A stretch of 64,000 bases of DNA from Caldilineaceae bacterium. Its GTDB lineage: Bacteria; Chloroflexota; Anaerolineae; Caldilineales; Caldilineaceae. Numbering within the stretch: position 1 is the stretch's first letter; each line of letters starts with the position of its first letter. The DNA lies in NCBI GenBank assembly GCA_022821585.1, contig JAJEDI010000032.1:1-64000 (forward strand), given 5' to 3'. Below are positions 1 to 64,000 of the stretch, one piece after another. The translations under genes were made by a program, and so were the position numbers. The notes under the pieces were generated by a model. The model worked only from the letters and a program-made list of their open reading frames with translations. It was not told where the DNA came from and ran no database searches.

Positions 1-29
1 TGTTTGGGCCACTTTTCGCGATTGCCGCC

Positions 30-240
30 ACCGGGTCTAGGTGGCTTTTTGTTGGTGTGGGGGGGTGGGGGGGGCGGCCCCCCCCCACAAGGGAGGGCCG
101 AATAGGCCCGACCGCCCAAAAGCGAGGAGAGTGTGGAGATAGTGCTCTGATCGGCCCAGAGAGATCAGTTCGTGAACCGGAGGCGGCTTAGTCCTCAACT
201 GAGACGCGAGAAAGTTCGCCTCCATTTTGGGATGCAGGCT
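30..240. repeat. Composite dispersed repeat, copy A
   Basis: It contains the core CACAAGGGAGGGCCGAATAG followed by a GCCCGACCGCCC tail. The hairpin GGGCC-GAATA-GGCCC lies at 95-109, after a G-rich/C-rich stretch that can also fold. A downstream module ending TTCGCCTCCATTTTGGGATG (about 215-234) recurs in copies C and D. The same core occurs near 13.27, 28.82, 41.79 and 54.15 kb, always in this orientation. The left limit is uncertain because the window begins there. Confidence 0.75.
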
Positions 241-299
241 CGATGCCGGCGATGCTTGAGAGCGGGGTGTATTTGGGGACGGCGCGCTTGGTAACTCAC

Positions 300-335
300 G
301 TAAGGGCACCCACAAGGGGCGCCCCTACAGGTAGG
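300..335. repeat. Short GC repeat (GGGGCGCCCCTAC type)
   Basis: The segment CACAAGGGGCGCCCCTAC is self-complementary around GGGGCGCCCC. A close relative lies near 58,056-58,095, and related sequence begins composite repeat copies B-D (CACAAGGCCGGCACCTACGG and variants). Function unknown; it behaves like an interspersed repeat. Confidence 0.6.
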
Positions 336-462
336 AGAAACAGACAGTGCGGTTCAGGGAGTGGTTTGAAACCGTATGGCTGGGAAAGACCGGGGGTACT
401 GGGTGAATTCGGTCGGGTTTCTCGGAGGGGGACGATGGGGCGGGGACTGAGGCTGTGCAGGC

Positions 463-1575
463 TTAGAGCCCCTCTATTGTTTCGGCGACGAGGTGGTCGA
501 CGACGGCTTTGACGTCGCCGCCGGTTTCGTTGTAGACGCGCAGCTGGCGGTCGGCGCTGGTGCCGTTGGCGAGGATCTGCTCGATGGGCGCGATCTCTTT
601 TTCGATGCCCAGTTCGGCGATCTCTTCGCCGACGAGGTCGACCAGTTCGCGCATGAGGGAGCGGGCGGGCAACTCGGCCTGCTTGCCGAAGTCGATCATT
701 TTGCCGTCGAGCCCGTAGCGGGCGGCGCGCCATTTGTTTTCGTCGATCAGTTCTTTGGTGTAGACGCGGAAGGTGACATTACGCTGGCGCAGCTTCCAGT
801 GCCAGAGCACGAGGGCCTGGCAGAGCGCGGCGATGGCGATGGCTTCGTCAGCGCGCGGGCAGAGATCACAGATGCGGAATTCGAGCGTTGGATAGAGGTG
901 ATGGGGGCGCACGTCCCACCAGATCTTGCTGGAGTCAGGGATGCAGCCGGTATTGGACAGGGTCCGGATCAGCCCCTCATAGGCGGCTCGGTTGGGGAAG
1001 ACGTCGGGTATTCCGCTGCGGGGGAAGTCTTCGAAGACGACGGCGCGGTAACTCTTGAGCCCGGTTGGCTGGCCCTGCCAGAAGGGGCTGCTGGTGCTCA
1101 GGGCGAGGAGATGGGGCAGCATGTAGCGGAGGACATTCATGGTGTCGATGGCAAAGTCAGGATCCTCCAGGCCGACATGAATATGCATGCCGAAGATCAG
1201 AAGACGCTGGGCGAGCAGCTGCATTTCTTCGAGCACGCCCTGGTAGCGCGGGAAGGGCGTCACCTCCTGTTCAGACCAGCGGCTCATGGGATGCGTGGCG
1301 GCGGCGGCGATTGACAGCCCTCTTTCGTGGGCGAGGCGGCTTATGAAGTCCCGTTGCCGCAGGAGCTCCTCCTTCAGTTCAGCGGGTGTGGCGCAGACCG
1401 GCGTTCCCAACTCCACCATCGACTGGTGCAGCTCCGCTTTGATCTCCCTCTCCACCATCATTATCTTGCCATTTTCGATGAACTGGGTGATGAAGGAACG
1501 CAGTTCGCCGCTCTCCGGATCGATAACCTGGTATTCTTCTTCGATGCCGAGCGTCAGTTGTGGTCGTTCAATCAT
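463..1575 (-). CDS. Carboxylate-amine ligase, GCS2/YbdK type (paralog 1)
   Basis: A 370-residue protein of the glutamate-cysteine ligase 2 (YbdK) family, whose members form an amide bond between a carboxylate and an amine with ATP. The N-terminus has the family hallmark [17 protein letters not shown], and an [14 protein letters not shown] segment about 40 residues later matches the conserved ligase helix. The ORF track starts 89 residues earlier in a low-complexity Arg/Pro stretch; ATG at 1575 is preferred because the family motif begins there. It overlaps the upstream gene stop by 4 bases (ATGA), implying translational coupling. It is the last gene of a three-gene minus-strand operon. The substrate cannot be told; the annotation as a ligase is homology inference. 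Confidence 0.85.
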
Positions 1576-2783
1576 AGGCTCTGCTCCGTCTGCGAAACGA
1601 GGAAGTCGACGACTGCTTTGCCGTCTTCGCCGCTCTGCCGCCAGACCTGACGCTGCTGTTCGGAACTGGCGCCGCGCTGCATGATGGTGTGGACGTGGGC
1701 GACCTCCTCGCGGCAGTTGAGGCGGTCCAGGACCGGCTCGACGCGTTCGAGAAGCTCGTGCAGCAGATTTCGAATGGGGACATCCTGTTCGATGCCGAAA
1801 TCGAGCAGGTTTCCTTGCAGACCGTAGCGTACGGCCCGCCACTTGTTTTCGGCGATGAGCGTGCGGTCGTAGAGGCGGAAGGACATGTTGCGATGGCGCA
1901 GGTCGACCAGCCAGGCAACGGTTGCCTGAATCAGGGCGGCTACGGCGAGCACGTCGTCGATGTCGGGCAGGGCGTCGCAGACCCGGATTTCCAGGGCGGC
2001 CTGTTCAGCAGCCGGCGACTTGGACCGGGAGTTTGGTCCGGTTTCGGTGCGGGGGCGCGAGCGGTCCTGCTGTTGGGAGTGGGGTCGGATGTCCCACCAG
2101 ATGGCTTCAGGATCGGGGATGCTGTTGGTACGCAGGAGGGTATCGACGTAGCCGAGATAGTCGCTGAGGCTGCGGAAGGCATTGGGGATGCCGGTGCGGG
2201 GGAGGGCGTCGAGGAGGACGGAGCGGTAGCTGGCCAGCCCGGTATCGAGTCCCTGCCAGAAGGGCGAGGCGTTGGCAAGGCAGAGGATGTGGGGGAGCAG
2301 GTAGCGCATTGCGTTCATGACGTCGATGGCCAGATTCCTGTCGTCGATACCGACGTGGACGTACATGCCGAAGGCGAGCAGACGGCGGGCGATGAACTGC
2401 GTGTCCTCGATGAGGGCGCGATAGCGGGGCGACTCCTCCTGTTCCCTTTCCCAGTAACTGAAGGGGTGGGCGCCGGCCGCCATTATTTTGAGGCCGTGGG
2501 AGGCGGCCAGTTTTCTCATTTCACGTCGGATTCGCAGGAGCTCCTGACGAGCTTGTTTGACATCACGGCAGATGGGAGTACCTGCGACCGGAGCAGGGGT
2601 GCCGGACGGGCCGCCTGTGCGGGGCACGGTCTGTTCACCACTCTCTTTTCCCTGCCCGTGGGCGTCCAGAAGGGTGAGGCCCTGGGCGGTAGCAAAGCCG
2701 CGCAGATCCCTGCTGTCCGGATCGATGAACTGATACTCCTCTTCAATGCTGATGCTAAAGGAAGGTTGGCTGTATTCGGCCAT
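1572..2783 (-). CDS. Carboxylate-amine ligase, GCS2/YbdK type (paralog 2, divergent)
   Basis: A 403-residue paralog of the downstream gene, opening with [20 protein letters not shown]. It keeps matching WWDIRPH and LEIRVCD blocks, but about 25 low-complexity residues rich in Gln, Arg, Ser and Pro separate them, where paralog 1 has only a few. The region that in paralog 1 reads [14 protein letters not shown] is replaced by a Gly/Pro-rich stretch ending in GTPIC, so a normally conserved helix is missing. The two paralogs may have split roles, for example a catalytic and a partner subunit, or this copy may accept another substrate. It starts 26 bases after the ATP-grasp gene stop. Confidence 0.82.
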
Positions 2784-2809
2784 AGTTTCCTCTCTTCTGA
2801 CGGGGCCTG

Positions 2810-4189
2810 CTATGCGTCCCTTTCTTCGACCATGAATACCGGGACAATGGAGCCGCCGCCGGCGGTTACGTTGAGGAGTGTCTGGCTGCTCAGGCGGCAG
2901 AGGCAGCCGTGGACGCGCTCACCGCGGAACAGAAACGGGTCCGAGTCCACCAGACGACTATCGATCTCGACGCCGCCACTTGCCGTCATTGCAGGGAACT
3001 CCTCGTAGGCGATCTGTACCCGCTCCTGGACGACCGTCGGTTCGCTTACTGCGGCAGCCAAAGCCTCGTCCCATTCATCCTGCTCCGTCTCCCAGCCAAT
3101 AATGACGCCTTTGCCGCCGTACTCGTCGTTTGGTTTGAGAACCAGCCTTTCGCTGTTGGCGCTTGCCCATGGCAGGAGGTCGATTGGATTGCCGGCCGGG
3201 TCGAGAGTGGAGCGTTCCTCCACGGTGCGGGTCCAGGGGATGTGTTGCTGCACCGCTTGCTGCTCTTCTGCGGTGAGAAGGTGGGCATTGCGCTCATCGC
3301 TGGCGACGGCGAGGCTGGCTTTTTTGTGGAGCAGCTTGCAGGTGAACGGGTTAACAAGGCAGATCGCGCTTGCTTTCAGGGCGTCGACGATGGGATGGTT
3401 GAGGCCGTAGCGCTGGAGTAGCTCGCTGATCAGGACGCGCTTGTAGACGAAGTCAACGGGTGCGCCGGCGGCATAGAGCCGGCCGTTCCTGAACTCCATC
3501 TCTTCAGGGTCGCAGATGACCGCGGTGATACCGTGTTCGGCGAAGTATTCGACGAAGAGGTCGAATTCGCTGGCGGTGGGGACGCCGCGCCAGTCGACGA
3601 TGGCGATGTCGGGCAGTTTGCTGCGGTCGCGGCGCCATTCATAGTAGACGCGCAGGAACTCGTCGAGAGCCGGTTTTCGGCTAAGCAGGGAGTGCACTGC
3701 GTAGTGCCGGCCAAATGCCTGCATGACCGGCATCTCGTGAAACAGCTCGCTGAGAACGCCCGAGTAGGCCATAGAGGCCGGGCTTTCGCCGTTGAACTCG
3801 ACGAAACCGAGGCTGCGGCTGCCGTCCTGGTTGCGGGCAAAAAAACTGTCAAGGCGGGCGGTGGGGATGGTGGTGCGGTAGCCGTGATCGAGAAGAAGAA
3901 GATACTCTTCTTCGGGTGTGGCGTGGATCTGCGCGCGCAGCCCGGCGTCGTCAAGCATGAGGCGTGCCAGGCGGTCGAAGAGGCGGAGAACCAGTTCGGT
4001 GCGATCAACCAGATAGCCCCATTCCTGCGGCGAATAGAACAGGGGGCGCAGTACGGTGCAGAGTGGACGGTCGCCGAAGACCATGTTGCGCTCGGCCATG
4101 CGCGCGGTGAGCAGGTCCCAGCTGTCGCCGGCGAGGCCGGGCCGGGAGAGGAGGTCATGGTAACGGGAGATGGCGGTCAGTGAGTTCAT
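2810..4189 (-). CDS. Circularly permuted ATP-grasp family protein
   Basis: A 459-residue cytosolic protein with the layout of circularly permuted ATP-grasp proteins (related to glutathionylspermidine synthase and DUF404/DUF407 proteins). The ATP-binding signature [19 protein letters not shown] lies near residues 345-365, and acidic/amide residues in VEFNGESPA lie near 125-135. Such enzymes activate a carboxylate as an acyl phosphate and ligate an amine. Co-transcription with two GCS2-type ligases suggests a short peptide or peptide-like metabolite is built here. It is the first gene of the operon; a weak promoter with TATACT lies about 50 bases upstream. The product is unknown. Confidence 0.8.
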
Positions 4190-4236
4190 TTGGCCATTGG
4201 CCCTGCTGCGTCTTTTAGCGACCGTGAGAGTCCTTC

Positions 4237-4267
4237 AGTATACGTCGCGATTGCGGGTGTGCGCCAA
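4237..4267 (-). promoter_or_regulatory. Possible promoter of the ATP-grasp/GCS2 operon
   Basis: On the minus strand TTGGCG is followed after 19 bases by TATACT, which lies 48 bases before the ATP-grasp start codon. The -10 is good but the spacer is long, so only the -10 assignment is reasonably supported. Confidence 0.35.
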
Positions 4268-4284
4268 GCGATAAATTCAAGCGG

Positions 4285-4680
4285 TTAAGGGCTGCAGTTG
4301 AACCCGTACCCCGGTTCGCCGGCATCGGGGTCGCGGAAGGTCAAGGTCAGGTCGAAGGTCTGACGGTCGACGATCTGGGCGTCCTTGCTCAGTCCGACAG
4401 AGAGCATTGCTTCCACGCGGTAGGTTTCGTCGGGGGTGACAGGGTCTTTGAGGTGCAGGGTGTTGTTGAGGCGGGTATCGGTCTGGGCCAGGAGGACGAG
4501 GCTGTTGTTTTCGGTGCCATCGGGGTTGTAGACGATGAGCTCGACATTGGGGGCATCATCTTCCAGGCGGGCGGGAAGCCAGATGCGCACCCATAGGCGG
4601 CGCAGATCGGGGTAGGGATAGATGAGAATCCGCTCGAATTGCAGCGGCGTGTCCTGCTCGAAGAGATTGATTTGCGTCAT
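4285..4680 (-). CDS. Hypothetical protein, small beta-rich
   Basis: A 131-residue protein beginning MTQINLFEQDTPLQFERI. It has no signal peptide or membrane segment. Alternating hydrophobic and charged residues, with phrases such as RLWVRIWLPARLED and NVELIVYNPDGTENN, suggest a beta sandwich that may bind a ligand or partner. I do not recognise the family. The ORF track extends 24 residues upstream; ATG at 4680 is chosen because the upstream part is Pro/Lys-rich and poor in secondary structure, though no strong ribosome site decides it. It ends about 95 bases before the ATP-grasp gene and could be read with it, and is divergent from the DUF1537 kinase. Confidence 0.6.
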   Translation of the reverse strand: MTQINLFEQDTPLQFERILIYPYPDLRRLWVRIWLPARLEDDAPNVELIVYNPDGTENNSLVLLAQTDTRLNNTLHLKDPVTPDETYRVEAMLSVGLSKDAQIVDRQTFDLTLTFRDPDAGEPGYGFNCSP

Positions 4681-4797
4681 ATTCTGGTGGCCGGGGGTTG
4701 CTTGCGCACCCGGCGATGGGAGTTTATGCTTGAAAGCACGGGTGCCGTTCAACTACGTGAATGCTGTTATGCGATAAGTATAGCAGGATCTTTTTTG

Positions 4798-6015
4798 ATG
4801 AGATACCTGAAAATTCTTGCGGACGACCTGACCGGCGCGGCGGACAGCGCGGCCCGCTGCCGGAGGTTCGGGCTGCAGGCAACGATCTTTTTGGATATAC
4901 CGGAACCGCCCTTGCCACCGGGGGCACTGGCCTTTACATCGGACTCCCGTCATCTGGCGGCCGAAGCGGCTGCGAAGGAGACGCGAAACACAGCCGCGTC
5001 TCTGCCCGACCTGGAGGGGCTGTGGTACAAGAAGATTGACTCGACGCTGCGAGGCAACATCGGCAGCGAGGTGGATGCGCTGCTGGACCTGGTGGACGCG
5101 CCGGCGGCGGTGGTCTGTCCGGCCTTTCCGGCTCAGCGACGGGTCTTGCGCAGCGGATTTCTCACGGCCCCCGATCTCGAACCTGAAACCGTCCATCTGC
5201 CGTCACTCCTGCGTGAGCAGAGCTGTCACGATGTGGCGGCGCTCTCTTTGGAGCAGGTGCGCGGCGGAGGGTTGGCGGCGATGATGAAACGAATCGTAGA
5301 GGAGCGGGACGTTAGCCCGGCAGAAGGACGAATGGTGATTGCGGTCGATGCGCTGACTGACGAGGACCTGGACAGTGTGGTAGGGGCGCAGCAGGAGGGC
5401 GTGCCGGGGGCACTGCTGTGCGGGAGCGCAGGACTTGTGGGTGCGCTCGCTCGACGAGCCGGCGCAGAGAACGGGTTTCCTGCCTTGCCCACGGGGCGTC
5501 CGCGCCCTGCGGGGCGGTCGGTCCTTGCGGTGGTGGGCAGTGGCAGCGACGCTGCCCACCGGCAGATCGCCTTCCTGCTGCGCTCTGGGCGCGACGCTCC
5601 TCATTGGGCGGTCAGCCAGCTGATCGTTGCTCCGGAGACCGATGCGACGGCGACAGCCGCCCTCGATCCGGATCAGCCGATCTGGCTATTACAGCAGCCC
5701 CGGCCCCAACCCGGCACTGTTCTGGAAGGCGGTGCGGCGCGACAGCGGGCGGACCATCTGGGGCATGTCAGTTCGGCGGCGCTGGCGCGGCGGCCGGTCG
5801 ATCTGTTGCTTCTGGTGGGCGGAGATACGGCTATGCCAATCCTCAGGAGCCTGGGCGCGGCGCGACTCACGGTTGAGGAGGAGTTGCTGCCGGGGATGCC
5901 GCTATGCAGCACTGTTATCGACGGGCGCCGAATGCTTGTTGTGTTGAAGCCAGGGCATTTCGGGGAAGAGGAGACGCTAGTTGCGTTGTTGGACAGGGTG
6001 ATTGGTGGAGGTTAG
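4798..6015 (+). CDS. Four-carbon acid sugar kinase family (DUF1537)
   Basis: A 405-residue protein starting MRYLKILADDLTGAADSA; the DDLTGAAD motif near residues 9-16 is the N-terminal hallmark of DUF1537 kinases, and VGGDTA in the C-terminal half matches the nucleotide-binding C-terminal domain. Characterised members (OtnK, DtnK, LtnK families) phosphorylate erythronate or threonate at C4, and several are paired with a PdxA2 dehydrogenase. A PdxA-like gene lies 1.2 kb away on the opposite strand, supporting this role. ATG at 4798 is chosen over the ORF-track start because the family N-terminus begins there, with AGGATC just upstream. The gene converges on the DegT gene with 17 bases between stops. 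The exact stereoisomer used is unknown. Confidence 0.85.
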   Translation: MRYLKILADDLTGAADSAARCRRFGLQATIFLDIPEPPLPPGALAFTSDSRHLAAEAAAKETRNTAASLPDLEGLWYKKIDSTLRGNIGSEVDALLDLVDAPAAVVCPAFPAQRRVLRSGFLTAPDLEPETVHLPSLLREQSCHDVAALSLEQVRGGGLAAMMKRIVEERDVSPAEGRMVIAVDALTDEDLDSVVGAQQEGVPGALLCGSAGLVGALARRAGAENGFPALPTGRPRPAGRSVLAVVGSGSDAAHRQIAFLLRSGRDAPHWAVSQLIVAPETDATATAALDPDQPIWLLQQPRPQPGTVLEGGAARQRADHLGHVSSAALARRPVDLLLLVGGDTAMPILRSLGAARLTVEEELLPGMPLCSTVIDGRRMLVVLKPGHFGEEETLVALLDRVIGGG

Positions 6016-6032
6016 TGGTCAGAGGACAGTTG

Positions 6033-7208
6033 TTAGTGGAGGGCGGCGATGTTTTGGCGGACTTTGAGGATGGCTTGAAGGATGTCGTCCATTTCGTGCG
6101 GCTCGGCCAGGAGGATGTTTTGGCTGATGGAGACGGTCTGCCGGCAGAGGAGCTCGCTGTTGGGGCAGGGCGTGATGCGGCTGTAGGGTTCGACGAGCGG
6201 GGGCTGGTGGTAGAGGGGGTAGGGATAGAGCGGGCCGACGGGAATGTTTTCGGCGCGCAGGGCGGAGATGAAGGCGCGGCGGGGCAGTCCGGCGAAGGAA
6301 TCGGCGTCGTAGCGCATGAGGAAGATGTGATGGGCGTGGGCGTCTACGCGGGGGTCCCAGCGCTGGGGCGCGAGGCCGTCGATTTCGTCGAGGAAGCCGC
6401 GCAGGCGGCGGGCGTTGCTCATGCGGCGTTGGAGCTGGTCGTCGAGACGGGTGAGGCCGGCGGAGAGGACAGCGGCCTGCCAGCCGCTGAGGCGCAGGTT
6501 GGTGCCGAGGTTGGGATGTTCGTAGCCGTGGCCGTCCGGGCTGCGGCCGCAGTTGGCGATACTCCACATGCGCTCTGCCAGCTGGGGATCGTTGGTCAGG
6601 AGGGCGCCGCCTTCGCCGGCGGTGAGGTTTTTGCTGGCCTGGAAGCTGAATGAACCGGCGACGCCGAGTGCGCCGACGGGCTGGCCGTTCCAGCCGCTGC
6701 CATGGGCGTGGGCGGCGTCTTCGATGACGAAAAGATTGTGCCTTTGCGCGAGTGGCAGCAGGCTGTCGAAATCGACGGGCAGGCCGCCGAAGTGGACCGG
6801 GATTACGGCCTTGGTGCGGTCGCTGACGGCGGCTTCGACGGCAGGGGTTGAGAGATTCCAGGTCTCAAGGTCAACGTCGGCGAAGACAGGGGTGGCGCCG
6901 ACGGTGCGAACCGAGGCGGCGGTGGCGATGAATGTGTAGGGCGGCACGACCACTTCATCGCCGGGGCCGATGTTCAGGGCGCGCAGGGCGGTCTCGAGGG
7001 TGGTCGTTCCGTTGACGGTGGTGACGCAGAATTGGGCGGCGAAGGCGGATTCGAATTCGGTCACGGCTGTGTCGTAGCCGCCCCATTCCCCTCTTTCAAG
7101 TACAGCCAGGAGGCCAGCGCGCTCGGTCTCATCCCACTGGGGCCAGCTGGGCCAGGGTTGGGTGCGGACCGGTTGGCCGCCGTGTAGGGCAAGCTCCGTT
7201 TTTGTCAT
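6033..7208 (-). CDS. DegT/DnrJ/EryC1/StrS family aminotransferase
   Basis: A 391-residue PLP-dependent fold-type I protein of the sugar aminotransferase/AHBA synthase group. The EDAAHAHGSGW motif near residues 185-195 holds the PLP-ring aspartate, and SFSFQASKNLTAGEGG holds the Schiff-base lysine near residue 213. Such enzymes usually aminate keto-sugars or dehydrate them. The ATG overlaps the PdxA-like stop by 4 bases, so translation is probably coupled. Its place at the end of a sugar-acid operon rather than in a cell-envelope or antibiotic cluster is unusual and suggests a catabolic or regulatory substrate. The catalytic lysine is present, so it should be active. Confidence 0.88.
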   Translation of the reverse strand: MTKTELALHGGQPVRTQPWPSWPQWDETERAGLLAVLERGEWGGYDTAVTEFESAFAAQFCVTTVNGTTTLETALRALNIGPGDEVVVPPYTFIATAASVRTVGATPVFADVDLETWNLSTPAVEAAVSDRTKAVIPVHFGGLPVDFDSLLPLAQRHNLFVIEDAAHAHGSGWNGQPVGALGVAGSFSFQASKNLTAGEGGALLTNDPQLAERMWSIANCGRSPDGHGYEHPNLGTNLRLSGWQAAVLSAGLTRLDDQLQRRMSNARRLRGFLDEIDGLAPQRWDPRVDAHAHHIFLMRYDADSFAGLPRRAFISALRAENIPVGPLYPYPLYHQPPLVEPYSRITPCPNSELLCRQTVSISQNILLAEPHEMDDILQAILKVRQNIAALH

Positions 7209-8275
7209 ATTGACCTCTGCACAGGCGGATTAGAGGCGCCTGGGGTGAGCATTTGCGCGCACAGCTTCAGCGCCTGTTTGAGAGCCTGAGGACTGGCTAC
7301 GCCTCTGCCGACGATGTCGAAGGCGGTGCCGTGGGCCGGGGTTGTGATGGGCGTGGAGAGACCGCCGTGGACGGTGACGCCGCGTTCGAAGCCGAGCAGC
7401 TTCATGGCGATCTGGCCCTGATCGTGGTACATGGTGACGACGCCGTCGAACTCGCCGCGGCTGGCGCGCAGGAAGACGGTGTCGGGCGGGTAGGGGCCGG
7501 AGGCGGCGATGTCCTCTTCCTGGGCGGCTTCGACGGCGGGGCGGATGACGTCGATCTCTTCGCTGCCGAAGAGGCCGCCTTCGCCGGCATGGGGGTTGAG
7601 ACCGGCCACGGCGAGGCGGGGGGCCGGCAGCCCGCTACGGCGGATGGTGTTGTGGATGAGGCGGATGGCGGGAAGGATTGCGTCGACGGCTATGTGTTCA
7701 TAGACGGCGCGCAGGGGGATGTGGGAGGTTACGCGCGAGGTCCAGAGTCCGTCCATGGTGTTGACTTCGCCGACGTAGCCGCTGTCGCCGAGGCGTTCGG
7801 CGAAGTAGCGCAGCTCGTCCTCGTGGCGGCTGCCGGCGGCGTGCATGGCCTTTTTGTTGAGTGAGGCGTAGGTGATGCCGTCGACGAGGCCGGCGCGGGC
7901 GAGGTCGGCGGCGTAGTCGAGCGTTTGCAGGACGTAGCGTCCGGCGGCGGGGCTCACGCGGCCGGGCGTGTGTTCTGCCTGCGGGAAGGCTGGGCCGGTC
8001 AGGAGTACGGGGCCGGGGGGCGAAGGGGGCAGATCCTCTGGTGAATTGTAATGGGGCAGTTCGAGCGAGAGACCGGCGCATTGGGCGCCCCAGTCCAGGA
8101 TCCAGGGTTCGCCGATGACGATGATGTTTACACCATCGTAACCGGGGGTGGTTCTGTCCGGTTCCGGTTCTTCCGCCAAGACGCGGGCGACGATTTCCGG
8201 CCCTATGCCGCAGGGGTCGCCAAGAAGGAGGGCCAAGCGGGAGGTGCGCGTCGGTGTTGCTGGACTGGGCGTCAT
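7205..8275 (-). CDS. PdxA/PdxA2 family 4-phospho-hydroxyacid dehydrogenase
   Basis: A 356-residue protein with the PdxA N-terminal signature LALLLGDPCGIGPEIVARVL and later HAGEGGLFGSEE and YHDQGQIAMKLLGFERGV, which carry metal- and phosphate-binding residues. PdxA oxidises 4-phosphohydroxythreonine; the PdxA2 branch oxidatively decarboxylates 4-phospho-threonate or erythronate to dihydroxyacetone phosphate. With a DUF1537 kinase nearby and no other vitamin B6 genes, the PdxA2 role is favoured. The start at 8275 removes a 21-residue N-terminal extension in the ORF track that is not family-like; the choice is not certain. It lies between the LarA-like gene and the DegT gene. Confidence 0.85.
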   Translation of the reverse strand: MTPSPATPTRTSRLALLLGDPCGIGPEIVARVLAEEPEPDRTTPGYDGVNIIVIGEPWILDWGAQCAGLSLELPHYNSPEDLPPSPPGPVLLTGPAFPQAEHTPGRVSPAAGRYVLQTLDYAADLARAGLVDGITYASLNKKAMHAAGSRHEDELRYFAERLGDSGYVGEVNTMDGLWTSRVTSHIPLRAVYEHIAVDAILPAIRLIHNTIRRSGLPAPRLAVAGLNPHAGEGGLFGSEEIDVIRPAVEAAQEEDIAASGPYPPDTVFLRASRGEFDGVVTMYHDQGQIAMKLLGFERGVTVHGGLSTPITTPAHGTAFDIVGRGVASPQALKQALKLCAQMLTPGASNPPVQRSI

Positions 8276-8338
8276 GTGATGGGCGTGCGGTGATGTTCGG
8301 ATCGGGCACTGCGGTTGGCGGTTGAGACTATCGGGCAC

Positions 8339-8375
8339 CGCCCAGTGCTGACTTTGGGGCTGTCAGCATTGGGCG
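8339..8375. terminator. Hairpin downstream of LarA-like gene
   Basis: CGCCCAGTGCTGAC pairs with GTCAGCATTGGGCG (one G-T wobble) around a nine-base loop. On the plus strand it is followed by AGTTTTCTTT; on the minus strand, the direction of the flanking genes, no T tract follows. It may be an intergenic mRNA-stabilising hairpin between the LarA-like and PdxA-like genes rather than a true terminator. Confidence 0.55.
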
Positions 8376-8393
8376 AGTTTTCTTTCAAGCGGA

Positions 8394-9719
8394 TCAGGCG
8401 TACTCCAGGACCGGCTCCATTTGCCATGGCGTCTGCATGACGCCGTCTGCGAAGGACAGCGGGGTTTCGCCAGTGATGGTGAGACGGGGATGGCTCTCAA
8501 CTTCGGCGCGCAGGCTGGGGCTGACGTAGAAGTCCTCCAAGGTCAGGGTATCACGGATGAAGACCATTTTGGCGGCGTCCTGGGGTTCGGCGCAGATGCG
8601 GAGGGCGACCTCGAGGGCGCGTTCGTCGTCGGCGAAGGTCAGGGGCAGGTGAGAGCGGGTGGCGCTGAAGATGCCGGATGTTACGGCGTTCATGTAGGTG
8701 GCCTGCCAGTCGATTTTGCGGAAGACGCGCTCGGTGGTCACGTTGGCGAGGCCGAGGCCGGAGACGTTGCCGTGGGTTTCTTCAGTCAGGTCGAGGACGG
8801 TGATGATGGCGACGTCGACTTTGCCGAAGTTTTCGGGCTGGCGGGGGATGCTGAGGCGGCTGATGACGTTGGTGTCCATGCCTGTGCCGGAGATGTTTTT
8901 GCCGAGGTCGCGTACGACGAGTATATCGACGGCTTCAAAAGGGATCTGGGCGAGGTAGTCCTTGGCCCTGACCAGCAGATCAGCCTCTACTTTGGTGCCG
9001 ACCTCGGCGGCGGTGAGACCGGCGATGAGAGCGGTGTCCTCAAAGGCATTTTCGACGGGGCAGATAGCGCCGCGGAAATTGGTGTTGGTCTCATAGACGC
9101 GTGCGGCGGGCTCCAGATACATCTGGAAATTCCTGCCGCCGCCGCTGTGCATCATGGATGCGCCGTGCTGTTTGCCCCAGCCGATGACGCACATCTTGGA
9201 GGGGCCGCTTTCAAGGTGGCTGCGGAAGTCTGTGTGCGGCTTGATGCGGCTGACGAGGATGGCGTGGTCGGCGTCGATGGAGTCTTTGCCCTGGCAGACC
9301 GCCGGTCCGTCCGGGATACGGCCGATCTCGGCGACTTCCATGGTTGCCCTGATCTCGGCGCCTATGGCGTCCTCGGTGACGCCCATGCCGGCGAGGATCT
9401 CTTTCTGCCCTTCGACGGTTGCGCCGCCGTGGCTGCCCATGGCGGGGACGACGTAGGGCCTCATGCCGGCTGCCTTGAGGTGATCGACGGCGGCGCGCAC
9501 GATGCTGGCGAGGTTGGCGATGCCGCGGCTGCCGGCGCCGACGGCGACGGAGTCGCCGGGCTGCATGGGCGTCATGATGCCGCTTTCTTTCAGGGCTTTG
9601 CCGACGGCGGCGTGGATGTCATCGACCTGGGGCGTGTCGAAGGTCTGGTGGACGGCCAGGAGTGAGTCGGGCAGATTGGCGGGGAACCGGATGTCCTGGA
9701 TGTCTTGAAGCAGATTCAT
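8394..9719 (-). CDS. LarA-like (lactate racemase N-domain, DUF2088) protein
   Basis: A 441-residue protein with the LarA-type N-terminal domain: VAVGAGSRGIANLASIV near residues 60-76 and PAMGSHGGATVEGQKEI near 92-108. SRIKPHTDFRSHLESGPSKM and VIGWGKQHGASMMHSGGG follow. LarA racemises lactate with a nickel-pincer cofactor, and relatives epimerise other 2-hydroxy acids. No LarB, LarC or LarE genes are in the window, so the cofactor would have to come from elsewhere or not be used. In a threonate/erythronate-like operon an acid epimerase would make sense. The start is supported by GGGAGAAGA upstream of ATG. Confidence 0.75.
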   Translation of the reverse strand: MNLLQDIQDIRFPANLPDSLLAVHQTFDTPQVDDIHAAVGKALKESGIMTPMQPGDSVAVGAGSRGIANLASIVRAAVDHLKAAGMRPYVVPAMGSHGGATVEGQKEILAGMGVTEDAIGAEIRATMEVAEIGRIPDGPAVCQGKDSIDADHAILVSRIKPHTDFRSHLESGPSKMCVIGWGKQHGASMMHSGGGRNFQMYLEPAARVYETNTNFRGAICPVENAFEDTALIAGLTAAEVGTKVEADLLVRAKDYLAQIPFEAVDILVVRDLGKNISGTGMDTNVISRLSIPRQPENFGKVDVAIITVLDLTEETHGNVSGLGLANVTTERVFRKIDWQATYMNAVTSGIFSATRSHLPLTFADDERALEVALRICAEPQDAAKMVFIRDTLTLEDFYVSPSLRAEVESHPRLTITGETPLSFADGVMQTPWQMEPVLEYA

Positions 9720-9807
9720 AGTTCTTCTCCCTTCCTACAGGCAATGCGGACTTAAGCAAGCTATTCTGGTTGAGGCCGTTCCCGGTCGGAGGCGGCTGCA
9801 GATGGGT

Positions 9808-10482
9808 TTATCCTTTGACCTTGGTTACTATCTCTCGAAGCAGGCCTTCAAAGTCGTCGGTGGCGGCGGTGAAGGCGTCGGAGGCGATCACGAGCGGCGC
9901 GCCGAAGACGACGATTTCGGCGCCCATGTCGAGGGTTTCGATGGCCTGTTCGACGGACAGTCCGCCGACGGCCTGCACGGGGATGTCAACGGCTTCGAGG
10001 ATGGGGGGCAGGTCATCGAGGGGGCTGAGGCCGGGGATCATGTTGCGTTCATCGAAGCCTGTGTGGACGATGATTACGTCGACGCCCATGTCCTGGGCTT
10101 CTCTGGCGCGGCCGGGTTTGTCGGCGCAGAGCATGACGTCGCACATGACTTTGCCGCCGAGGCGCTGCGCCATTTTGACCTGTTCGATGATGCTGGCATC
10201 GTGGGCCACGCCCATGACGACGACGTAGTCGGCGCCGGCCTGGAACATCATTTCGGCTTCGAGTCCGGCTCCGTCCATGGTTTTGAGGTCGGCGACGATG
10301 GGATGATCGGGAAAGGCCTCGCGCATGGCGCGGACGCTGTGGAGGCCTTCGGCGAGGATCAGGGGCGTGCCGGCTTCCAGCCAGTCGACGCCGGCGCGTG
10401 CGGCTGCGCCGGCCATGTCGAGGGCTTCGTCGATGGAGGTAACGTCCAATGAGACCTGAATGATCGGTTCTTTTTTTGACAA
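9808..10482 (-). CDS. OMP decarboxylase-fold protein, HPS/KGPDC type
   Basis: A 224-residue TIM-barrel protein with IQVSLDVTSIDEAL at the N-terminus and the suprafamily motif DLKTMD (D-x-K-x-x-D) near residues 63-68, followed by GADYVVVMGVA and VHTGFDER. Hexulose-6-phosphate synthase and 3-keto-L-gulonate-6-phosphate decarboxylase share this pattern; the decarboxylase role would fit sugar-acid breakdown. The annotated methionine is encoded by TTG, with GGAGAG a few bases upstream. It sits between Uma2 and LarA-like genes with spacings under 90 bases. Which reaction it runs cannot be decided from sequence alone. Confidence 0.78.
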   Translation of the reverse strand: MSKKEPIIQVSLDVTSIDEALDMAGAAARAGVDWLEAGTPLILAEGLHSVRAMREAFPDHPIVADLKTMDGAGLEAEMMFQAGADYVVVMGVAHDASIIEQVKMAQRLGGKVMCDVMLCADKPGRAREAQDMGVDVIIVHTGFDERNMIPGLSPLDDLPPILEAVDIPVQAVGGLSVEQAIETLDMGAEIVVFGAPLVIASDAFTAATDDFEGLLREIVTKVKG

Positions 10483-10535
10483 AGGTACTCTCCGCGGGAG
10501 ATGAAAATCGGTGGTGTCAGAAGCTCAGTGGCGCT

Positions 10536-11150
10536 CTATGTGCTTGCTTCGGAGAACAGGTCACCAACGTCGACCTTGAATCCTTCCAGAAGTACAGACA
10601 GTGCCGTCTCGCCGGCGACGAACTCGCCGTGAAGCGCGTATTTCCGTCCCTGTAGAGTTAGTACGGTGATGGAGGCTTCGGTGGGATCGACGATCCAGTA
10701 TTCAGGGATCCCGGCCTGCGCGTATTCGCGGCGTTTGGTTACTTTGTCGCGTTCGGGGTCATTGGGGCTGACGATTTCCATGACGAGATCGGCGCCCTGC
10801 CAGAACTGTTCACCCAGTCTGTCTGCGTGTTCGGCGGCCATGAAGACGAGATCCGGCTCTCTGAACTTCCCTTGCCCGAGTTGAATTCGCAGGGGGGCAA
10901 ACATGACGACACCCAGGCCGCGCTCTTCGACAAATCCCGAGAGCAAGCGGTAGAGGAGTGCAACGAGTCTTTGGTGCGAGAAGGTAGGCAAGGGGAGAAC
11001 CTCCATCCGCCCGTGGGAAAACTCGGTGAGGTGGTTGGTATCGAGCGCCAGGTACTCTTCTTCGCTCCATTGGCCCTGGGCGGGAAAGAGCTGGGCGATC
11101 GCCCAAGTCAGTTCGGCTGTTTTGTCCGGTGTTGCCGTGGACAGGACCAT
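10536..11150 (-). CDS. Uma2 family protein (DUF820), copy 1
   Basis: A 204-residue protein of the Uma2 family, a PD-(D/E)XK nuclease-like fold. FREPDLVFMA near residues 97-106 and VMEIVSPND near 124-132 form the Asp...Glu-Val/Ile-x-Ser pattern, followed by RREYAQAGIPEYWIVDP. The function of Uma2 proteins is not established; they are often multicopy in Chloroflexota and cyanobacteria. It is 13 bases after the stop of a tandem paralog with near-identical C-terminal halves, so this is a recent duplication. It sits inside a metabolic operon and is probably a passenger. Confidence 0.85.
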   Translation of the reverse strand: MVLSTATPDKTAELTWAIAQLFPAQGQWSEEEYLALDTNHLTEFSHGRMEVLPLPTFSHQRLVALLYRLLSGFVEERGLGVVMFAPLRIQLGQGKFREPDLVFMAAEHADRLGEQFWQGADLVMEIVSPNDPERDKVTKRREYAQAGIPEYWIVDPTEASITVLTLQGRKYALHGEFVAGETALSVLLEGFKVDVGDLFSEAST

Positions 11151-11163
11151 TGCCTTCTTTCTT

Positions 11164-11775
11164 TCAATCTACTTCTGAGAACACGGCGGCCACTTCCACC
11201 GTGAATCGATCCAGCAGTACGGAGGTCGCGGTCTCGCCTGAGACGAACTCGCCGTGAAGCGCGTATTCCTTTCCCTGTAAGGTGAGGACGGAGATGGAGG
11301 CACCGGCGGGATCGACGATCCAGTATTCGGGGATGCCGGCCTGCGCGTATTCGCGGCGTTTGGTTACTTTGTCGCGTTCGGGGTCATTGGGGCTGACGAT
11401 TTCCATGACGAGATCGGCGCCCTGCCAGAACTTATCAGAGCGACGGTCATCATTCTCGGTGCGCATGAACAGGATATCGGGCTCTCTGAATTTACCCGGC
11501 CAGAGTTGGACGCGCATGGGAGCCAGCAGAACAGTACCAAGTTGTCCTTCACGAACAAAGTTACGCAGGAGTTCAAACAGGGCAATAATCAGTAGCTGAT
11601 GCGACTGGGTTGGCGTTGGCAGGACTTCCAACTGACCGTGGGAGAGTTCGATCAGATGATTGGTATCCAGCGCCAGGTATTCTTCCTCGCTCCAGTGGCC
11701 CTGGGCAGGGAAGAGTCGGGCGATCTCCCAGGTCAGTTCGGGCGCTTCTGCGGGTTTCTTCGTCGGGCGGGCCAT
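11164..11775 (-). CDS. Uma2 family protein (DUF820), copy 2
   Basis: A 203-residue tandem paralog of the next gene. FREPDILFMR and VMEIVSPNDPERDKVTK preserve the PD-(D/E)XK-like core, and the central 60 residues (QGADLVMEIVSPNDPERDKV onward) are almost the same in both copies down to DNA level. The first 50 residues also align (AQGHWSEEEYLALDTNHLIE). No LexA-like box precedes this copy, unlike the two Uma2 genes at 53 and 58 kb. It lies 44 bases after the alcohol dehydrogenase stop and is likely co-transcribed with it. Confidence 0.85.
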   Translation of the reverse strand: MARPTKKPAEAPELTWEIARLFPAQGHWSEEEYLALDTNHLIELSHGQLEVLPTPTQSHQLLIIALFELLRNFVREGQLGTVLLAPMRVQLWPGKFREPDILFMRTENDDRRSDKFWQGADLVMEIVSPNDPERDKVTKRREYAQAGIPEYWIVDPAGASISVLTLQGKEYALHGEFVSGETATSVLLDRFTVEVAAVFSEVD

Positions 11776-11819
11776 GGTTTGCTTCGCTTCAATCGCGAGC
11801 AGGTTTATTCGATCTCGCG

Positions 11820-12860
11820 TCAGGCGTCCAGACGGAGGACGGATTTCACGTTTTCGCCGTGCTCCATGCTTTCGAAGGCCTCTTCCCAGTCTTCGAGGGG
11901 GTAGATGCCGCCGATGACGGGGGCCAGGTTCACCTGCCCGGTGGAGAGCAGTGTCAGGACGCGCTCCCAGGTTGGGTAGAGGTGGCTGAAGGTGCCCTGG
12001 AGGGTTACGGCTTTGCCGACCAGCGGGTCGAGGCTGAAGTCGAGGGGTTGCGGGCCCCAGCCGATCTTGGTGATGCGGCCGTTGGGGCGTACCAGCTCCA
12101 GGGACTGTTGCAGTGCTTTGCTGACGCCGGTGGCGTCGATGACCAGGTCGGCGCCGAAGCCGTCGCCCAGTGATTCGATGAGGGCCATGGGATCTTCGCG
12201 CTGGATGTTAAGCGTGTAGTCGGCGCCGAGCTCGGCGGCCACTTCCATGCGCCTGGCGTCGGCGTCGGTGCCGAGGACGACGAGGGTGCCGGCGCCGCGG
12301 ATGCGGGCGATCTGGAGGGCCATGATGCCGATGGGGCCGGGGCCCTGGATGACGACGAGGTCACCGGGTTTCATGGCGGTCTTTTCGACGAGGGCGTTGT
12401 AGGCGACGCAGATGGGTTCGGTGAGGGCGGCGTGCTCGTCGGGGACGTTGTCGGGTATGCGATGGAGGATCTGGGGGCGGGCGGCGACGTAGCGGGTCAT
12501 GGAGCCGTCGGCGAGGGCTCCGTAGCCGAGGCGGCTGGGACAGAGGTTGTAGTCGCCGCTGAGGCAGTAGACGCAGGCGTCGCAGACTTCGGCGGCGGTC
12601 TCGACGGCTACTCTGTCGCCCATTTCCCAACCGGAGACTTCGTCACCGACATCGACGATTACGCCGGCGAATTCGTGGCCGAGGACGAGCGGGAGGGTGA
12701 TCTCCCACGACTGCATGTTGCGCCACATGTGGACGTCGGAGCCACAAACGCCGGTGGCTTTGACCTCGACCATGACCTGGCCCGGTCCCATTTGGGGTTC
12801 GGGGACGTCGCGTATTTCGACTTCCTTATCGCCGTAACCGTATTTGGCAACTGCTTTCAT
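11820..12860 (-). CDS. Zinc-binding alcohol dehydrogenase family (MDR superfamily)
   Basis: A 346-residue medium-chain dehydrogenase. GVCGSDVHMWRN (zinc-ligand Cys near residue 38) and GHEFAGVIVDVG (His-Glu near 63) form the catalytic zinc site, a Cys-rich CDACVYCLSGDYNLC segment binds the structural zinc, and VIQGPGPIGIMALQIARIRGAG is the NAD(P) Rossmann motif near 170. Close relatives act on polyols, sugar alcohols or threonine. ATG at 12860 is chosen over the 62-residue-longer ORF because the family begins MKAVAKYG. It is the first gene of the long minus-strand operon, with TATAAT about 70 bases upstream. Confidence 0.88.
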   Translation of the reverse strand: MKAVAKYGYGDKEVEIRDVPEPQMGPGQVMVEVKATGVCGSDVHMWRNMQSWEITLPLVLGHEFAGVIVDVGDEVSGWEMGDRVAVETAAEVCDACVYCLSGDYNLCPSRLGYGALADGSMTRYVAARPQILHRIPDNVPDEHAALTEPICVAYNALVEKTAMKPGDLVVIQGPGPIGIMALQIARIRGAGTLVVLGTDADARRMEVAAELGADYTLNIQREDPMALIESLGDGFGADLVIDATGVSKALQQSLELVRPNGRITKIGWGPQPLDFSLDPLVGKAVTLQGTFSHLYPTWERVLTLLSTGQVNLAPVIGGIYPLEDWEEAFESMEHGENVKSVLRLDA

Positions 12861-12930
12861 TGGGGATGGCTCGCTTTGGATTGCGGTCTTGCCGGCCTGC
12901 GCCGGTGCGCAGGACCGGCTGCGATAGCTG

Positions 12931-12936
12931 ATTATA
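12931..12936 (-). promoter_or_regulatory. -10-like element upstream of alcohol dehydrogenase operon
   Basis: The minus strand reads GGGTATAATCAG, a perfect TATAAT about 70 bases before the start codon. No -35 match sits 16-18 bases upstream, so the promoter would be activator-dependent or recognised by another sigma factor. Confidence 0.35.
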
Positions 12937-13109
12937 CCCGATCTGTGGACGGGCGGGCGAACGCGTAGAGGAGATGGGGTACATCCCAGAATTGGGGTAG
13001 GAACAGTCTGGCGGGGAACCCAAGCCAGCGGTGGCTGGATTCTCATACCTGATCTTGGAGAGACGGAGGGCAGCCGCCAAGACTGGCCTTTCCGGGCGGT
13101 CGGTTGACT

Positions 13110-13330
13110 TGAGGTGCAGGGCTAGCACAAGGCCGGCACCTACGGGGATTTGATGGGACTGGAGGGACCTGGCTGGAAGAAACTCGCTCGATTGGGCACC
13201 AGTCACGAATACCGGCACACGGTCGCCGTGGCTTTTTTTTGGCGGGGGCGTTGGGGGGGCGGAGCCCCCGCACAAGGGAGGCCGCTTGCGGCCGACCGCC
13301 CGGAAATGCAGGGGTTAAGGGCCGGGAGCC
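13110..13330. repeat. Composite dispersed repeat, copy B
   Basis: It begins with CACAAGGCCGGCACCTACGG and continues through GATGGGACTGG and GATTGGGCACC to GGGGGCGGAGCCCCCGCACA. Its second hairpin is GGCCGC-TT-GCGGCC (13,280-13,293), different in sequence from copy A but still self-complementary. The downstream module seen in copies A, C and D is mostly missing. Confidence 0.75.
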
Positions 13331-13385
13331 AGTGGTTAGTGGTAAGGAGTGGTTGTGCAGAGGCACGACTCACCTCAAAACCGGG

Positions 13386-13415
13386 TTGACATCGCTTCCA
13401 TGTATATAATATTAT
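13386..13415 (+). promoter_or_regulatory. Promoter candidate for DegT/ABC importer operon
   Basis: TTGACA is followed after 18 bases by TATTAT (five of six to TATAAT). An overlapping TATAAT is only 13 bases from the -35 and so less likely to be used with it. It lies about 230 bases ahead of the first DegT gene at the edge of repeat copy B. Confidence 0.5.
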
Positions 13416-13643
13416 TCAAATACTTTCGTATGCCGATGCGATGGTTTGCGCCAATTGACCGGCATTTGTCTGCCGTGACGAAAAATCTTGAATTTCTGAA
13501 CTTGGCGGCATCCATGAAGACATTCGCTTAGCCTTACTCCCAGATCAAATAGACTGGATGGAGAAGTGACCGACGGCGTCATCATCTGTACCGTAAGTCG
13601 GATGAGAATTCAGTTCCAGAAAGAGAAGTGAGGGATCGACCAA

Positions 13644-14936
13644 ATGGCAGAGCGATTGAAAGAGCTGTTGGAAGTTGGGGATGGCCATCTTGGAGAGGGG
13701 CGTGCCGAAGAGGCGCAGAGCGGTTTGCCAACCATGTTTCCGCGGATCGTCGGTCCGAATTGTCTCAAATATGTTGAGGAGGTCATTTCGGGGGGACTGA
13801 AGGTCAATATGGCTGAGCGCTTTGAGAAGGCGTTTGCGGAGAGGCTGGGCGTGAAACACTGTGTCACGACGCCAGGCTGCACTTCGGCGCTTGCGACTCT
13901 GGCTTCTGCGCTTCGCTTCGAACCGGGAGACGAAGTCATAGTCAGTCCCGTCACAGACTTTGGAACAGTTCAAGGCCTTTGCGTTGAGGGTTACATACCC
14001 GTTTTCGCCGATACCGAGTCCGGCACGGTAAATGTATGCGCGGAGACGATTGAAGAGTGTATTACGGACCGGACGCGGGCGATCCTGGTCGTCCACAAGA
14101 CGGGGCTGGTTTGCGATATGGATCCGATCAACGAGTTGGCACAGAAGCACAATCTCTTTGTTTATGAGGACGCTTGTCAGGCAGCGTTCAGTGAATACAA
14201 GGGGAGGCTGGTGGGCACGCTGGCAGACGCGGCGGCGTTTTCGTTCGATCCGGAAAAGACGATGGGTTCGGACATTGGGGGTTGTGTCGTAACGAACAGT
14301 GATGAGCTGGCGTCACGAATGCGCTTCCTGGCGCATGATCGCGGGGCCGAGTGGATTCCCGGGTTCGGACGCTACCACCATGAAATGGGTTACTCGTATC
14401 GCATGCCGGAGTGTACGGCTGCGATCTGTCTGGGCCAGCTTGAGGTCATCGGTGAGCAAGCTGCGCATCGGGACCGAATCGCACGGATTTTGTGGCCTCT
14501 TTTGGAAGAGATACCCGGCATCACCCCGCTGCCCATACCGGATCATGTGAGTCTGTTTTCGTGCTGGATGGTCGGCTTTCACATGGACCCGCAGCATTTC
14601 CGTTGTACGGCGGAAGAGTTCTCTCAACAGTTGGCAGACGGTGGTATCCCTGGGGCGGGAACTGCCAAGTACTATCTGATGCCTGAGGCCCTTGCCTTCT
14701 TGCAGAAGCGAGCGGAGAGCAAAACGCATCAGTTCTCCATGCCGCCGGCCTCTCGCACTTATGTTTACAATGCTGACACCTGCCCCAATGCGAAGGTGTA
14801 CCTTGAGAACTTTATTCGCTGGGCCTCCATTGGCGAGAAATATCGTCCGGAGCATTGCGAACTCATCGCGGACATAGTGCGGACGGTTGCGGACCGCAAT
14901 CGCGGCCAGGTGCATGTTGAGCCAATAAGGAGGTGA
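13644..14936 (+). CDS. DegT/DnrJ/EryC1/StrS family enzyme (first of pair)
   Basis: A 430-residue PLP-dependent protein. HCVTTPGCTSALATLASAL near residues 72-90 is the phosphate-binding helix region, YEDACQAAFSEYKGR near 175-189 holds the PLP-ring Asp, and FSFDPEKTMGSDIGG near 198-212 holds the Schiff-base Lys. Sugar aminotransferases and 3-dehydratases look alike here. ATG follows GAAGTGAGGG at a usable distance. It opens an operon with a sugar binding protein and two permeases, which ends with a second DegT gene. This pairing suggests the imported sugar, probably an amino or deoxy sugar, is acted on by both, but that is inference. Confidence 0.87.
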   Translation: MAERLKELLEVGDGHLGEGRAEEAQSGLPTMFPRIVGPNCLKYVEEVISGGLKVNMAERFEKAFAERLGVKHCVTTPGCTSALATLASALRFEPGDEVIVSPVTDFGTVQGLCVEGYIPVFADTESGTVNVCAETIEECITDRTRAILVVHKTGLVCDMDPINELAQKHNLFVYEDACQAAFSEYKGRLVGTLADAAAFSFDPEKTMGSDIGGCVVTNSDELASRMRFLAHDRGAEWIPGFGRYHHEMGYSYRMPECTAAICLGQLEVIGEQAAHRDRIARILWPLLEEIPGITPLPIPDHVSLFSCWMVGFHMDPQHFRCTAEEFSQQLADGGIPGAGTAKYYLMPEALAFLQKRAESKTHQFSMPPASRTYVYNADTCPNAKVYLENFIRWASIGEKYRPEHCELIADIVRTVADRNRGQVHVEPIRR

Positions 14937-15023
14937 GGCAGAGGAAAATGTCTTCGACGATGTACGTGAGGAAGTTGGGCATCCCTACGTTTGCTACCAG
15001 TCAGAGACAGTAAAGGAGGAAAC

Positions 15024-16391
15024 ATGCGTCAGAAAAGACAGATCAGCCGCCGAGGTTTCTTGCGTCTATCTGCGGCCACGGTCGCGGGTGCTGCGGCAGT
15101 GGCCTGTGTGCCGGCCGCTCCGGCGACGGACACGACGGGCGAGGGGGAAGGCGCGCCAGCCGCTGAGATGGTGGAGCTGGTGTACTGGTACGACAACTCG
15201 TACCCCGAAGCGACGATGACTCAGGCTGGGGAGGAGTTCAACGAGTCGCAAACGAATATCTCGATTGAGATGGTACCGTTGCCGTATGGTGAAGCGATTC
15301 AGAAGGTCTATGTTGCGCTGGCAGGCGGTGAGGCGCCCTTTGATCTTACCTTTAACCATCCAATGCAGCGGGCAACCTATGCTGTGCGCGGCGTATTGGT
15401 CCCCTTGAACGACTATATCGAAGCGGACCCTCGAGTTAACGTGGACAACTTCTACCCCGGCCTGGTGGAGAACCTCTCCTGGCAGGGGCAAGTATATGCC
15501 ATCGCCGACGGCGCGCATCCCATGTTTGTCATGTATAACCCCAGGCTGATGGAGGAAGCTGGTCTCCAGGATCCGTGGGAGGTCTATCAGGAAGGCGGAT
15601 GGACGCTGGAAAAATGGGAACGGGAGTACGCCGGCGCGCTGTCTACGGGCGAGGGAGCCGAAAAGCAGTGGGGACGCACACCCATGTCCCGAACGATCCG
15701 ACTTGAAAATCTGTGGATCTGGGGCTTTGGCGGCGACGTATGGAATGAGGACAATACGGCGACCGTAATCAACGAGGCCGAGGCGATCGAGGCGTGGAAC
15801 TGGATGGCCGATACGACAAAGATGGGCTTCACGCCGACTCCGGCAGAAGCGGAGGAGTTCCGCGGCGGCGCCGAAATGATGAACACTGAGCGGGTGGCGA
15901 TGGGTTTCTACCACCGGGAGATTCTTCCCTATTTGCGTGAGGATCTCGTCTTGGGCCAGGTGCCGCTGCCTGAGATGCCAAATGGACCGACGATTACCCG
16001 TAATCCCCCCGAGGGGCCGGGCATCTATACCGGCAGCGAGCATCCCGACGAGGCGTGGGAGTACGTCGCATTCAACACCAATAGAGGGCACGAACTGCTT
16101 ATTATTGCCCACTATGGCGACCCCACTTCACCGGAGGTGGCAGAGTCCGACCTGTGGTTGAAGCAGGGTTTGAAGGACTGGGAGACACCTGAGGTGATCG
16201 ATATTGCAGCTGCACAGGTCACCCGCGTCATCCTTCACATCCCCGGCATCCGCGAGATGGACGCGCTCATCCAAGGCGCCTGGGATGAAATCCTTCTGGA
16301 CCGGAAGACGGCGCAGGAGGCGATGGATGAGGTGAAGCCGGACGTCGACCAACTGATTGCGGAGTATCGAGAAGAGTACGGAGATTTCTAG
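15024..16391 (+). CDS. Sugar ABC transporter substrate-binding lipoprotein (CUT1)
   Basis: A 455-residue family 1 extracellular solute-binding protein. The N-terminus MRQKRQISRRGFLRLSAATV has a twin-arginine motif and is followed by the lipobox AVAC, so it should be exported folded by Tat and anchored as a lipoprotein. MVELVYWYDNSYPEA opens the mature binding fold. ATG at 15,024 is fixed by AAGGAGG eight bases upstream, 11 codons inside the ORF-track entry. It delivers a sugar to the two permeases encoded next. A 190-base gap to the permease gene may allow extra binding-protein expression. Confidence 0.9.
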   Translation: MRQKRQISRRGFLRLSAATVAGAAAVACVPAAPATDTTGEGEGAPAAEMVELVYWYDNSYPEATMTQAGEEFNESQTNISIEMVPLPYGEAIQKVYVALAGGEAPFDLTFNHPMQRATYAVRGVLVPLNDYIEADPRVNVDNFYPGLVENLSWQGQVYAIADGAHPMFVMYNPRLMEEAGLQDPWEVYQEGGWTLEKWEREYAGALSTGEGAEKQWGRTPMSRTIRLENLWIWGFGGDVWNEDNTATVINEAEAIEAWNWMADTTKMGFTPTPAEAEEFRGGAEMMNTERVAMGFYHREILPYLREDLVLGQVPLPEMPNGPTITRNPPEGPGIYTGSEHPDEAWEYVAFNTNRGHELLIIAHYGDPTSPEVAESDLWLKQGLKDWETPEVIDIAAAQVTRVILHIPGIREMDALIQGAWDEILLDRKTAQEAMDEVKPDVDQLIAEYREEYGDF

Positions 16392-16581
16392 TGCTTGCGA
16401 CTCCGGCCCTGGCCAGCGGCCAAGCTGGAAAACCGTCCCGGAAGGGATATTGTCGCAGGTACCAGGGTTGAAACAGGAGTGGCGTCAGCGAAATGGCAGT
16501 GCGCTCGTCTGATGTCACTCCGCCCTCTACCTGTCAACATTCAGATGCGAGATAATCGAAAACAGGAGCACTTAATCTGAC

Positions 16582-17487
16582 ATGGAAAAGGTACGGTCCA
16601 TGTTGGGAACACGTACGCAGTTGCGGCGCGACGTTCTCGGGTACATGTTCATTGCGCCGTGGCTGGTCGGCTTCATCGTCTTTACCGCCGGTCCGATGGT
16701 GGGCTTAGTCTATCTCGCCTTTACGCGCTATCCCGTCCTATCGCCTCCCACCTTTAACGGGCTGGACAACCTCGACAGGATGCTGGGTGACAGGTTCTTT
16801 ACGATTTCCCTGTGGAATACAGCCTACTTCACCTTTTTGGGCGTGCCGGCGCAGGTTGTATGGGCGCTGATGCTTGCGCTGTTGCTCAACATGCGCGTGC
16901 ATGGCGTGAATCTCTTTCGAACTCTATATTATCTGCCTACCATCATCCCCGGTGTGGCCAGTGTGTTCCTCTGGATGTATATATTCAATCCCGACTATGG
17001 TCTGGCCAACTACATCTTGTCGTTTTTTGGGATTCCGGGTCAGGCGTGGCTCTGGGATCCTGAGCTGTCCAAGCCTTCCCTGATCATCATGGAGCTGTGG
17101 CGGGTGGGAACGATGATGGTTGTGTTTCTGGCCGGGCTGCAGGGCGTGCCGCAGTCGCTTTACGATGCGGCCGCGATAGATGGGGCCGGCAGGATTGCGC
17201 AATTCAGACACGTCACGGTGCCGATGATTACGCCGCTCATTTTCTTCAACCTGGTGGTGGGTATCATCAGCTCCTTCCAGATTTTCACGGCTGCTTACAT
17301 CGCCACGCAGGGCGGCCCGGTTCACACAACGCTTTTCTACGTGCTCTTTGTGTATCGACATGCGTTCGAGAACCTGCGGATGGGCTATGCCTCCCTACTG
17401 GCGTGGGTATTGTTTTTCATCATCTTGGTCTTTACGCTCGTTCAGTTCAGGATGGCGCGGATATGGGTGTTCTACGAGGTGGAATGA
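16582..17487 (+). CDS. Sugar ABC transporter permease, MalF type
   Basis: A 301-residue inner-membrane permease with about six transmembrane segments, the first at roughly residues 18-40 (VLGYMFIAPWLVGFIVFTAG). The cytoplasmic EAA loop reads YDAAAIDGAGRIAQFRHVTV near residue 195, the docking point for the ATPase. Its stop overlaps the next permease start by four bases (ATGA), so the two halves of the channel are translated together. No ATPase gene follows in this operon. Confidence 0.92.
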   Translation: MEKVRSMLGTRTQLRRDVLGYMFIAPWLVGFIVFTAGPMVGLVYLAFTRYPVLSPPTFNGLDNLDRMLGDRFFTISLWNTAYFTFLGVPAQVVWALMLALLLNMRVHGVNLFRTLYYLPTIIPGVASVFLWMYIFNPDYGLANYILSFFGIPGQAWLWDPELSKPSLIIMELWRVGTMMVVFLAGLQGVPQSLYDAAAIDGAGRIAQFRHVTVPMITPLIFFNLVVGIISSFQIFTAAYIATQGGPVHTTLFYVLFVYRHAFENLRMGYASLLAWVLFFIILVFTLVQFRMARIWVFYEVE

Positions 17488-18332
17488 GACCTTTCTCATC
17501 CGCTCTTGCGTCCAATACAGTACGCTATGCTCTGTTGATCTTTGGCGGGGTAATTTGCTTCATACCTCTTGGATGGATGCTTTCCACCTCTCTCAAGATG
17601 CCCGGCACCGAGTTCATTTTCCCGCCGAATCTGATTCCGCGGCCGGTCGTATGGAGTAACTACATCGATGCCGTCACGCGCCCAGGACATCCATTTTTTC
17701 TCTATACTCGTAATAGTGTTGTCATCACGCTTACGGCTACATTGGGGACAGTACTGACGAGCTCATTTGTGGCGTTTGGCTTCGCCCGAATCCGCTTTCG
17801 GGGCCGTGACTTCTGGTTCATTATTCTTCTTTCTACGCTGATGCTCCCCGATGTTGTCCGGTTGATCCCATCCTTCATCTTATTCAGAATACTGGGGTGG
17901 ATAGATACCCTGTTGCCGCTGATTGTGCCCTTCTGGTTCGGCGTCAATGCGTTCTATGTATTTCTTATTCGACAGTACTTCAGGACGATTCCCCTGGAGC
18001 TGGATGAAGCGGCGTTGATGGACGGGGCCACTTACGTGCGCATCTACTGGCAGGTCGTTTTGCCGATATCGGGACCGGTTTTGGGGGCTGTGACGATCTT
18101 TTCCGTCCTCAGTCATTGGAATGACTTTCTGGGGCCTCTGATATACACGAATTCGGTTGATCTGCGCACGCTGGCGCTGGGTTTGCGCTTTTTCATGAGT
18201 CGAACAGGCACCGATTGGAACCAGCTGATGGCTGCATCCATTCTGATGCTTGCACCGATACTGGCGCTGTTTTTCTCAATGCAAAGATATTTCATTCGCG
18301 GCATCCACATGACAGGATTTGGAGGGCGGTAG
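17484..18332 (+). CDS. Sugar ABC transporter permease, MalG type
   Basis: A 282-residue permease beginning MRPFSSALASNTVRYALLIF. The ORF track begins in another context 129 codons earlier inside the previous gene; ATG at 17,484 in the ATGA overlap is the real start. Membrane segments alternate with loops through the length, and the EAA loop is LDEAALMDGATYVRIYWQVV near residue 175. It pairs with the preceding permease. The next gene, a DegT enzyme, starts 41 bases later in the same operon. Confidence 0.92.
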   Translation: MRPFSSALASNTVRYALLIFGGVICFIPLGWMLSTSLKMPGTEFIFPPNLIPRPVVWSNYIDAVTRPGHPFFLYTRNSVVITLTATLGTVLTSSFVAFGFARIRFRGRDFWFIILLSTLMLPDVVRLIPSFILFRILGWIDTLLPLIVPFWFGVNAFYVFLIRQYFRTIPLELDEAALMDGATYVRIYWQVVLPISGPVLGAVTIFSVLSHWNDFLGPLIYTNSVDLRTLALGLRFFMSRTGTDWNQLMAASILMLAPILALFFSMQRYFIRGIHMTGFGGR

Positions 18333-18373
18333 TCCTGTCCGGGTAATGTGCGAAAATCCAGGGGGAAGAGAAG

Positions 18374-19624
18374 ATGAAGGGACAAACGGCAGAGCTGGCA
18401 GTTGAGGGAGGGACTCCCGTTTTTTCGGAGCCCATCGGTCAGAATCTGGGCGTGCGCAAAGTCGGCGCGGAAGAGGCGGAGGCAGTGGCTGCCTTGATCC
18501 GCGACGGGATAAGAGGCGATCCAATTGACGCGTTTTGCGAGGCTTTCACACGAGCGCATGGCGTGCGCCACGGGGTTGCTGTAGATTCAGGAACCGCTGC
18601 GGTCCACGTCGGCGTTGTCGCCGCCGGTGTCGAACCCGGCGATGAGGTAATCCTCCCGGCCATCAGCGACGTGGGTTCGGTGAAAGGAATCCTCGCCCAG
18701 AACGCCATTCCGATCTTTGCCGACGTAGATTTGCATACGTTCAACATCGATCCCGCCGACGTCGAGGCAAAGATAACTGACAGGACGAAGGCAATCGTAG
18801 CAGTCCATCTTTACGGTCAGCCAGCGAAGATGGACGAACTGATGGACATTGGCCGGCGCCACGACATTCCGATCATTGAGGACTGCGCGCAGGCGCATTT
18901 CGCTGAATACAAGGGGAGGAGAGTGGGAACAATTGGAGATATTGGCGTATTCAGCTTCATCACCGGCAAACATATGACAACGATTACAGGCGGCATGGTG
19001 ATGACAGATACAGATGAGTTCGCCGAGCGGGCTGCGCTGTTCGCTGTAGGGCGCGGAGAGGAAGAAGGCACCAAGGAGGGTATGTTCTTCCGCACCCACG
19101 TCGGTCTGGGGCTCAACTACCGGATGAATCCTTTGGGGGCGGCGGTGGGAATGGTGCAGCTAAACAAGCTGGACGACATCGTGGCACGGCGCAGAGAGAC
19201 CGGTCAGATGCTCGACCGGTTGATTCACGACATTCCGGGACTCAGCCCGCCGCACATTATAGATGAGGCAAAGCACGCCTACTGGCTCTACGCGGTCAGG
19301 TTGGATGAGGGCGCGTTTACTGCAGACATTTACACTTTTGCTCGCGCCCTGAAGGCCGAGGGCGTGGCTTGCATGCCCAAGTGGTACTATCTCCTCTATG
19401 ATCATCCTGCTTTTTTGAACCCAGAACCGCCGAAACATCCCGAATACGCGTTTCCGCGAGCCGTGTACGACGACCGCGAAAGGTATTACAAGGGCATGTG
19501 CCCCAACGCGGAACGGGGATTGGCAGCGCACCTCGTGATCACGTGGAGCGAATTCTATACGAAGGAGGATGTACTAGGCGTAGAAAGGGCCTTGCGCAAG
19601 GTAGCCGATGCCTATAGGGCATAG
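18374..19624 (+). CDS. DegT/DnrJ/EryC1/StrS family enzyme (second of pair)
   Basis: A 416-residue PLP-dependent enzyme with DSGTAAVHVGVVAAGVEPGD near residue 75, IEDCAQAHFAEYKGR near 170-184 (PLP-ring Asp) and FSFITGKHMTTITGGM near 192-207 (Schiff-base Lys followed by a Gly-Gly turn). It differs clearly from the DegT enzyme that opens the operon, so this is not a recent copy. The His after the Lys (GKHMT) is typical of the KdsB-like/AHBA subgroup, but the substrate is not known. It ends 18 bases before a strong intrinsic terminator, closing the operon. Confidence 0.87.
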   Translation: MKGQTAELAVEGGTPVFSEPIGQNLGVRKVGAEEAEAVAALIRDGIRGDPIDAFCEAFTRAHGVRHGVAVDSGTAAVHVGVVAAGVEPGDEVILPAISDVGSVKGILAQNAIPIFADVDLHTFNIDPADVEAKITDRTKAIVAVHLYGQPAKMDELMDIGRRHDIPIIEDCAQAHFAEYKGRRVGTIGDIGVFSFITGKHMTTITGGMVMTDTDEFAERAALFAVGRGEEEGTKEGMFFRTHVGLGLNYRMNPLGAAVGMVQLNKLDDIVARRRETGQMLDRLIHDIPGLSPPHIIDEAKHAYWLYAVRLDEGAFTADIYTFARALKAEGVACMPKWYYLLYDHPAFLNPEPPKHPEYAFPRAVYDDRERYYKGMCPNAERGLAAHLVITWSEFYTKEDVLGVERALRKVADAYRA

Positions 19625-19642
19625 CCTCCCGGTTCGAACTCA

Positions 19643-19666
19643 AAGCGCTGACGCACGTCAGCGCTT
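19643..19666 (+). terminator. Intrinsic terminator of DegT/ABC operon
   Basis: AAGCGCTGACG pairs perfectly with CGTCAGCGCTT, followed by CTTTG. Flanking CAAAG...CTTTG bases extend the stem. It lies just after the second DegT stop codon. The T tract is short but the stem is strong. Confidence 0.75.
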
Positions 19667-19822
19667 CTTTGCATCTTCAACATGATTTAATGCAAGTCAA
19701 CGACCCTGAAACTGCGCGTCCGATAAACGCGAGTCAAACGAATTCAGGCACAATGCGCGCACCCTCTCAGCCGCATTGCGGATTGATTGCCCCAACTCTT
19801 GCCGGACTGCATACAAGCTAAC

Positions 19823-21298
19823 CTAGCGCACGTGGATGTCGGCGAAGTCCATGTAGCGTTCCCAGTCGTAGGTGGTCACGTCGTGCTTGCCGGTGCGGAT
19901 GTGGTAGCCGATTGTGCTTCTGACGGGCTGGTTGACGGGCGGGAGCTCGGTGACGGCGATGCCGTCGGTACCGAGGAGCTTGTAGACGGGGTCGGCGTGC
20001 AGTGCGCCCTGGAACTCGCCGTGGGGGTCGGCCCAGAGATCGGCGTCGGCGCTGACGACGTAGACGGGGCGGGGGGCGACGAGGGCGATGAGCATGTGCT
20101 GGTCGACGGGGAGCTCGTCTTCCCTGTCGTTGTAGCGCTTGAAGTTTTCGCAGAACCAGTGGGGATAGGTGACGTTGGCATGGCGGGCGGTTTCGCCGAA
20201 GCGGCGGCGGAAGAGGGCGGTGCCACCGCAGCCGGAGTTGTTGGGGATGACAAGGGCGAAGCGTTCGTCCTGGGCGCCGGCCCAGAGCGCGGTCTTGCCG
20301 AGGCGGGACTGGCCCATGACGGCGACGCGTGTGTGATCGATGTCGTCATCGGTCTCGAGGTAGTCGAGGGCGCGGCTCAGGCCCCAGGCCCAGGCGCCGA
20401 TGGCTCCCCACTCGTTGGCGGCGGGTCGCGTCTGACCGGCTTTGTAGTAGAGGGGATGGACGCCGTTGTGGAAGCCGTCGTCGTAGTCGGGGTCGAGGTC
20501 GCCATAGTAGATTGTTGTGATCGCGTAGCCGCGTTCCAAAATGCGCTCGACCGGCCAGCGGGAGAGAGCGGTGCCACGGCTGGCTTCGGTGGCGCGGTGG
20601 TTGCGTATGCCGCGGTCGATGCGGTTGCGCATCCACTGCTGTGAGAGAGTTATGCCGGGATCGCTATGGATTGAATGGTTGCCCTGAAAGTTGGGGACGA
20701 GGAAGGAGGGCACGGGTTTGGTCTGGTCGTTGGGCTGGTAGACGAGAATGTCCATCCTGTGACCGTCGCGGCGGCCGGTGAAGTAGACGGCGATCTCTTT
20801 GCGCGTTGCCTGGCCGTCGAGGGCGCTCTCGTCGACGGAGGTGACTTCGAAGGTCATGGCCTCGGGGCGGCCGGGCGCTTTGCCGTAGACGTGCTCCTCA
20901 AAAAGGCGCAACAGTTCCGGGCGGCGCACATTGCGCCAGGTTTCGGCATCGGTCACCGTATTGCCATCGAGTAGGCGCAGAGCGTCGGGCAACTGGTAGT
21001 CGGGCACTCTTTCTTCGTCGTAGTTGACATCCTCACATTCCCGCACCTGGTTGTACCAGGCGCTGGCCTGGGCGCGGGTGGGATCCAGTTTCAGGGCATA
21101 TTCGAAGATTTCGGCGGCCAGGGGTTTGTTGTCCTGCAGGCCGTAGGCGCGGCCGAGCACTTCGAAGGTAAAGGAGTGTTCGAGCAGTTCGGGATGGATG
21201 TCCACCAGGTGGGTCAGGCTGGCGATGACGTATTCCGGTGCTTCCCAGGTCGCCATTTCCTCGAGCAGGAGGTTCAGTTGCTCAGATACCTTAGCCAT
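19823..21298 (-). CDS. CE15-like glucuronoyl esterase with N-terminal helical domain
   Basis: A 491-residue protein. Residues 1-90 are helical and TPR-like ([20 protein letters not shown]). The rest is an alpha/beta-hydrolase of the glucuronoyl esterase (CE15) type: [20 protein letters not shown] carries the nucleophile Ser in the family's G-x-S-R-x-G-K motif near residue 350, [17 protein letters not shown] follows, and [10 protein letters not shown] near the C-terminus should supply the catalytic His. CE15 enzymes cut ester links between lignin and glucuronoxylan. No signal peptide is visible, so it probably acts in the cytosol on an imported methyl-glucuronate saccharide. It is the last gene of the importer operon. 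Confidence 0.8.
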
Positions 21299-21359
21299 TG
21301 AGATTTCCTTGACTGGATTGCGAGAAGCGTTGTGGCCGGTGAATGGGCAGGAGACAGGC

Positions 21360-22280
21360 TCAGACCTGGAGAACGTCGCGAATATAGTCGCGGCTCTGTT
21401 TGGCGCTTTCGACCGGCGACCAGCCTGGGTCTCGTTGCGAACGGCCTACCGAGTCCTGTTCGACGATCATCCACCCTTGATAGCCTTGTTTGCGCAGCAC
21501 GTCGAAGAAGGCGGGAAAGTCGACAGCGCCTCGACCCAACTCGGCGAAGATGTCCATTGCCCAGGCCTGGCGCATGTGGATCCTTTCTCTTCTCACTTGT
21601 TCCAGTTTTTGCGGCCAGACGTCCTTGATGTGGAGATACCAGATGCGGTCGGCGTACTGCCTGGTTGCTTCGACGACGTCGCCGCCGCCGTAGTGGTAGT
21701 GGCCGGTGTCGAGGCAGAGGCCGACCAGTGCGGGGTCGGTCATCTCCATGATGCGGGCAACCTCGGCGGGGGTCTCGACATAGGTGCCGGTGTGATGATG
21801 GAAGACGGTCTTGAGGTTGAAGCGTTCTTTGCAGAGGGTTGCGACGGCCTCCAGGGTTTTGGCGGCGCGCTGCCATTCTTCGTCGGTCCAGCCGTCGCTG
21901 CCGTCGGCGGCGACGGAGCCGGCGACCTCAAGACGCCTTGGTGTCGTATCTCCGGCGATGATGATTTCCGAGACGCCGAAATAGGCGAGCAGCGCGCCAA
22001 CGCTTTGTACGCGCTCAAGTAAGGGGTCGAGCCCTCCATCCTGCCCGAGGGGCAGGGCCACATAGGAGGAGGCCGCCTTCAGGTCTCTTTGCGCCAATTC
22101 GGCTCGCAACGTCTCCGGTTCGGCGGGGAAAAAGCCGTTGGTGCTGATTTCCGTGCCCTGGTATCCGGCCGCTGCGATTCCGTCCAGCATCTGGGCAAAG
22201 GTGAGGCCGCTGGTCTTGCTGCCGGCAAAGGAAAGGACGTCCCAGCTGATGGGGGCGCTGCCTATCTGCACTTCAAACAT
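21360..22280 (-). CDS. Sugar phosphate isomerase/epimerase family, IolE-like
   Basis: A 306-residue xylose-isomerase-like TIM barrel. [20 protein letters not shown] at the N-terminus and [19 protein letters not shown] near residues 165-183 resemble inosose dehydratase (IolE). [11 protein letters not shown] and [10 protein letters not shown] supply further metal-ligand His/Asp residues. IolE dehydrates 2-keto-myo-inositol; without other iol genes here, another keto-sugar is equally likely. ATG follows GTGAGGAAC. It lies between the transporter ATPase and the esterase in the same direction, so it probably processes the imported sugar. Confidence 0.8.
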
Positions 22281-22403
22281 AGTTCCTCACTTGGTGGGTT
22301 TACCGTGGGTGCTCGGGAACCAGCAGACGGTCCGAGTATGGGATAGGCAGGCGTGAAGCGCTACGCAGCCTTACAGAAAAGGCGCCTGAATCGGCGCCAT
22401 GGG

Positions 22404-23486
22404 TCAACGGATGGCTGCACCGGTCTCGTCGTCGAAGAGGTGAAAGCGGTTGAAGGAGAGGCTGAGGACATCTCCCTCGCGCACCTGGGTTGCGGCTACA
22501 TCTTTGACCTTGAGGAGGAGGCCCTCTTTCTCGATGTCAAGAATCGTCTCCGAACCGAGCGGTTCCAGCAGGAAAACCCCGGCTTGATTGGCGCCGTCTT
22601 CATCCATGGTGAAGCGGATCTCTTCAGGGCGAACGCCAAGGGTACAGACGCCGCCGGGGCAGAGTTCGGCGGCTCGGTGGGCCATCTCGTTGTCGACCGG
22701 GATGACGAACTGATCGCTCTTGTGGACGGTTTTGCCGTTCTCCTTCCGGAGGGCGCCGGGGATGAAGTTCATGGGTGTGGAGCCGACGAAACGGGCGACG
22801 AAGTTGTTAGCCGGCATGTCGTAGATTTCGCTGGGCGTGCCCAGCTGTTGCAGCGTGCCTTCGTTCATCACCGCGATCTGGTCGGCCATTGTCATGCCCT
22901 CGACCTGATCATGGGTGACGTAGATCATGGTGGTGCCCAATTCATGCTGCAGGCGTTTAATCTCGGCGCGCATGTAGACGCGGAGAAGGGCATCGATGTT
23001 GGAGAGGGGCTCATCCATGAGGAAGACGACGGGCTCGCGGACGATGGCCCGGCCGAGGGCGATGCGCTGCTGCTCGCCACCGGAGCAGAGGCCGGGCGGC
23101 CGCTCAAGGGTATGGGTTATGCCCAGCATTTCGGCTACATCGCGGACGCGGCGCTCGATCTCATCCTTAGGCGTCTTGCGCAAGCGCAGGGGATAGGCGA
23201 TGTTGTCGAAGGCGGTGAAGTGGGGGTAGAGGGCATAGCTCTGGAAGACGAGGGCGACATCGCGTTCGCGCGGTTCGAGGTCGTTGACGCGTGTCTCGCC
23301 GATGTAGATATCTCCGTAGGTGGGGCGCTCCAGCCCGGCAACGCAGCGCATGGTGGTGGTCTTGCCGCAGCCGGAGGGGCCGAGCAGGACGACCAGGTCA
23401 CCGTCCCTGACGACGAGATTGAGCTGATTGACGGCGCAGGTATCGCCGAAGTACTTTGTCAGACCTTCTATTCTTACTTCCGCCAA
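22404..23486 (-). CDS. Sugar ABC transporter ATP-binding protein (MalK/UgpC/MsiK type)
   Basis: A 360-residue ATPase. Walker A GPSGCGKTT is near residues 36-44, the signature is CSGGEQQR (Glu in place of the usual Gln), Walker B is VVFLMDEPLSN, and the switch is YVTHDQVEGM. A C-terminal TOBE-type regulatory domain follows (CTLGVRPEEIRFTMD). The ORF track starts two codons earlier at TTG; TTG at 23,486 is preferred since AAGGAG is then eight bases upstream and the protein begins MAEVRIEGLTKYFG. It is the only importer ATPase in the window although four CUT1 binding-protein/permease sets are present, so it may serve them all. Confidence 0.92.
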   Translation of the reverse strand: MAEVRIEGLTKYFGDTCAVNQLNLVVRDGDLVVLLGPSGCGKTTTMRCVAGLERPTYGDIYIGETRVNDLEPRERDVALVFQSYALYPHFTAFDNIAYPLRLRKTPKDEIERRVRDVAEMLGITHTLERPPGLCSGGEQQRIALGRAIVREPVVFLMDEPLSNIDALLRVYMRAEIKRLQHELGTTMIYVTHDQVEGMTMADQIAVMNEGTLQQLGTPSEIYDMPANNFVARFVGSTPMNFIPGALRKENGKTVHKSDQFVIPVDNEMAHRAAELCPGGVCTLGVRPEEIRFTMDEDGANQAGVFLLEPLGSETILDIEKEGLLLKVKDVAATQVREGDVLSLSFNRFHLFDDETGAAIR

Positions 23487-23586
23487 AATCAACTCTCCTT
23501 TGGCTCTCGGAAGCCAACTCTCGGCCGCAAATCCGGCGGCCTGGCGTCGTGAGCTTTACGGTGACACGGAGGCCGTTGGTAAGGGC

Positions 23587-24495
23587 TTACTGGCCGCTGG
23601 CGACGCCGAAGGTCAGCCCGCGCACGAGGAATCTCTGTAAGGTAAAGGCTGCGACCAGCACGGGAAAAACCGCGATGGTGCCGGCGGCGCTGACCACGCC
23701 CCAGTCAAGCTCGTGCTGTGGGATCTGCGCCTGGATCGCAATCGGAAGCGTCATGGTTTTCATGGAGTTCACGAAGTAGAGGGCGATGATGTACTCGTTC
23801 CAGTTGAAGATAAAGAGCAGGATGGCGATGGAAAAGAGGCTGGGGAAGATCAGCGGCAGGAGGATGCGGCGCACGGCGCCGAAACGGGTATCTCCGTCCA
23901 TGAGGGCGGCTTCCTCGACGTCCATGGGGACATCCATAAAGGTGCCGCGCAGGACCCAGACGGCGAAGGCGGTGTTGAGAACAGTATAGAGGATGATCAG
24001 CGTATATTTTTCGTCGATAATTCCAAGATCACTGCCGAGGAGGAAGAGGGGGATGGCGGAGGCGATGGGGGGCAGGAGGGCGACGAGACCCATCAGGCCG
24101 ACGACGATGGCGACGAATTTGAAGGGCAGGCGCATCCTGGTGGCGGCGTAGGCGGCTGGGACTGAAATGACCAGACAGATGATGGTTGCCAAGGTGGCAA
24201 CGACGAGACTGTTATAGACATTTTCGAGGATGCGACGTTCAAAGATGGTCACCCAGGCGTCAAGGCGGGGGTCGGTTGGGAAAAAACGGGGCGGGATGTG
24301 GGCGAGGTCGCGCAGAGATTTGATGGAGGAGATGGCGACCCAGTACATAGGGACGAGTGTCCAGAAGGCGGCGAGGTAGAGGACGATGACAACGAGCAGT
24401 TTTCGCAGGTTGAAACGGCGTTCCTGTACGGCCATTTCAACAGGGAGGGGCACGGTCTCGGTTGTTGCCGTCTCTCTCGCTTCAGATTGTGCCAT
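23587..24495 (-). CDS. Sugar ABC transporter permease, MalG type
   Basis: A 302-residue permease with six predicted membrane segments; the first follows a 30-residue cytosolic tail (LLVVIVLYLAAFWTLVPMYW). The EAA loop is VEEAALMDGDTRFGAVRRILL near residue 200. Two ATGs lie six bases apart: AAGGAG is only 3 bases from the first and 9 from the second, so the second is chosen. Its partner permease ends 34 bases upstream. It carries imported sugar through the membrane with the ATPase encoded next. Confidence 0.9.
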   Translation of the reverse strand: MAQSEARETATTETVPLPVEMAVQERRFNLRKLLVVIVLYLAAFWTLVPMYWVAISSIKSLRDLAHIPPRFFPTDPRLDAWVTIFERRILENVYNSLVVATLATIICLVISVPAAYAATRMRLPFKFVAIVVGLMGLVALLPPIASAIPLFLLGSDLGIIDEKYTLIILYTVLNTAFAVWVLRGTFMDVPMDVEEAALMDGDTRFGAVRRILLPLIFPSLFSIAILLFIFNWNEYIIALYFVNSMKTMTLPIAIQAQIPQHELDWGVVSAAGTIAVFPVLVAAFTLQRFLVRGLTFGVASGQ

Positions 24496-24529
24496 CAGCA
24501 TATACTCCTTGGGAAAACGACAGTCAAAC

Positions 24530-25495
24530 TCAGCGGCTTCTGCGCTCCACCCACAGATATCTTACAAAGATGGTGCCGGCGATGTAGGTCATCAGCAGCA
24601 TGACGAGCACCGCAGCAGAGGCGTAGTGGGGCTTGAGGCGCTGGAAGGACATACCGTAGATGTACCAGGACAGGTTCCAGGTGGCGCGGCCGGGGCCGCC
24701 CTGGGTGGTGGCGGCGATGGTGCCGATGGTGCGGGTGGACCAGACAAAGACGAGGATGGTGGCGATGGCGAACATCGGCCTGATGTAGGGAAGGGTCATG
24801 TCCCAGAAGGCGCGCCAGCGGGTTGCGCCATCGACGGCGGCAGCTTCGTAGATGTCGCGGGGGACCTGGTTGAGGCCGGCGTAGAGGAGCAGGAATGCCA
24901 AGGGGCTGATGCGCCAGATCTCGACGACACAGAGGGCGATAAAGGCGGTATCGGCCTTCACAAGCCAGATGATGGGTTCCAAGCCGACCGCGGCGAGCGG
25001 CACGTTTACCAGTCCCAAAGTGGGGTGGTACATGATCTTCCACATCATACCGGCGACGATTTCGGATACCATGAGTGGAATAATCAGGATGGAGATCCAG
25101 ATGGCCTTGCGGCCGGCGTAGTCGCTATGCACCAGAAGGGCCAGACCCAGCCCCACAAGCAGGCACATGGGGACGACAACGATGCCCATCTTGAGGCTGA
25201 AGATGAGTGCGCCGTGGAAGATGGTGTCCCTGGTGAGCCGGGAGAGGTTGGCGAGGCCGATCCACTCACCTTTTTCGCTGGTGAGAATCAGCCAGAAGTT
25301 GTAAACGATGGGATAGAACTGGACCAGAATCAGTGCCAGGAGGCTGGGCACGATCAGCAAGACACCGAGGCGGTTGTCGCGAAAGCTGAATAGCTCTGAC
25401 CACATGCCCTGGGGCGGCGGAGGCTGTGTGGTCACGCTGTTTGCGCTTGTCGCGCCCTGGCCAGGCAAGGGACTGACGGTCTGTTGTACGGTCAA
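24530..25495 (-). CDS. Sugar ABC transporter permease, MalF type
   Basis: A 321-residue permease with a 50-residue Pro-rich cytosolic N-terminus, then six membrane segments (first LGVLLIVPSLLALILVQFYP). The EAA loop is YEAAAVDGATRWRAFWDMTL near residue 220. The first codon is TTG, preceded by AAGGAGGG, a strong ribosome site that supports this unusual start. It lies 122 bases after the binding-protein gene of the same operon. Confidence 0.9.
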   Translation of the reverse strand: MTVQQTVSPLPGQGATSANSVTTQPPPPQGMWSELFSFRDNRLGVLLIVPSLLALILVQFYPIVYNFWLILTSEKGEWIGLANLSRLTRDTIFHGALIFSLKMGIVVVPMCLLVGLGLALLVHSDYAGRKAIWISILIIPLMVSEIVAGMMWKIMYHPTLGLVNVPLAAVGLEPIIWLVKADTAFIALCVVEIWRISPLAFLLLYAGLNQVPRDIYEAAAVDGATRWRAFWDMTLPYIRPMFAIATILVFVWSTRTIGTIAATTQGGPGRATWNLSWYIYGMSFQRLKPHYASAAVLVMLLMTYIAGTIFVRYLWVERRSR

Positions 25496-25617
25496 CGATG
25501 CCCTCCTTGGACCGGTTGATCAGTTCGAAGAAGAAGACCTTTTGCGCCCAAGTTCAGAGTATGCGTACAGGGAGAGAGGAGTGAGGGGGAATCTCGCTCC
25601 TCTCCCGGGAAATCACT

Positions 25618-26961
25618 CTAGTTGGTCACACCTTCCATTTCGAGCCGGATTTCGGCGCCAGCCTGCTCGCAGGCTTCCTGGCCGGTTATGTCACCGGCGC
25701 CGACGGCGCTGAAGGCCGGTCCAAGAATGGCGAGGCTGATACCGGTGGCCTGGGTGCTGCGGGGCCGCCACTTGGGCGGCACCATCAGGGCTTCGAACTG
25801 GGCCGGGAACCAAGGCTTCTCCAGGATCAGTTCAGGGTCGTTGAAGACGGACTTGCGGAAGGGGATGCCGCCGGCGTGGGCGTAGGACAGCGCGTGCTCC
25901 TGGTTGTAGTGCATCCACTCCATGTAGGTCCAGGCGGCGTCCTTGTGCTCGGAGTGGGCATTGAGCACGAGGCCCCAGTGGCCCATCATGGAGACGTGGG
26001 GCGCGCCGACTTCGGAGGCGGGCAGAGGCAGATAGAGCATCTTGCCGGCTACGTCGGAGTCGGTCTCGTCCTCAAAGGCGGCGTAGGCGTCGCCCGGCCA
26101 GCCGATGCCCATCATGGCGCGGCCGGAGACGACCTCAGCGACCATCTCGGTGGTGCCGTAGGTATTGCCGCCCGGCGGCAGGTACTTGCTCAGCTGCTCG
26201 TAGAGCGTGAGGGCATCGCAGCCGGCCTCGTTGTCGAGGATTACGTTGAATTCGTCGTCGAAGATGCCGCCGCCCATGGACCACAGAAGGGCCAGGGCGT
26301 CACTGCCGGCGGCGCCGCGCACGTTGTAGCCGTAGAAGGGCGGGTCGCAATCGGGACAGTGGACTTGTTCAGCGATCGCCAGTACGTCATCCCAGGTTAC
26401 AGGCGCATCGAGTCCGAGTTCGTCAAGGATGTCCTGGCGGATGTAGAACATGATGACGTTGCCCTGGATGGGCAGGGCGTGCAGGTCGGGGCGCTCACCG
26501 GTCTGGAAGTCCAAGGGGATAGGCCCGTAGGGGGGAGGCCAGGAGAAGACGTCGTAGGAGACCTGGGGCACGTCGTCGTCGCGGGTTGCGCCGTAGGCTT
26601 CGGTGAGGTTGACGGAGAGCCCGCCGTCGACGATGTTAGGCATCCAGGGATCGTCGGCGAAGATGACGTCGAATTCACCGGACTCGGTGCGGGCGAGGGA
26701 GATCACCTTTTCGAAGAAGGTCGTCCAGGGGAAGGGCGCCACTTCGACCTTGATGCCCGGGTTTTCTTCTTCGAACTGCGGGATCAGAGCGACGAGGCCA
26801 TCAGCCAGGGGGCCCTGGGCGGTGATGATACTGATGGTGACTTCCTCGGGCATTTCTTCTTCCATGGCCCCGGTCTCTGCCGGCGCCGCGGGCGCCGCGC
26901 AGGCCGACACCATGATAGCCATCACCAGGGTGAAGACGGCGAACAGATAGAGCTTTTTCAT
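25618..26961 (-). CDS. Sugar ABC transporter substrate-binding lipoprotein (CUT1)
   Basis: A 447-residue solute-binding protein. MKKLYLFAVFTLVMAIMVSACAAPAAP is a Sec-type lipoprotein signal (lipobox VSAC), in contrast to the Tat signals of the other three sugar-binding proteins here. The mature part starts VTISIITAQGPLADGLVALI. GTAAGG-like spacing to ATG is good (AAGGAGGAAGCAAAGTC). It is the first gene of a six-gene minus-strand operon: binding protein, two permeases, ATPase, IolE-like isomerase, CE15-like esterase. The downstream enzymes hint at a uronate-containing hemicellulose fragment as ligand; that is inference. Confidence 0.9.
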   Translation of the reverse strand: MKKLYLFAVFTLVMAIMVSACAAPAAPAETGAMEEEMPEEVTISIITAQGPLADGLVALIPQFEEENPGIKVEVAPFPWTTFFEKVISLARTESGEFDVIFADDPWMPNIVDGGLSVNLTEAYGATRDDDVPQVSYDVFSWPPPYGPIPLDFQTGERPDLHALPIQGNVIMFYIRQDILDELGLDAPVTWDDVLAIAEQVHCPDCDPPFYGYNVRGAAGSDALALLWSMGGGIFDDEFNVILDNEAGCDALTLYEQLSKYLPPGGNTYGTTEMVAEVVSGRAMMGIGWPGDAYAAFEDETDSDVAGKMLYLPLPASEVGAPHVSMMGHWGLVLNAHSEHKDAAWTYMEWMHYNQEHALSYAHAGGIPFRKSVFNDPELILEKPWFPAQFEALMVPPKWRPRSTQATGISLAILGPAFSAVGAGDITGQEACEQAGAEIRLEMEGVTN

Positions 26962-27099
26962 GACTTTGCTTCCTCCTTACTGAAATTGGTTTGGAGAGAA
27001 CTGCACTGGAGTTTCACGGAAATGCGATTCTGTCAGGCACTTGGCAAGGTCAAAGGACGGGGGAGGATCTATTCTGTTGGAAAGGTTTGGCTGGCAGGT

Positions 27100-27128
27100 A
27101 TATTGGAAGATATTGCGCACTTTGTCAA
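27100..27128 (-). promoter_or_regulatory. Promoter candidate of sugar importer operon
   Basis: On the minus strand TTGACA is followed after 17 bases by CAATAT (three of six). It lies about 140 bases before the binding-protein start. A short palindrome GCACTTTGTCAAGTGC overlaps the -35 and could be an operator. Confidence 0.45.
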
Positions 27129-27156
27129 GTGCCCATATTCGGGGCCTGGCGTGGGT

Positions 27157-27184
27157 AAACTGGTATCTAGGAAGATACCAGTTT
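27157..27184. promoter_or_regulatory. Perfect inverted repeat, putative operator
   Basis: AAACTGGTATCT and AGATACCAGTTT are perfect 12-base arms around AGGA. It sits about 30 bases upstream of the promoter candidate of the importer operon. No T tract follows, so a terminator is unlikely; a binding site for a dimeric regulator is the simplest reading. Confidence 0.55.
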
Positions 27185-27559
27185 CGCGCCATGCGGATGG
27201 GTGCAGCCCATTTTTTGCGCAACGTAGTCGCTATTTGGCCATATGCATTTTGATGGAATTCTGTTCTATACCCGCCTCTCGTCAGAGGCGGCTCTTGGGG
27301 TCAAAGAACCGCGGAATTCCAGTAAAGCGCGCATACCTCAATTAAGTCGGAATAGGGCCAGAGGATCCCAAAAGTAACCATTCATTCTCACCGCCGCAGT
27401 CTTATTTGCCATCGTAACCGTCCCTATAATGCGATTCGCCACTTCCCACTTGAACTCCCACATCTAGCGGAATGAGGTCGCCAGACGAGCAAGGGAACGA
27501 AGAGCCGTCTGATTGCGGGGGCCTGCCTAGTCTAGTAGTCTCGCAAGACTCCACATATC

Positions 27560-27595
27560 AGAAAGCCCGCCAACTGAGTTGTTGGCGGGCTTTCT
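27560..27595 (-). terminator. Terminator of hicBA
   Basis: AGAAAGCCCGCCAAC pairs perfectly with GTTGGCGGGCTTTCT around a six-base loop, 19 bases past the HicA stop. The arms end in AGAAA/TTTCT, so it could act in both directions; the plus side continues GTTTCATT. Confidence 0.8.
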
Positions 27596-27613
27596 GTTTC
27601 ATTCGTGACTCAG

Positions 27614-27847
27614 CTACTCGAAGTAGCTGCGGTCTAAGCGGGAATGTTTGATTATGGCTCTAAGCGTTCCTACGGGGACTTCTGTCTTGTTAGGCACGAC
27701 TACCGTGATGGTAGTCATTCGACCGTCTTCATCTCTAATGCGAGATTGCATCACAATGTGACTGCCTGACTGCCTGTCTTTCTCAAAACCGTGTTCTCTG
27801 AGGATTCTGAGAATCCTGCGCGATGATATCGGACGTAGTCTTGGCAT
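27614..27847 (-). CDS. hicA: HicA-type toxin
   Basis: A 77-residue protein of the HicA mRNA interferase family: a small dsRBD-like fold with the catalytic His in SGSHIVM near residue 30, preceded by RILREHGFEKDRQ. HicA toxins cleave mRNA and are held inactive by HicB. ATG at 27,847 (MPRLRPIS) is chosen; the ORF track begins 15 codons earlier. The start lies inside the end of the HicB gene, an overlap of about 65 bases, so the toxin is translated only where the antitoxin has been. A terminator follows the stop. Confidence 0.85.
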   Translation of the reverse strand: MPRLRPISSRRILRILREHGFEKDRQSGSHIVMQSRIRDEDGRMTTITVVVPNKTEVPVGTLRAIIKHSRLDRSYFE

Positions 27848-28142
27848 AAGCCAGAGTAACCTCACAAAGTGTTGTGTGGGCTCTCTGATCAATGGGCGTG
27901 AACTGAACCTCCAGGTTTCGCTGAATATCAGTAGGTGTATCTGATTCGAGACGGCTGAGATAGCCCATTACTTCTGTAAAGGAAGCAGCCTCAAGAAACA
28001 ATTGAATCGCTTCTCGAAGATTTTCCTGCGCCTCCTCCAATGTCCTTCCCTGACTTGCTATCTCCAGGCCCTTGCATTCGGTTACATACCAATCATCCTC
28101 ACGCCAAATCGAGCATTCGAGTTTCCACATCGTTGATTCCAT
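27783..28142 (-). CDS. hicB: HicB-like antitoxin
   Basis: A 119-residue protein with a HicB N-terminal domain: DDWYVTECKGLEIASQGRTL followed by EEAQENLREAIQLFLE is the usual partial RNase H-like fold. Beyond residue 60 no clear DNA-binding helix-turn-helix or ribbon-helix-helix is seen, so autoregulation by this protein is uncertain. Two ATGs (28,142 and 28,130) are possible; the longer is used. The order is antitoxin first, toxin second, opposite to the common hicAB order, with a long overlap. Confidence 0.8.
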   Translation of the reverse strand: MESTMWKLECSIWREDDWYVTECKGLEIASQGRTLEEAQENLREAIQLFLEAASFTEVMGYLSRLESDTPTDIQRNLEVQFTPIDQRAHTTLCEVTLAYAKTTSDIIAQDSQNPQRTRF

Positions 28143-28158
28143 CTCTCTCTCTCGTTTT

Positions 28159-28190
28159 GTCGTTGAGTCGTTGTGTCGTTGAGTCGTTGA
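28159..28190. repeat. 8-base tandem repeat (GTCGTTGA)x4
   Basis: Four consecutive units GTCGTTGA, GTCGTTGT, GTCGTTGA, GTCGTTGA lie just upstream of the HicB gene. One more GTCGTTGA occurs alone near 28,500. They may affect hicBA promoter strength or simply be slippage products. Confidence 0.8.
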
Positions 28191-28659
28191 AATACGAAAG
28201 CCTGTGATATTCAGTCGCAGTCACAGGCGGTCCACACAGGGGAGTGGTCCAGGGCTTGAGGCCATGTTTCGAAGAGTTAAATCAAGAAGAATAGCGGTAT
28301 TTTCGTCCCGCTTTACTCAGAAACCCTACACTGAAAACTGCAATTTGTCAACAGTCCCGTTCATGTGGGGCAGGGCAATCGCATCTAATTTTGTGGGCCG
28401 AATTTGTTGAAATCGCGGCCAGAATAAAGCGCGGGTAAGTGGAAATCGTCTTGCGGTCGCTGGTTTGCGAGCAGAATTCGACGCGGCACAGGCCCTCAGT
28501 CGTTGAAATCATTCAGATTTCCCATCTTCGTGCCATCATTCGTGCACTCCCCTACGCCTGATCCCGACCTGGAAGGTAGTTCGGAAGCGTTTCGATGCTT
28601 TGACCAGATTCAGTTGCAATCGCCTTGTCATGTGGCGTGCATTCCAGACTTGGGGTGGG

Positions 28660-28985
28660 AGCGGGCAGGCACAAGGCCGGCACCTACGGGGATCTGATGG
28701 GACTGGTGGGACGTGGTCTGGCTTGACACCTTCGATTAGGCACCTGTTACGAATAGAGACACCAGGTCGGCGAGGCATGTTGTAGGAGAGGGGGCGTTGC
28801 GGGGGCGGAGCCCCCGCACAAGGGAGGGCCGAATAGGCCCGACCGCCCAGAACTGCAGGGGCTGGGGGCCAGGGGTTAGGGTTCAGAAGAGTCGATTTCC
28901 TTGGTTCAGAGTTGATGGCGGACTGGAAACGGCTCTGTTTCTTACGGAGGTGAAGGAGAGTTCGCGCCCATTTTGGGATGCACCT
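28660..28985. repeat. Composite dispersed repeat, copy C
   Basis: The longest copy: CACAAGGCCGGCACCTACGG, then GGTGGGACGTGGTCTGGC, CGAATAGAGACACCAGGTCG, GGGGGCGGAGCCCCC, hairpin GGGCC-GAATA-GGCCC (28,826-28,840), CCGCCCAGAACTGCAG, and a distal module ending TTCGCGCCCATTTTGGGATG. The order matches copies A and D. Confidence 0.8.
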
Positions 28986-29138
28986 TAATCGGGGGCGTGC
29001 GGGGGTAAACAGGTAGATGGGGAGCTTTCTGCTTCAGTTCTTCCGGTTGGTCCCTTGCGATGGACGGGCCGGGAGGGGTGATGCGGGCGCGCGGTCAGGT
29101 GGAGGACTGGTATTGCCAGAAATACGGGGGGTCTTGTG

Positions 29139-30263
29139 TCAGGCAAGTTCCCAGCGGACGGCGACCACGTACTGGACAATCGGGTTTTCCTGCGTCCACT
29201 CGTGGAAGACGGTGAAGAGGGTGCCGTCGTTGAGCTGGATCGTGGTCGGATAGCCGATGTGCCAGTACAGATTGGGGACTGCTTCCGAGGGTGCGATGCC
29301 GCCGGAACTGATGACAAACTCGTTGGCGGCGTCCCAGCTCAGGCCATCCTCGGAAATGCAGCCGCGGATGCCCCAGGGGTCGCGGCGATGGCCGTAGGTG
29401 CAGAGCATGCGGCCGTCCTGCAGGAGAGTGAGGTCGGCAGGGTATCCCCAGAGGTTGGTCGGTTCGGGCCGGCTCCAGGATTCGCCTTCGTTGCGCGAAT
29501 AGTTGGTCCACATGTGTTGGTGGCGGTTGCGGACGCCGTGCATGGTGCGCATCATGGTGACCAGGGTGCCGTCGGCTGTGCGAGCGAGGGCGGTCTCGTC
29601 GAAGGAGATGATGTTGGCGGGGTCGTAGGCGATGGTGGCGTAGTATTCCCAGTCGCGACCCTTGTTGTCGGAGCGCATGAGGTATGAGCGGACGCGTTCG
29701 TGGAGGCTGTCGGTCTCCATCCAGGCGCGGGCGAACTGGTGCCCGTGGCAGGCCATCAGCAGGGAGCCATTCGGCAACTCCAGGACGCTATCGATGGGCT
29801 GTCCCCAACGCATGGGGGCTACGTTTGCCTTGTAAGCCTGCCCCCAAGTATAGCCGTTGTCCGACGAGGTGATGATGCCGACGCCGTCCACGTCACGGGT
29901 GCCGCGGGGCCTGTCTTGGGGTCCGAAGTCTTCCAGCATGCCCTTCTGGTCGACGAAAGCCCACTGGAAGTAGTTGACCAGGAGGGTCCCGTCTGAGAGT
30001 TGGGTGATGGAGGGTGTGTCGCTGCCGAAGTGATGGGTAGCGGGCCAGACCGTTACAACGGGGGCCTGCTCCCACGACTGGCCGTTATCGGTAGAGCGGA
30101 TCAGAAGAATGCTGTCGAAGTCGGGATGAATGTATCCGCTGGTCTCGTTAAAGACTACGACCACGTCTCCGTTCCGGAGTTGGGCGGCGCCTACCTGACA
30201 GGTGTAGCGGGAAGGGTCGTGATAGAGGGTGAGCTTTTCCGCATTTTTCATTACTTGACCCAT
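29139..30263 (-). CDS. Sialidase-like BNR-repeat protein
   Basis: A 374-residue six-bladed propeller candidate with at least four Asp-box (BNR) motifs: STDNGQSW, SSDNGYTW, SDNKGRDW, SRNEGESW, plus a variant SEDGLSW. Such proteins are exo-sialidases or other glycan hydrolases. No signal peptide is seen, so it would act inside the cell on an imported glycan. The ORF-track start lies in an unrelated region 86 codons upstream; ATG at 30,263 is used, with ATG at 30,251 as an alternative. It follows the permease stop by 71 bases and closes the importer operon. The canonical sialidase Arg triad was not verified, so sialic acid as substrate is only a possibility. Confidence 0.75.
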   Translation of the reverse strand: MGQVMKNAEKLTLYHDPSRYTCQVGAAQLRNGDVVVVFNETSGYIHPDFDSILLIRSTDNGQSWEQAPVVTVWPATHHFGSDTPSITQLSDGTLLVNYFQWAFVDQKGMLEDFGPQDRPRGTRDVDGVGIITSSDNGYTWGQAYKANVAPMRWGQPIDSVLELPNGSLLMACHGHQFARAWMETDSLHERVRSYLMRSDNKGRDWEYYATIAYDPANIISFDETALARTADGTLVTMMRTMHGVRNRHQHMWTNYSRNEGESWSRPEPTNLWGYPADLTLLQDGRMLCTYGHRRDPWGIRGCISEDGLSWDAANEFVISSGGIAPSEAVPNLYWHIGYPTTIQLNDGTLFTVFHEWTQENPIVQYVVAVRWELA

Positions 30264-30334
30264 TTTGGCGTCCGCTACCTTTCGCTGTGTCGGTTCAAAA
30301 AACGGATAGTCGAAGATGTGTTGAATATTCGAAA

Positions 30335-31210
30335 TCAGCCCTTGATGCCGACTTGGGTGACCCCTTCGATGAAGTAACGCTGGAGGATGAGAAAGAAGAT
30401 CAGCGTAGGCAAGGCGACGATGGCGACGGCGGCCATGGCTTCGCCGTAGCCGCTCTGTGTGGAGGTGCCCTGAATGTCCAGACGCGTGTAGAACGCCATG
30501 CCCACGGGCAGCGTTTTCCACTCGGTTTTGAAGGCGACCAGCAGAGGCCAGAGGAAGGAGTTCCAGTTGCTGGTGAAGATGAGGATGGCGCCGGCCAGGG
30601 TAGCGGGTCTTGCCAGCGGCAGCGCCACGCGGAGAAAGGTGCCAAGGCGGCTGCAGCCGTCGATGGCGGCTGCGTCCTCCAGCTCGCGCGGAAACGAGAG
30701 AAAGAACTGACGGTACAGGTAGACTGGGAAGACACTGGCCAGGGGAGGAATGATCAGGGAAGTGAAACTGTCCTGGACTTCCAGTCGCAAGACACCGATA
30801 AAGAGTGGAACGATACTCATCTCGGGCGGGATCATCAACGAACTGATCAGCAACCAGAAGATGACGGTACGTCCTGGGAAGTGCATCCTGGCCAGAGCGA
30901 AGCCGGTCAGTGACCCCAACACAAGACTGCCGGCGACGACACAGACAGAGGTCACGATACTGTTGATGAACCAGCGAATAACGGGGGTGTCGGCCACGAC
31001 AGTGCGGTAGTGCTCCCAGGTAATTTCGGTGGGAATCAAGTCCATACCGGCCAGGATCAGCCGGTCCGGCTTGACGGAGGTGTTGAGCATCCAGTAGAGC
31101 GGGAACAGCCAGAGCAGGGCGACAACTGCGCCGGGAAACCAGATGATGAAGGTGCGGATGAATCGCACCGACGAGCGGTTGTAGAGAGTGCTGAGGCCCA
31201 GGTTTGACAT
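30335..31210 (-). CDS. Sugar ABC transporter permease, MalG type
   Basis: A 291-residue permease with six membrane segments (first FIIWFPGAVVALLWLFPLYW). The EAA loop reads LEDAAAIDGCSRLGTFLRVA near residue 190. It pairs with the MalF-type permease ending 21 bases upstream. The next gene in the operon is the sialidase-like protein rather than an ATPase. Confidence 0.92.
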   Translation of the reverse strand: MSNLGLSTLYNRSSVRFIRTFIIWFPGAVVALLWLFPLYWMLNTSVKPDRLILAGMDLIPTEITWEHYRTVVADTPVIRWFINSIVTSVCVVAGSLVLGSLTGFALARMHFPGRTVIFWLLISSLMIPPEMSIVPLFIGVLRLEVQDSFTSLIIPPLASVFPVYLYRQFFLSFPRELEDAAAIDGCSRLGTFLRVALPLARPATLAGAILIFTSNWNSFLWPLLVAFKTEWKTLPVGMAFYTRLDIQGTSTQSGYGEAMAAVAIVALPTLIFFLILQRYFIEGVTQVGIKG

Positions 31211-31231
31211 TATCAGAGTCGCGCTTCGGTT

Positions 31232-32161
31232 CTAATTGCTATGTTCCCTTACCAGACGCGCACGAAGAAGCGTAAAGATCAAGATCGTGAGGAAGAGAAG
31301 GAGAGAAAGAGCGGCGGCAAAACCGAGACGGAAGCGGACGAACCCCTCATGGTAGATATAGGAGACGATGGTGGCCGAGTGCCCGCCAGGCCCGCCGCCA
31401 GTCATCAGGTAGACCTGGCCGAAGATACGGAAGGCGCTGATGATTTCGAGGGTGATGACCAGCCCCAACGCCGGAGTCAGGAGGGGAAGGGTGATGCGCC
31501 AGAAGGCCTGCCAGGCTGAGGCACCGTCGATGACGGCGGCTTCTCCCAGTTCGGCCGGAATCTCTTTGAGCCCGGCCAGAAGGATCACCATGTGGAACCC
31601 CACTGCCTGCCAGATGGTGACGAGGGAGATCGACTGAATGACCCACTTGCTTGTCGTCAGCCAACCCTGTTTGGGGATTCCAATGCCGTAGAGTGCCAGG
31701 TTGAGTAGGCCGGTCTCTTTCTCGAAAATCCAGATCCAGATGATGGCGGTGACGGTAATGGCGACGACATGGGGCGCGAAGAAGGCTGTCCGGATGGGGC
31801 CCGAGAACCACTGTTCGCGGTTGATCCAGAGCGCCATCAGGAGGGCAACGATGACGGTTCCCGGCACGACGAGCGCGGCCATCTGGAAGGTATTGCCCCA
31901 GACCTTGGGGATCCAGTCGTCCTGCATTGCTTCGCGGAAGTTGTCGAGCCCGACCCATTCCGGGTCACCGACGATACCCCATTCGTTGAAGCTGATGTAG
32001 ATGCCGAAGAAAATGGGGAGGAGGGTAATGACGATGAAAATGAGGGCGAATGGCAGAATGAAGAGGTACGCCTGCCAGTCAACGCGGCGTCCACGGTATC
32101 TGATTCTGGAGAGTCGGGAAAGCCAACCGTCCGGCGCGGCTCTGTCTACAAGGTGGGTCAT
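31232..32161 (-). CDS. Sugar ABC transporter permease, MalF type
   Basis: A 309-residue permease with a 30-residue basic cytosolic tail and six membrane segments (first YLFILPFALIFIVITLLPIF). The EAA loop reads LGEAAVIDGASAWQAFWRIT near residue 215. It begins 79 bases after the binding-protein stop. Role: one half of the membrane channel for the sugar bound by the neighbouring lipoprotein. Confidence 0.92.
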   Translation of the reverse strand: MTHLVDRAAPDGWLSRLSRIRYRGRRVDWQAYLFILPFALIFIVITLLPIFFGIYISFNEWGIVGDPEWVGLDNFREAMQDDWIPKVWGNTFQMAALVVPGTVIVALLMALWINREQWFSGPIRTAFFAPHVVAITVTAIIWIWIFEKETGLLNLALYGIGIPKQGWLTTSKWVIQSISLVTIWQAVGFHMVILLAGLKEIPAELGEAAVIDGASAWQAFWRITLPLLTPALGLVITLEIISAFRIFGQVYLMTGGGPGGHSATIVSYIYHEGFVRFRLGFAAALSLLLFLTILIFTLLRARLVREHSN

Positions 32162-32240
32162 CCACTGAATTCTCGGTTACGGGGAGTCCGGGCAGATAGA
32201 CACCCGTCGCTAACCGTTCTGCCCGGACTCCTGGCATTTA

Positions 32241-33656
32241 TCAGCTGCGATCATCCAGTATCTTCTGCCAAGCCGCTTCCAGATCGGCCAGGCCTTCTTC
32301 GATACTCTTCTCGCGTGCCCAGACCGGATCCATGGCCTTGGGTACGGTTGAACTGCTGCCGGCGTAGAAGGCGAACTCTCCGCCGTCGACCATATTCAGA
32401 TAGTCGAAGAAGCTGTACTCGACGGCTTCGGCAAAGGGTTTGCGCAGTTCCCAGTCAAGGCCGAGTGTCATGTAATCGGGATCGTCGAGAATGGAGCGGC
32501 GGGGCGGGGCGCCGCGTCCTTCGGTCACCCAGAGCATCGAGTTGTCAGAGAACCATTTGATTACCTTGGCTCCGGCGACCAGATGGTCTTCGGTGCGGCC
32601 GTCGGCGGTGAAGAGCGCGAGACCGTACTCGCGGGCTTCGGTTGTCAGCGTGTCGCCGATCAGGGAAACGGGCGCGGTAATGAAGTCAAGGCCTTCGGTG
32701 TTGACATAGCCGAAGAGCGTCCAGGGGCCGGTCCAGAAGATGGACCCCACCTGCTGACCGAATGCGCCGTAGCGGTCGGCAACGTCGCGGGATGACATCT
32801 CATGCTCGTCGAAGGTATCCAGCACCCATTGCGCGGCTGCAATCGGAGCATCGGTATCGTTGAATGTGACTCCTGTGCGGTCTGCGTTGAGAGGCTGCGC
32901 GCCGAGCTGCTGGGCGATGATGCCGAAGACGACGTTGGGCTGTACGCTGGAGCCGGTCATGAGGAACCCTGAGCGTGTGATCTGGTCGCCTTCCTTGACT
33001 GTCATGGCTTTGGACCATTCGATCAGGGAGGGGCCGTCGGCCGGCGGATTGCTGATGTCCAGGCCGGCTTCTTCGGCGTGACCGGAGTTGATCAAGGCGG
33101 CGATAGGCAGAATGTCCATCGTGATGGAGTAGAGTTCGCCGTCGAGTGAAGACCACTCGATGTACTGAGGCAGGAAGTCGTCCAGGTCGAGGCCGACCGT
33201 CTCCATGAGGTCGTCCAGGGGTGTAAGCCCGCCGGCCTGGTGCCAGACGGCGACATCGTTCATGGTGCGGAAGGAGATGTCGGGCGGGTCGCCGGTGGCG
33301 ATAGAGGCCATGATCTTGGTCCCCATTTCACCGCCGCCGACCTGCTCGTATTCGAGGGTGATATCGGGATGATCATTGGCCTCGTTGTAGTTGGCGCAGA
33401 AGCGTTCCCAGACCTGCGCGTCGGACGCGCCGAGGTCGTACCACATGACGATGGTTTCCTGCATTGGTGCGGGGGCCGCTTCCTCATCGCCGCCTTGGTC
33501 GGCGGCAGGCTCCGCGGCCGGCGCGCAAGCTGCCAGTGAGGACACCGCAAGACCGCCAAGGCCTACGGCCATCCCGCGCATAAGGGAACGCCGGCTGAGC
33601 AGTGGCGCACCTGCACTGTCATAACGGACGGTGTCTTTGGATTGTGCCTCTTTCAT
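32241..33656 (-). CDS. Sugar ABC transporter substrate-binding lipoprotein (CUT1)
   Basis: A 471-residue binding protein. A 20-residue leader precedes a Tat-type signal, SRRSLMRGMAVGLGGLAVSS, with lipobox LAAC, then an acidic Ala/Pro linker and ETIVMWYDLGASDAQVWERF. AAGAGGAGG lies a suitable distance before ATG. A good promoter is about 105 bases upstream. It heads a four-gene operon with two permeases and a sialidase-like protein, so the ligand may be a sialylated or similar acidic glycan fragment; this is inference from context. Confidence 0.9.
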   Translation of the reverse strand: MKEAQSKDTVRYDSAGAPLLSRRSLMRGMAVGLGGLAVSSLAACAPAAEPAADQGGDEEAAPAPMQETIVMWYDLGASDAQVWERFCANYNEANDHPDITLEYEQVGGGEMGTKIMASIATGDPPDISFRTMNDVAVWHQAGGLTPLDDLMETVGLDLDDFLPQYIEWSSLDGELYSITMDILPIAALINSGHAEEAGLDISNPPADGPSLIEWSKAMTVKEGDQITRSGFLMTGSSVQPNVVFGIIAQQLGAQPLNADRTGVTFNDTDAPIAAAQWVLDTFDEHEMSSRDVADRYGAFGQQVGSIFWTGPWTLFGYVNTEGLDFITAPVSLIGDTLTTEAREYGLALFTADGRTEDHLVAGAKVIKWFSDNSMLWVTEGRGAPPRRSILDDPDYMTLGLDWELRKPFAEAVEYSFFDYLNMVDGGEFAFYAGSSSTVPKAMDPVWAREKSIEEGLADLEAAWQKILDDRS

Positions 33657-34125
33657 GGTTGCTCGCCTCCTCTTGTGGGTCTGGACAGATGCTTGCTTTC
33701 AGAGATTCAGGCACGAGTGACGGGTTGACGCACACCAAGCTGATTCTGATCGGTCAGACCCATTATAGTCACTCCGGGATTGACATCAAAACAGTATAAA
33801 TTTGTCTATTTTGCGGCCGGGACGCGTGTGCCTGGAAGGATGAGAGCCTTCGGGAAGGCTGTCAATTAATGGAGAGCAGCAACAGTCTCTGACGGGCTGT
33901 GCTTGCAATGACCGGGGTATTTAGTTTCAGGGCCGGGTAAGGCTGGACTGCTAAGGTTGTTAACGGTGGGAGATAGGAAGAACTGTGCGGCGATGAGGTC
34001 AGGAAGTGAAATAGGATTGTCAAGTCGTGGTCAGGGACTTAGGAGGGCTTACCCAGGAGGCGAATTGCGGAACGCGGGGTTGTGGAGGGGAAAGACAGCG
34101 GCTGGGGGAAACTTCCGTAGCCCGG
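33657..34125. other. Intergenic region with promoter, no gene
   Basis: About 470 bases. The first 140 carry the promoter and leader of the sugar importer operon on the minus strand. The rest shows no gene, repeat or hairpin that I can support; it is the downstream side of the small membrane protein gene. Confidence 0.6.
33762..33789 (-). promoter_or_regulatory. Promoter of sugar importer/sialidase operon
   Basis: On the minus strand TTGATG, a 16-base spacer and a perfect TATAAT, about 105 bases before the binding-protein start. This is one of the best sigma-70-type promoters in the window. Confidence 0.65.
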
Positions 34126-34458
34126 TCACTGTGTTGACGCGGAGCCATTACGGCTCTTGGCGCTGTCGCGGTCGGGCTCGGTACGTTGGAGCAGCTGTTT
34201 GAGGGTTGCCTGGGCTCTCTCGCCTTTGCTCTGTCCTTGAATTACGGCTGAGGTGACTTTTTCTGCAGCCTCTTCGGTTTTGGCGCGGGCCTGGCTGCTG
34301 GCGTTTTGCAGATTCTCGAGGCCGGATTGGGCGCCGCCCAGGACTTTTCTCATGCCATGCACAGCCAGAAATGCGATGGCCAGCGGAATGAGGCAGAGCA
34401 GGAAGAGGTGGATTGAGATCCAGACGACGGACAGATTACGCCAGAATTCAAGTGACAT
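34126..34458 (-). CDS. Small membrane protein with coiled-coil tail
   Basis: A 110-residue protein of unknown function. Residues 10-35 (VVWISIHLFLLCLIPLAIAF) form one membrane helix; residues 45-95 are Gln/Ala/Glu-rich with heptad-like spacing, suggesting a cytosolic coiled coil; the C-terminus is polar. No ribosome site is obvious. It is divergent from the aldolase/dehydrogenase gene. Composition and topology look like a genuine small protein rather than a shadow ORF, since there is no better gene on the other strand. Confidence 0.6.
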   Translation of the reverse strand: MSLEFWRNLSVVWISIHLFLLCLIPLAIAFLAVHGMRKVLGGAQSGLENLQNASSQARAKTEEAAEKVTSAVIQGQSKGERAQATLKQLLQRTEPDRDSAKSRNGSASTQ

Positions 34459-34746
34459 GGTTTTGCGGGAAGAAGGCCTGACATGACCAGTTGTCGAAGA
34501 CTTAGTTGTGCTTCAAACCAGGCAACAGGCATGCTAAGCGGCAGGAGAATTGTAACAGAGCCGAACGCGCCCGTCCAGACTCGCCTGCTCTCTTCACGAG
34601 GGCCATTTGTTAGCGCTGGCCTTTGCTTTCTGCTACACTGCCAACTGCGGTCACCAGGCGCTGATGTCCGGCGGCTGGGGAAGACGTATTCCATAGGGCA
34701 CGGGGCTCAGGCCACCGGTCTTTTCCTACATATTTGGAGTTTTGAC

Positions 34747-36936
34747 ATGACTGCACGCAGCGATTATCGACATGTATCTTATTTATGGGACGATGAAGTC
34801 GCGGCCGGTCTCGATCCGGTGGGGCGCCTTGTCTATCGTTCCAATCTGCTAGGCCAGGACCTGCGCATCACCAATACGGGAGGAGGCAATACGTCTTCCA
34901 AGTATATGGAGACCGACCCTCTGTCGGGAGAGACGGTCGAGGTGCTGTGGGTGAAGGGGTCAGGGGGAGACCTGCGCACGTCGAAGCGGGAGAACTTCTC
35001 GTCGCTGTACATGGACAAGATCCGGCAGCTGCAGGTGATCTATGACGCGGCCGGCGAGAAGGGGGTCAAGACGCCGATCGAAGACGAGATGGTGGGGAAG
35101 TATCTTCACTGCGTTTACGACCTGAACCCGCGGGCTTCATCGATCGACACGCCGCTGCACGCGTTCATTCCCGCCGCCATCGTGGACCACACGCACCCCA
35201 ACGCGGTCATCGCGATTGCCGCGGCGGAGGATGGCGAGGAACTGACGGCGGAGATATTCGGTGACCAGCTAGGCTGGGTGGACTGGCAGCGGCCGGGCTT
35301 CGACCTTGGGCTGGTGATGGGTGAGGCGGCAAAGGCCAATCCGGCGATGGAAGGCATCATGATGGGTGGGCACGGGCTGATCAACTGGGCCGGGGATGAC
35401 AAGGCCTGCTACGTTTTGAGCCTGGACATTATCGAGAAGGCAGCCCGCTATATTGAGAGCCGGGACAAGGGGGCAGAGACCTTTGGCGGACAGAAGTATG
35501 CGGCGCTTGCCGATGGCGAGCGGGAGGCGCTGCTGGCGGCGTTACTGCCTGCGCTGCGGGGCATGGTCAGCCAGGAGAATGTTTTTGTGGGCACGGTGCA
35601 GGCGGACGAGGCGATATTGCGCTTCGTCAACAGCCATGACGCGGCGCGGCTTGCGGAACTGGGGACTTCCTGCCCCGATCATTTCCTGCGTACCAAGATT
35701 AAGCCGCTCTACGTGGACTGGGAGCCGCGGACGAAGGACGTGGGGGCGCTGCTGGCGGAGCTGGAGAGCGGTCTGGCGAGGTACCGCCAGGACTACGCGG
35801 ACTACTACGACGCGCACAAACATCCGGATTCGCCGGCGATGCGGGACCCGAACCCGACGGTGATTCTGATACCGGGCGTGGGTATGATCGCGTGGGGGAA
35901 GAACAAGAGCGAGAGCCGGGTGACGGCGGAGTTCTACAACTGTGCGGTGGAGGTTATGCGGGGCGCGGAGACGGTGAGCAGGTACGCGGCGCTGCCGAAG
36001 CAGGAGGCCTTCGATATCGAGTACTGGTTGCTGGAGGAGGCAAAGCTGCGGCGGATGCCGCCGGAGCAGGAGCTGGCGCGCAGCGTGGTCGTTGTGGTCG
36101 GCGCGGGCAGCGGTATCGGGAGGGCGATCGCGCACCGGGTGGCGAAGGAGGGCGCGCATGTTGTCTGTGCTGACCTGAACGCGGAGGCGGCGCAGGCGAC
36201 TGCTGATGAGCTGACCGGGATATACGGGGTTGGAATCGGCGTGGCGGGTACGGGCATCTCGGCGTGCGGGCCGGCGATCGGATTGGGCGTGGATGCGGGG
36301 GACCGGGCGAGTGTGCGGGCGCTCTTCGATCAGACGCTGCTGGCCTATGGCGGCATCGACCATTTGGTGATTACAGCCGGGTACTACTACCCGCCGGATG
36401 CGAGCGGGCAGATTCCGGATGAGAAGTGGGACACGACGTTCGACGTGAACGTAAAGGGCGCGTATATCGTTGCGGATGAAGCGCGCAGGATCTGGGAGGC
36501 GCAGGGGCTGCCGGGCTCGCTGGTGATCGCGACGAGCGTGAACGGGGCGGTGGCGAAGAAGGGCTCGCTGGCGTACGACACGAGCAAGGCGGCGGCCAAC
36601 CATCTTGTGCGGGAGCTGGCGATCGAGTTGGCGCCGAATGTGCGGGTGAACGGGCTGGCTCCGGCGACGGTGGTGACGGGCAGCTCGATGTTCCCGCGCG
36701 AGCGGGTCATATCGGGGTTGCAGAAGTACGGGCTGCCGTTCGAAGAGTGGGAAAAGACGGAAGCGCTGCGGGACCGTTTGGCGGCATTTTATGCCGAGCG
36801 GACGCTGACGAAGCAGGCGATTCTGCCGGAGGATCAGGCCGAGGCGGCGTATCTGCTGTTGAGCGGGGCACTTGCGAAGACGACTGGGCAGATTCTCAAC
36901 GTGGACGGCGGGCTGGTGGAGGCGTTCCTGCGCTAG
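34747..36936 (+). CDS. Bifunctional class II aldolase / short-chain dehydrogenase (RhaEW-like)
   Basis: A 729-residue fusion. The N-terminal 420 residues are a class II (zinc) aldolase: NTGGGNTSSKY near residue 45 binds phosphate, DHTHPNA near 147 gives the His-x-His zinc ligands. The C-terminal 290 residues are an SDR: VVVVGAGSGIGRAIAHRVAK near 450 binds NAD, and YDTSK near 610 is the catalytic Tyr-x-x-x-Lys. RhaEW-type fusions split rhamnulose-1-phosphate and oxidise the lactaldehyde to lactate. No rhamnose isomerase or rhamnulokinase is seen here, so another keto-sugar phosphate is possible. The ORF track starts 88 codons early; ATG at 34,747 fits the family. Confidence 0.88.
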   Translation: MTARSDYRHVSYLWDDEVAAGLDPVGRLVYRSNLLGQDLRITNTGGGNTSSKYMETDPLSGETVEVLWVKGSGGDLRTSKRENFSSLYMDKIRQLQVIYDAAGEKGVKTPIEDEMVGKYLHCVYDLNPRASSIDTPLHAFIPAAIVDHTHPNAVIAIAAAEDGEELTAEIFGDQLGWVDWQRPGFDLGLVMGEAAKANPAMEGIMMGGHGLINWAGDDKACYVLSLDIIEKAARYIESRDKGAETFGGQKYAALADGEREALLAALLPALRGMVSQENVFVGTVQADEAILRFVNSHDAARLAELGTSCPDHFLRTKIKPLYVDWEPRTKDVGALLAELESGLARYRQDYADYYDAHKHPDSPAMRDPNPTVILIPGVGMIAWGKNKSESRVTAEFYNCAVEVMRGAETVSRYAALPKQEAFDIEYWLLEEAKLRRMPPEQELARSVVVVVGAGSGIGRAIAHRVAKEGAHVVCADLNAEAAQATADELTGIYGVGIGVAGTGISACGPAIGLGVDAGDRASVRALFDQTLLAYGGIDHLVITAGYYYPPDASGQIPDEKWDTTFDVNVKGAYIVADEARRIWEAQGLPGSLVIATSVNGAVAKKGSLAYDTSKAAANHLVRELAIELAPNVRVNGLAPATVVTGSSMFPRERVISGLQKYGLPFEEWEKTEALRDRLAAFYAERTLTKQAILPEDQAEAAYLLLSGALAKTTGQILNVDGGLVEAFLR

Positions 36937-37012
36937 CGGACCGGATCGAGTGGCTGGACCGAAGGCAGTAGTGAATAGGAAGAGCAAAGTTTGCGACACC
37001 GGAGAATAGTTG

Positions 37013-38308
37013 ATGCCTGATAGAGGATTTCCAAGCCCGGCTGCGCTGCGAAGCGGCGAGGTCGATCTGGTTGCGCATGTCGAAGAGGTCTGCGACCGCA
37101 TAGATGCTGAGGACTCGCTTATCCAGGCTTTGCTGCCGGAGCCGGGGCGAAGGGAGCGGCTTACGCGGGAGGCCGAAGCGCTGCTGGCCCGATTCCCCGA
37201 TCCGGCGCAGCGGCCGCCTTTGTTCGGGTTGCTTGTGGGCGTGAAGGACTTTTTTCGCGTGGACGGGTTCCCCACAAAGGCCGGTTCGAAGCTGCCGGCG
37301 GAGCTGTTCGAGGGGATGGAATCGGATGTGGTGACGCGCCTGAAACGGAACGGGGCGTTGATCGCGGGCAAGACGGTTACGACCGAGTTCGCGTACTTTC
37401 AGCCGGGCCCGACGCGGAACCCGCACAACACTGAACATACGCCGGGCGGCTCTAGCAGTGGTTCGGCGGCGGGTGTGGCAGCCGGGTTCTTTCCGCTGGC
37501 GCTGGGCACGCAGACGATTGGCTCGGTCATCCGACCGGCGGCGTTTTGCGGGATCATCGGCTACAAGCCCAGCTATGACCGGATCGATACGGCAGGGATG
37601 CTTTTCTTTTCGAAATCTGTGGACCATGCGGGGCTTTTCAGCCAGGATGTGGCAACGATGCGGCTTGCATGCTCGGCGCTGTTGGGAAGTTGGGACGACA
37701 ACGCTGGTGCGCCGCCCGACGATTTGCCGGCCCTGGCGGTCCCGGACGGCCCCTATCTGGAGGAGGCCGAGGAGGCCGGTTTGGAGCATTTCGAGAAGAC
37801 GTTGGACAGGTTGGCGGCTGCGGGGTTGCGCATCGAACGCGTTCCGTTCTTCCCGAACTATGCCGAACTTAACGTGCGCCACCGCCGTTTGACTGCGGTC
37901 GAAGTGGAGCAGATTCACAGGGAGTGGTACAAGTCGTATTCGGACCGGTACAGCGTACATATGCACGAGATCATGAAGACCGGGGCCACCGTTTCCGACG
38001 AGGAGCGGGACGGGATACGCGCGGACCAGTTGCGATTGCGGCACAAGATGGAGGAGGCGCTGCTCTCTTGCGGGGCCGATCTGTGGGTTGCGCCGGCGGC
38101 GCCGGGTCCGGCGCCGTACGGGATTCATTCGACGGGCAACCCGATCATGAATTTGCCGTGGACGAACGCGGGCGTGCCGGCGCTGGCAGTTCCGTCGGGC
38201 GAAACGGAAAACGGACTTCCTTTGGGCGTGCAGTTCTGCGCTCCCTTCGGAGGGGACGAGCGGTTGCTGGCATGGGGAGAGGCGATCGAAGCGCTGGTGA
38301 GAGGATAG
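37013..38308 (+). CDS. Amidase signature family protein
   Basis: A 431-residue amidase-signature hydrolase. GVKDFFRVDGFPTKAGS near residues 80-96 holds the catalytic Lys, TPGGSSSGSAAGVAAG near 145-160 holds the cis-Ser, and GTQTIGSVIRPAAFCG near 167-182 holds the nucleophile Ser, so the Ser-cisSer-Lys triad is complete. Such enzymes hydrolyse amides or act as GatA. At this length without GatB/C neighbours, a free amidase is likelier. The ORF-track first codon is TTG; ATG one codon later has GGAG eight bases upstream. The Kelch lipoprotein gene starts five bases after the stop, implying co-expression. Confidence 0.88.
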   Translation: MPDRGFPSPAALRSGEVDLVAHVEEVCDRIDAEDSLIQALLPEPGRRERLTREAEALLARFPDPAQRPPLFGLLVGVKDFFRVDGFPTKAGSKLPAELFEGMESDVVTRLKRNGALIAGKTVTTEFAYFQPGPTRNPHNTEHTPGGSSSGSAAGVAAGFFPLALGTQTIGSVIRPAAFCGIIGYKPSYDRIDTAGMLFFSKSVDHAGLFSQDVATMRLACSALLGSWDDNAGAPPDDLPALAVPDGPYLEEAEEAGLEHFEKTLDRLAAAGLRIERVPFFPNYAELNVRHRRLTAVEVEQIHREWYKSYSDRYSVHMHEIMKTGATVSDEERDGIRADQLRLRHKMEEALLSCGADLWVAPAAPGPAPYGIHSTGNPIMNLPWTNAGVPALAVPSGETENGLPLGVQFCAPFGGDERLLAWGEAIEALVRG

Positions 38309-38312
38309 AACT

Positions 38313-39317
38313 GTGATCAGAATTCAATCAGCCGCGTTGTCTGTCTTGCAGACGGCCGCGGCTGTTCTGCTTCTGGGGGCCTGTGCGGTTGGTCAGTTTC
38401 CGGCCGAGCCCTCTTCCGCGGAGGCTCCTACCGCCGTAGCGGCTGAGGGGCCGGAACGGTTAGACATTTGGCAGAGCGGGGCGGTGATGCCGACGGCGCG
38501 CTCGGAGATGCGGGTGGCGGTTGTGGACGGGATCTTCTACGTTCCGGGCGGGTTTGGCGGGTTGACCAGTTTTGAGGCGTACGACCCGGCGCATGACAGC
38601 TGGACGGTGCTGGCGTCGATGCCGGAGCCGGCGCACCATATGATGGTGACAGGCTACGATGGCAGGGTCTATGTTTTTGGCGGCGGGCCGGATTTAAGCT
38701 GGCAGGCTACGGCGTCGATCCTGGTCTACGATCCGGCGACCGACGCGTGGGCGGAGTCCGGTCAGATGCCGGAGCGGCGCATGAGCGGGGAAGCGGTGTT
38801 GCTCGGGGATTTCATCTATCTTGTGGGCGGCACGGGGGGTACGACGGCACTGCTTCGTTTTGATCCGGCGGAGGAGTCGTGGACGGTTTTGCCGGGTCCG
38901 TCTCAGGCGCGAGAGCACGTGGCGGCGGTGGCTTTCAACGACGAGTTGTGGGTTATCGGTGGACGCTGGGGCGGGACGGGCGCACTGGCGACAGTTGAGA
39001 TTTTCGATCCGGCCAGCGGTGCGTGGCGGGACGGTCCGGAGATGATCGAGGCGCGCAGCGGGTTCGGTGCGGCGGTGGTGGGAGACGGCATCGTGGTTGC
39101 CGGGGGCGAGATCCTGGGTGCGCGTCCGTGGACGGCGCTGGCGAGCGCGGAGGTGTATGACGCGGAATCGGGTGCGTGGAGGCTTTTGCCGGAGCTGCCG
39201 GCGGGCATTCATGGGATGCCTGTGGTGGGTTACGGGGGGACGGCGTATGTTCTTGGTGGGTCGGACCGGGCTGGTGGGATTGATAACCGGGGACGGGTGT
39301 TGAAGTTGAGCCCGTAA
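38313..39317 (+). CDS. Kelch-repeat lipoprotein
   Basis: A 334-residue secreted lipoprotein. The N-terminus has a signal peptide ending in lipobox LGAC near residue 23, followed by an Ala/Pro/Glu linker. About six Kelch-type blades follow, each with a Gly-Gly turn and a YDPATDAW-like strand, for example VYVFGGGPD and EVYDAESGAWRLL, building a beta propeller. Kelch propellers bind proteins or glycans; a galactose-oxidase-like enzyme is not indicated. The start codon is GTG with GAGGA upstream. It is tightly linked to the amidase gene. Confidence 0.85.
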   Translation: MIRIQSAALSVLQTAAAVLLLGACAVGQFPAEPSSAEAPTAVAAEGPERLDIWQSGAVMPTARSEMRVAVVDGIFYVPGGFGGLTSFEAYDPAHDSWTVLASMPEPAHHMMVTGYDGRVYVFGGGPDLSWQATASILVYDPATDAWAESGQMPERRMSGEAVLLGDFIYLVGGTGGTTALLRFDPAEESWTVLPGPSQAREHVAAVAFNDELWVIGGRWGGTGALATVEIFDPASGAWRDGPEMIEARSGFGAAVVGDGIVVAGGEILGARPWTALASAEVYDAESGAWRLLPELPAGIHGMPVVGYGGTAYVLGGSDRAGGIDNRGRVLKLSP

Positions 39318-39440
39318 GGAAGCAGAATGAAGAAATAGGAGTCGTTGACATTTCTTTGAGACGGAGCATATTCAACACGAACGGAACGGATTCAAGCCAG
39401 TAGGGGATATATCTCGGTTGAATCTTGCAATAAACAACAC

Positions 39441-39482
39441 CGATTGATCCGCGAAGACACGCGAAGGGGCGCGAAGAACACC
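39441..39482. repeat. Phased CGCGAAG repeat array, copy 1
   Basis: Reads ATCCGCGAAGACACGCGAAG then GGGCGCGAAGAACACC: three CGCGAAG units starting exactly 10 bases apart. It lies about 90 bases before the first Gfo/Idh/MocA gene. Confidence 0.8.
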
Positions 39483-39571
39483 TTCCCTATTGCACTACTT
39501 CGCCGCAACTGCGTGAAGCGGCAGACTGGTAAGACCATTGCCTTCTGCTACATCCAAGGAGAATCATAGCC

Positions 39572-40627
39572 ATGTTCCCGGACCTGCAACCTGGTGACTA
39601 CCAGCCCGATCTGCCCTCTGATCTGGGCTATGGCATTGGCTTCATCGGATGCGGCAACATCGTCCTCAGATCGCAGATGCCCGCTTACAAGAGGGCGGGC
39701 TACCGTGTGGTGGCTTGTTGCGATAAGACGGTGGAGAAAGCGCACAACATAGCAGCCAATTTCAACAATCCCCTGGTTACAGCCTACGCGGAAGAACTGC
39801 TTGCGCATCCTGAGGTGCAGATCATTGATCTGGCAGTACATGCTTACCAGCGACTGCCTCTGGTCGAGAAGATCGCTGCCGCGGGCAAGCACATCTTTTC
39901 ACAGAAGCCCCTGGCTCCCAGCTTGGGCGAGGCGGAGCGCATTGTTGAGATTTGCCGAGACGCGGGGGTGACGCTGATGGTCAATCAGCAGGCGCGGTGG
40001 GCGCCGCCGCACCGGGCACTCAGGTTGCTGGTCGAACGGGGCGTGTTGGGGCATGTCTACTCCATTACCCACTTTCATCGGGCTTATCAGGACTATGGCT
40101 GGTACGCTGAGCATGAGGATTTCAACATCGTCGATCATGGCATCCACTATGTTGATTTGAGCCGATACTTCAGCGGCCACACACCGCTGCGGGTGAAGGC
40201 GACAACCACGATGGTGCCGGGCCAAAATGCGGTCTCCCCGATGATCTATACGATCCTCTTTGAATACGAGGCGTCGTCCCAGATCATGACGACTCTGCAT
40301 TTTAACAACATCGTTACGGCGCCCGCTCTGCATGATCATCTGTGGTTCCTGGATGGCACGCGGGGGAGCGCGCTGCTCAGCAATCCCATGGGAACGGCCA
40401 AGCTAAGCCTGTCGTTGAAGGATTCGCCGGAACAGGTACAGTCTTACGAAATCGCCGGCACCTGGGGATATGAGGGGTTCGCGGGTTCGATGGGAGAGAT
40501 GTTGCGCGCTATGGAGGAAGGGCGCGAGCCGGAATGTACAGGCCGCGACAATCTGGAGAGCATACGAATGGCCGTCGCGGCGGTTGAGAGTGCCAGCTCA
40601 GGCGAGAGTGTCGGATTAGGGCGGTAG
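39572..40627 (+). CDS. Gfo/Idh/MocA family oxidoreductase, copy 1
   Basis: A 351-residue NAD(P)-dependent sugar oxidoreductase. GYGIGFIGCGNIVLRSQMPA near residues 18-37 is the Rossmann motif. The normally Glu-Lys-Pro catalytic motif reads FSQKPLAPS near residue 110: the Lys is kept, the Glu is Gln. NIVDHGIHYVDLSRYFSG near 185-202 matches the substrate-site Asp/His region. AAGGAG precedes ATG. It is a close duplicate of the gene at 50.2 kb. A sugar isomerase gene starts 48 bases after its stop, so the two probably act on the same sugar. Confidence 0.88.
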   Translation: MFPDLQPGDYQPDLPSDLGYGIGFIGCGNIVLRSQMPAYKRAGYRVVACCDKTVEKAHNIAANFNNPLVTAYAEELLAHPEVQIIDLAVHAYQRLPLVEKIAAAGKHIFSQKPLAPSLGEAERIVEICRDAGVTLMVNQQARWAPPHRALRLLVERGVLGHVYSITHFHRAYQDYGWYAEHEDFNIVDHGIHYVDLSRYFSGHTPLRVKATTTMVPGQNAVSPMIYTILFEYEASSQIMTTLHFNNIVTAPALHDHLWFLDGTRGSALLSNPMGTAKLSLSLKDSPEQVQSYEIAGTWGYEGFAGSMGEMLRAMEEGREPECTGRDNLESIRMAVAAVESASSGESVGLGR

Positions 40628-40675
40628 GGAGCCCAATACAGCAACCCTTATCACTGCCAACAGGAGCGTCCGGCC

Positions 40676-41500
40676 ATGCGGATATGCAGCGGCTTCTATC
40701 GCTGGTCTCAGCATTACGGATGGCACTTTCTGACAGCGCGGATTGACGAGGTTGCGGCGGGCTTAGCCCAGGCGGGATACACCTACTTTGAGGGACTTCT
40801 CGATCCCTTAGAGGGGGAAGGGGACTGGTCGAGCCGCTGGCATGCGGCTCTGGACAGACATGGGGTGCGTCTGGCGGGTGCATACGTGCATGCGTTGCTG
40901 CACGAACCAAGCATGCAGGCGCAATCGATTGAAGCAATCGTTGCGAGAGCGCGGTTGTTGCGACCGATGGGGGCAGAGTTTGTCAATGCCAATCCTCAAC
41001 CTATTGGTGAGCGCAAGACCGACGAGATGCTGGCGGTCCAGGCCGAGGGGTACGCTCTGCTGGGCGCGGCGTTGAGGGGTGAGGGTTTGCGTCTCGTTGT
41101 GCATCATCATTTGCCAGAACTGGCTGAGAATGGTCGTGAGTTGCGTCACTTGCTGGAGCATACCGACGCAGGGGACGTGGGTCTGACAGTGGACGCCGAT
41201 TGGATGTGCCGAGGGGGCCAGGATGCGGGGGCGTGGATTCGGGAATTCGCGTCCAGGCTTGAGATCGTGGAACTGCGGAGTTCGTATGAGGGCGTTTGGA
41301 AAGAAACTTTGGGCGATGGTGAACCCGATTGCCAAGCGTTGGCGCGTACGCTTGGCGAGGTAAGTTTTGACGGGTGGCTCATGGTCGAGTTGGCGCGTGA
41401 AGAAGGTACTCCCCACACAGTTGATCTGATCCAGGCCCACGGACACAGCCTGGCATACGTGCGCGATGTATTCGGCAGGCACGGCCATATTCCTGCCTGA
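40676..41500 (+). CDS. Sugar phosphate isomerase/epimerase family protein
   Basis: A 274-residue xylose-isomerase-like TIM barrel. Metal-site residues are likely in LAGAYVHALLHE, RLVVHHHLPELAENGREL (near residue 145) and GLTVDADWMCRGG (near 170), with MVELAR near the C-terminus giving the last acidic ligand. Such enzymes isomerise or epimerise keto-sugars. A CAGGAG-like site lies before ATG. It follows a Gfo/Idh/MocA oxidoreductase, a common catabolic pairing in which one enzyme oxidises and the other isomerises the sugar. Confidence 0.8.
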   Translation: MRICSGFYRWSQHYGWHFLTARIDEVAAGLAQAGYTYFEGLLDPLEGEGDWSSRWHAALDRHGVRLAGAYVHALLHEPSMQAQSIEAIVARARLLRPMGAEFVNANPQPIGERKTDEMLAVQAEGYALLGAALRGEGLRLVVHHHLPELAENGRELRHLLEHTDAGDVGLTVDADWMCRGGQDAGAWIREFASRLEIVELRSSYEGVWKETLGDGEPDCQALARTLGEVSFDGWLMVELAREEGTPHTVDLIQAHGHSLAYVRDVFGRHGHIPA

Positions 41501-41629
41501 CCAGGTCGGCTTCAGCAGAGACGCAGAGCACAGTATTTTCTGCGAATGCTGTGAATCCTCTCGGTTGTTCAAAGAAGCGAGTAATCCAATTTGGGGCGAG
41601 AAGGGTCAGGTGTGAAGGCGGCACTTGGC

Positions 41630-41940
41630 GGCGGTCCTGGGCAGGCACAAGGCCTGCCCCTACGGGGACTTGATAGAACTGACGGGACGTGGTCTGGCGA
41701 AACACTTTCGATTGGACACCTGTCGCGAATGTCGGCACCAGGTCGACGAGGCATGTTGTTGAAGGGGGGCGTTGCGGGGGGAGTCCCCCCGCACAAGGGA
41801 GGCCGCTTGCGGCCGACCGCACAACTGCAGTGGTCAGTGGGGGCGCTTTCCTTGCCTTGGCGTGGATGCGGACGGGAAACGGCACTGGTGCTTCCCGAGG
41901 GACAAGAGAATTCACCTCCATTCTGGGATACATGCCCAGA
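41630..41940. repeat. Composite dispersed repeat, copy D
   Basis: CACAAGGCCTGCCCCTACGG, GACGGGACGTGGTCTGGCG, CCAGGTCGACGAGGCATGTT and GGGGGGAGTCCCCCCGCACA in the same order as copies B, C and E. The second hairpin is GGCCGC-TT-GCGGCC (41,801-41,814). The distal module ends ATTCACCTCCATTCTGGGAT. Confidence 0.8.
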
Positions 41941-41950
41941 AAAAATAAGG

Positions 41951-41979
41951 TTGCCAACGGCCTGATTTTCCCTTATTAT
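41951..41979 (+). promoter_or_regulatory. Promoter candidate ahead of Dpp-like operon
   Basis: TTGCCA, 17 bases, TATTAT (five of six). It lies at the right edge of repeat copy D and about 490 bases before the binding-protein gene. Confidence 0.4.
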
Positions 41980-42471
41980 AATGACATATTCATGTTTCCC
42001 AGCCGTTGACCAAAGATGAGTCATAGCGAAACGGCGCAGCGCATTGACAGGGAATTGCGCCAGTGCGTTGCGGCATACCTTGTGCGCAACCCGTTTTGCT
42101 TGCGCCATGCCCTAGTTGTATTCCAGGGTGTACGGGCTGGGTATATGCGTTCCAAGATTTACACGTCAAAGTTGTGCTGCCGGAAAGGGTAAGAGCTCAT
42201 ATCAGAATTTGAAAGCGCATGCGGGCGATTCGGAATTGTTCGTTGTGGAGCCTACATGCCCGACAATGTGCAGCGAAACGAGACTGAGCAGATCTGTTCT
42301 TTCCGGCACAAACAGATACAGAAGCCGGTCTTGTGTCTGTGTATCATGCGAGTCTGTCGCGAGGTGGACTTACAAAAGGGGGTGATAACCAGCCAAAACC
42401 AATGAGTACTCGGTACCAAACGTGTATCGTACCTAACGCTCTCTATCTGTTCACAGAAAGGAGATCAGGAG

Positions 42472-44166
42472 ATGAACCCGTTTCGTGTACGAATTGGTCA
42501 CAGTCGTTCTCTGATTTTTGCGGCTGCACTGATCATTGCAGCCCTGATGTTCGCTGCTTGCGTACCTGTGGCTGCGCCGGCGGCCGACGCCCCGGCGGCA
42601 GCGGAAGCCGAAACTGATGAGGGGGGCACCCTCACGATCGGCTCGGTACAGGGCAGCGCCGCCATCCCCACTTTCCTTCCCTGGAAAGCGCACAGCAGTG
42701 CGCAGTCATTCCACTGGAACCTGTTCATGAACTCGCTGGTGATGCAGGAGCACAGCACGCTCGAGTGGGTTCCGGACCTGGCCGAGAGCTATGAGATCAG
42801 CGACGACGGCCTGACGTACACCTTTCACCTGCGGGAGGGTGTGACGTGGCATGACGGCATGCCTTTCACCGCTAACGACGTTTCATTCTCCTTCCATGCG
42901 GCTCTGCTGCCGGAGGGCGGATCGACGGCGTCCGGCGGGCTGAAGGATGCGATCGTAGGGGCAATTGACTATCAGGAAGGCAATGCCGAGAGTGCGGAGG
43001 GGATCCAGGTCCTGGACGATTACACGATCCAGTTTCAGTTGACCCAACCGCAGGTGACGATCATCGAGCGGTTCGCTATGCGAATTGCCCCGGCCCACGT
43101 GTTCGAAGGGCTTGCGCCGGAGGAGTGGCTGCAGACCGAATTCGCGACGACGTTGCCGTTCGGGACAGGTCCGTTCGTGTTCAAGGAGTACATTCCCGAT
43201 CAGCACACGATCTTCGAGCGCAACGAGAGCTACTTCAAGGGCGCCCCCTTGCTCAAGAACGTCGTGATTCGATTCTACGGTGACAACAGTGTGATGATCA
43301 TCGCCCTGGAGAAGGGTGAGATCAACATGGTCGGTTTCCTGAACCCGAGCGCTGACGAGTTTGACAAGGTCACGAACCTACCCGGCATCGCCTGGGAGTA
43401 CCAGGACAAGTTCCCGGCATACTTCTTCTCGATCACGTTCCAGGACGAGGCACTGGCGGACAAGCGGTTCCGGCAGGCGTTCCTGTACTCGATCGACCGT
43501 GCGGAGATTGCCACCCAGCTCTGGGGCAACGCGGACCTGACGAAGGTACAGCCGGTGTCGCAGTGGGCTCCTCCTCCGGGTGTTGAGCTGGACATTGAGG
43601 AGTACGCTTACAACCCCGAAAAGTCCAAGATGTTGCTGGAAGACATGGGCTGGGACTTCGACCGCGTCGTCGAGATTGTCTGGTTTGGCACGGATATGCC
43701 CGATCAGCTGCCGATTCTGCAGCAGTTCATCGAAGGCGTGGGCATCAAGACCAAGCTGGTACAGACCGATGGGGCCAGGGGTCTGGAGGTCTTCTACGAG
43801 ACCGGCGACTATGAGATCAGCTGGGTGGGAGGCTGGGGCAGGTCCTACTATCCCGATACGACGGTTGTCGGGTGCGACCGCGTCTATCCAAACGGTTACA
43901 ACTCAAGCCGCTACTGTAACGAGGAGCTGGATGCGCTTTACAATGAGGCCCTGGCTACGGTGGACGACGACGCACGCAACGAGTTGTACACGCGTGCCAC
44001 CGCGATCTGGAATGATGAGTTGCCGTGGATACCTCTGTATGCGCCACAGTCTCTGTTGCTGATACACGAGAATGTCAAGGGATGGCGTGACAGCCTCATC
44101 GGGCCTGAAGGATCGGCCACGATTGGCGCTGTTACCGATCTTGAGAAGTGGTACATTGACGAGTAG
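42472..44166 (+). CDS. ABC transporter substrate-binding lipoprotein, family 5 (Dpp/Opp type)
   Basis: A 564-residue family 5 solute-binding protein, the class that binds peptides, nickel or oligosaccharides. The signal peptide ends in lipobox FAAC near residue 24, followed by an Ala/Pro linker. LAESYEISDDGLTYTFHLRE and GVTWHDGMPFTANDV near residues 105-140 are the class signature, and a GTGPFVFKEY strand follows near 245. AAAGGAG precedes ATG. With DppB and DppC-like permeases next and two uncharacterised glycan-like enzymes after them, an oligosaccharide ligand seems more likely than a peptide; this is inference. Confidence 0.9.
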   Translation: MNPFRVRIGHSRSLIFAAALIIAALMFAACVPVAAPAADAPAAAEAETDEGGTLTIGSVQGSAAIPTFLPWKAHSSAQSFHWNLFMNSLVMQEHSTLEWVPDLAESYEISDDGLTYTFHLREGVTWHDGMPFTANDVSFSFHAALLPEGGSTASGGLKDAIVGAIDYQEGNAESAEGIQVLDDYTIQFQLTQPQVTIIERFAMRIAPAHVFEGLAPEEWLQTEFATTLPFGTGPFVFKEYIPDQHTIFERNESYFKGAPLLKNVVIRFYGDNSVMIIALEKGEINMVGFLNPSADEFDKVTNLPGIAWEYQDKFPAYFFSITFQDEALADKRFRQAFLYSIDRAEIATQLWGNADLTKVQPVSQWAPPPGVELDIEEYAYNPEKSKMLLEDMGWDFDRVVEIVWFGTDMPDQLPILQQFIEGVGIKTKLVQTDGARGLEVFYETGDYEISWVGGWGRSYYPDTTVVGCDRVYPNGYNSSRYCNEELDALYNEALATVDDDARNELYTRATAIWNDELPWIPLYAPQSLLLIHENVKGWRDSLIGPEGSATIGAVTDLEKWYIDE

Positions 44167-44338
44167 CTGCGCGGTAGCGCCATCTGAATAAAATCGGATC
44201 CGCCTGGCGTAGTGGTGTCAGGATTCCGATGATGGGCCTACTCTCCTACGGGGAGCATCGGTGGTGGGGCCGGTATGCGCCGACCCCACCGCCTCCCTCC
44301 CACCCTTCAGACGCTGGTTGAACCGAGGGGGTTGCACG

Positions 44339-45298
44339 TTGGGACGCTATATCTTACGGCGTATCTTGATCTCGTTCCCGGTATTATTCGGCATCACGAT
44401 CGTTACGTTCACATTCGCGAACTTGGCCCCGGGCGATCCGGTTACGGCGATGATTGACCCGATGAGCGGGATTGAACCGGGTGAGGTTGAGAAACTCAAA
44501 GAGGCGCTGGGCATCAACAGGCCGATTCACGTTCGTTATGTGATCTGGCTGAAGGAGGTACTGGGCGGCAACCTGGGCTACTCATACGTGACGCACAGGC
44601 CGGTGGCCGTCATGATCGCCGAACGGCTGCCGCAGACGTTGCAACTGATGTTTACGGCCCTGAGCATCAGCATTTTACTGGGCGTTTCGCTGGGCATCTA
44701 CGCTGCTTTCAACCAGTACTCACTCCTGGACAATGTGTTCACGCTGCTGGTGTTCATTGGCATATCGGTGCCGGCGTTCTTTTTCGCGTTGCTGGCCATT
44801 TACATGTTCTCATTCCGGATACCTCTCTTTCCGACTTCGGGCATCAAGGAACCTTTAAGCACTCTCCCTCCAATCATCGACCGTCTCCATCACCTGATTC
44901 TTCCGGCCACCGTTCTGGGGATTGAAGGAGTGGCAGGTTACCTGCGCTACACACGTTCGAGCGTTCTGGAGGTAATGCGCCAGGATTATGTAACCACTGC
45001 GCGGGCTAAGGGGCTGCGCGAACGCGCTGTCCGTATTGGTCACGTACTGCGCAATGCGCTGTTGCCGCTGGTGACGATTGTCGGTTTGAGTCTGCCAAGC
45101 TTGATAGGCGGGGCACTGTTCATCGAAGTCCTTTTTTCCTGGCCCGGCATGGCCCGTATGGCGATCGAGCACACGCTGGGCCGGGATTACCCTGTAATCA
45201 TGGGAATCGGTCTGGTTTCGGCGACGATGGTCCTGTTCAGCAACCTGATTGCAGACATTGTTTATACAGTCGTGGACCCGAGAATCCGCTATGAGTAG
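44339..45298 (+). CDS. ABC transporter permease, DppB type
   Basis: A 319-residue permease. The N-terminus GRYILRRILISFPVLFGITI matches the DppB/OppB family, and six membrane segments follow; a C-terminal GGALFIEVLFSWPGMARMAI is also typical. The ORF track begins 26 codons earlier at a Pro-rich stretch; TTG at 44,339, with GAGGGGG upstream, restores the family N-terminus. It forms the channel with the DppC-type protein encoded 68 bases on. Confidence 0.88.
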   Translation: MGRYILRRILISFPVLFGITIVTFTFANLAPGDPVTAMIDPMSGIEPGEVEKLKEALGINRPIHVRYVIWLKEVLGGNLGYSYVTHRPVAVMIAERLPQTLQLMFTALSISILLGVSLGIYAAFNQYSLLDNVFTLLVFIGISVPAFFFALLAIYMFSFRIPLFPTSGIKEPLSTLPPIIDRLHHLILPATVLGIEGVAGYLRYTRSSVLEVMRQDYVTTARAKGLRERAVRIGHVLRNALLPLVTIVGLSLPSLIGGALFIEVLFSWPGMARMAIEHTLGRDYPVIMGIGLVSATMVLFSNLIADIVYTVVDPRIRYE

Positions 45299-45366
45299 TC
45301 CGGTCCAGGCTGGACCAAGGGAGCGGAGAATCCGGCGGTAGACCTCATTCCCGGATAGAGGAAGAA

Positions 45367-46302
45367 ATGGAAGGCGAGGCGAAAGAGACGGCAAGGCAGG
45401 CGTTATTTGTCAGCGAAGACCTGCAACATATGGTGCGCGGGGGGGCAGTCGTCGGTCTGCGCGAGCTCATCTGGCGCCGCTTCAGCCGGCACCGACTTGC
45501 GCTGGTATCGATTGCCATCATGTTTGTGCTGGCACTTTCGGCCATTTTTGCCCCCTTGCTCAGCAGACCCAATGATCCTTACACGGCCGACCTTCAGAAC
45601 CTGCGGGCGCCACCCAGTTCTGAGCATATTCTGGGGACCGACCGCTCCGGACGGGACATGCTGGCCCGTATTCTGCACGGCGGCCGCGTATCGCTTTCGG
45701 TGGGCCTGATAGCGACATCGATCTATATTTCCATCGGCACGATCCTGGGTGGGGTGAGCGGTTACCGGGGCGGGGTGACCGACTTTGTCATTATGCGCGT
45801 TACCGACATCGTGATGTGCTTCCCCAGTTTACTCATCATCCTGACTCTTGTCGCGGTCATAGGGCCCAGCATCTTCAATATCATGATCATTCTCGGTCTA
45901 TTGGGGTGGCCGAGTATCGCGCGCCTGGTGCGGGGCGAGTTTTTGTCGCTCAGCGAACGTGATTTCGTGATGGCGGCGCGCTGTTTGGGGGCGACGGAGC
46001 AGGGTATCATCTTTCGTCATATTCTTCCGAACGTGGTGGGCCCCCTTGTGGTGGCCGCCACCTTCGGTATTGCCGGGGCCATCATGGCGGAGGCAGGGCT
46101 GAGCTTTTTGGGGCTCGGGGTGCAGGCGCCGAGGCCGAGTTGGGGCCAGATGTTGAGCGCGGCGACGTCGCTGACGACGCTGGAGAGAAGGCCCTGGATC
46201 TGGATGCCGCCGGGCGCGATGATTGCCATCACTGTGTTGAGCATCAATTTCATTGGCGACGGTTTGCGCGACGCGCTCGATCCGCGCACGATGCTGGATT
46301 AG
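45367..46302 (+). CDS. ABC transporter permease, DppC type
   Basis: A 311-residue permease with a long cytosolic N-terminus then RHRLALVSIAIMFVLALSAI as the first membrane segment. HILGTDRSGRDMLARILHGG near residue 95 is the DppC-family signature, and the cytoplasmic loop near 200 reads LSERDFVMAARCLGATEQGI. No DppD/DppF ATPase follows, so an ATPase elsewhere must drive this importer. Confidence 0.92.
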   Translation: MEGEAKETARQALFVSEDLQHMVRGGAVVGLRELIWRRFSRHRLALVSIAIMFVLALSAIFAPLLSRPNDPYTADLQNLRAPPSSEHILGTDRSGRDMLARILHGGRVSLSVGLIATSIYISIGTILGGVSGYRGGVTDFVIMRVTDIVMCFPSLLIILTLVAVIGPSIFNIMIILGLLGWPSIARLVRGEFLSLSERDFVMAARCLGATEQGIIFRHILPNVVGPLVVAATFGIAGAIMAEAGLSFLGLGVQAPRPSWGQMLSAATSLTTLERRPWIWMPPGAMIAITVLSINFIGDGLRDALDPRTMLD

Positions 46303-46405
46303 GTCATGTTGACGTTTAAGGAAGGCCGGTCAGGATTCAGAAAGTATGGAAGCCTGTAGGGCTGTTCGGGAAGATTCCCGCTTGCGTGTTGTGATAAACG
46401 GAACC

Positions 46406-46446
46406 AATCGATCCGCGAAGGCACGCGAAGGGTCGCGAAGAACACC
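46406..46446. repeat. Phased CGCGAAG repeat array, copy 2
   Basis: ATCCGCGAAGGCACGCGAAG then GGTCGCGAAGAACACC: three CGCGAAG units at exact 10-base steps. It ends about 49 bases before the GTG start of the first uncharacterised 560-residue gene. Confidence 0.8.
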
Positions 46447-46494
46447 AGGGGCGTGTTGAGTTCTTGGATGCGGGTTGCTTACGGAGAGAGAACA

Positions 46495-48180
46495 GTGGCA
46501 GAGGCCATTTACTTGACCGACATGTCAGAGTGTCTGCCTCAGGACGTACTGTCGACGACGCCGGAAAGGCACAAGTGGCAGGTGGTGGAGTACACGGCTG
46601 AGGAAGGCCTCGCCGGCAAGATGACCTTCGCGCATGCGCTCTACGAGACGCCGGCTATCACGTTGCCTCTGAACGTGGAGGGATGGCATGCGTTCAGCAT
46701 CGGCTTCTGGCCCGGGGTGGAGCAGGAACACACAAGCCTGGTCAAGTACAGGCTGTCCGGTGAGTCCGTGTACACGGTTGCTGAGAACTATGTACAGAGC
46801 CCATCGTTACCGGGGAATTTCTGGGACAGAACGGAGCTCGTCGAGACGTTTCCCCGGTACGCCGACCTGACAGGGCAGGAGCTGCTGTTCAGCAAACAGA
46901 ATACCGCTCATCCTCCGACCCTGGCTTGTGTGGCCTACGTCAAGCTGGTGCCGCTCACGCAGGCGGAAGTGGAAGAAATACAGCGCGACAGGGAGCAGAG
47001 AGAGACACGCAGGGTCGTTGGCATGATCGACGGCGAAGGCCTTTTTCACCAGAGGTGTCCGACGACGAGAGAGGAGCTCCTGGAGCAGATTGAGCCATTT
47101 CGGTATGCGGATGTTGGAAGGGTGCTGTGGGGCGTCAACCTGAGCGATTTGACCTACTATCACTCCAAGGTGGGACGATTCTTTGGGACTGAGGACGGTG
47201 TGAGTCCAGTGTTGCGCCACGAACATGCGCTCAGGAGCCATAAGGCGCTGGCAGATCAGGGTATCGTCCCGTTTGCGGCGGCGATGGAATACGCCCATGA
47301 GCTGGGCTTGGAGTTTCACACGTACTACCGGCTGAGCATCGTGGACAAGGCCCAACCCTACTTTTTCTTCTCGACGGAGACCAGATTTGTCCGGGACAAT
47401 CCGGATTGCCGAATTGTGGCCAAGGATGGCTCGCCGCTGATGAAGGCCAGCTATGCGTTCCCGAAGGTGCGGGATTTCATGGTCTCTCTCATGGAGGAGG
47501 CGATGGAATACGACATTGACGGGGTACACCTCTGCTTCACGCGCGGGCCGGAGTATATCGGCTATGAGCAGCCGGTGCTGGACGAGTTCATGCGGCTCTA
47601 TGGGGAGGATGCGCGAGAGGTAGCTGATGACGATGAGCGGCTGTACAGGGTCAAGGCGAGTTTCCTGACGGAGTTTGTGCGAGCTGTGCGGAAGACGGCA
47701 GGCAAGTACGGGGACAAGAGAGGGCGCAAGATGCAGGTGTCGGCGATTTTTGAGGGCGGCAAGGAGGACATGCGCTATTTCGCATACGATGCCTACACGT
47801 GGGTAGAGGAGAAACTGGTCGACTTCATCATCACGAATCCTCCTTCGGACCTGGTCAGGCTGGCCAAGGAGAACGGATGCAAGGTGTACATATTCGCTAC
47901 GAAAGATGACAAGGTGCTGACGATGAAGCACGCGTACGCCGGCGGAATGGACGGGATGGCCATTTGGGACATCAACACGACGCGTCCAGAAACGTGGGCG
48001 ATAGAAAGCAGATTGGGTCACCGCGACGAAGTCGTGGATCTACCGAAGCCGGAACGGTATCCGAAGATGAAGCGGACCAGGTTGATCACGATTCGGGGTC
48101 GGGATTTCTCGCAGACGGTAGACAAGAACGTTCCCTCAGGATGGCCCCCCGAACTGCTTGTCATCTACACGGGGGGATAG
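46495..48180 (+). CDS. Uncharacterised TIM-barrel glycoside-hydrolase-like protein, paralog 1
   Basis: A 561-residue protein I cannot place in a named family. Residues 1-165 look like a beta-sandwich (LPLNVEGWHAFSIGFWPG; ACVAYVKLVPLTQAEVEEI), the rest like a TIM barrel related to glycoside-hydrolase-like proteins: LGLEFHTYYRLSI, DGVHLCFTRGPEYIGYEQPV, KMQVSAIFEGG, LVDFIITNPPSD, and AGGMDGMAIWDINTTRP. Acidic residues at strand ends are candidates for catalysis. No signal peptide: it should act on imported material. The start is GTG at 46,495 with GGAGAG six bases upstream, matching the paralog's N-terminus; the ORF track begins 14 codons earlier. Confidence 0.75.
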   Translation: MAEAIYLTDMSECLPQDVLSTTPERHKWQVVEYTAEEGLAGKMTFAHALYETPAITLPLNVEGWHAFSIGFWPGVEQEHTSLVKYRLSGESVYTVAENYVQSPSLPGNFWDRTELVETFPRYADLTGQELLFSKQNTAHPPTLACVAYVKLVPLTQAEVEEIQRDREQRETRRVVGMIDGEGLFHQRCPTTREELLEQIEPFRYADVGRVLWGVNLSDLTYYHSKVGRFFGTEDGVSPVLRHEHALRSHKALADQGIVPFAAAMEYAHELGLEFHTYYRLSIVDKAQPYFFFSTETRFVRDNPDCRIVAKDGSPLMKASYAFPKVRDFMVSLMEEAMEYDIDGVHLCFTRGPEYIGYEQPVLDEFMRLYGEDAREVADDDERLYRVKASFLTEFVRAVRKTAGKYGDKRGRKMQVSAIFEGGKEDMRYFAYDAYTWVEEKLVDFIITNPPSDLVRLAKENGCKVYIFATKDDKVLTMKHAYAGGMDGMAIWDINTTRPETWAIESRLGHRDEVVDLPKPERYPKMKRTRLITIRGRDFSQTVDKNVPSGWPPELLVIYTGG

Positions 48181-48202
48181 GAAAGGATTGAGGAGGGTTC
48201 CG

Positions 48203-49867
48203 ATGTGTGCAGAACGCAAGGCCATTTACATCTCCGATATGGGCCGCTGTGAGCCTGGATCGGCCATTTCAGAGACGGCCAAGCATGGTCACTGGCGGGC
48301 GATCCCATACGAAGCGGAGGGCGTGTCGGGCACGATGATAACGGCCGGCATCGAGTGCAAGGCGCCCACGCTTACCCTTCCCCTGGAGGTGGAAGGATGG
48401 TATGCCATCCACCTGGGTATCTGGACCAATTGGGTGGACAGGGTGACCCGGGTGAAGCTGACGGATGACCCCTGCTTCAGTACGGCGACGACGCTGTATC
48501 CGGACATAAAGAAGACGAATTATTTTGCAAGTATCGGCGAGGTGTTCTGGAAGTGCGCTGATCTGACGGGCCAAGCGTTGCATATCGGCCAGCAGAGCCA
48601 CGGCACGCCGTGGGCGTCGGGAATCGCCTATGTGAAGCTGGAGCCTATGACCCCTGAAGAGGTTGCTGCGATCCAAGAAGAGCGAGCCGGGAGCGAAGCG
48701 AAACGACTGGTCGCCTACAACGACGCGTGGAGCGTTTTCGGGGAACGAACGCTGTATACGGAGGAAGATATCATCGAGGAGGTAGAGCCCTTTCGGGATA
48801 CCGACTTCCAGAAACTTTTATGGGGAATCGGCGCGGGGAGCATGGTGCAGTATCTGTCCGACGTGGGCGAACTTGCTGAGAAGGAGGGGATGAGCGACTT
48901 TTCGCGGTACTGCGACCGCCAGGCAGCAGAGAGTTTCCGTATGCTGAAGGAGAGGGGGATCGACCCTCTGAAGACGGTGATCGACCATGCCCACGATCTG
49001 GGTATCGAGCTGCATGGCACGTACCGCGTGGGCGGGTGGGTTTTTCCGCCACCGGATGATTTTGAAGACGGGCTTTACCGCCAGCATCCTGAATGGCGCT
49101 GTGTGAACCGGGACGGCCGGCCCGTCGCCCGCCTGAGTTATGCCTTTGCGGGCGTCAAGGACTTTGTGATCTCGCTGTTTCGCGAGGTGGCAGAGCGGGG
49201 GGCGGACGGTGTCAATATGGCCTTCATTCGCGGACTGCCGTGTGTCCTGTACGAGCAGCCGATCGTGGAAGGATTTCAGCAGTTGCACGGACAGGATCCG
49301 CGAGAGCTGGCGGAGGATGATCCGAGGTGGCTATCCTACAGAGCGACTTGGATGACGTCATTCATGCGGGAGCTACGCGAGGAGATGGACCGGGTGGGCG
49401 AACGGCAGGGGCGACACATTCAGGTATCGGCTTACGTTATCGAGACGCTGCCGTACAATCTTCAGTATGGGCTGGATGTGGCAGCCTGGGCTGAAGAAGG
49501 GCTGGTTGATTTCATTATTCCCAACCCGTGGCACGGCGATATGGACGTTGATATTGCCTCGTTCGTGGAGGTGACGCGCGGCACCGACTGCAAGGTCTAC
49601 GCCGACATTTTGCCGCGACGGATGGCGACGGGCGAGTACCGGGAGCGGGCACTGGAGTGTTACGCAGCAGGTGTGGACGGACTGGCTTTCTGGGACACGA
49701 ACAGCCGTTACCCCTTCCTGGACGAGTGGAGCATGATACGGCGGTTGGGTCATGAAGAGGCGTTGCAGGAGTGGGCGGCTGACGAGTGGCCTGCGTACCG
49801 GCTGGTGCCTCTGCACAGTTTGGGGGGGCACCATATGGGTAGTTATTCGCCTTACTGGTCGGCTTGA
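48203..49867 (+). CDS. Uncharacterised TIM-barrel glycoside-hydrolase-like protein, paralog 2
   Basis: A 554-residue paralog of the previous gene, 22 bases after its stop. The same blocks recur: LPLEVEGWYAIHLGIW, SGIAYVKLEPMTPEEVAAIQ, LGIELHGTYRVGG, DGVNMAFIRGLPCVLYEQPI, HIQVSAYV, LVDFIIPNPWHGD, and AGVDGLAFWDTNSRYPF. Shared residues at strand ends (Arg-Gly, Tyr-Glu-Gln-Pro, Asp-Gly-x-Ala/Ile-x-Trp-Asp) are the best candidates for a binding or active site. GAGGAGG precedes ATG at 48,203, 15 codons inside the ORF-track entry. The pair may form a heteromer or work in sequence on one oligosaccharide. Confidence 0.75.
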   Translation: MCAERKAIYISDMGRCEPGSAISETAKHGHWRAIPYEAEGVSGTMITAGIECKAPTLTLPLEVEGWYAIHLGIWTNWVDRVTRVKLTDDPCFSTATTLYPDIKKTNYFASIGEVFWKCADLTGQALHIGQQSHGTPWASGIAYVKLEPMTPEEVAAIQEERAGSEAKRLVAYNDAWSVFGERTLYTEEDIIEEVEPFRDTDFQKLLWGIGAGSMVQYLSDVGELAEKEGMSDFSRYCDRQAAESFRMLKERGIDPLKTVIDHAHDLGIELHGTYRVGGWVFPPPDDFEDGLYRQHPEWRCVNRDGRPVARLSYAFAGVKDFVISLFREVAERGADGVNMAFIRGLPCVLYEQPIVEGFQQLHGQDPRELAEDDPRWLSYRATWMTSFMRELREEMDRVGERQGRHIQVSAYVIETLPYNLQYGLDVAAWAEEGLVDFIIPNPWHGDMDVDIASFVEVTRGTDCKVYADILPRRMATGEYRERALECYAAGVDGLAFWDTNSRYPFLDEWSMIRRLGHEEALQEWAADEWPAYRLVPLHSLGGHHMGSYSPYWSA

Positions 49868-50185
49868 GGCGTGCGGGCGCGGGCGAGGGTGGTGAAGAAG
49901 CAGATCTTTGGTCCACGGAAGGCTATGGAGAACACCTTTTCTATCCGCGAAGGCACGCGAAGGGCCGGGAAGAACACCTGAGGCGGACCGAATTTTCTTC
50001 GCATGGCTGCGCGGTTCTGTGCAGATTAGCCGCACTTTGCTTCCCCAATTCCCTGTTCTAACAGACTTCAACGAACCCGAAAGACACCCCAACAATCTGA
50101 CCTACGTTTTCCTTCCACTCTTCGGTATGAGGCGGCGATTTATCACATTCTTCGCCTTGAGCTACCTCGAAGGAGTAGCTTAGCC
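49868..50185. other. Intergenic region with phased repeat
   Basis: About 320 bases between paralog 2 and the second Gfo/Idh/MocA gene. It contains the third phased CGCGAAG array. The last 30 bases, including the ribosome site, resemble those before the first Gfo/Idh/MocA gene, as expected for a duplication. Confidence 0.65.
49942..49978. repeat. Phased CGCGAAG repeat array, copy 3
   Basis: ATCCGCGAAGGCACGCGAAG then GGCCGGGAAGAACACC; the third unit is CGGGAAG. The 10-base step is kept. It lies about 207 bases before the second Gfo/Idh/MocA gene. Confidence 0.78.
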
Positions 50186-51241
50186 ATGTTTGTGGACATG
50201 CAGCCTGCGGACTATCAGCCGGTAGTGCCTTCAGACCTAAACTACGGAATTGGCCTGGTTGGATGCGGCATCCTCGTCGAGGGCTTGGAGATGCCCGCCT
50301 ACAAGAAGGCCGGCTACCGCGTCGTCGCCTGCTGCGACAAAATCGAGGAGAGGGCACACATCGTGGCAGCCAGTTTCGGCAGTCCACTTGTTACAACGGA
50401 CTTGGAGGTACTGTTATCGCATCCTGAGGTGCAGATTGTTGACCTGGCGGTACATGCTCACCAGCGCCTGCCCTTGGTCGAGCAGATCGCCGCGGCAGGG
50501 AAGCACATTTTTTCGCAGAAACCTCTGGCTCCCAGCTTGCGGGAGGCCGAGCGTATGGTGGGGATTTGCCGTAACGCCGGGGTAACGCTGATGGTCAATC
50601 AACAGGCGCGTTGGGCGCCCCCACATCGGGCACTGAAGCTCCTGATTGACCGAGGTGTGTTGGGGCATGTCTACGCCATTACCCACTTTCATCGGGCTTA
50701 TCAGGACTATGGCTGGTATGCGGAGCGGGAGGACTTCAACATCGTTGATTATGGGATCCACTATGTTGATTTGAGCCGCTACTTCAGCGGTTACACACCG
50801 CGGCGGGTGAAAGCGACAACTGCGATGGTGCCCGGCCAGAACGCGGTCTCGCCGATGATCTATACGATCCTCTTTGAGTACGAGCCTTCGGCCCAGGTGA
50901 CGACGACCCTGCACTTTAACAATATCATTTCAGCACACGCTCTCCATGATCAAGTGTGGTTCGTGGATGGAACGCGGGGGAGCGCACTGTTGAGCGATCC
51001 CGCGGGAGCGGCCAGGTTGAGCGTGTCGTTCAAGGATTCTCCTGAACGGGTACAGAGTTTCGATAGCGCTGGCACGTGGGAGTTTGAAGGGTTTGCCGGT
51101 TCGATGGGCGAGATGTTAATGGCAGTGGAGGAGGGGCGGGAGCCTGAGAGTTCGGGTCGGGAGCATCTGGAGAATTTACGAGTGGCGTTCGCGGCGGTGG
51201 AGAGTGCCAGGTCGGGTGAGAGTGTGGAGTTGAGGAGGTAG
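50186..51241 (+). CDS. Gfo/Idh/MocA family oxidoreductase, copy 2
   Basis: A 351-residue near-duplicate of the gene at 39.6 kb, the same length and roughly four residues in five identical. YGIGLVGCGILVEGLEMPAY is the NAD-binding start. The catalytic motif is again FSQKPLAPS with Gln for Glu, and NIVDYGIHYVDLSRYFSG has Tyr where copy 1 has His. GAAGGAG precedes ATG. The two copies bracket the isomerase, the importer and the uncharacterised pair, so they probably act on related sugars. The DUF4276-like gene converges from the other side with 75 bases between stops. Confidence 0.88.
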   Translation: MFVDMQPADYQPVVPSDLNYGIGLVGCGILVEGLEMPAYKKAGYRVVACCDKIEERAHIVAASFGSPLVTTDLEVLLSHPEVQIVDLAVHAHQRLPLVEQIAAAGKHIFSQKPLAPSLREAERMVGICRNAGVTLMVNQQARWAPPHRALKLLIDRGVLGHVYAITHFHRAYQDYGWYAEREDFNIVDYGIHYVDLSRYFSGYTPRRVKATTAMVPGQNAVSPMIYTILFEYEPSAQVTTTLHFNNIISAHALHDQVWFVDGTRGSALLSDPAGAARLSVSFKDSPERVQSFDSAGTWEFEGFAGSMGEMLMAVEEGREPESSGREHLENLRVAFAAVESARSGESVELRR

Positions 51242-51316
51242 GGTGTAGCTGGCCGCGAAGTCGGACTATGGGGGTCGGGTCGGTTGGGAAGTAGGGGATA
51301 TTGAAAGCCAGATGAC

Positions 51317-51889
51317 TCATCCAGATGCGCGGTCCTCGAGTTCGGCGTGCAGTCGATCAAGCCCAGACAGCAGAACCTGGAAACTTTTCGAATTGTTTCT
51401 TTCTCGCGTAAGAAGACCAGCCATCGCTTTGGCGCCGCTGACTTTCCGGAAGCCAGGGATGAGCCTCCTTAAGGCCTCGGAGGGCTGCTGCACTGCATCC
51501 GGATCGCGGAAACCCGCCCTGCGACCGATGCCTCGCAGTCTCTCGTTGTCGAAGGCTTCCGCCAGAGCGTCAGGTTCACCCAGATACCAGGCTTCCAATT
51601 GCTGGCACACGATTCTCACGAGCGTGTCAGCCCGGCCTGCTTGACGGCAAGATTGCAGAAGCCGCCTCTTCAGACGCAGACAGTCGCCGCCATCGTTGTC
51701 TCGCAGGATGACAAATCGAACGCCTGGCTCGCGCCATGCTCGCAGCTTGCGCGGGATGCTCCTATCCAGGTCGCTCTTCCCTTCGTGCACCAGGTATTCG
51801 AATACCATATTGGGGTATAGGCGGGGAAGCAGTCCAACGAGCAGGTCGCGCATGGATGCCTCTTCCAGCAAGAATACGACTCTGTTCAC
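51317..51889 (-). CDS. DUF4276-like (TOPRIM-type) protein
   Basis: A 190-residue protein resembling DUF4276: FLLEEASMRDLLVGLLPRLY (acidic pair), EYLVHEGKSDLDRSIPRKL, VILRDNDGGDCLRLKRRLL (Asp-rich metal motif) and RIVCQQLEAWYLGEPDALAE. The Glu and Asp-x-Asp pattern fits a TOPRIM-like nuclease fold. The start is GTG and overlaps the ATPase stop by four bases (GTGA). Pairs of this type with an AAA ATPase are commonly seen in defence-like islands (OLD/PARIS-like logic), but this pair's activity is not established. Confidence 0.72.
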   Translation of the reverse strand: MNRVVFLLEEASMRDLLVGLLPRLYPNMVFEYLVHEGKSDLDRSIPRKLRAWREPGVRFVILRDNDGGDCLRLKRRLLQSCRQAGRADTLVRIVCQQLEAWYLGEPDALAEAFDNERLRGIGRRAGFRDPDAVQQPSEALRRLIPGFRKVSGAKAMAGLLTRERNNSKSFQVLLSGLDRLHAELEDRASG

Positions 51890-53109
51890 TCGAGCCGGGC
51901 ACCATCGCGATCTTCTTGCCTCCAGTGCAGACCGGGCAAGTCGAATACTCCTTGTCTCCAGAGCGCGCCCGGCAGGTCGCCTTCGTGGACCAGGTTGCGC
52001 AGCAGCTCGCTCTCCGACGCCCGGCGGACCTTAGTGAAACCGTCCTCCTTGACCAGCCAGCGTATTTCGTCGAGTTCGGCGCCGTTCAGAAAGTCGGGGG
52101 AATGGGTAGACACGAAAACCTGGCCGCCGCGCTGGGCGTAGTCGTGAAACTCTTCTGCAAGCTCCCGCATCAGAGCGGGATAGAGTTGATTCTCCGGTTC
52201 TTCGACCGCCAGCAGAGGGTGTGGATTGGGGTCGTAGAGAAGGACGAGATAGGCAAACATCTTGATGGTCCCGTCCGATACATACGGGGCGATGAAGGGA
52301 TCCTGGAAGTTGTCATCCTGGAACCGAAGAACCAGCCTTCCGTCCTCGGTGGGCTTTGCTTCCACGTCACTCACGCCGGGGACGCGCTGGCGCATGGCCT
52401 GGAGTACTCTATTGAAATGCCGGGGATGGTTTTCATAGAGGTATTTCGCTACCAAAGCGACGTTTTCGCCGCGCGTGGATAGATGCTCGGCGTAACCGAA
52501 GTCTGCGCTTGGCCGCGCGTCGGCAATTTGGAAGTCGGAGATATGCCAATTCTCGATAAATTTGCGGAACTCCGAAACAATCGGAAACTCCTGGAGTTGG
52601 CCAAAGCTCTTGATTGCCAATGTGCTGGGGTCATCAAGCTTGAACTTCCTCTTTTTCTGGTCTGCGTCTTTCATAGCGGACACACCGTACTCGGACTCGT
52701 TGGTGATCACTTCGCCCTCTCCGCGGCGATTGTCGACGAAGCGCCACCCCCAGCGGCCGCCCTGCCCTTTGCGATAACTCAGCGCCTCGTGCTCCACCTC
52801 TGCACGATCTCGGGCCTGAGTTATTTTCAACTGGTATGTCGCCAGCCGACCGCCGCTCTCGCGAAACTGCAAGGTGATCTCCAGCGGCCCCGCCTCTCCG
52901 CGGGTGACCAGTTCACGATATCCACCGCGTTGCGCCACCGCTGCGGCGACGTTTTGCGTCAGGGCATCTTTTAGAAAAGTGAACACATCGAACAGCGACG
53001 ACTTGCCCGAGCCGTTTGGACCCACAACTATTGTCATGCGCGTCAGTTTATCGAGCGTGATGTCGCGAAGGCAGCGGAAGTTCCTGACGGCAATGCTTTC
53101 GATCTGCAT
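51886..53109 (-). CDS. AAA family ATPase (AAA_21/OLD-like)
   Basis: A 407-residue ABC-type ATPase of the AAA_21 group. MQIESIAVRNFRCLRDITL opens the fold, VVGPNGSGKSSLFDVFTFLK near residues 28-47 is Walker A, LLAVEEPENQLYP near 315 is Walker B, and VFVSTHSPDFLNG near 345 is the switch His region. In related systems the ATPase senses infection or DNA ends and controls a TOPRIM nuclease. Here the nuclease-like gene follows with a GTGA overlap. ATG at 53,109 fits the family N-terminus; the ORF track adds 12 residues. It starts 38 bases after a Uma2 gene. Confidence 0.82.
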   Translation of the reverse strand: MQIESIAVRNFRCLRDITLDKLTRMTIVVGPNGSGKSSLFDVFTFLKDALTQNVAAAVAQRGGYRELVTRGEAGPLEITLQFRESGGRLATYQLKITQARDRAEVEHEALSYRKGQGGRWGWRFVDNRRGEGEVITNESEYGVSAMKDADQKKRKFKLDDPSTLAIKSFGQLQEFPIVSEFRKFIENWHISDFQIADARPSADFGYAEHLSTRGENVALVAKYLYENHPRHFNRVLQAMRQRVPGVSDVEAKPTEDGRLVLRFQDDNFQDPFIAPYVSDGTIKMFAYLVLLYDPNPHPLLAVEEPENQLYPALMRELAEEFHDYAQRGGQVFVSTHSPDFLNGAELDEIRWLVKEDGFTKVRRASESELLRNLVHEGDLPGALWRQGVFDLPGLHWRQEDRDGARLE

Positions 53110-53147
53110 GGGGCCTGGCAATTGAAATCGTCCTCGGATTCTCAAGT

Positions 53148-53729
53148 TCAGGGCCGGGAGAGAAATATCTCGTCCAGAAGGGCAGAGAATCCCTCCAACA
53201 CCGGAGAAGTCAGAGTCTGCCCCTCGGTGTAGGTAGCTCTTTCAGCGTAGCCGTCCGCGCCCAACAGTAGAACGGTGATGGTCCTGGCTTCAGGGTCCAC
53301 CAACCAGTACTCACGCACCCCATATTCGGCATACAGTTGGCGTTTGCGTGTCTCGTCGCGCTCGGCGGTGGAGTCGGAGCGGATCTCGACGAGCAGGTCG
53401 GGGGCGCCCTGGATGTTGGCAGATGTGACTATGCCGGCCCGAACTGAGGAGATGAACATCAGGTCGGGTTGGACTACGTGGGTTTCAGAAAGGACAACGT
53501 CGGTGGGGGCAAAGTAAACAACTCCCAGTTTCCTCTCTTCAACAAATGTGTCTAGCCGCGTCGCTAGTTTCATGGCTACGTGCTGATGGGCTATACCCGG
53601 GGCGGGTGGAATGAACAGTTCTCCATCCAGAAGTTCGTAGCGTTCATCTTCGGAGGTCTTCAGGTAGTCCTCGTATGTGAGTTTGGTCGTTATTGGACTG
53701 CCGTTAGGACCAAGATTAGTTCTTATCAT
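53148..53729 (-). CDS. Uma2 family protein (DUF820), copy 3
   Basis: A 193-residue Uma2 protein: TYEDYLKTSEDERYELLDGE near residues 17-36, VQPDLMFISS near 93-102 and LLVEIRSDSTAERD near 117-130 give the PD-(D/E)XK-like Asp...Glu core. ATG at 53,729 is used because the family start follows it. It is preceded by a promoter whose -10 region overlaps a GAAC-N4-GTTC palindrome, the same as before copy 4. It is directly upstream of the AAA/DUF4276 pair and may be co-transcribed with it, which would place that pair under the same control. Confidence 0.85.
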   Translation of the reverse strand: MIRTNLGPNGSPITTKLTYEDYLKTSEDERYELLDGELFIPPAPGIAHQHVAMKLATRLDTFVEERKLGVVYFAPTDVVLSETHVVQPDLMFISSVRAGIVTSANIQGAPDLLVEIRSDSTAERDETRKRQLYAEYGVREYWLVDPEARTITVLLLGADGYAERATYTEGQTLTSPVLEGFSALLDEIFLSRP

Positions 53730-53776
53730 CTTTGCTTTCCAGTCCTGACTAAAGTGACCGGCCCCAGCCATCCTTT

Positions 53777-53811
53777 GAACACATGTTCTCGTACTTGACC
53801 GGCATTGTCAA
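53777..53811 (-). promoter_or_regulatory. LexA-box-like promoter of Uma2 copy 3
   Basis: On the minus strand TTGACA, then 17 bases, then GAACATGTGTTC, a GAAC-N4-GTTC palindrome that occupies the -10 position (GAACAT). It lies 48 bases before the start codon. The Gram-positive LexA/DinR consensus is CGAAC-N4-GTTC-like. The same arrangement precedes Uma2 copy 4. Confidence 0.6.
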
Positions 53812-54019
53812 ATGAATGTTTCCTAAGGGATACAGTTAATTCTCTCACGAGTCTAGGCGCGTCTCATAAGTGGTGCATCCTGGATTTGAGGCGGGAACAG
53901 TCTGGCGGGGAAGTCGTGCCAGCGGTGGCTGGAGTTGTTTACCAGCTTTTGGAGTGACGCAGGGCAGGAGGCAGGGCGAGGAGAGTGCGGAGAGGATTGA
54001 GTGCCACAGTTTGGGTTGG

Positions 54020-54215
54020 GTGAGATTGGATTGGGGACTGGCGGGGCGTGGTCTGGCGAAGCACTTTCGACTGGGCACCTGTTACGAATATCGACACCGG
54101 GTCGGCGAGGCATGTTGTTGGCCGGGGGCGTTGCGGGGGCGGAGCCCCCGCACAAGGGAGGGCCGAATAGGCCCGACCGCCCAAAACTGCAGTGGTTAGT
54201 GGTCAGTGGTCAGAG
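54020..54215. repeat. Composite dispersed repeat, copy E
   Basis: GGCGGGGCGTGGTCTGGCG, GACACCGGGTCGGCGAGGC, GGGGGCGGAGCCCCCGCACA and hairpin GGGCC-GAATA-GGCCC (54,160-54,174), then CCGCCCAAAACTGCAGTGG. The first and last modules are absent; its tail contains TTAGTGGTCAGTGGTCAG, a short motif also seen near 6,015. Confidence 0.78.
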
Positions 54216-54228
54216 GGTGGGGAGGGGC

Positions 54229-55125
54229 TCAGCCTTTGAGACCGGTGAGGACGACGCCTTCGATGATGAAGCGCTGGACGGCGATGAAGAGGGCGAGGAT
54301 GGGGACGATGGCGAGGCTGGCGCCGGCCATGATGACGCCGTACTGGTTCCAGAATTCGCCGACGAAGGTTGCGAGGCCGACGGTGATGACGTATTTGTCG
54401 TGGCTGGAGATGACGACGAGAGGCCAGAGGAAGTCGTTCCAGTTCCACATGAAGTAGAAGGCGATGAGGGTGAAGAGGGCGGCGCGGGAGAGCGGGATGA
54501 TGATGCGGTGGAAGATGTACCACTCGCCAGCGCCGTCGATACGGGCGGCGTCGATCAGCTCTGTGGGGATGGTGTACATGAACTGGCGGAACATGAACAT
54601 GGCGTAGATTGTGAAGATTTCGGGGACGATGAGGGCGGTATAGGTATCGGCCCAGCCGACCTGGACGGTCATGAGGTAGAGGGGGATGAGATAGACTTCG
54701 AAGGGGATTATCCAGGTGCTGAGGAGGATGTAGAAGATGATGTCGCGGCCGCGGAAGACGAATTTGCCGAAGATGTAGCCGAGGAGCGCGCTGGTGTAGA
54801 TGTTGAAAATGGTCTTGATGACGCTTATGAAGGTTGTATTCCAATAGAGGCGGCCCATGTTGGCGCGGTCGAAGACGTCGATGTAGTTGGAAATCGTGGG
54901 GTTGATGGGGAAGAGACGGGGCGGGAAGGAGACGGTCTCGGCCTGGGGTTTGAAGGAGGTGCTGATCATCCAGATGAAGGGGACGACCATCAGAATGGCG
55001 CCGGCGCCCAGGACAAGGTAGTTGATCAACAGGCCGCGGCGCAGGCGCTGGAAGTCGGTTGCGCCGCGGTTGAGAGCCCGCGTATCGACCTGGCTGGGTA
55101 TACCAACAAAGTCCTGGTTAGCCAT
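54229..55125 (-). CDS. Sugar ABC transporter permease, MalG type
   Basis: A 298-residue permease with a 35-residue cytosolic tail and six membrane segments (first LVLGAGAILMVVPFIWMIST). The EAA loop is LIDAARIDGAGEWYIFHRII near residue 205. It is the last gene of a three-gene importer operon; its stop is close to repeat copy E. No ATPase gene follows. Confidence 0.92.
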   Translation of the reverse strand: MANQDFVGIPSQVDTRALNRGATDFQRLRRGLLINYLVLGAGAILMVVPFIWMISTSFKPQAETVSFPPRLFPINPTISNYIDVFDRANMGRLYWNTTFISVIKTIFNIYTSALLGYIFGKFVFRGRDIIFYILLSTWIIPFEVYLIPLYLMTVQVGWADTYTALIVPEIFTIYAMFMFRQFMYTIPTELIDAARIDGAGEWYIFHRIIIPLSRAALFTLIAFYFMWNWNDFLWPLVVISSHDKYVITVGLATFVGEFWNQYGVIMAGASLAIVPILALFIAVQRFIIEGVVLTGLKG

Positions 55126-55188
55126 GCGTTTCTCCAGAAAGAGACCAGGTCAGACAAGGGGGATGACAGCGTCGGGTTTGAAAGCAGC

Positions 55189-56106
55189 TCATAGTTCCCA
55201 GTCGACCCGTTGCAGTTTGAACTGGACGAGAGTAAGGATGAGAACGATTGCGAAGAGGACGAAGGACATGCTGGAGGCCTGGCCCATGAACATGCGCTGG
55301 AAGGCGTAGTCGTAGATATGGAGCGCCAGCACCCTGGTGGAGTCGAGCGGGCCGCCGCCGGTCATCATGTAGATAGCCTGGAAGCCGCCGCTGAAGCCGC
55401 CGATGACGCCGGTGATGAGGACGAAGGAGACGACAGGTTTGAGCAGAGGCAGTGTGATCCTGAAGGCCAGCTGGAGGCTGCTGGCGCCGTCGATTTCGGC
55501 GGCCTCGTAGTAGTCTTTGGGGATCCCTTTCAGTCCGGCGAGATAGATGATGACGGTAAAGCCGATCCCGCCCCAGATTCCCATGACGATGATGCTGGGC
55601 ATGGCCCAAGTGGTGGACTGGAGCCAGGGGACAGGTTGGATGCCCACAAAGCTGAGGAGTTGATTGAGCAGGCCGAAACGGGTCTGCAGCATCCATTTCC
55701 AGATGGTGGCGCTGGCGATAACGGAGGTCATGACGGGCAGGAAGTAGAGCAGACGCAGGAGGATGCTGCCGCGCTTGATTGGGTTGAGGATGAGAGCGAC
55801 GATGAGGGAACAGAATGCGCCGAGGAAGGTGCCGGCGAAGGTGCGGTACATGGTGTTCCACATGACTTTGTAGAAGAGCGAATCCTTGGCAAGGAGGACG
55901 TAGTTGTCGAGACCGACAAAGGGTGAGACGTTGCCGAAGAGGCTCCATTCGTGCATGCTGATGAAAAAGGAGAAGAAGATAGGGTAGAACTTGACTATGG
56001 CGTAGAAGAGGATGGTGGGAACGAGGGCAATGATGATGAAGCGGTGCTCGGCGGCGCGCAGGGTGGAGCGGCTACCTGTGAATTTCTGTGCGATATTTTG
56101 AATCAT
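55189..56106 (-). CDS. Sugar ABC transporter permease, MalF type
   Basis: A 305-residue permease beginning MIQNIAQKFTGSRSTLRAAE; the ORF track adds 21 unlikely residues, so ATG at 56,106 is used. The first membrane segment is FIIIALVPTILFYAIVKFYP and the EAA loop reads YEAAEIDGASSLQLAFRITL near residue 195. It lies 63 bases before its MalG-type partner and 316 bases after the binding-protein gene, separated by a strong hairpin. Confidence 0.92.
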   Translation of the reverse strand: MIQNIAQKFTGSRSTLRAAEHRFIIIALVPTILFYAIVKFYPIFFSFFISMHEWSLFGNVSPFVGLDNYVLLAKDSLFYKVMWNTMYRTFAGTFLGAFCSLIVALILNPIKRGSILLRLLYFLPVMTSVIASATIWKWMLQTRFGLLNQLLSFVGIQPVPWLQSTTWAMPSIIVMGIWGGIGFTVIIYLAGLKGIPKDYYEAAEIDGASSLQLAFRITLPLLKPVVSFVLITGVIGGFSGGFQAIYMMTGGGPLDSTRVLALHIYDYAFQRMFMGQASSMSFVLFAIVLILTLVQFKLQRVDWEL

Positions 56107-56422
56107 CACATCGTCTCTAAAGGGGCGTTCGCGGTGTTTTGTGCGGGGGCCGGCGAACAGATTGTGCAAAGGTGGTGCGGATTGCAGCAGAGCAGATTTG
56201 AGAGCGGACGCGGGTCACCCGGACTGGTGGCGATCCTTGCGGCCGGCGAGAGCACCGGGGCGGAATACAGGTCTCTTTCGCGAACGTCCTGCCTAGCCCT
56301 ACGGGCCAGGCAATTCGGATTCCCGGACCAGTTGAACATCAGATGTGTAACTCCCACGCCTATAGCAGGCGTGGGAGTTACACATTCGATAGATAGCCTG
56401 CAGTGCATGCCGGCTGTCCGGT
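56107..56422. other. Intra-operon gap with strong hairpin
   Basis: About 316 bases between the binding-protein stop and the MalF-type permease start. The main element is the 19-base-pair hairpin at 56,343-56,385. The rest has no gene; a TATAAT-like box was not found, so the permeases are probably read through from the binding-protein promoter. Confidence 0.6.
56343..56385. terminator. Strong intra-operon hairpin after binding protein
   Basis: ATGTGTAACTCCCACGCCT pairs perfectly (19 base pairs) with AGGCGTGGGAGTTACACAT around ATAGC. No T tract follows on either side. Placed just after the binding-protein gene, it likely protects that mRNA or partly stops transcription, giving more binding protein than permease, as the malE-malF intergenic element does. 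Confidence 0.7.
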
Positions 56423-57739
56423 CTAGACCCAATACTTTGCCAGGCCCTCGTCGATGAGCTTCTGGATTTCGGCGTCGCCGTACTCCAGGGCCTCGGCCAC
56501 CGACCGTCCCTCATTGACGATCAGATGCAGAACGTCATTTTGAACGGCGCCGGCGCGTTCGGGCACGGCGGCGTAGTTGCGTTCATGGGGATTGACTTCA
56601 GAGGCCTCTTTAAGGCCGGGTGTTTCCAGCAGCCTGGGGTCGGACATAAGGTCGGCGCGCTCGGGCACGAGCGAGATCAGTTCGCACAAGGCCCAGTAGG
56701 CATCTTTGCCGCCGTCCTTGTAGAGGAACTCCATGAACTCCCAGGTGTCGCCATCGTTTTCGGGGTGGCCGGTTACGGCAGAGATAGAGGTTACCGTGTC
56801 CTTGTAGCCATAGAGCGGGTCGGGTTCGCCGGTTGGGGTAGGCGGGTGCGAGTAGCCGATGTGGGGGTACATATCGGGATAGGTGTTGACGTACTCGCCG
56901 ACCACCCAGGTCTGTTCCTCGGTCATGGCGGCGAGACCGTTGCCGATGGAGTCGAAGTTGGGGAATCCGGAGTCCCAGACTTCGTGGACGAGGGACAGGT
57001 CGGTGATGTAGGTGAAGGCCTCATGGACTTCGGAGCTGGTCATGAGAGAGATCTGTTCATCGCCATTGTTCTGGATGACGTTGCCGCCCAGCTGATAGAT
57101 CTGGCTCAACACGGGCCATTCGCCGGTGAGGGCGAAACCGGCGCGTGAAATGGCACCTGTTCCGTCCTTTTGTGTGAGCGCTTTGGCTGCTGTGGTGAAG
57201 TCGTCCCAGGTCTTGGGTGGCGACTCCGGATCGAGGCCGGCCTCTTCGAACATCTGCTTGTTGTACATCAGGAGGGTACAGGTGGTGCCGGTGGGAAGTA
57301 CATAGCGCCCGTTGGTCTTGATGTCAAAGAGGGGATAGGCCTCTTCAAACCAGCTGGGCGGGAAGATGTCTTCAGGGAACTCAAGGACGAGATTTTCTTC
57401 GCGCATCTGGTGCATGAAGGCAAGGGAGCGCATTTTGATCATGTTCGGCCCGGTGCCGGCTGCGAGTGCTGAGTAGAGCTTTTCGACATATCCGCCGGCA
57501 ATGGACTGGACATCGACGGTGATTCGATCGTTTTGTTCAGCGAATTTGTCAGCGACGCTGCGGTAGAGATCCATGCGGATATCCCACCAGCCCCAAAGGG
57601 AAAGCTCGACCGGTTCTTCGTCGGCGGCTCCCTCCATACCGGGCGCGGCTGCGGGAACGCAGGCGGCCATGGTCAACCCGAGGCCGGTGAGACCGGCTGT
57701 TTTGAGAAACTGACGTCGGCTAGCGTTTGGCATTTTCAT
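56423..57739 (-). CDS. Sugar ABC transporter substrate-binding lipoprotein (CUT1)
   Basis: A 438-residue binding protein. MKMPNASRRQFLKTAGLTGL is a Tat-type signal and GLTMAAC the lipobox, followed by a Pro/Ala/Glu linker and VELSLWGWWDIRMDLYRSVA. AGGAGGG lies just upstream of ATG at 57,739; the ORF track begins 54 codons earlier in non-homologous sequence. It heads an operon with two permeases. The neighbouring catabolic genes do not share its strand position, so the ligand is unknown. Confidence 0.9.
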   Translation of the reverse strand: MKMPNASRRQFLKTAGLTGLGLTMAACVPAAAPGMEGAADEEPVELSLWGWWDIRMDLYRSVADKFAEQNDRITVDVQSIAGGYVEKLYSALAAGTGPNMIKMRSLAFMHQMREENLVLEFPEDIFPPSWFEEAYPLFDIKTNGRYVLPTGTTCTLLMYNKQMFEEAGLDPESPPKTWDDFTTAAKALTQKDGTGAISRAGFALTGEWPVLSQIYQLGGNVIQNNGDEQISLMTSSEVHEAFTYITDLSLVHEVWDSGFPNFDSIGNGLAAMTEEQTWVVGEYVNTYPDMYPHIGYSHPPTPTGEPDPLYGYKDTVTSISAVTGHPENDGDTWEFMEFLYKDGGKDAYWALCELISLVPERADLMSDPRLLETPGLKEASEVNPHERNYAAVPERAGAVQNDVLHLIVNEGRSVAEALEYGDAEIQKLIDEGLAKYWV

Positions 57740-57891
57740 GCTATTCCCTCCTGGAATTGGGTTGTATAGAGGTGTTGGGACATGAGGACTAATCAGACCG
57801 TTTTCCGTCTCAAATTCGACCGCCGGGAGGCAAAGAGACGGATCAGGACATTTTTCTTTTGCCATATAGTTGACATGTAGCCGGTGGGTGT

Positions 57892-57920
57892 AAGCTAACA
57901 CACGGGAAATTCATTGTCAA
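57892..57920 (-). promoter_or_regulatory. Promoter candidate of sugar importer operon
   Basis: On the minus strand a perfect TTGACA, 17 bases, then TAGCTT (three of six). It lies about 155 bases before the binding-protein start. Confidence 0.4.
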
Positions 57921-58055
57921 TGCGGTACCTCGTTTGGACACAGGTCAGTATAGAGGTGAGAGCCCGGATGTTTACCAAAAGAGTGAGCAGGCTGCGCGAT
58001 CTGTTCGGGCAGGTGGCCACCAGGGGACATTTGGTCAAGAAGGAAGGATCAGAGG

Positions 58056-58095
58056 GCACGCACAAGGGGTGCCCCTACGGGGATGTGCGGAAGGG
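58056..58095. repeat. Short GC repeat (GGGGTGCCCCTAC type)
   Basis: GCACAAGGGGTGCCCCTACG relates to the copy near 300-335 and to the first module of composite repeats B-D. It sits beside the Uma2 copy 4 stop codon. Confidence 0.6.
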
Positions 58096-58105
58096 CAGGT
58101 CCGGA

Positions 58106-58705
58106 TCAGGTGGTCATTTCCTCTGAATCAAGGTCTGGAAACAGGTCGTTCAAATTGATAAATAGGCCATGCAGCATGGGAGAATTCAGAGTCTGGCATA
58201 AAGTGTAGGTAGCTGCCTCCTCGTAGCCATTCTCGCCCAGCAATAGAACGGAGATGGTTGCGTCTTCAGGGTCGACCAGCCAGTACTCCTCAACACCACA
58301 GTCTGCATAGAGCTGACGTTTGAATGACTCATCGCGCTCGGCGGTGGAATCGGAGCGAATTTCGACGATGAGGTCGGGTGCGCCCTGGATGTTGGCGGGG
58401 GTGATGATGTCGACCCGCTCGGATGATATGAACAGCAGGTCGGGTTGGACGACGTCGGTGCGGGAGAGTACGACGTCAGTGGGGGCGAAGAAGAGATGGC
58501 CGAGTCCGCCCTCTCTGATAAAGCGAGCCATCCGCCATCCTAACTCGGCCTGAACTGACTGATGGGCTGTATTCGGAGCAGGCGGCACTATCAGAGCTCC
58601 GTCCAGAAGTTCGTAGCGTTCATCATCGGGGGTTTTCAGGTAGTCCTCGTAAGTGAGTTTGGTCGTTGCAGGACTGTTTTGAGAAACAGGTTCCGCTCTC
58701 AACAT
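58106..58705 (-). CDS. Uma2 family protein (DUF820), copy 4
   Basis: A 199-residue Uma2 protein closely related to copy 3: TYEDYLKTPDDERYELLDGA, VQPDLLFISS and LIVEIRSDSTAERDESFKRQ give the Asp...Glu core of the PD-(D/E)XK-like fold, then GVEEYWLVDPEDATISVLLL. ATG at 58,705 is used. Promoter, palindrome and leader are conserved with copy 3, so the whole unit was duplicated. No ATPase gene follows this copy. It lies between an importer operon and a sugar-acid operon, and is probably independent of both. Confidence 0.85.
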   Translation of the reverse strand: MLRAEPVSQNSPATTKLTYEDYLKTPDDERYELLDGALIVPPAPNTAHQSVQAELGWRMARFIREGGLGHLFFAPTDVVLSRTDVVQPDLLFISSERVDIITPANIQGAPDLIVEIRSDSTAERDESFKRQLYADCGVEEYWLVDPEDATISVLLLGENGYEEAATYTLCQTLNSPMLHGLFINLNDLFPDLDSEEMTT

Positions 58706-58753
58706 TGTTGCCCTCCTGTCAGAACAACTTTGACCGGCCAGAGCCGTCATCTG

Positions 58754-58788
58754 AACACATGTTCTCGTAGTTGCCCGACTTTGTCAAA
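58754..58788 (-). promoter_or_regulatory. LexA-box-like promoter of Uma2 copy 4
   Basis: TTGACA, 17 bases, then GAACATGTGTTC on the minus strand, 49 bases before the start codon: the same layout and palindrome as upstream of copy 3, though spacer bases differ at several places. Confidence 0.6.
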
Positions 58789-58835
58789 CGGGTTTTGCCA
58801 GGGAAAACAGCTGATCTGCTCGCGGTGATGCGCAG

Positions 58836-58861
58836 TTGCTTCAGGACAATGCCTGAAGCAA
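58836..58861 (-). terminator. Hairpin after amidohydrolase operon
   Basis: TTGCTTCAGG pairs perfectly with CCTGAAGCAA around ACAATG, about 30 bases after the amidohydrolase stop. The T tract is weak, so termination may be factor-assisted. Confidence 0.55.
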
Positions 58862-58890
58862 GACATGCGGTACTACGAATCACCGGCCAC

Positions 58891-60300
58891 TCACACTTGC
58901 GCCACCGGCCACTCGCTACCTGGATCGATACCAAGCCGATGGGCGCGTCGGGCGACCGACGCGGTCACTGCCTGGCCTATCTCATGCTCGTCGACGCGGG
59001 TGGAGCGGCCGCGGCGGAGTACGATTTCGCCGTTGACGAGGACGGTGTCGACGCTTCCGGCGCCCAGCGTGAGGGCGAGGAGGTGAACGGGGTTGTTGGT
59101 GGGGTAGGCGCCAGCGGCGCGAGGGGAGCGGACGACGACGTCGGCGCGTTTGCCCGGTTCGAGGCTGCCGAGCTCGGCCTGGAGGCCGGCGGCGGCGGCG
59201 GCATTCAGAGTCTGCATTTCGAGGAGGTCGGAGGGGGATACGGGGTCGTCGCCTACGCGTGCGGCGAAATGTGCGGCCTGCATGAGCTCGGCGGGCGTGC
59301 AGTCGAAGGCGCCGTCTACGGCGAGGGATACGGGGATGCCGCGGCGGTGGCGTGCGGCCATTCGGAAGTCGGCTGTGCGGGCGATGCCGAGAGAGAAGAA
59401 GGAGATTGGGGACCATATGATCTGGCAGCCGCTGTCCCGGATGGCGGCCTCTTCGTCGTCGTCCAGCAAGTTGGCATGGACGATGAAGGTGTTCTCATCG
59501 AGGACGCCGAGCTCGTGCAGGTGGACAAGCTGGCTGAAGCCTGTTATTGAGCGATAGATTTCGCCTTCGCCGGGGGCGTAGCCGGCGTGCAGGTGGAGGG
59601 GGACGTTGCTGGCGCGGGCGCAGGCGTGGGCGGCTTGCAGCAGTTCGGGGGAGGCGGTGCCGACGCCATATACGAAGACGAAGCCGCGTACCAGTGCATC
59701 GAGGTCCTGATTTCTGTGCAGCTCGGCGTCGAGGAGTCCGAGCGCGCGGTCGCGGTCGACCGGGGCGCGGGCCATGAGGCGGGGGCTTTCGAGGCCGGGC
59801 ATGGCGGCGAGCGTTTCGCGGCGGTCCCAGATGTAGGGCGGGGCGAAGAGCGCCCTCATGCCGACTCGCTCGACTGCTTCGGCGGCGGCTCCGGTTGAGA
59901 AGAGGGTGCCGGGCTCGATGAACATGGTGAAGCCGCTTTGCAGCATTTCGAGGGAGGCCATGGCGGTGGCGGCAGCTTCGTCATCGGATGTGACATCGGC
60001 TTTCCAGTCGGCGAATTTGATTGTGGAGGCGTCTACGTCGTGGATGTTGCCGAAGACGCCGCGGCAGGTGGTGTGCACGATGTGGTTGTGGGCGTCGATG
60101 AAGCCGGGATGGACGATGGCGCCGGCGGCGTCGATGGTTTCGCCGGCGTCATATTTTGGGCGCAGTTCGGCGTCGGCGCCGACCTCGACAATGCGCGAGT
60201 TTGTGACGGCCACGGCGCCGGAGGGGTAGATGGTGCGGGCAGCGTTCATAGTGACGAGTTGCCCGTTGTGGATGAGAATGTCGCACCGGTTCTTGTTCAT
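58891..60300 (-). CDS. Amidohydrolase family protein (TRZ/ATZ, cytosine-deaminase-like)
   Basis: A 469-residue metal-dependent hydrolase. GFIDAHNHIVH near residues 67-77 gives the His-x-His metal pair, LHLHAGYAPGEG near 225-236 and FIVHANLLDD near 262-271 further ligands, and LAVDGAFDC near 318 the catalytic Asp. PSGAVAVTNSRIVEVGAD marks the usual N-terminal beta domain. Such enzymes deaminate or dechlorinate nitrogen heterocycles; substrate not identifiable. It is the last gene of a four-gene run (2-hydroxyacid dehydrogenase, mannonate dehydratase-like, P-loop protein, this), four bases after the P-loop gene stop. Confidence 0.85.
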   Translation of the reverse strand: MNKNRCDILIHNGQLVTMNAARTIYPSGAVAVTNSRIVEVGADAELRPKYDAGETIDAAGAIVHPGFIDAHNHIVHTTCRGVFGNIHDVDASTIKFADWKADVTSDDEAAATAMASLEMLQSGFTMFIEPGTLFSTGAAAEAVERVGMRALFAPPYIWDRRETLAAMPGLESPRLMARAPVDRDRALGLLDAELHRNQDLDALVRGFVFVYGVGTASPELLQAAHACARASNVPLHLHAGYAPGEGEIYRSITGFSQLVHLHELGVLDENTFIVHANLLDDDEEAAIRDSGCQIIWSPISFFSLGIARTADFRMAARHRRGIPVSLAVDGAFDCTPAELMQAAHFAARVGDDPVSPSDLLEMQTLNAAAAAGLQAELGSLEPGKRADVVVRSPRAAGAYPTNNPVHLLALTLGAGSVDTVLVNGEIVLRRGRSTRVDEHEIGQAVTASVARRAHRLGIDPGSEWPVAQV

Positions 60301-60304
60301 TGGA

Positions 60305-60985
60305 CTAGCCGGCCTTTCCCTGGCGCAGTGCCAGCCGCAACAGTTCGCTTTCGGTCAAGTAGGGCTGGATGCTGGCGGCGAAATCTGCCACGGACTCGGC
60401 TACCGTCGCGGTTGATGTGTCCAGCCTGAATTTCTGACGTATAAGCGAGTGATCGTACTCTTCTTCGAAGCGCTGGATGATGTGCTCGACATCCGGTTCG
60501 GGCACGACGGGGTAGGGATGGGGGGCATCCTGCATGCGCTGGCGGATCACGTCGGGCGCGGCCTCCACGAGGATGAGGACGGCGTCGGGCCTGAACTGGA
60601 GGATGCGCTGTTCGAGATTGCGGGAGATCACTGTGCGGTCACCGTCCTGGCCGCGGCCGCCGTATCCGTAGTACTTGGTGGCGTAGACCAGCTCGTCGAA
60701 GTAGAGGCCGATGCCCATGAAGTTTTCGTCGGAGCCGGAGGCCCAGGGCGTGTGATAGTAGAGGTTGTGCCGCTGGATTACCTCGGTGAGGCGGGGGCTG
60801 AGCTGCTGGAAGGCGGCGATATCTTCGGGCGTCAGCTCGGGGCCGTGCGGCTTGGTATCGGGCAGCTTGTTATGGTCGTGAATCAGTTTGAACTCGGTAC
60901 CCAAGGACTCTTGGGCCCAGTCGTTGATGGCGTGGGCGAGGGTTGTTGTGCCGGCGTATTCGCAGCCGATGAGAATCAGGTACAT
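60305..60985 (-). CDS. P-loop NTPase-like protein with atypical Walker A
   Basis: A 226-residue protein whose N-terminus MYLILIGCEYAGTTTLAHAI has the position and context of a Walker A loop but reads G-C-E-Y-A-G-T-T-T, with Thr where Lys is expected. A LID-like Arg-rich segment and VISRNLEQRILQFRPDAVLI with LVEAAPDVIRQRM resemble small-molecule kinases of the dNK/adenylate-kinase-like type. It may bind a nucleotide without the usual Lys or be a pseudo-kinase. It is packed between the mannonate dehydratase-like gene and the amidohydrolase, so a link to that pathway is likely but its role is unknown. Confidence 0.65.
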   Translation of the reverse strand: MYLILIGCEYAGTTTLAHAINDWAQESLGTEFKLIHDHNKLPDTKPHGPELTPEDIAAFQQLSPRLTEVIQRHNLYYHTPWASGSDENFMGIGLYFDELVYATKYYGYGGRGQDGDRTVISRNLEQRILQFRPDAVLILVEAAPDVIRQRMQDAPHPYPVVPEPDVEHIIQRFEEEYDHSLIRQKFRLDTSTATVAESVADFAASIQPYLTESELLRLALRQGKAG

Positions 60986-61044
60986 GGTAGGTTTCTCCGA
61001 AAATGTCGCTGTCCAGGCAGCTGGCGGTGTTGGAATTGGCGGGT

Positions 61045-62058
61045 CTAGTTTATGTCGAGTGTCTGAAGAAGTCCTTTTATGTAGCCGGCGGCGTAAAGGA
61101 GTCCGTGGTGGACTCGCTCGTTGTCATAGATGGTGTGAGGGAAGTGGCCGGGGATGAGCGCGCCGGAAAAGCCCACTTCTCTGAATGATTTGAAGATCTC
61201 CAGAAAGTCACAGTCGGCCTCTTCGAGGAAGCATTCGCGGAAGTCGGGGGAAGCGCCCTGAACGCCCTGAACGTGGCCGTAGACTATCTGGCCGCGGCTG
61301 CCGAAACGGCGGATGGCGGCGTGGATGTCGACGTTCATGGCGGTCCAGTTGCCGAGGCAGAAGTTGAGGCCGCTTGCGGGGCTGTCGGCGATGTCCATGG
61401 CGCGCTGGAAGCCGGCAGGACTGCAGAACAGGCGCGGGATGCCGCCCAGCTTTTCGACGGGCGGGTCGTCAGGGTGGAGGGCCAGTCTGACGCCTGCTTC
61501 CTCGGCCACGGGGATGATGGCCTTGATGAAGTATTCGTAGTTGCTCCACATTTCCTCGTGACTGTACTCGCGATCGCGGAAGAGGGGGCCGCGATCTGCC
61601 ACATCCTGTTCAAACCTGCTTACCTGGGCGTTGCCGCGGCCGGGCGTGGTGAGCGAGGTACGCCATGAGTTGCGGGTGACTCCAGGTTGATTGACCATCC
61701 AGTGGTAGCCGTAGACCGGGATGCCGGCGCGGCCCATGTTGCGAATGGTCTCGGCGACGTTTTCGATCTGCTGGTCGCGGCCGTCCTGGCCGAGGACGAT
61801 CTTTTCGTAGCACCAGTTGGGCAGTGGGTTTTCTATGGAGACGACATTGAGGCCGGCGTCTTCGCACTGGGTGCGCGCCCACAGCAGGGTCTGGAAGTCC
61901 CAGAAGGCGCCCGGTTTGTCGGCGGCATCGGGTGAGAAGCGCGTCCGGTGATCGGGATGGCAGGTGGAACTGAGGGCGACGTCGAGGATGTCGTACTGTT
62001 TGAGAAAGCCGAGAAAGTTGTCGTGGTCGGGCAGGGCTACGTAAACGCATACTCTCAT
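61045..62058 (-). CDS. Mannonate dehydratase-like protein (UxuA family)
   Basis: A 337-residue TIM-barrel protein of the xylose-isomerase-like fold. VRLALHPDDPPVEKLGGIPR near residue 200 is the UxuA hallmark (metal-binding His and Asp-Asp-Pro-Pro), with YGHVQGVQG and IPGHFPHTIYDN near 275-315 adding further ligands. UxuA turns D-mannonate into 2-keto-3-deoxygluconate in glucuronate breakdown. Length is somewhat short of the classic enzyme (about 350-395), so a related acid may be the substrate. A hydroxyacid dehydrogenase gene lies 111 bases upstream. Confidence 0.8.
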   Translation of the reverse strand: MRVCVYVALPDHDNFLGFLKQYDILDVALSSTCHPDHRTRFSPDAADKPGAFWDFQTLLWARTQCEDAGLNVVSIENPLPNWCYEKIVLGQDGRDQQIENVAETIRNMGRAGIPVYGYHWMVNQPGVTRNSWRTSLTTPGRGNAQVSRFEQDVADRGPLFRDREYSHEEMWSNYEYFIKAIIPVAEEAGVRLALHPDDPPVEKLGGIPRLFCSPAGFQRAMDIADSPASGLNFCLGNWTAMNVDIHAAIRRFGSRGQIVYGHVQGVQGASPDFRECFLEEADCDFLEIFKSFREVGFSGALIPGHFPHTIYDNERVHHGLLYAAGYIKGLLQTLDIN

Positions 62059-62169
62059 GTTTGGCTCCGGTTCGATTCAGGATGAAAGATGTGAAAGCGG
62101 TTAGTCGAAGGGCGCTGCATGATGAACTGGCGCTTGTCGACGGGCCGGGCGGGCGCGTCACTCGGGCTG

Positions 62170-63177
62170 CTAGGGCAGGCGAAAGACAATCTCCGGTTGG
62201 GCGGTCTGCATTTTGGTCGGCGGCAGGCCGGCGAGCATGGTTTCGAGGTCATCGACGACCATGCGCCCGATGGTGTGCATGTCCTGCCAGACGGAGCCGG
62301 CGCGATGGGCGGAGAGAATGGTATTGGGGGCGGTGCGAATGGGATGATCGGCGGCCAGGGGCTCCTGGGGGAAGACGTCGATGGCGGCGCGGAAGCGGCC
62401 CTGATGCAGAAGGTCGGTGAGGGCGTCGAAGTCGACGAGGTGGGAGCGGCTGATAAGGAGGAGGACGGCGTCGGACCTGATCAGCGAGAGCAGTTCGCGG
62501 TCGAGCATGGCTTTGTTCTCATTGGAGGGGATTGCCAGGACAAAGATGATGCGTGCTTCTGAGAGCAGGTCCTGGAGGCTGACCGGTGTGCAGCCGCGTT
62601 CGCTGATGAAGCTTGGGGGCAGCCAGGGATCGTAGACCTGAATCGGACAGCGAAAGGGGGCCAGCAGCGGACGGAGAGATTGGGCCAGACCGCCGAAGCC
62701 GATAAAGCCGACGGGCTGGTCGTAGAGTGTGAAGGCGGTGCTGTTGCTGGGGTAGAGATAGAGCTCTTCGCCGGCGACGAAGTCGTTGTGTGCGCTGACG
62801 ATGCCGCGGGCGGCGGCGATGGCCATGCCGAGCGCCATTTCGGCGACCATGGGGCCGTAGGCGGGTGCGCAACTGAGGACGCGGATGCCGCGGGCGAAGC
62901 AGGTCTCGTAGTCCAGGTGAGCGGGGCTGGGATGGCGGCCGCCGGTCTCCATAATTGCGCGCAGGTTGGGCATGTCGTCCAGTGATCTGGACCGCCAGGA
63001 GGAGGTGATAAAGGCGTAGGCGTCGCCACAGGCGCGGGCGAACTCGGATTCGGGAATGTCTTCGTCCTTGCCCCAAACGACGTCGACCAGATCGTGGAGT
63101 CGTTCGGCGTCCTGGTTGGACATGACCATATCGAGGGGGCGGGGGAATGGATTCAGAATTACTTTTTGTTTTGGCAT
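62170..63177 (-). CDS. D-isomer-specific 2-hydroxyacid dehydrogenase family protein
   Basis: A 335-residue NAD(P)-dependent dehydrogenase. PVGFIGFGGLAQSLRPLLAP near residue 155 is the Rossmann motif, LLLISRSHLVDFDAL near 240 gives the catalytic Arg, FPQEPLAADHP near 270 the Glu, and ILSAHRAGS near 288 the His. Hydroxypyruvate or glyoxylate reductases and sugar-acid dehydrogenases belong here. ATG follows GGAGAATTTCC. It is the first gene of the minus-strand operon, facing the dioxygenase-like gene across a 175-base divergent gap. Confidence 0.88.
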   Translation of the reverse strand: MPKQKVILNPFPRPLDMVMSNQDAERLHDLVDVVWGKDEDIPESEFARACGDAYAFITSSWRSRSLDDMPNLRAIMETGGRHPSPAHLDYETCFARGIRVLSCAPAYGPMVAEMALGMAIAAARGIVSAHNDFVAGEELYLYPSNSTAFTLYDQPVGFIGFGGLAQSLRPLLAPFRCPIQVYDPWLPPSFISERGCTPVSLQDLLSEARIIFVLAIPSNENKAMLDRELLSLIRSDAVLLLISRSHLVDFDALTDLLHQGRFRAAIDVFPQEPLAADHPIRTAPNTILSAHRAGSVWQDMHTIGRMVVDDLETMLAGLPPTKMQTAQPEIVFRLP

Positions 63178-63246
63178 TGCAGGAAATTCTCCGCGTTGGC
63201 GTTGTGGTGGGGCGCCAGTGTCCTGTGCTGCGCCCGGCGCAGGCCT

Positions 63247-63276
63247 TTGCGCAAGAGATGGGAACTGCCGTAGACT
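63247..63276 (+). promoter_or_regulatory. Promoter candidate of dioxygenase-like gene
   Basis: TTGCGC, 18 bases, TAGACT (four of six each), about 75 bases before the start codon. Confidence 0.35.
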
Positions 63277-63352
63277 AGCTAGAGTTTCGAAACCGCTCCA
63301 GACGCCCCGCCGGCATTGGTTCGAAAACTACGGGAAAGAGGTCCCAGACGCT

Positions 63353-64000
63353 ATGTGTGAGCAACAAGAGTATGCAGAGTTTCCGAGTCACACGGTCTCT
63401 TATGAGATTATGACCAATGCAGACGATGAAGACAAGGAGCGCAGCTTTACGGTGCTGGCAACGCCGAAAGAGATAGAGCAGCTGGGCAGGCAGGGTTACT
63501 TGATCCGGGAGGCGCTATTTCGCGGCGAGCAGTTGGCGCGGCTGCGGGGGGCGCTGGACGAGGTTGAAGCTGCTGAAGTGGCAACCTACCCTCGCTCAGA
63601 CGGCGAAGAGGCAGCACGGTCCCCTGCTATCAGCCGTTCAAAAAGATTCGGCGGCTGGTTTCCGCGTTATCTGATGGACAAGCACCCGGCTTTTCTGGAA
63701 CTGATCGACTTTCAGCCGACTCTGTCGGTGGCGCGTGCGGTGTTGGGGCCGTTTGTGCGCATCCGCCAGTTGGGCGGGCGGGTCAGTTATCCGGGCGAGC
63801 CGAACCAGGAGACCCAATGGCACCTGCACCGGCGCACCGTTCCCAAACCGCTACCGGCGTTTTTCTCCTTTCCCCACACTTTGGACAGTCTGATGTATCT
63901 TGATGAACTGAACGACGCAAATGGTACGCTGGCAGTTGTACCGGGATCGCATTTGCGGGTCCACAATCCGCTGCCGGCCGATTGTTTCGACGACCTGCCG
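63353..64000 (+). CDS. Phytanoyl-CoA dioxygenase-like protein (partial, runs off window)
   Basis: An open frame of 216 codons from ATG to the window edge, absent from the ORF track because it has no stop. After an N-terminal region (VLATPKEIEQLGRQGYLIRE) come QWHLHRRTVPKP near residue 160 and LDELNDANGTLAVVPGSHLR near 185-204. The second is a classic phytanoyl-CoA dioxygenase (PhyH) signature, in which the His of PGSH is a metal ligand. The first would carry the His-x-Asp motif but reads His-Leu-His. PhyH enzymes hydroxylate or halogenate small molecules using Fe(II) and 2-oxoglutarate. The C-terminus is not visible. Confidence 0.72.
   Translation, partial: MCEQQEYAEFPSHTVSYEIMTNADDEDKERSFTVLATPKEIEQLGRQGYLIREALFRGEQLARLRGALDEVEAAEVATYPRSDGEEAARSPAISRSKRFGGWFPRYLMDKHPAFLELIDFQPTLSVARAVLGPFVRIRQLGGRVSYPGEPNQETQWHLHRRTVPKPLPAFFSFPHTLDSLMYLDELNDANGTLAVVPGSHLRVHNPLPADCFDDLP

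Follow-up and report, generated by a model that had tools for sequence, protein, structure and literature searches.

The locus described here raises the question of whether two of its Uma2 genes, each preceded by a palindrome of the LexA-box type, are controlled by the SOS repressor LexA, and what such control would say about Uma2 (DUF820) proteins, for which the literature searched offers no resolved function. The window, meaning the whole 64,000-nucleotide stretch of DNA that was analysed, belongs to a metagenome-assembled genome (MAG) of Caldilineaceae (Chloroflexota) that has 102 contigs totalling 5.49 Mb and is 94% complete. The relatives compared are likewise MAGs of Caldilineaceae, Chloroflexota, and the genome-wide scans of the window's own genome were made by pattern only. 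Cyanobacteria, Thermus and this genus all have expanded Uma2 families, with 24 copies in the window's genome.

Promoters of Uma2 copies 3 and 4

The two genes and their surroundings contain the following features.

51317..51889, minus strand: DUF4276 protein (PADLOC HEC-01 partner), with a GTG start and a 4-nt overlap with the stop codon of the AAA gene
51886..53109, minus strand: AAA_21 ATPase (PADLOC HEC-01/AriA-like), 38 nt behind Uma2 copy 3
53148..53729, minus strand: Uma2 copy 3 (PF05685; PADLOC PDC-S03), ATG at 53729
53777..53788, minus strand: candidate LexA-type operator GAACATGTGTTC of Uma2 copy 3 (from sequence, genome-wide count and promoter alignment)
53806..53811, minus strand: -35 element TTGACA of Uma2 copy 3, 17 nt upstream of the operator
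58106..58705, minus strand: Uma2 copy 4 (PF05685; PADLOC PDC-S03), ATG at 58705, AGGAGG upstream
58753..58764, minus strand: candidate LexA-type operator GAACATGTGTTC of Uma2 copy 4 (from sequence, genome-wide count and promoter alignment)
58782..58787, minus strand: -35 element TTGACA of Uma2 copy 4, 17 nt upstream of the operator

On the minus strand, the copy 3 promoter reads TTGACA (53811-53806), a 17-nt spacer ATGCCGGTCAAGTACGA and then GAACATGTGTTC (53788-53777), and the copy 4 promoter reads TTGACA (58787-58782), a 17-nt spacer AAGTCGGGCAACTACGA and then GAACATGTGTTC (58764-58753). This is the layout given in the initial annotation, with exactly 17 bases between TTGACA and one and the same 12-mer, and it is borne out at both genes. 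The spacers differ at 4 of 17 positions while the -35 element and the 12-mer are identical, as had also been described. From each box it is 48 bases to the likely start codon (53729 for copy 3, 58705 for copy 4), within the claimed 48-49; in-frame ATGs also occur further upstream, without conservation in relatives. The palindrome had been placed over the -10 element. The box does occupy the expected -10 position, but the match itself is poor, GAACAT agreeing with TATAAT at only 3/6 bases, and a consensus promoter scan made no call at these -35/box promoters. The arms, GAAC-N4-GTTC, form the known LexA box of the Gram-positive type (B. subtilis, M. tuberculosis; PMC3323433), in agreement with the annotation.

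Copies 3 and 4 are paralogues (64% identical) and their promoters are of common descent, so the promoter pair alone is weak evidence. The weight of the evidence lies in the conservation across species and in the match to recA.

The box at recA, lexA and other repair genes

Both recA and lexA are present in the genome, with RecA encoded on C36 and C78 and a single lexA on C90. The LexA protein matches TIGR00498 (172.7 bits), contains DNA-binding and S24 peptidase domains with the Ala-Gly, Ser and Lys residues present, and aligns with solved LexA structures across the cleavage site and the catalytic region. Its recognition helix, SSTSVV(K/N)YNL, is common to the genus and most class relatives.

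Exact GAACATGTGTTC occurs at three sites in the 5.49-Mb genome against 0.39 expected, one in each of the two Uma2 promoters and one at recA. A different box at recA had been named beforehand as evidence against LexA control; what is found at the recA of C36 is the identical 12-mer, ~140 bp upstream of the reading frame and inside the TTGGCA-N18-TATAAT spacer. In 91 Mb of sequence from 17 genomes of the genus, GAACATGTGTTC has 25 sites, 10 at recA and 15 at Uma2 promoters, with none elsewhere in the 91 Mb, where ~5 would be expected by chance, and with no occurrence of the reversed control pattern. In the SOS-type recA promoters of the genus, GAAC-N4-GTTC stands directly before TATAAT with the centre GTAT, ATAT, ACAT, GCAT, ATGT or ATGC, a variation that is expected for a LexA site; the sole exception is the recA of G006, a near-match (GTACATATGTTC) with one arm mismatch. 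The second recA of the genus never has a perfect GAAC-N4-GTTC in its promoter.

The box that was to be looked for before lexA takes a modified form. In the window's genome, the lexA promoter holds GCACAGATGTTC in the spacer from TTGACA to TATAAT, and a second site, GAACATTCGTGC, lies 30 bp upstream; both deviate from GAAC-N4-GTTC by one base. All nine lexA promoters examined in the genus keep this one-mismatch pair, and a varied form of it is present in eight from other genera of the family. Among class-level relatives, the box at lexA is perfect in 14/14. The candidate lexA operators of the family (L028, L078, L082-L103) come as pairs of sites with a spacing of ~30 bp; one arm of each site deviates, and the deviant forms (GAAC-N4-GTGC and GCAC-N4-GTTC) are conserved as such.

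In the window's genome, uvrA has GAACAGATGTTC ~100 bp upstream. Sites of the box that fell within coding sequence were discounted as likely chance matches. The pattern TTGACA-N2..20-GAACN4GTTC has 66 sites in the genus among the matches listed, compared with 4 control matches, and those inspected stand before recA and Uma2 and, in many cases, before a gene for an impB/mucB-type polymerase or for a radical-SAM protein. The latter is repair-like, related to TIGR03916, and scores below that family's cut-off. Other matches include ones in coding regions and ones with no assigned gene. Judged by the shared box, the recA, uvrA, impB/mucB-type polymerase and radical-SAM genes are a recognisable SOS regulon, which outlines the GAAC-N4-GTTC regulon of an uncultured Caldilineaceae genus.

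Two minor observations concern further boxes. A DUF5131 gene of a relative (G001 C225; L274, 1000-1849) has a promoter of Uma2-like layout, TTTGACAA-N15-GAGAACATGCGTTC, with the centre ATGC. At L044:1501-1512, a box (GAACAAACGTTC/GAACGTTTGTTC) lies just past TATACT and downstream of an RNase-J-like gene at a contig end, where the gene that it would control is cut off.

The two recA genes (G000 C36 and C78, L030 and L029; relatives L206-L233), only one of which has the SOS box, have unrelated promoters and ends, while their core is 93-100% DNA-identical within each of the six genomes compared. The copies share species-specific substitutions, which suggests gene conversion, and their identity breaks several assemblies inside recA.

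Conservation of the box in one Uma2 clade

Orthologues of the two Uma2 genes keep 12/12 box bases in 15 of 18 cases. In a footprint alignment of these 15 boxed promoters from nine genomes, over a 192-bp stretch, the 12 box columns are invariant and the -35 element is 98% conserved, while the other columns have a mean of 63%. Compared pairwise, the promoters are on average 36% identical upstream, 68% in the 17-nt spacer and 62% downstream. The three orthologues without the box are G014 copy 4, G003 copy 3 and G014 copy 3. At the two copy 3 genes the upstream DNA is unrelated and has been replaced, and the intact parts of the operon that follows are 86-98% identical. At G014 copy 4 (L106) the box is destroyed and the ATG is now AAG, with the reading frame still open; possibly the start has shifted to TTG, or the gene is decaying. 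Most comparisons show the Uma2 copies under purifying selection (dN/dS mostly 0.14-0.37).

Box conservation is limited to these genes. In the window's genome, GAAC-N4-GTTC is found within 500 bp upstream of 2/24 Uma2 genes, copies 3 and 4 only, and the chance of a box within 150 bp at 2/24 Uma2 genes is P ~0.0009. The proposal to look before other Uma2 genes had a divided outcome: the box is absent at the remaining 22/24 in this genome and present in most of the genus orthologues of copies 3 and 4. The window also contains tandem Uma2 copies 1 and 2 (10536-11775), with no LexA-like box upstream. Among 79 Uma2 relatives from public genomes, the box was found in the Caldilineaceae ones only, and a search of 298 class genomes for -35/box promoters with this arrangement found none at Uma2 genes beyond the genus. 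As neither the 22 other Uma2 genes nor the Uma2 relatives examined in other genera and phyla have the box, SOS control would be a property of one Uma2 clade that duplicated, not of Uma2 proteins in general. This clade would be a new member of the SOS regulon and no new kind of system.

Could the shared promoter be an ordinary one, without regulatory role, that two recent paralogues have kept by descent? Copies 3 and 4 do belong to one clade and inherited their promoters along with the genes, but the footprint contradicts this explanation, which we consider most improbable: the 12-mer is fully conserved in all 15 promoters while their upstream, spacer and downstream segments have diverged. A repressor specific to Uma2, with a fortuitous identity to the recA box, is a somewhat less remote alternative and still an unlikely one. 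What speaks for it is that the Uma2 box has an invariant centre, ATGT, and conserved flanks, with GA preceding and A following the box, whereas the recA boxes vary. Because the Uma2 centre never varies while that of recA does, something besides LexA arm contacts must constrain it, and the frozen ATGT may reflect a double duty as -10 element and operator. Against a separate repressor stand the confinement of the 12-mer to recA and Uma2 promoters although about five sites are expected by chance in 91 Mb, the arms shared with recA, uvrA, the polymerase and the radical-SAM genes, and the matching promoter layout of the G001 DUF5131 gene, with its ATGC centre.

Together, the box, its position, its conservation, its sharing with recA, uvrA, the polymerase gene and, in one-mismatch form, lexA, and the presence of LexA suggest that Uma2 copies 3 and 4 are very probably under LexA control. 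The weak -10 hexamer, the three orthologues without the box, the unvarying centre at Uma2 and the imperfect arms of the lexA boxes speak against it. We propose the following model. In both Uma2 promoters, GAACATGTGTTC, which covers the -10 position, would serve as the operator for LexA. In undamaged cells, LexA would occupy the operator and cover the -10 region, so that polymerase is blocked and the promoter is shut. RecA filaments on damaged or foreign single-stranded DNA would then lead to self-cleavage of LexA, upon which Uma2 copy 4 and the Uma2-AAA-DUF4276 operon would be expressed alongside recA, uvrA, the impB/mucB-type polymerase and other repair genes. A recA-type switch at two Uma2 genes thus predicts that DNA damage switches them on.

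Predicted products and a possible defence role

The two Uma2 proteins have full-length PF05685 matches of 131.1 and 113.1 bits (gathering cut-off 27) and match the solved Uma2 structures PDB 9y1l, 6okh, 1wdj and 3ot2 in sequence. DUF820 has been assigned to the PD-(D/E)XK superfamily (PMC1913061). In 17 Uma2 sequences, D77, D89, D111, E115 and K129 are invariant. The restriction-endonuclease-like fold and the conserved acidic residues lead us to predict a nuclease, and the product of each gene would most likely be a damage-induced one. In their full-length Pfam match, expanded paralogy, structure match and conserved residues, the two proteins resemble the Uma2/DUF820/COG4636 family (PF05685) at large, from which they differ in their LexA box, as most Uma2 genes (22/24 here) show none.

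Copy 3 leads an operon in the order Uma2-AAA ATPase-DUF4276. The AAA/DUF4276 pair follows in close succession, as annotated at the outset, with a 38-nt gap and then the 4-nt overlap. The adjacent ATPase and DUF4276 genes match the HEC-01 models of PADLOC at 529.3 and 188.5 bits, the ATPase also matches the AriA and AbiLi models, and PADLOC lists Uma2 as the defence candidate PDC-S03. The pair resembles OLD-like ATPase-nuclease defence pairs. Unlike HEC-01 and PARIS (AriA), the present operon starts with a Uma2 gene under a LexA-type promoter. Four relatives that have the box show the same three-gene order, as do two that lack it, one of the latter with a broken DUF4276.

It is tempting to speculate that this is a LexA-armed defence operon, in which a Uma2 nuclease, an OLD/PARIS-like ATPase and DUF4276 are held off by LexA and freed when phage or DNA damage triggers the SOS response, while another Uma2 gene, standing alone, has the identical operator; we offer this full picture tentatively. 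Nuclease activity and a defence role are both less certain than LexA control. If true, the picture would give Chloroflexota a class of defence genes whose expression is tied to the SOS response. Under the same LexA control, the Uma2 proteins could instead be nucleases of DNA repair or genome processing, with AAA/DUF4276 a passenger inserted downstream of copy 3, which is a serious possibility though we would not assume it. The boxed copy 4 stands alone in 9/10 genomes, G005 has a boxed copy 3 without AAA/DUF4276, G002 has AAA/DUF4276 at 73-79% identity with no recognised Uma2 alongside, and the locus is stable in synteny and not island-like. A repair role stays plausible because of this stable locus and the stand-alone copy 4. 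Against it, the 24 Uma2 genes per genome and the way copy 3 has come and gone resemble accessory or defence genes more than core repair, and PADLOC has entries for both Uma2 (PDC-S03) and AAA/DUF4276 (HEC-01). With the AAA/DUF4276 pair, defence is somewhat more likely than routine repair, because of the HEC-01 partner and the gain and loss of copy 3.

The proposed regulon shares with the Gram-positive LexA/SOS regulon the operator arms, boxes within sigma-70-type promoters, a LexA with an S24 peptidase domain and the core targets recA, uvrA, a Y-family-type polymerase and possibly lexA. It differs in its Caldilineaceae (Chloroflexota) host, in lexA boxes with one mismatch, in the box at -10 at Uma2 rather than between -35 and -10, and in having Uma2 and HEC-01-like genes as targets, which were not found in the literature searched. 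Searches of that literature, which is incomplete, on Uma2/DUF820 with LexA and on LexA in Chloroflexi turned up no mention of LexA control of Uma2 or of HEC-01-like genes. The phage defence AbpAB is also coupled to DNA damage, but mitomycin C activates it independently of RecA and LexA (PMC10732053), whereas the coupling here would be transcriptional, via LexA. Membership of a Uma2 clade in the SOS regulon beside recA would provide a testable condition (DNA damage) and a partner set (AAA/DUF4276) for the function of Uma2.

A scan of viral contigs with Uma2 copy 4 returned no relative, and a viral origin was set aside. The two Uma2 genes are separated by a sugar ABC transporter that is conserved in the genus, and the consensus scan places a promoter-like site before its binding-protein gene, at a frequency no more than chance.
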